The notes beneath the pieces were generated by a model. That model did no database searches. It saw nothing but the letters and a program-made list of their open reading frames with translations, and was not told where the DNA came from. Below are positions 1-13,007 of a DNA stretch of 13,007 nucleotides, piece by piece. The position numbers and the translations under genes were made by a program. Position 1 is the stretch's first letter, and each line of letters starts with the position of its first letter. Source of the DNA: Butyrivibrio sp. UBA3740 (GTDB taxonomy: Bacteria > Bacillota > Clostridia > Lachnospirales > Lachnospiraceae); contig DFGW01000118.1 in assembly GCA_002372465.1 (NCBI GenBank), positions 1 through 13,007 on the forward strand, read 5' to 3'.

Positions 1-419
1 CCTGTCTGCCAGTCATGGCAGTGAATGATGTCAGGCCTGAAATCAATTACAGGCAGGATTGAAAGAGCTGCTTTTGAAAAATAAGCAAACTTCTCAATCT
101 CAAAAATGGTATCATCCCCGTAGGGCTTCATTCCATTAAAATAAAATTCATTGTCAATAAAGTAATACTTAATCCCGTCAACCTCTGCCTTAAAGATACC
201 CACATACTCATTTTTCCAGTGGAAATCCATATAGAAGTTGGTAACATACTCCATCTTATCCTTCATCTGCTGGTTGATGCATTTGTACAGAGGAAGAATA
301 ACGCGGACGTCAAAATATCTCTTATCAATATTCTTGGGCAAGGATCCAACTACGTCAGCAAGTCCGCCGGTCTTGATAAAAGGTACGCCTTCTGAAGCTA
401 CAAACAGGATGTTTTTCAT
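1..419 (-). CDS. glgA: Glycogen synthase, N-terminal part (cut by window edge)
   Basis: This is the first 139 residues of a bacterial ADP-glucose-dependent glycogen synthase (GT5 family), which extends alpha-1,4-glucan chains in the cytoplasm during glycogen storage. The protein begins MKNILFVASEGVPFIKTGGL, which contains the family's KTGGLADV ADP-glucose-binding motif at residues 16-23. A DIIHCHDW segment, also typical of the family, lies at the window edge. The C-terminal catalytic half is outside the window. The ATG at 417-419 is preceded by AAGGAG (431-436, 11 nt away). It lies 58 nt downstream of the cbiD-like stop and may be cotranscribed with it; no terminator or convincing promoter was found between them. 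The identification is secure from the N-terminus alone. Confidence 0.95.
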   Translation of the reverse strand, partial: MKNILFVASEGVPFIKTGGLADVVGSLPKNIDKRYFDVRVILPLYKCINQQMKDKMEYVTNFYMDFHWKNEYVGIFKAEVDGIKYYFIDNEFYFNGMKPYGDDTIFEIEKFAYFSKAALSILPVIDFRPDIIHCHDWQT

Positions 420-477
420 TAGTCAGCCATCTCCTTATCATGTAGATAGAAAAAACTAATCATATATATAGAATATC

Positions 478-1638
478 TTATTTCATCTTAAGTGACAATG
501 CATATTGTTCCTGAGAGACTTTAATCAGCACATTCCTTGTGTCAGGTGTCTGTCCCAGGAAGCCAAACTGTTCAGAAAAAAGAGCCACTCCAAAGCGGAG
601 CTTCCCTCCGGATCTCCTGCGTACGGATCTGTCTATCTCCATCATTATGCTCTGCATAACCTTGTCACGAAGTCCCCAGTTGCCTAAAAGCGCCAGGATC
701 TCATCCACCGTCACACATCCCATAATGGTCTTGGCCTGGACAGCTGTTCCGCCAACCATTGACACGTGAGCGGCAAAGATCTCTTTTCTTGCGTCAGCTG
801 CTGTAGAATTGGTGTTCATGATGCCTGCAGCAAGTTTGACCAGCTTACCTGCATTTCCCACCAGAAGAAGGTTCTCAACCCCCTCCTCTACTGCCTTGTC
901 TATGGCATGTCCCGGGAAGTTATAGCAAAAGATGCTGGTCTTGAGATCAACATGTATACTGTCGGCAATTATCTTGGCGCAATACCTTCCGGGGCTTACA
1001 AGAATAGACTTGATACCCTGGGCAGTCTGGGATCTGATCTGAGAATCTATGGAATCGGAAATATCTCTCATATGTACCGGAAGAACTATCCCATCGGTGC
1101 CTAGAAGCGTAATCCCACCCGAAAAAGTGCTCTGTCCCATGGCCTGTTTAGCGGCAATGAGCATCCCTTCAGGAGATTTCACGGTTATTAGCAAAAGCTG
1201 CGCACCATCAGACATCTCGCAGCAGTCTGCAACAGCATCAAACACGAGTCGCAGAGCATACTTATCAAGGGCAGCGATACCTTCTCCGTTTTGTAAAAAG
1301 AGATTTCCATATCTGATATCGATCTGAACATTATCTCTTAAGGTTCTGATATCGGAAATCCTGGACACATTCACATGAATACAGGCTTTTTCGCGGATAT
1401 CGGGAGCTGACCCTCCTTCCATGACAGTCATATACTCTGACTGGGAATCGGTGCAATTCTCCAAAACCTTTTTGACCGGATATATTCTGGATGAACCATT
1501 TGGATGGTTTATCGTTACATTTTCATAATTGATGCGAAAAATAAGATTGGCTGCAGCTGCTCTGGCAGCGGCTGCTGCGCATTCCCCCGAAGAAATATGG
1601 CTTGAAACCTGTCCTGCTACAGTAGAATACCTATCCAT
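478..1638 (-). CDS. cbiD: CbiD-like cobalt-precorrin-5B C1-methyltransferase, divergent and unlinked
   Basis: The 386-residue protein has the usual CbiD length. CbiD methylates C1 of cobalt-precorrin-5B in anaerobic cobalamin synthesis, using S-adenosylmethionine. The C-terminal half is recognisable: GGITLLGTDGIV (about 174-185), then LLLVGNAGKLVKLAAGIMNT (257-276) followed by ADARKEI. The N-terminal half has drifted. The usual YTTGTCAAAAAKAA is ISSGECAAAAARAA (15-28), and the usual GVGxVTKPGL and PAINPVPR stretches cannot be found. The usual CSNFIG reads CYNFPG (238-243). No other cobalamin gene is in the window, so it is either a remote member of a split pathway or a CbiD-fold protein with another substrate. 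The ATG at 1636-1638 has AAGGGG 6 nt upstream (1645-1650). Membership of the family is firm; the exact reaction is not. Confidence 0.82.
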   Translation of the reverse strand: MDRYSTVAGQVSSHISSGECAAAAARAAAANLIFRINYENVTINHPNGSSRIYPVKKVLENCTDSQSEYMTVMEGGSAPDIREKACIHVNVSRISDIRTLRDNVQIDIRYGNLFLQNGEGIAALDKYALRLVFDAVADCCEMSDGAQLLLITVKSPEGMLIAAKQAMGQSTFSGGITLLGTDGIVLPVHMRDISDSIDSQIRSQTAQGIKSILVSPGRYCAKIIADSIHVDLKTSIFCYNFPGHAIDKAVEEGVENLLLVGNAGKLVKLAAGIMNTNSTAADARKEIFAAHVSMVGGTAVQAKTIMGCVTVDEILALLGNWGLRDKVMQSIMMEIDRSVRRRSGGKLRFGVALFSEQFGFLGQTPDTRNVLIKVSQEQYALSLKMK

Positions 1639-1799
1639 AGTAAGCCCCTTGTAATCGAAATTTTAATTTCTTTACACTGTAAATTATATATTATTATCAC
1701 TATATCGTGTTCATATTATTTATTATTTCGAATTACTTTATTTTTTCTTTATAAATCGTCCATATTTTGTCCAAATTTAGACAGTAAGATGTATACATA

Positions 1800-1918
1800 T
1801 CAGAAGTAACAATACTTCTGACTCCCCCAACAAAACTTTTTTCATACCGGGTCGGTTGGCTCCCCACTAATCGACCCCTCCTCCCAAAATTAAGCACCTC
1901 GCTGAGGTGCTTTTTTTA
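1800..1918 (+). ncRNA. Putative small RNA, copy 1 of a C-rich twin family
   Basis: I do not recognise a named family. In + orientation the parts are: a perfect hairpin with CAGAAGTA (1801-1808) pairing with TACTTCTG (1813-1820); a 28-nt block (1821-1848) identical to 2459-2486; an 11-bp hairpin (1849-1859 with 1867-1877, two G-U pairs) with loop CTCCCCA (1860-1866); a TCCTCCCAAAA tail (1879-1889); and a terminator (1892-1917). Five of the eleven stem pairs differ from copy 2 with pairing retained. CTCCCCC, CTCCCCA and TCCTCCC are unpaired and complementary to Shine-Dalgarno sequences, as in C-rich Firmicute sRNAs such as RsaE or LhrC; that functional parallel is an inference. A TATACA box (1792-1797) sits at the same place as TATATT in copy 2, but no good -35 is visible. 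The minus-strand reading is less likely but open. Confidence 0.72.
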
Positions 1919-1920
1919 TT
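1892..1920 (+). terminator. Rho-independent terminator of sRNA copy 1
   Basis: AAGCACCTC (1892-1900) pairs with GAGGTGCTT (1904-1912) around a GCT loop, followed by seven T (1911-1917). It lies a few bases after the conserved C-rich tail, so it ends the + strand RNA. On the minus strand the stem is followed by TTAATTTT, so it may also weakly end transcripts of the small gene at 1952-2269. Confidence 0.88.
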
Positions 1921-1951
1921 GGTTGGAAATCATTCCGCCAGGAATGACCGG

Positions 1952-2269
1952 TTATGCAGGGATTGCATTATCTTCACTTTCAGAATCGGATATAGCAGCT
2001 TCTTCCGGGTCCTTGGGTATTTCTTCATTCATGATCTGGTCACCTTTCCTTGGTGCTCTGACACCAAAGCTGCCATTGTATCTAAGGTCCTTAAGGATTT
2101 TCCTGACATTCTTAAGGTCCTTGGACATATCCCCGGCGCTGGCGCAGATCACGGTAGGTACGCCACTGCTGCTCATCTCAACGCGAAGTCCGGCATCCTT
2201 AAGCGTTTTGAATGCCTTAAGCTTATCTGTTGTACTTATCTGTTCAAGATCTTTTTCATTCTTATTCAT
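1952..2269 (-). CDS. Small hypothetical protein with acidic C-terminus
   Basis: This is a 105-residue protein of unknown function. The first two thirds is a charged, probably alpha/beta segment that includes AGLRVEMSSSGVPTVICASA and a lysine-rich stretch ending LRYNGSFGVRAP. The last 25 residues or so are acidic and rich in Glu, Asp and Ser. There is no signal peptide or membrane segment. The ATG at 2267-2269 is chosen over an in-frame TTG at 2329, because a good promoter occupies 2301-2329 and would place the TTG upstream of the transcript start. The ribosome site is weak (GGAAAG, 2281-2286, 11 nt away). The gene stands alone between the two copies of the C-rich RNA element. The long + strand reading frames over the same DNA lack a ribosome site. 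It is probably real, and I infer no function. Confidence 0.62.
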   Translation of the reverse strand: MNKNEKDLEQISTTDKLKAFKTLKDAGLRVEMSSSGVPTVICASAGDMSKDLKNVRKILKDLRYNGSFGVRAPRKGDQIMNEEIPKDPEEAAISDSESEDNAIPA

Positions 2270-2300
2270 AGATATAGTGCCTTTCCATATTATTAAACAC

Positions 2301-2329
2301 AATATAGCACATTTTGAAATTAATTTCAA
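2301..2329 (-). promoter_or_regulatory. SigA-type promoter of the small acidic protein gene
   Basis: On the minus strand, TTGAAA (2324-2329) and TATATT (2301-2306) are separated by exactly 17 nt. TGC stands immediately before the -10, giving an extended -10. The predicted start is near 2294, leaving a leader of about 25 nt to the ATG at 2269. Confidence 0.7.
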
Positions 2330-2330
2330 A
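2313..2330. promoter_or_regulatory. 18-bp perfect palindrome overlapping the -35 box (candidate operator)
   Basis: TTTGAAATTAATTTCAAA is a perfect inverted repeat with no spacer. It covers the -35 hexamer (2324-2329) and part of the spacer of the promoter for the small gene at 1952-2269, a position suited to a dimeric repressor. A related imperfect form, GAAATTAAAATTTC, occurs at 1658-1671 in the leader of the cbiD-like gene. The local DNA is AT-rich, so that second match may be chance. Confidence 0.5.
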
Positions 2331-2440
2331 CGTTTGTTCCTACATTATGCACAAATATTGTACGTTATTTCGTTTATAATTTGGCTATATTTTTTATCGA
2401 ATTACTGTTAAGTATTTTCATTCCACACCGATATATTTAT

Positions 2441-2578
2441 TGAGAACAAAAAATTCTCACTCCCCCAACAAAACTTTTTTCATACCTGGGCAGTTTAACT
2501 CCCCATTAAACTGCCCTCCTCCCAAAAAACTTGTGAAAGCAACAGTAAAAAAGAAGACGTGATAGCCGTCTTCTTTTT
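2441..2578 (+). ncRNA. Putative small RNA, copy 2 of the C-rich twin family
   Basis: The architecture matches copy 1 in the same order: a 5' hairpin (TGAGAA 2441-2446 with TTCTCA 2454-2459); the identical 28-nt block (2459-2486); an 11-bp perfect hairpin (2488-2498 with 2506-2516) with the invariant loop CTCCCCA (2499-2505); and the TCCTCCCAAAA tail (2517-2527). A linker of about 20 nt then leads to a strong terminator (2551-2580). The 5' hairpin, main stem and terminator sequences differ from copy 1 while their structures persist, which is the signature of selection on RNA structure. The candidate -10 is TATATT (2432-2437), with no convincing -35. Coordinates assume a start just after that box. 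No + strand gene lies downstream, so it is unlikely to be a riboswitch or leader for a + strand gene. Confidence 0.74.
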
Positions 2579-2580
2579 TT
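2547..2580. terminator. Bidirectional Rho-independent terminator
   Basis: AAGAAGACG (2551-2559) pairs with CGTCTTCTT (2567-2575) around a 7-nt loop. A T run on the + side and an A run on the left (T run on the minus strand) make it work in both directions. It ends sRNA copy 2 on + and the three-gene peptidase operon on -, whose last stop codon is at 2602. Confidence 0.9.
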
Positions 2581-2601
2581 GTCCCTATTTATCTCAAAGG
2601 T

Positions 2602-4416
2602 TTATCTGTTGTTGGTATAAGCCTTTACGAAGAAATCCTTATCATCCTGACGGATCATGGACTCCCCGTCATCAGAGATATAGTAGCTGCATCCGCTGGC
2701 CTTGTAACTGTTGTGCACATTCCCCGTAAGATTCTGCCACTCGTCAAAGTTGGCATCTCCCGTCATGTCCTCCTGGGGCTCGAATACCAGTCGTCCTGAA
2801 GTCGCAGGCTTTATCAGCACAAAGAAGGAGTCGCCCTTATCAAGACTTATGGGCTCTTCCAGTTCGAAGGTGTGATAGCCACCGCTAATAGCTGAAACCT
2901 TCTGAGTAAGAGCAGGAAGGTCTTTTTCAAAAGAAATATCTCCCTCCCCATCTGAAGGATTCACATAAATATCAATCTCATACTGCTGATAGAGATCAAG
3001 ATTCATAAGTCCCACGGCCCTAAGCTCTTCAGAGCCTTGCGCTTCATAAAGCATTCCAAAAGGATTGGTGGAACCTGAAAGAGCAGAAACCATGTTTTTG
3101 TCATCATCCAGGGTGCTGACTAAAGTAGTGAAAAATCCTGCAGCCTGGTAGTTATTGTCATACCACTTATCCTCGCCCTCAAGCACCACATCATAAGCTG
3201 TGGCATTACTGATGGCTGTGGTCTCATCATAGTAGGAAAGATAGAAGCACCCGTCCTGACCTGAGCCTGTACCCCAGCTGTTTCTGCAAAGCCACGCTCC
3301 GTCTCCCTCCGGCTGATAGCGGAAATTGGTGGCGCTGTAGTTGTCATCCCATCCTATGATAAGGACTTCATGATCTGCTGTCTTGGCAGGATTCCCATTA
3401 AAGGTGGAGTAAAGATTACTGCTGTGATCCTTGAAGTATTCTCCGGCAGCACATACGCCCACTGTTGCTGCACCATGCTCCATGACCATCTGCTTGATCA
3501 TCAGATTATTATTTATGTTCCCGGGCATCTCGTAGGTGCCCTGAACATGGTAGTCGCAGGTAAACGCCCCAGAGGGCTTAGCATTATTATCTGTAAAGAC
3601 ATTTGTACTGCCGTACAGACTTGCAAAGGAATCATCTCCTGCATCCTTGACAGGGCCCTTCCAGGCCGTCAGAAGGCTTATGCAGTAGTCATTGACCCCA
3701 CCACTGGTAATATAGCCGGTATCATAGTCAAAGATCCAGTCATTGCTGTTTCCGTCAGCATTAACAAGCTCTCTGTAATCGTCATCAATAAGTCCGCCCA
3801 GGGATCCTTCTGCCTTATGCAGGTTGTAGTAGGCCAGGTGCTTCTCGGACAGGTCAACATCAGTACTCTTTATTTCATCGTGATGTGAAAGAATGTCACT
3901 CTCGATGGCGCCCATACAGGCATAGGTCCAGCAAAGATATGAATACCCCTGGTCCTTTACCGGTGTTACAAAGCTCTTTCCATCCACATTTCTGGAGTCA
4001 TACTTCTCCGGAATGTCATCAGCGGAAAAAGACGCAATATCTACAGGAACAACGTCCTTATAGTCCTCATTGCTATAAAAAGCCCCGGCATCCCCGTCTC
4101 CCATGGTAACAGCCTCGGGAATGAGCACCGTCCTTACCACCTGCACATCCTCAGTTACAGGGGAGTTAAAGTTATCCTGGATGATACTGTCCTGAAGGAC
4201 ATTTTCAGGATTTTTACTTGCAGCTTCTACGGCTTCCACTCCGGGGCCTTCAACTCCGGCACCATCCACCATAGAAAGGTCCGCATCGGAAACCTGTCCG
4301 GTATCATCCCTGCGGGACGCATTCGTGTCATCAGGTGCCTTGGCTTTTCCGCAACCGGATAAAGAAACTGTTAAGATCGGAATCATAAATGCTGCGATAC
4401 CAATGTTTTTCTTCAT
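2602..4416 (-). CDS. Papain-family (C1) cysteine peptidase, secreted lipoprotein
   Basis: This 604-residue protein has a lipoprotein signal with lipobox LSGC (modified Cys22), so it should be anchored outside the membrane. An acidic linker of about 110 residues follows. The C1A peptidase domain (about 135-410) carries a full set of catalytic residues: oxyanion Gln156 in VKDQG, nucleophile Cys162 in LCWTYA, His349 in DHEVLIIGWDD and Asn379 in RNSWG. The family's usual GxCGSCW is YSYLCW here. The C-terminal part (about 420-600) is beta-rich, with a GYHTFELEEPISLDKGDSFF segment like the accessory domain seen in clostridial C1 peptidases. The ATG at 4416 is preferred to the adjacent TTG, because AAAGGGG (4424-4430) lies 7 nt upstream. 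It is the last gene of the operon, 12 nt after the C39-like gene. The substrate is unknown. Confidence 0.9.
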   Translation of the reverse strand: MKKNIGIAAFMIPILTVSLSGCGKAKAPDDTNASRRDDTGQVSDADLSMVDGAGVEGPGVEAVEAASKNPENVLQDSIIQDNFNSPVTEDVQVVRTVLIPEAVTMGDGDAGAFYSNEDYKDVVPVDIASFSADDIPEKYDSRNVDGKSFVTPVKDQGYSYLCWTYACMGAIESDILSHHDEIKSTDVDLSEKHLAYYNLHKAEGSLGGLIDDDYRELVNADGNSNDWIFDYDTGYITSGGVNDYCISLLTAWKGPVKDAGDDSFASLYGSTNVFTDNNAKPSGAFTCDYHVQGTYEMPGNINNNLMIKQMVMEHGAATVGVCAAGEYFKDHSSNLYSTFNGNPAKTADHEVLIIGWDDNYSATNFRYQPEGDGAWLCRNSWGTGSGQDGCFYLSYYDETTAISNATAYDVVLEGEDKWYDNNYQAAGFFTTLVSTLDDDKNMVSALSGSTNPFGMLYEAQGSEELRAVGLMNLDLYQQYEIDIYVNPSDGEGDISFEKDLPALTQKVSAISGGYHTFELEEPISLDKGDSFFVLIKPATSGRLVFEPQEDMTGDANFDEWQNLTGNVHNSYKASGCSYYISDDGESMIRQDDKDFFVKAYTNNR

Positions 4417-4423
4417 CAATTAA

Positions 4424-4430
4424 CCCCTTT
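4424..4430 (-). promoter_or_regulatory. Ribosome binding site deciding the peptidase start
   Basis: AAAGGGG on the minus strand lies 7 nt from ATG 4414-4416. It supports that codon over the TTG immediately before it, and it overlaps the last codons of the upstream C39-like gene. Confidence 0.7.
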
Positions 4431-5055
4431 ATAAAACCGTGGTATTAAAGGAACCAAAAATAGACTGCGATATGTCTTTTGCAAAGGCCTCATAATCTAT
4501 AAAGTGGATGCCTCTCTTCCAGCCATCGATAACCCTTAGCATTGGATAGAGCTTATCTCCCACCTTCCAGATACTGTATCCTGCCACAACCACCGTGTGG
4601 TCCTTGTAAAAGCCCCTAGCTATATTCATTATAACAGGTCTTCCTGCCGAAATCTCTTTTACCACGTGTTTCTCAAAACTCCACACATAGACTCCGCGAC
4701 ATCGGGCCTTTACTCCGTACTGCTTAAAGGCCTCCCTGGTGATCCCGGCGATGAAAAAGGGCATGGTTCCGCGCTTATCGGTGTACCCGTATGCTTCTGC
4801 AACTTCCTCCACCATCATATACAGCTTATGGATGTCCTCCGGAATCTGCTCCAGTTTATTTACGCGCCTGTAATAATCCATAACCCTGGTCACTGCCACC
4901 ACGGAACAGTTCCTGGTAACCCGGCCGCTTATCTCGGCCATGGACTGCTGGTTCATGAGGATGGACCTGCCTCTTTTTACCAGGACTCCCTTCTCCCCAT
5001 ACTGTTCCAGCAGATATTTAGATACGTTTGTAATGCCGCCATAGGGCTTTTTCAT
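4429..5055 (-). CDS. C39-like papain-fold cysteine peptidase homolog, no signal peptide
   Basis: This 208-residue protein has the layout of C39/C39_2 papain-fold domains. Cys50 is in RNCSVVAVTRVMDYY at the start of a helix, His153 in KDHTVVVAGY and Asp177 in LRVIDGW, giving a plausible Cys-His-Asp triad; a Gln pair (36-37) lies upstream. There is no signal peptide, lipobox or membrane helix, so it is predicted to be cytoplasmic unless exported by another route. Fused ABC-transporter domains typical of bacteriocin-processing C39 proteins are absent. It is the middle gene of the operon, with 11 nt after the propeller gene and 12 nt before the lipoprotein peptidase. The ATG at 5053-5055 follows a GAGG site. 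The fold assignment is fairly good; catalytic activity is inferred. Confidence 0.7.
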   Translation of the reverse strand: MKKPYGGITNVSKYLLEQYGEKGVLVKRGRSILMNQQSMAEISGRVTRNCSVVAVTRVMDYYRRVNKLEQIPEDIHKLYMMVEEVAEAYGYTDKRGTMPFFIAGITREAFKQYGVKARCRGVYVWSFEKHVVKEISAGRPVIMNIARGFYKDHTVVVAGYSIWKVGDKLYPMLRVIDGWKRGIHFIDYEAFAKDISQSIFGSFNTTVL

Positions 5056-5066
5056 GTCACGCCTCG

Positions 5067-6686
5067 TCAGTCGCTTGTATTTTCATAAATTGTATCCGCT
5101 ACCAGGTAGTATTCCTTTTCGTCCTGCCCCCTGAACTTGATGCTCTTGGGAATATCAAAGGAATACTGGAAATAGTTCACACCCTCAAGGACAAGCTCCG
5201 CCGTTCCCATCTGGGTTCCCACACGATACAAATTACCATCACATATATAATAACACTTTCCGTCGTACTGATTCCATCTCATGTCGCTGACATAGGAGCT
5301 TAAGTCTGCCACCTGAACGGGGTTTCCTTCATTCTTCGAATAAATAATATGCTTTCCCCGGTTATCCGCGATCCACATCTCCGATAAATCCTCATTACCA
5401 GTAAAGTTTCCCATGGAAGCCACTGTTATGGGAGTGGAATACTGCTTAATTTCCTTGCCGTCATAGACGAGTTTTTCCAGTTTCCCCTCGTCATAATTCT
5501 TGTAATATACGGTTGGTCCGCCCTCCATGATATAGAAGGTATCTGTATTGCGTTTTTTCTCGATCCTCACCATCTGTGGGTCATCGCCATAAAGACAGTA
5601 AACTGCATTGTTCTCCGAGAGCATCAGCGAGTTGGCAAAGCAGTCCGAATCGATCATGTAATAATCGCTATATCTGCCTAAAGCTTTAATGTCTGCATTA
5701 CAGACCTTGAAATTCAACCTGTCATTATCAAAGAGTTTCCTGGGTTTCTTCTCTCCTGCCCTGTAATACCAAGTCTTGTCATTAAACTCATAAATCAGCT
5801 GCTTGCAGTCTCTGGTCACATAGGTGTCAAAGACGTATCCGCCCTTTGTTGCCAGCCTGGTCTCACCTTCGGAGGTATGGCAAAAGAACCTTCCATCATC
5901 CGCATAACAGCTGTACATAACTGTGCTTGCGTCATCAGCTACAGCCACAGGAGTGATAGATTTCCTGGCTATTGTATCCAAAACGTTACCATCTATATCA
6001 GAAATATAGGTTCCCATATTGTTCGGATCGCTGGAGGAAAATGCTATCAGTTTACCATTGGGGGACATCCCCACATTGTCTTCGTAAACATCCTCAGCAA
6101 ACATCCTGGACTCCCCGGACACCGCATCATAAACATAAAGATTACGATGGTAGCCTTTCTCCTTAGCAATAAAGTAGCCATATCCGCCGTCAAAACACAT
6201 ATCCGCGTAAGTAACGTTGTCATAAATCTTGGTCAGTTCCAGATCTCCACTGACATAGTAAAGAACCTGGTCATCCGTCAGCACGAACCCTTCTGTATGA
6301 CCAGCATTGGGCCTGAAGTTGAGAGTATATTCAGTAACATCCTTAAAGTCATCAAGTATCTTACCATCAGTATTGTAAAGACACTTCGATGATAGAAAAA
6401 TCTGAGGTTCCTGATTATTTCTTTTCTCCTGAACACTGTATTCAAAGGTCGGAACAGCCTCTTTTTCCTCTTCTTTACCAAAGTCGAATTCGATCTTTGG
6501 AGCTTCTATCCCCCACTTGTCTTTGGCTGTCTTTTTGGCTTCATCTGCCACCTGTGTAAACTTCTGATCTATCTGCGAATTCCTGGTGGCGAATTTATAA
6601 CCTCCAAACAGTGAAGCGGTGATGATCCCTGCCATTCCCACTATCACTAAAAATGCATTTGCTGATGAGTTGTTACTGCTTTTCAT
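5067..6686 (-). CDS. Membrane-anchored extracytoplasmic beta-propeller protein (TolB/DPP-IV-like)
   Basis: This is a 539-residue protein with one N-terminal membrane segment (about residues 11-30, AFLVIVGMAGIITASLFGGY). A charged linker with the acidic run GKEEEKEA follows, then about 440 residues of short repeated beta-strand units. These include SPNGKLIAFSSSD, typical of WD/TolB-like propeller blades, together with many Tyr-rich strands. No hydrolase catalytic motif is visible after the propeller, so it looks like a sensor, scaffold or ligand-binding protein outside the cell, not a peptidase. It is the first gene of the operon with the two cysteine-peptidase-like genes. The ATG at 6684-6686 has AAGGAA (6695-6700) 8 nt upstream. 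I do not recognise a named family; the propeller call rests on repeat pattern only. Confidence 0.72.
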   Translation of the reverse strand: MKSSNNSSANAFLVIVGMAGIITASLFGGYKFATRNSQIDQKFTQVADEAKKTAKDKWGIEAPKIEFDFGKEEEKEAVPTFEYSVQEKRNNQEPQIFLSSKCLYNTDGKILDDFKDVTEYTLNFRPNAGHTEGFVLTDDQVLYYVSGDLELTKIYDNVTYADMCFDGGYGYFIAKEKGYHRNLYVYDAVSGESRMFAEDVYEDNVGMSPNGKLIAFSSSDPNNMGTYISDIDGNVLDTIARKSITPVAVADDASTVMYSCYADDGRFFCHTSEGETRLATKGGYVFDTYVTRDCKQLIYEFNDKTWYYRAGEKKPRKLFDNDRLNFKVCNADIKALGRYSDYYMIDSDCFANSLMLSENNAVYCLYGDDPQMVRIEKKRNTDTFYIMEGGPTVYYKNYDEGKLEKLVYDGKEIKQYSTPITVASMGNFTGNEDLSEMWIADNRGKHIIYSKNEGNPVQVADLSSYVSDMRWNQYDGKCYYICDGNLYRVGTQMGTAELVLEGVNYFQYSFDIPKSIKFRGQDEKEYYLVADTIYENTSD

Positions 6687-6751
6687 TGATACCGTTCCTT
6701 ACTATTAGAATTCCTGCAATCAGAATACCCTAATTGCATCAAACCTGTAGA

Positions 6752-6780
6752 ATTATACAACAATATTCCCTCTATTGCAC
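6752..6780 (-). promoter_or_regulatory. Candidate promoter of the propeller/peptidase operon
   Basis: A perfect TATAAT -10 on the minus strand (6752-6757) lies 17 nt from a weak -35, GTGCAA (6775-6780). The leader would be about 60 nt. The -35 overlaps a TTGCA-CT-TGCAA dyad at 6775-6786. Confidence 0.45.
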
Positions 6781-6814
6781 TTGCAAATTTTACGACTTAT
6801 AGGAAAATAGACTT

Positions 6815-8854
6815 ATGGAAAAAACAGGGAAACAGCGGAGAAAACTTCATAATGAACAGAGCACTTTACGTGTCAGTGACGCATCAGCGATTCTGGGAAT
6901 ATCCCAGGCCACTGTCAGGAACTGGGCAAAACTCGGTAAGCTGAACGTTTTTTCTGCCTCTCCCCTTCTCTTTTTGGAAAAAGACGTCTACGCCCTCCAC
7001 AAGGAACTGGAGTCTTCAGGGCTTCTTCGGAGCCGTCGCAATAAGACCAGGCTAACAGGAAATCTCATCCCCAAGACCTACATCGATAGCGCCTCTCCCA
7101 ACTACATTCCGGTAAAAGAACTTTTGGAGGCTCTGACAGATACTGACTGTTCCGGGCAAAGTCTCCTGCCATCGGTGATCCGTACTGTAGCAAAAGAGCT
7201 GCTATCCCTTAGGGGGACTCCAAAAGAAATCTCTCTTAAACTCCTTGATCAGACACCCTTCAAAGCACCTTCAAAGGAAAAAGGTACCGAACTAAACAGC
7301 CGTTTTTCTCCCTCCTTTATCCCCGGAGAAGATCTTTTGGGAATGCTTTATCTTTCCCTCAGAAGCCTTCGCGCCAAGAAAAATACCGGTGCATACTACA
7401 CGCCTTATTTCGTGGTGGACAGGCTGGTTTCAGGGATTCCGGACCTTCCTTTGCAAAGATGCTGCGATCCTGCCTGTGGAACAGGGAACTTTCTTATAAG
7501 ACTTCCTGATAACCTTCCACTGGAATGTATCTATGGCTATGACATCGACGAGACTGCCATTGCCATAGCCAGAATCAATGTAGCCCTTAAGTACAACATC
7601 CAAAGTCAAAGGGAGCTTGATACGATCTTTACTAATATCCGGTGCAGTGACTTTCTTGGTATTAGCGCTGCTCTTTCCACTCCTGAAAATAGCGGCAACA
7701 CGCCCTCATTCAGCGTGATTCTCGGGAATCCCCCCTGGGGCTATGTATTTTCCAAAGATGAAATCAGTCGCATCAATGAAAGCTTTGTCTCCTATGACGG
7801 GAATAAAACCCCTGAATCCTTTTCCCTTTTTGTAGAGAAGGGTCTGGAAAAGCTTAAAGAAGGCGGCACTTTGTCATTCCTTCTTCCTGAGACAATACTT
7901 GGCACTGACATTCACAAAAGAATCCGTAGTCTTATCCTTAAGGAAGCAGCAGTAACCTCAATTATTTACCTGGGTGATGTTTTCGACAAAGTACAATGTC
8001 CCAGTGTGATCCTCACCTTAAGCCATCCCACAGCTGATCACAGCCAGCCACTGCATCATAATGTCACAGGGGGTGGCAGCCAGATGCAAGGCTACCGCCT
8101 GGCAAATACGATTTCGGTATCCTATGAGAATCACCGCCAGATACCGCCCAAAGTTCATAACCGCTTCCAGACTGATGGCAGTCGCATCAGTCCCGAAAGC
8201 TTTCACATCCTATGTAACGATACAGAATATGCATTGCTTCAGAAAATAGGCTCTGTCCCCCACTTTACCCTGCAAGGTAATGCAGACTTTGCCCTGGGAA
8301 TTGTAACCGGAGCAAATCGCACTCTTCTTAAGGATGTTAAAGATATTCCCAATGCTTCCGAAAAAACAGGTGCCGGAAACCAAGGTCTTGAGCCCATCCT
8401 AAAAGGAAAGGATATAGAGAAATTCCTCATCAGAAAAGCCACCAGCTTTGTGCATTTTGATCCCGACTCCTTCCAGCAATGTGCTCCGACGGAAATGTAC
8501 AGAGCAAAGGAAAAGCTCTTTTACCGATTCATCGCTGAAGAACCGGTGGTTGCCCTGGACAGGAACGGGAGTTTATCCCTCAACAGTGCCAACATAATTA
8601 TTCCCCACGTGGAAGGCTATTCTGCGACTTACATAATGGCGCTTTTAAACTCACAGGTTTTAAGCTTCTATTACCAAAACACCTTCAGGAGTATGAAGGT
8701 ACTTCGCTCCTATCTGGAAGCACTGCCTCTGGCAAAATGCTCTCCTTCCGTGCAGTCTGAAATTGAGAATTGCCCGCCCGGAGAAAAACTTGATAAAATG
8801 ATTGCAGCCCTGTATGGTATTAATGCAGCTGAATATAAGATAATTACTTCATAA
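6815..8854 (+). CDS. Eco57I/TaqI-like adenine-N6 DNA methyltransferase with N-terminal helix-turn-helix
   Basis: This 679-residue protein is predicted to methylate adenine in a specific DNA sequence. Residues 18-43 form a MerR/excisionase-type helix-turn-helix (LRVSDASAILGISQATVRNW). The methyltransferase core has GAYYTPYFVVDRLV (192-205), SAM-binding motif I DPACGTGNF (218-226), GYDID (241-245) and catalytic motif IV NPPWGY (305-310). The C-terminal 250 residues resemble a TaqI-type specificity domain, with ILKGKDIEKFLIR. I see no PD-(D/E)xK nuclease motif and no restriction or specificity gene beside it, so it looks like a stand-alone methyltransferase. The HTH could aid DNA recognition or autoregulation; that is inference. 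The ATG at 6815 has AGGA (6801-6804) 10 nt upstream. It is divergent from the propeller operon, with 128 nt between the starts. Confidence 0.88.
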   Translation: MEKTGKQRRKLHNEQSTLRVSDASAILGISQATVRNWAKLGKLNVFSASPLLFLEKDVYALHKELESSGLLRSRRNKTRLTGNLIPKTYIDSASPNYIPVKELLEALTDTDCSGQSLLPSVIRTVAKELLSLRGTPKEISLKLLDQTPFKAPSKEKGTELNSRFSPSFIPGEDLLGMLYLSLRSLRAKKNTGAYYTPYFVVDRLVSGIPDLPLQRCCDPACGTGNFLIRLPDNLPLECIYGYDIDETAIAIARINVALKYNIQSQRELDTIFTNIRCSDFLGISAALSTPENSGNTPSFSVILGNPPWGYVFSKDEISRINESFVSYDGNKTPESFSLFVEKGLEKLKEGGTLSFLLPETILGTDIHKRIRSLILKEAAVTSIIYLGDVFDKVQCPSVILTLSHPTADHSQPLHHNVTGGGSQMQGYRLANTISVSYENHRQIPPKVHNRFQTDGSRISPESFHILCNDTEYALLQKIGSVPHFTLQGNADFALGIVTGANRTLLKDVKDIPNASEKTGAGNQGLEPILKGKDIEKFLIRKATSFVHFDPDSFQQCAPTEMYRAKEKLFYRFIAEEPVVALDRNGSLSLNSANIIIPHVEGYSATYIMALLNSQVLSFYYQNTFRSMKVLRSYLEALPLAKCSPSVQSEIENCPPGEKLDKMIAALYGINAAEYKIITS

Positions 8855-8861
8855 AATACGC

Positions 8862-8890
8862 TTTACTTTTCCAGTTTAAAGTGCTATAGT
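8862..8890 (+). promoter_or_regulatory. Promoter of the DAHP synthase gene
   Basis: TTTACT (8862-8867) and TATAGT (8885-8890) are 17 nt apart, with TGC before the -10 as an extended -10. It starts 8 nt after the methyltransferase stop codon and shows that the synthase is independently transcribed. Confidence 0.72.
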
Positions 8891-8922
8891 GAAACACGAA
8901 TCATTTTTGGAGGTTTAAATAG

Positions 8923-9951
8923 ATGTCTTTTGAATACATACAGAAACTCCCAACCCCTGATGAGATCAGGTACGAGTTTCCCCTGGGCAAGGAGCTGACA
9001 GCTCTTAAGAAGGAACGTGATGCTATGATCACAGACGTCTTCTCAGGTAAGAGTGATAAGTTCCTGGTAATCGTAGGTCCCTGCTCTGCCGACAATGAAG
9101 ATGCAGTTTGTGACTACGTCTCCCGCCTTGGAAAGCTAAACGAAAAGGTTAAGGACAGACTTATCCTCATTCCAAGAATATACACCAACAAGCCCCGTAC
9201 CACCGGTGACGGCTACAAGGGTATCACTTCCCAGCCGGATCCCGAAGGCAAGACAGATTTCAGAGCAGGTCTTGTTGCCATGAGACATATGCAGATCAAG
9301 GCCATTGAGGAGTCCGGTCTTACAGCAGCTGACGAGATGCTCTATCCAGAGAACTGGGGATATGTGGCTGATATCCTCTCCTACGTGGCTATCGGAGCCC
9401 GTTCTGTAGAGGACCAGGAGCATCGTATGACTGCCAGCGGTTTTGATGTACCCGCAGGCATGAAGAATCCAACCAGCGGAACCTTAAGCGTCATGCTGAA
9501 CTCTGTTTACGCAGCCCAGCAGCCTCACACCTTCGTATACAGAGGCTACGAGGTTAAGACCAACGGCAATCCCCTTGCCCACTGCGTGCTTAGAGGTTCC
9601 AGCAACAAGCATGGCCAGTCTCTTCCTAACTACCATTACGAGGATTTAAGTCTCCTTCTTAAGCTCTATGAACAGAGAGAGATAATCAATCCCGCAGCCA
9701 TCATTGATGCAAACCACAACAACTCCAACAAGCAGTTCAAGGAACAGATCCGTATTGTAAAAGAGGTCCTTCATTCAAGAACCCTTAATCCGGACATCAA
9801 AAGCCTTGTTAAGGGCGTCATGATCGAGAGCTACATCGAGGAAGGATGTCAGAAGATTGGGGAAGGCGTCTATGGCAAGTCCATTACAGATCCTTGTCTT
9901 GGTTGGGACGATACAGAAAGATTACTGTTAGAAATAGCCGAAATGGCATAA
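8923..9951 (+). CDS. aroF: 3-deoxy-7-phosphoheptulonate (DAHP) synthase, class I alpha
   Basis: This 342-residue enzyme condenses phosphoenolpyruvate and erythrose 4-phosphate, the first step of the shikimate pathway to aromatic amino acids. It belongs to the AroF/AroG/AroH type. Visible motifs are IVGPCSADN (metal-ligand Cys), PRIYTNKPRTTGDGYKG (substrate phosphate binding), RGSSNKHGQS, DANHNNSNKQ (metal His), MIESYIEEG (metal Glu) and SITDPCLGW (metal Asp). Length is close to the usual 340-360. The ATG at 8923 follows a strong GGAGG (8909-8913, 9 nt). The gene has its own promoter and terminator, so it is monocistronic. Which of the three isoenzyme symbols applies, and which amino acid inhibits it, cannot be told from sequence alone. 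Confidence 0.95.
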   Translation: MSFEYIQKLPTPDEIRYEFPLGKELTALKKERDAMITDVFSGKSDKFLVIVGPCSADNEDAVCDYVSRLGKLNEKVKDRLILIPRIYTNKPRTTGDGYKGITSQPDPEGKTDFRAGLVAMRHMQIKAIEESGLTAADEMLYPENWGYVADILSYVAIGARSVEDQEHRMTASGFDVPAGMKNPTSGTLSVMLNSVYAAQQPHTFVYRGYEVKTNGNPLAHCVLRGSSNKHGQSLPNYHYEDLSLLLKLYEQREIINPAAIIDANHNNSNKQFKEQIRIVKEVLHSRTLNPDIKSLVKGVMIESYIEEGCQKIGEGVYGKSITDPCLGWDDTERLLLEIAEMA

Positions 9952-9954
9952 AAT

Positions 9955-9989
9955 AACTCCATGGCAAGTTCGCCATGGAGTTTTTCTTT
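9955..9989. terminator. Terminator between convergent DAHP synthase and recombinase-like genes
   Basis: AACTCCATGGC (9955-9965) and GCCATGGAGTT (9972-9982) form an 11-bp stem with a 6-nt loop. A T-rich tract follows on +, and TTATTTTATG follows on -. It ends the DAHP synthase transcript and probably also the minus-strand transcript whose stop is at 9997. Confidence 0.9.
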
Positions 9990-9996
9990 AAATGAT

Positions 9997-10893
9997 CTAA
10001 TTTCGGACTCTTGCCCACTGGTAAGGGTCTTTTACTTTTTCCCTCTTCTTGATATATCTTGAGATGGTGTTGCTGTCAGAGTACCCCATAAGCTCCTGAA
10101 CAGAGCTGACATCAGCACCATTGTCCACCAGATGCACAGCAAAGGAATGTCTCAAAGTAAATGGAGTTATATCAGACTTAACCCCGGCTTTCTTCACATA
10201 GGTCTTTATAAGCTTCCACAGTCCCTGTCTGCTCATGGGAGTCCCGGAGCAGTTAAGGAAAACGGTCTCGTCGTCTTCTCCCCCAGCAAGGAGCTGTGCT
10301 CTGGCATCCAGAAGGTAATCGGAAAGCGCTTCTTTTGCTTTCTTGCCGTAGGGAATGAGCCTGTCCTTACCACTTCTTGAATTGCCCGATAGCCTTATGC
10401 ACCCAATGCTAAGATCCACATTGGAAAGCTTAAGTCCTATCATCTCGGAGGTCTTAAGTCCCGTTGCATACATCAGCTCCAGTATGGCCTTATCTCTTTT
10501 CCCCTTGGCATCCTCAGCAAACTTTTGGGACAGAAGGTTCTCTATTTCAACGGTTGAAAGAACTCTCGGCTCGCTCTTTTCAATCTTAGGGCTTCTTAAG
10601 TTCTCCGCAGGGTTCTCATCAATGTTTCCATTTTCCAGCATATATCTGAAAAATGCCTTGATCGAGGTGTTGTGTCTGGTAATGGAGGAAGGTGCAAAAT
10701 GTTCCTCTTTAAGGCTTGTGGCATAGTCTAAAAGCCTGTCCTGTGTAATATCCTTCACATCAAGAACTCCCCGCTCCTCCATGAAAGCCACCATTCTAAG
10801 GAGATCTCTTTTGTAGGAAACAACAGTGTTCTCAGAGGTGTTCTTGATACTCTGAAGATAGCTGATGAATTCCTGAATCTGCTCATCCATCAT
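9997..10893 (-). CDS. XerC/XerD-like tyrosine recombinase with degenerate active site
   Basis: This 298-residue protein has the length and two-domain layout of Xer recombinases: a SAM-like N-terminal core-binding domain (about 1-100) and a catalytic domain (about 108-298). The Tyr nucleophile (Tyr280, TISRYIK) and the second Arg (Arg248, TLRHSFAVHL) are present. Three usual catalytic positions are changed: Arg I in ATGLRxSE is Lys147 (ATGLKTSE), the His of HxxR is Phe245 (PFTLR), and the His of LLGHS is Tyr271 (LMGYS). Lys176 may be the hairpin Lys. Strand cleavage would be impaired if the usual chemistry applies, so a DNA-binding or altered role is possible. The ATG at 10893 has AAAGGGG (10903-10909) overlapping the lysA stop, which suggests cotranslation. 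No att-like repeats or phage genes are nearby. Confidence 0.85.
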   Translation of the reverse strand: MMDEQIQEFISYLQSIKNTSENTVVSYKRDLLRMVAFMEERGVLDVKDITQDRLLDYATSLKEEHFAPSSITRHNTSIKAFFRYMLENGNIDENPAENLRSPKIEKSEPRVLSTVEIENLLSQKFAEDAKGKRDKAILELMYATGLKTSEMIGLKLSNVDLSIGCIRLSGNSRSGKDRLIPYGKKAKEALSDYLLDARAQLLAGGEDDETVFLNCSGTPMSRQGLWKLIKTYVKKAGVKSDITPFTLRHSFAVHLVDNGADVSSVQELMGYSDSNTISRYIKKREKVKDPYQWARVRN

Positions 10894-10907
10894 GATTATC
10901 TTCCCCT

Positions 10908-12197
10908 TTAAACACCTTCGCTGTCCATTATTTGATTTAACTTATCGTAGATTGGAAGGCTATCGAAAGTTGCAAAATAATCTCTGGCAGTCTCAGCGCG
11001 TCTTATCAGTTCCACGCTGCCGTCCTTCTTAAGAAGAAGCTCTGCGCTCTTTAGTTTGCCGTTATAATTGTAGCCCATTGCAAAGCCGTGAGCACCGGCA
11101 TCATGTATAAAGAGATAGTCTCCCTTATCGATCTTTGGAAGCTGCCTTTCTATAGCGAACTTATCATTGTTCTCACAAAGAGAACCTGTCACGTCATAAA
11201 CATGGTCTAAAGGAGCATTCTCTTTTCCCAAAACAGTGATATGGTGATATGCGCCGTACATAGCAGGTCTCATAAGATTTACAGCGCAGGCATCAACTCC
11301 GATGTATTCCTTGTAGATATGCTTCTCGTGGATAGCCTTGGTAACAAGGGCTCCGTAGGGCGCCATCATGAACCTTCCCATCTCTGTGTAAATAGCTACA
11401 TCGCCCATACCGGCAGGAACAAGAATTTTGTTATACTGCTCCTTAACGCCGTTTCCGATTGCAAAGATGTCATTACCTGTCTGATCAGGACGATAGGGGA
11501 TTCCTACGCCGCCAGAGAGATTGATGAAAGCAATCCTGGCTCCTGTCTCCTTTTGAAGCTCCACTGCAAGTTCAAAGAGCTGTCCGGCAAGTGTAGGATA
11601 ATAATCGTTAGAAACCGTATTACTTGCAAGAAAAGCGTGGATACCAAATCTCTTGGCGCCTTTTTCCTTCAGTATCTTAAAGGCCTCAAAGAGCTGGTCT
11701 TTGGTCATACCGTACTTGGAATCCCCGGGGTTATCCATGATGCCGTTACTCATCTGGAACACTCCCCCCGGATTATATCTGCAGGAAATGGTCTCAGGGA
11801 TCATTCCTATGGTCTTTTCCAGGAAATCAATGTGGGTAAAGTCATCAAGATTGATGATGGCTCCAATCTTATTGGCGTAAGCAAACTCCTCTGCAGGAGT
11901 ATCATTTGAGGAGAACATGATGTTCTCGCCCTTAGCACCTACTGCTTTAGAAAGCATCAGCTCTGTAGCTGAAGAACAGTCGAAGCCACAGCCCTCACTC
12001 ATCAGGATATCCATAAGCCTTGGATTAGGAGTTGCCTTCACAGCAAAATACTCCTTAAATCCCTTGTTCCAGGAAAATGCTTCGTGAACTGCCTTGGCAT
12101 TGTCTATAATGCCCTTCTCATCGTAGATATAAAAAGGCGTGGGATATGACTTAACAATCTCCTCAACCTGTGCCTTCGTAACGAACGGTTTCTTCAT
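10908..12197 (-). CDS. lysA: Diaminopimelate decarboxylase, PLP-dependent
   Basis: This 429-residue alanine-racemase-fold enzyme decarboxylates meso-diaminopimelate to lysine. The PLP Lys is Lys54 in EYFAVKATPNP. GFDCSSATEL, NLSGGVGIPY and the Cys of SLCENNDKF (normally CESxD) follow the family order. Two motifs are unusual against textbook LysA: GIHAFLASN where GIHCHIGSQ is common, and TEMGR where EPGR is common. I believe these mark a distinct LysA subgroup. A related carboxynorspermidine decarboxylase is the main alternative. The start is the ATG at 12195-12197, because AGGAGG lies 6 nt upstream. An earlier in-frame start at 12239 would fall in the candidate promoter. The XerD-like gene follows after 14 nt. 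Confidence 0.88.
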   Translation of the reverse strand: MKKPFVTKAQVEEIVKSYPTPFYIYDEKGIIDNAKAVHEAFSWNKGFKEYFAVKATPNPRLMDILMSEGCGFDCSSATELMLSKAVGAKGENIMFSSNDTPAEEFAYANKIGAIINLDDFTHIDFLEKTIGMIPETISCRYNPGGVFQMSNGIMDNPGDSKYGMTKDQLFEAFKILKEKGAKRFGIHAFLASNTVSNDYYPTLAGQLFELAVELQKETGARIAFINLSGGVGIPYRPDQTGNDIFAIGNGVKEQYNKILVPAGMGDVAIYTEMGRFMMAPYGALVTKAIHEKHIYKEYIGVDACAVNLMRPAMYGAYHHITVLGKENAPLDHVYDVTGSLCENNDKFAIERQLPKIDKGDYLFIHDAGAHGFAMGYNYNGKLKSAELLLKKDGSVELIRRAETARDYFATFDSLPIYDKLNQIMDSEGV

Positions 12198-12203
12198 AAT
12201 ATT

Positions 12204-12209
12204 CCTCCT
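12204..12209 (-). promoter_or_regulatory. Ribosome binding site deciding the lysA start
   Basis: AGGAGG on the minus strand lies 6 nt before ATG 12195-12197. It rules in favour of this codon over the in-frame upstream start at 12239, which has no such site. Confidence 0.85.
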
Positions 12210-12229
12210 GACACGTAAACTTAAGATAC

Positions 12230-12259
12230 ACTTTAACACGTTGGCGCATCAGTTTGCAA
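12230..12259 (-). promoter_or_regulatory. Candidate lysA promoter
   Basis: On the minus strand, TTGCAA (12254-12259) and TAAAGT (12230-12235) are 18 nt apart, with TGT before the -10 (extended -10). The leader would be about 25 nt. It lies in the 64-nt gap after ung. Confidence 0.45.
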
Positions 12260-12261
12260 CA

Positions 12262-12939
12262 CTAAATATTCTCAATCTGCCAATCTATTGGCTCAATCCC
12301 CTTAGACTCAAGGAATTCATTGCATTTGCTGAAATGTTTGCAGCCAAAAAAGCCTCTGTAAGCCGATAATGGGCTTGGGTGAGGCGCAGTAAGCACCAGT
12401 TGCTTTGGATTATTCAGCATAGCTCTTTTCATCTGGGCGGGTCTCCCCCAAAGCATATAGACTATTGGCCTGTCCTGCCTGTTTAAAGCCTCAATAACTG
12501 CATCTGTAAACTGCTCCCAGCCCTTCCCCTGATGGGAATTGGCCGCATGAGCCCTTACTGTCAGCACCGTATTTAAAAGAAGCACTCCCTGATCTGCCCA
12601 TTTCTTCAAATATCCATTATTGGGAATGTAGCATCCAAGGTCATCATTAAGCTCCTTATAGATATTTACCAAAGAAGGAGGTGTATCCGCCTTCCCGGGA
12701 AGCACCGAAAACGACAGCCCATGGGCCTGTCCCGGCTCATGGTACGGGTCCTGACCCAAAATAAGCACCTTGACCTCCTTAAGAGGTGTGTAGTGCATGG
12801 CATTAAAAATATCCTCTGATGGCGGGTATACCACCTGTGTACTGTATTCGTTCTTAACAAACTGGTAAAGCTCCCTGTAGTAAGGCTTTTTAAACTCGCC
12901 TCCCACAGCTTCAAGCCAGTCTCCCGTTATCATGCCCAT
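12262..12939 (-). CDS. ung: Uracil-DNA glycosylase (family 1)
   Basis: This 225-residue cytoplasmic repair enzyme removes uracil from DNA as the first step of base excision repair. It carries the family 1 water-activating loop GQDPYH (62-67, Asp64) and the DNA-intercalation loop HPSPLSAYRG (187-196, His187). The length matches E. coli Ung. The ATG at 12937-12939 is preferred because AGGAG (12950-12954) is 10 nt upstream. A second in-frame ATG at 12931-12933 overlaps the stop of the preceding partial gene as ATGA and is the alternative start, which would shorten the protein by two residues. The overlap implies cotranscription and coupling with that upstream gene. Confidence 0.96.
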   Translation of the reverse strand: MGMITGDWLEAVGGEFKKPYYRELYQFVKNEYSTQVVYPPSEDIFNAMHYTPLKEVKVLILGQDPYHEPGQAHGLSFSVLPGKADTPPSLVNIYKELNDDLGCYIPNNGYLKKWADQGVLLLNTVLTVRAHAANSHQGKGWEQFTDAVIEALNRQDRPIVYMLWGRPAQMKRAMLNNPKQLVLTAPHPSPLSAYRGFFGCKHFSKCNEFLESKGIEPIDWQIENI

Positions 12940-13007
12940 CTGACCGGAACTCCTCTCCCCTTAAGGTACTCTTTTACCTGATTTATCTCCAGTTCTTTAT
13001 AATGGAA
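12930..13007 (-). CDS. C-terminus of an upstream gene, product unknown (cut by window edge)
   Basis: An open frame enters from the right edge and gives 25 residues, FHYKELEINQVKEYLKGRGV plus PVRWA, before TGA at 12930-12932. It overlaps the ung start by 10 nt (or 4 nt if the second ATG is used), an arrangement typical of operons. The charged, helix-like composition looks like real protein, and the overlap leaves no room for another boundary. The fragment is too short to identify. Confidence 0.5.
   Translation of the reverse strand, partial: FHYKELEINQVKEYLKGRGVPVRWA

Follow-up and report, generated by a model that had tools for sequence, protein, structure and literature searches.

Two similar elements lie on the plus strand of a 13,007-nucleotide stretch of the Butyrivibrio sp. 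UBA3740 genome (the window, by which we mean the whole stretch of DNA that was analysed), one on either side of a small gene. This arrangement raises the question of what the twins are and what they might do. Our analysis supports the prediction that they are sibling members of a multicopy family of small RNAs (sRNAs), and the motifs carried by the family suggest that the sibling RNAs probably cover the translation start on sets of mRNAs, some of them for secreted proteins, and so silence the genes concerned.

An earlier, sequence-only reading of this DNA had described two elements sharing a block, a loop and a tail in the same order, about 640 nt apart. The 28-nt block ACTCCCCCAACAAAACTTTTTTCATACC is indeed identical in both copies (1821-1848 and 2459-2486), as is the 7-nt hairpin loop CTCCCCA, and block, loop and tail follow in the same order at a register offset of 638 nt. 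The shared tail had been given as 11 nt; it is identical, as claimed, and measures 14 nt (CCCTCCTCCCAAAA, 1876-1889 and 2514-2527). The hairpin arms and terminators vary between the copies while the architecture is kept, and both elements are on the plus strand, flanked by minus-strand genes. Copy A spans approximately 1800-1919 (about 120 nt) and copy B 2441-2580 (about 140 nt). Read from the sequence, the parts of each element are arranged as a promoter-like region, a 5' hairpin, the unpaired ACUUUUUUCAUAC, a covarying central hairpin, the unpaired CUCCUCCC and a terminator. Both copies fold more stably than their shuffled counterparts, with z-scores of -8.3 for A (120 nt) and -6.0 for B (140 nt) and none of 200 shuffles as stable for either copy.

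In copy A, the -35 region holds an 11-bp direct repeat, GTCCATATTTT-GTCCAAATTTA (1758-1779), a likely response-regulator operator that recurs in similar form, with substitutions, in the 22 A-type copies compared. It is followed by a weak -10-like element, TGTATA (1790-1795), and, by folding, by a 5' hairpin (1800-1821) and a single-stranded segment (1822-1848) that is part of the 28-nt block. Within this segment lies the putative anti-start element ACUUUUUUCAUAC (1835-1847), which is antisense to GUAUGAAAAAAGU, pairs at register -2 of start codons and is kept in distant siblings. An 11-bp central hairpin with the loop CUCCCCA (1849-1877), for which covariation is the evidence, a putative anti-Shine-Dalgarno (anti-SD) element, CUCCUCCC (1878-1885), and an intrinsic terminator identified by terminator scan and folding (1892-1917) complete the element. 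Copy B has a promoter-like region (2407-2437) with GTTAAG at 2407-2412 and TATATT at 2432-2437; across the 12 B-type promoters compared, CGATATA is found in 12/12 and TTAAG in 10/12. Its 5' hairpin (2441-2459, by folding), single-stranded segment (2460-2486), anti-start element (2473-2485) and central hairpin (2488-2516, by folding, again with the loop CUCCCCA) lead into an anti-SD element whose first C is common to the stem (2516-2523), and folding places a terminator hairpin and U-run at 2547-2580. The sequence-only reading had given each copy its own 5' hairpin, which both have, and its own TATA-type box, which holds for the TATATT of copy B, the site in copy A being weak; a promoter scan of the window listed no promoter for either copy. 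It had also placed a terminator directly after each element, as is the case for copy A; that of copy B begins approximately 19 nt past the tail, and its arms are near-symmetric, with a simple terminator scan calling the minus strand only.

The genes around the twins are themselves conserved. On the 5' side of copy A is a cbiD-like gene (478-1638, minus strand; PF01888, 1.4e-37, under the NCBIfam cbiD cut-off). Between the twins is an orphan gene (1952-2269, minus strand), a conserved neighbour whose 105-aa product has no Pfam or NCBIfam match, and a C1 peptidase gene follows at 2602-4419 on the minus strand. Across the best-hit loci (L035-L063, of 1.6-3.1 kb each, some of which end before these genes), the neighbourhood of copy A includes cbiD in 21/29, the orphan gene in 17/29 (55-77% identity) and the C1 peptidase in 17/29. 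Further along the window are a gene for a 539-aa protein (5067-6686, minus strand), which has no Pfam match and a weak TolB-propeller NCBIfam match far under the cut-off, and one for an Eco57I/TaqI-type N6-adenine methylase (6815-8854, plus strand) with an N-terminal helix-turn-helix motif under the Pfam cut-off. A reading of the twins as a mobile repeat is ruled out by the conserved gene neighbourhood together with covariation.

That covariation is extensive. In alignment A2, which comprises 31 sequences without the B-type copies (their register is shifted by one), 95.6% of cells were paired vs 86.9% in shuffles, 12/19 pairs had changed on both sides (10/11 in the central helix), and the covariation score was reached by 0/500 shuffles. 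RNAalifold, unprompted, returned the same two helices (17 pairs). The sequence-only reading had held that homologs occurring as repeats lacking conserved structure would speak against an sRNA, a case contradicted by these compensatory changes across the genus.

The twins belong to a larger set. Their own genome carries a third copy beside a GGDEF/EAL-type gene (read by eye), ended by the contig end, and a diverged fourth sibling, L130; several siblings per genome, at unlinked places, are found. A DNA search of 61 genomes detected copies in 35/37 of the genus and 0/24 from other families of the order, and 66 non-identical copies were extracted by a motif pattern that misses motif-less or shortened copies. 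The sequence-only reading had proposed a covariance model search of Lachnospiraceae-type genomes, and this search extended the family well beyond the window genome. The first model, R1, had matches in 12/299 family genomes and in 11/246 order genomes, of which 8 belong to the own genus. Two R1 matches were false by reading (L120, the antisense of a tRNA-like stretch, and L139, coding-like), and the call on L122 was left undecided after reading. The remaining distant R1 members have ACUUUUU(U)CAUA, in some cases slightly altered, with a differing hairpin and mostly CCUCC(C); overall, distant relatives retain mainly ACUUUUUUCAUA, a hairpin whose sequence has changed, and CCUCC(C) in this or a variant form. 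Degenerate anti-SDs occur in L151, L352, L357 and L367, and L116 and L352 are relatives without the C-rich loop. Among the matches listed, sibling-type loci were recognized by eye in Clostridium sp. 12(A), Butyrivibrio sp. RUI266 and RUI079, an Acetatifactor, a Lachnospira, Lachnoclostridium sp. UBA5725 and Hominisplanchenecus faecis, all of which we take to belong to the Lachnospiraceae. At the RUI079 locus (L271), a 543-bp stretch has a 77% match in the L130 neighbourhood. Three diverged siblings (L153, L154 and G410:C11:222613) lie within approximately 43 kb of one contig, which suggests local expansion. Pattern scans that took no account of structure gave at least 134 distinct hits, the best 45 by folding being considered, and loci were kept by eye if a hairpin lay between the motifs; the hits that were read mostly fell in coding sequence or ran antisense to the starts of ordinary genes. 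A Streptococcus match, L202, was by reading not a csRNA-like locus.

A second covariance model, R2, built from 21 sequences (at least 2 A-type rows being misaligned by one), had matches in 66/299 family genomes, or 65/298 genera, at a cut-off for which approximately 3 chance matches are expected per 300 genomes if the rough E-values hold. A draw across the phylum, which also contained unmatched family genomes (at least G240 and G320), gave matches in 3/299 genomes, of which two are in the own genus and one (1/297) lies outside it. This single match outside the family, L423, looks coding and is apparently due to chance. Of the 34 R2 loci, the 24 not plainly seen before were read by eye: 23 family loci were sibling-like, two of which (L398 and L401) were already known from R1, and L423 was not. 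The idea of a duplicated trans-acting sRNA, put forward in the sequence-only reading, thus gains support from the promoter region, the covarying structure, the terminators and the unlinked siblings.

R1, R2 and the DNA patterns all favour members that keep the motifs, a bias that the operator search alone avoids. Many distant members carry tandem 11-bp repeats (TTCACA-like) just 5' of the -10, and these operators are, we presume, of the OmpR/PhoB kind. Searching five genomes with the repeats alone, by a pattern chosen on members found in them (the choice did not depend on the RNA sequence but did depend on these genomes), gave 18 sites in four genomes, with 0 for a control pattern; the fifth genome, G063, has a sibling (L124) and no site by the repeat pattern. 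A sibling lies downstream of 16/18 sites, 7/18 being already known from R1. At the 11 sites not known before, a sibling is present at 9 and absent at L362 and L365, and the strict anti-start motif occurs at 7/11 of these sites vs 15/1961 background 150-nt windows of the same 18 loci. Of all parts of the operator-found members, the anti-start block is kept best. Across the 16 operator-found siblings, the hairpin was 96.9% paired, with 6/10 pairs changed on both sides and a score reached by 0/500 shuffles; its pair-type count was not above that of shuffles (374/500). In the upstream regions of 24 R2 loci, which lie outside the model, self-match peaked at lags 11 (0.361) and 22 (0.352) over a shuffled baseline of 0.298 (sd 0.009), all 24 loci, L423 too, being included. 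Less productive were a regular expression for the A/C operator, too strict at 0 matches in the G018 sample with known copies missed as well, and an operator PWM, set aside after catching merely 9 promoters.

PhoP boxes are TTNACA repeats. Neither these nor the WalR consensus box (TGTWAH-N5-TGTWAH, as given in the accessible part of PMC9210968) are present as written in the window promoters; the distant siblings have TTCACA repeats at 11-bp spacing. The own genome has five OmpR-type response regulator matches, upstream of which no operator of the sibling type was seen by eye. As a separate observation, an OmpR-type regulator gene of the own genome (L370, on C211) has CTTAAGAAAT-like tandem repeats within approximately 100 nt upstream, as if autoregulated; a link between these repeats and the GTTAAG of the copy B promoter would be speculation. 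A further response regulator (L371, C222:9621-9839, plus strand), with the recognition helix VVWVYISNLRKKL, is followed by a long histidine-kinase-like ORF, and by eye its helix resembles that shown for CiaR in the available portion of PMC3091779.

We then asked what the unpaired motifs match. Among 645 crude ORFs called in an 800-kb portion of a sister genome, 563 have an ATG, and 12.3% of these pair with the anti-start core through at least 9 contiguous pairs at register -2, compared with 0.2% elsewhere; 0/300 shuffles were as high. Internal ATGs had an anti-start match in 5.7% of cases vs the 12.3% at starts, and some of the agreement with start regions is inherent, as AUG and the SD are common to starts. 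The anti-SD tail CCUCCUCCC peaked within -14 to -6, at 2.3% for position -14 (5/300 shuffles), on its own a weak signal, and the 69 anti-start genes had longer anti-SD runs than the others (5.19 vs 4.75, p 0.0034). Neither the conserved 5' CUCCCCCAAC nor the C-rich loop showed a preference for start regions in the sister genome (129 and 204 of 300 shuffles, respectively), and C-runs as the main start-region seed were dropped since they are not enriched at starts. In a replicate with 333 ATG genes from 400 kb of a distant genus, the anti-starts of three siblings again peaked at register -2 (11.1, 11.1 and 6.9%, levels reached by 1, 0 and 3 of 200 shuffles), with internal ATGs at 6.4, 7.8 and 5.2%; the anti-SD tail variants were not significant there (38 and 24 of 200 shuffles). 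Judged from sequence, the conserved motifs of distant members are antisense to AUG-AAA-AAA gene starts and to the SD. Several siblings of L350-L367 read CCUCCC-UUUU(U)AU-GGG, in which the anti-SD could pair with the downstream GGG; here, unlike in the window copies, it may form a short terminator-like hairpin.

When RNA and start region were co-folded, both contacts formed at 139/563 start regions and at 13/531 internal ATGs, and the central hairpin, free to open, was kept in 139/139. Twelve shuffles of the unpaired parts gave 0-72/563 (mean approximately 18), the highest being 72, 50 and 38. At 139/563, the predicted targets outnumber what a real regulon would hold, which leaves specificity unexplained by the model. 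Hydrophobic N-termini were predicted, by a crude hydropathy test, for 31/69 anti-start genes vs 121/494 others (odds ratio 2.5, p 0.0007), and several anti-start genes begin MKKK...ACG, lipoprotein-like. This link to hydrophobic N-termini is expected for any RNA antisense to AUG-AAR-AAR and speaks to would-be targets, not to actual targeting.

Taken together, we consider it likely, from sequence and modelling, that the twins are regulator-controlled sibling trans-acting sRNAs that block translation initiation, on mRNAs for signal-peptide and lipoprotein-like proteins among others. We infer that an OmpR/PhoB-type response regulator would turn the sibling RNA genes on, and that each RNA would pair with a target mRNA at two places simultaneously. 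ACUUUUUUCAUAC would cover the start codon and first codons (AUGAAAAAA) and CUCCUCCC the SD, with the central hairpin staying as a junction bulge opposite the short SD-AUG spacer. Such a bipartite duplex would stop 30S binding and repress mRNAs beginning AUG-AAR-AAR, a set in which hydrophobic, signal-like N-termini are over-represented, with several of lipoprotein type among them. The effects of the several siblings in a genome would add up. The bipartite model gives no role to the conserved 5' CUCCCCCAAC and C-rich loop.

Those C-rich parts are the starting point of the foremost alternative, that the RNAs seed solely on the SD through UCCC motifs in the 5' segment, loop and tail, as LhrC and RsaE do, with U6CAUA serving elsewhere, for example in chaperone binding. 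Each RNA does have three UCCC-type motifs, the C-runs of the loop and 5' segment are conserved in the genus, and LhrC employs three redundant CU-rich sites (PMC4132741, in the part available). We nevertheless judge this unlikely: it is the anti-start block that operator-found members keep best, the anti-start falls precisely on register -2 relative to start codons in two genomes, the loop and 5' C-run are without start-region preference, and L116 and L352 lack the C-rich loop altogether. Very unlikely, in our estimate, is a role as a protein-binding or sponge RNA, with siblings titrating another RNA or a protein that binds RNA, and with any likeness to start regions being secondary; a multicopy, highly structured RNA whose conserved unpaired 5' CUCCCCCAAC and C-rich loop have no pairing role would suit such a role, and the cross-genus elements complement AUG-AAA-AAA and, less strictly, the SD in start-region geometry, which argues against it. 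That the elements are a cis-acting leader, a small ORF or a sequence repeat without RNA function is scarcely credible: a 54-aa minus-strand ORF (1733-1897) does overlap copy A, and each of the two terminators is overlapped by a plus-strand ORF (129 aa, from 1907, and 56 aa, from 2559), but the core of either element is without a plus-strand ORF of at least 50 aa, the adjoining genes are on the opposite strand, each copy has its own terminator, the helices covary, and siblings lie at unlinked loci.

If sibling RNAs block starts as the bipartite model proposes, they may form a circuit. We see the case as evenly balanced for a family-wide, Lachnospiraceae-type circuit in which a response regulator has a regulon almost only of split start-region-mimic RNAs (anti-SD, bulged hairpin, anti-AUGAAAAAA), such that a single signal would reduce translation across the entire Met-Lys-Lys class of mRNAs, a counterpart of CiaRH and its csRNAs that arose or diverged separately. 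Were this true, much of the secretome and many lipoproteins would be translated less on one signal; the predicted targets suggest a possible joint tuning of export and nutrient-binding lipoproteins. A readable target code (SD and AUG-AAA-AAA) in a widespread multicopy family makes targets directly testable, and the covariance model and operator can be used to annotate further members.

How does this family relate to known ones? The sequence-only reading had recognized no named family, and an Rfam search of the window likewise gave 0 matches at gathering. Below that cut-off there were non-credible matches only, that with the lowest E-value being Chlorobi-1 RNA (17.2 bits, E 0.086, gathering 50 bits), rejected and on the opposite strand of copy B. 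Rfam 15 returned nothing for 19 sibling loci except 2 unrelated tRNAs. A literature search, its coverage thin for subscription journals and preprints, found no description of the window sRNA family, nor any base-pairing sRNA family of this kind among sRNAs of this gut and rumen bacterial family. LhrC of Listeria is multicopy, with CU-rich motifs in a loop, an unpaired stretch and the terminator, and pairs over the SD upstream of the start codon (PMC4132741, available part). The window family shares its redundant CU-rich sites and multiple copies. It differs from LhrC, RsaE and the UCCC sRNAs in having an anti-start element, none being described for LhrC in the accessible part of that paper, and the window and 19 sibling loci have no Rfam match to LhrC, RsaE or any other UCCC sRNA family.

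By analogy of design, the csRNAs are the nearest known system in working. As described in the portions of PMC3091779 and PMC4507080 at hand, the streptococcal csRNAs of the CiaRH regulon are 87-151 nt long in S. pneumoniae, are encoded at several loci under response-regulator control and have unpaired regions that contain anti-SD and anti-AUG sequences; many also possess a 5' stem-loop and a terminator. The siblings share with them a location at several loci, a putative response-regulator promoter, and anti-SD and anti-start elements unpaired between stem-loops, a feature of csRNA membership. Membership fails for the window copies on the CiaR box and the nonamer. The box, NTTAAG-N5-TTTAAG, is absent upstream of both, with near matches at L130 and L271 only among five siblings scanned; that of L130, TTTAAG-N5-TTTTAG-N10-TATTAT, is near a CiaR promoter. 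The nonamer [A/C]UCCUAAA[A/C] is replaced in the window copies by CUCCCAAAA, with one mismatch, and a few csRNAs also lack it (PMC3091779, accessible part). Unlike in csRNAs, the two elements of the window family are separated by an extra covarying hairpin, the anti-start extends into U5-U7 (AUG-AAA-AAA), and the hosts are not streptococci. Start-blocking sibling sRNAs are as a kind already known; what appears to be new is the family itself, along with its split design and host range.
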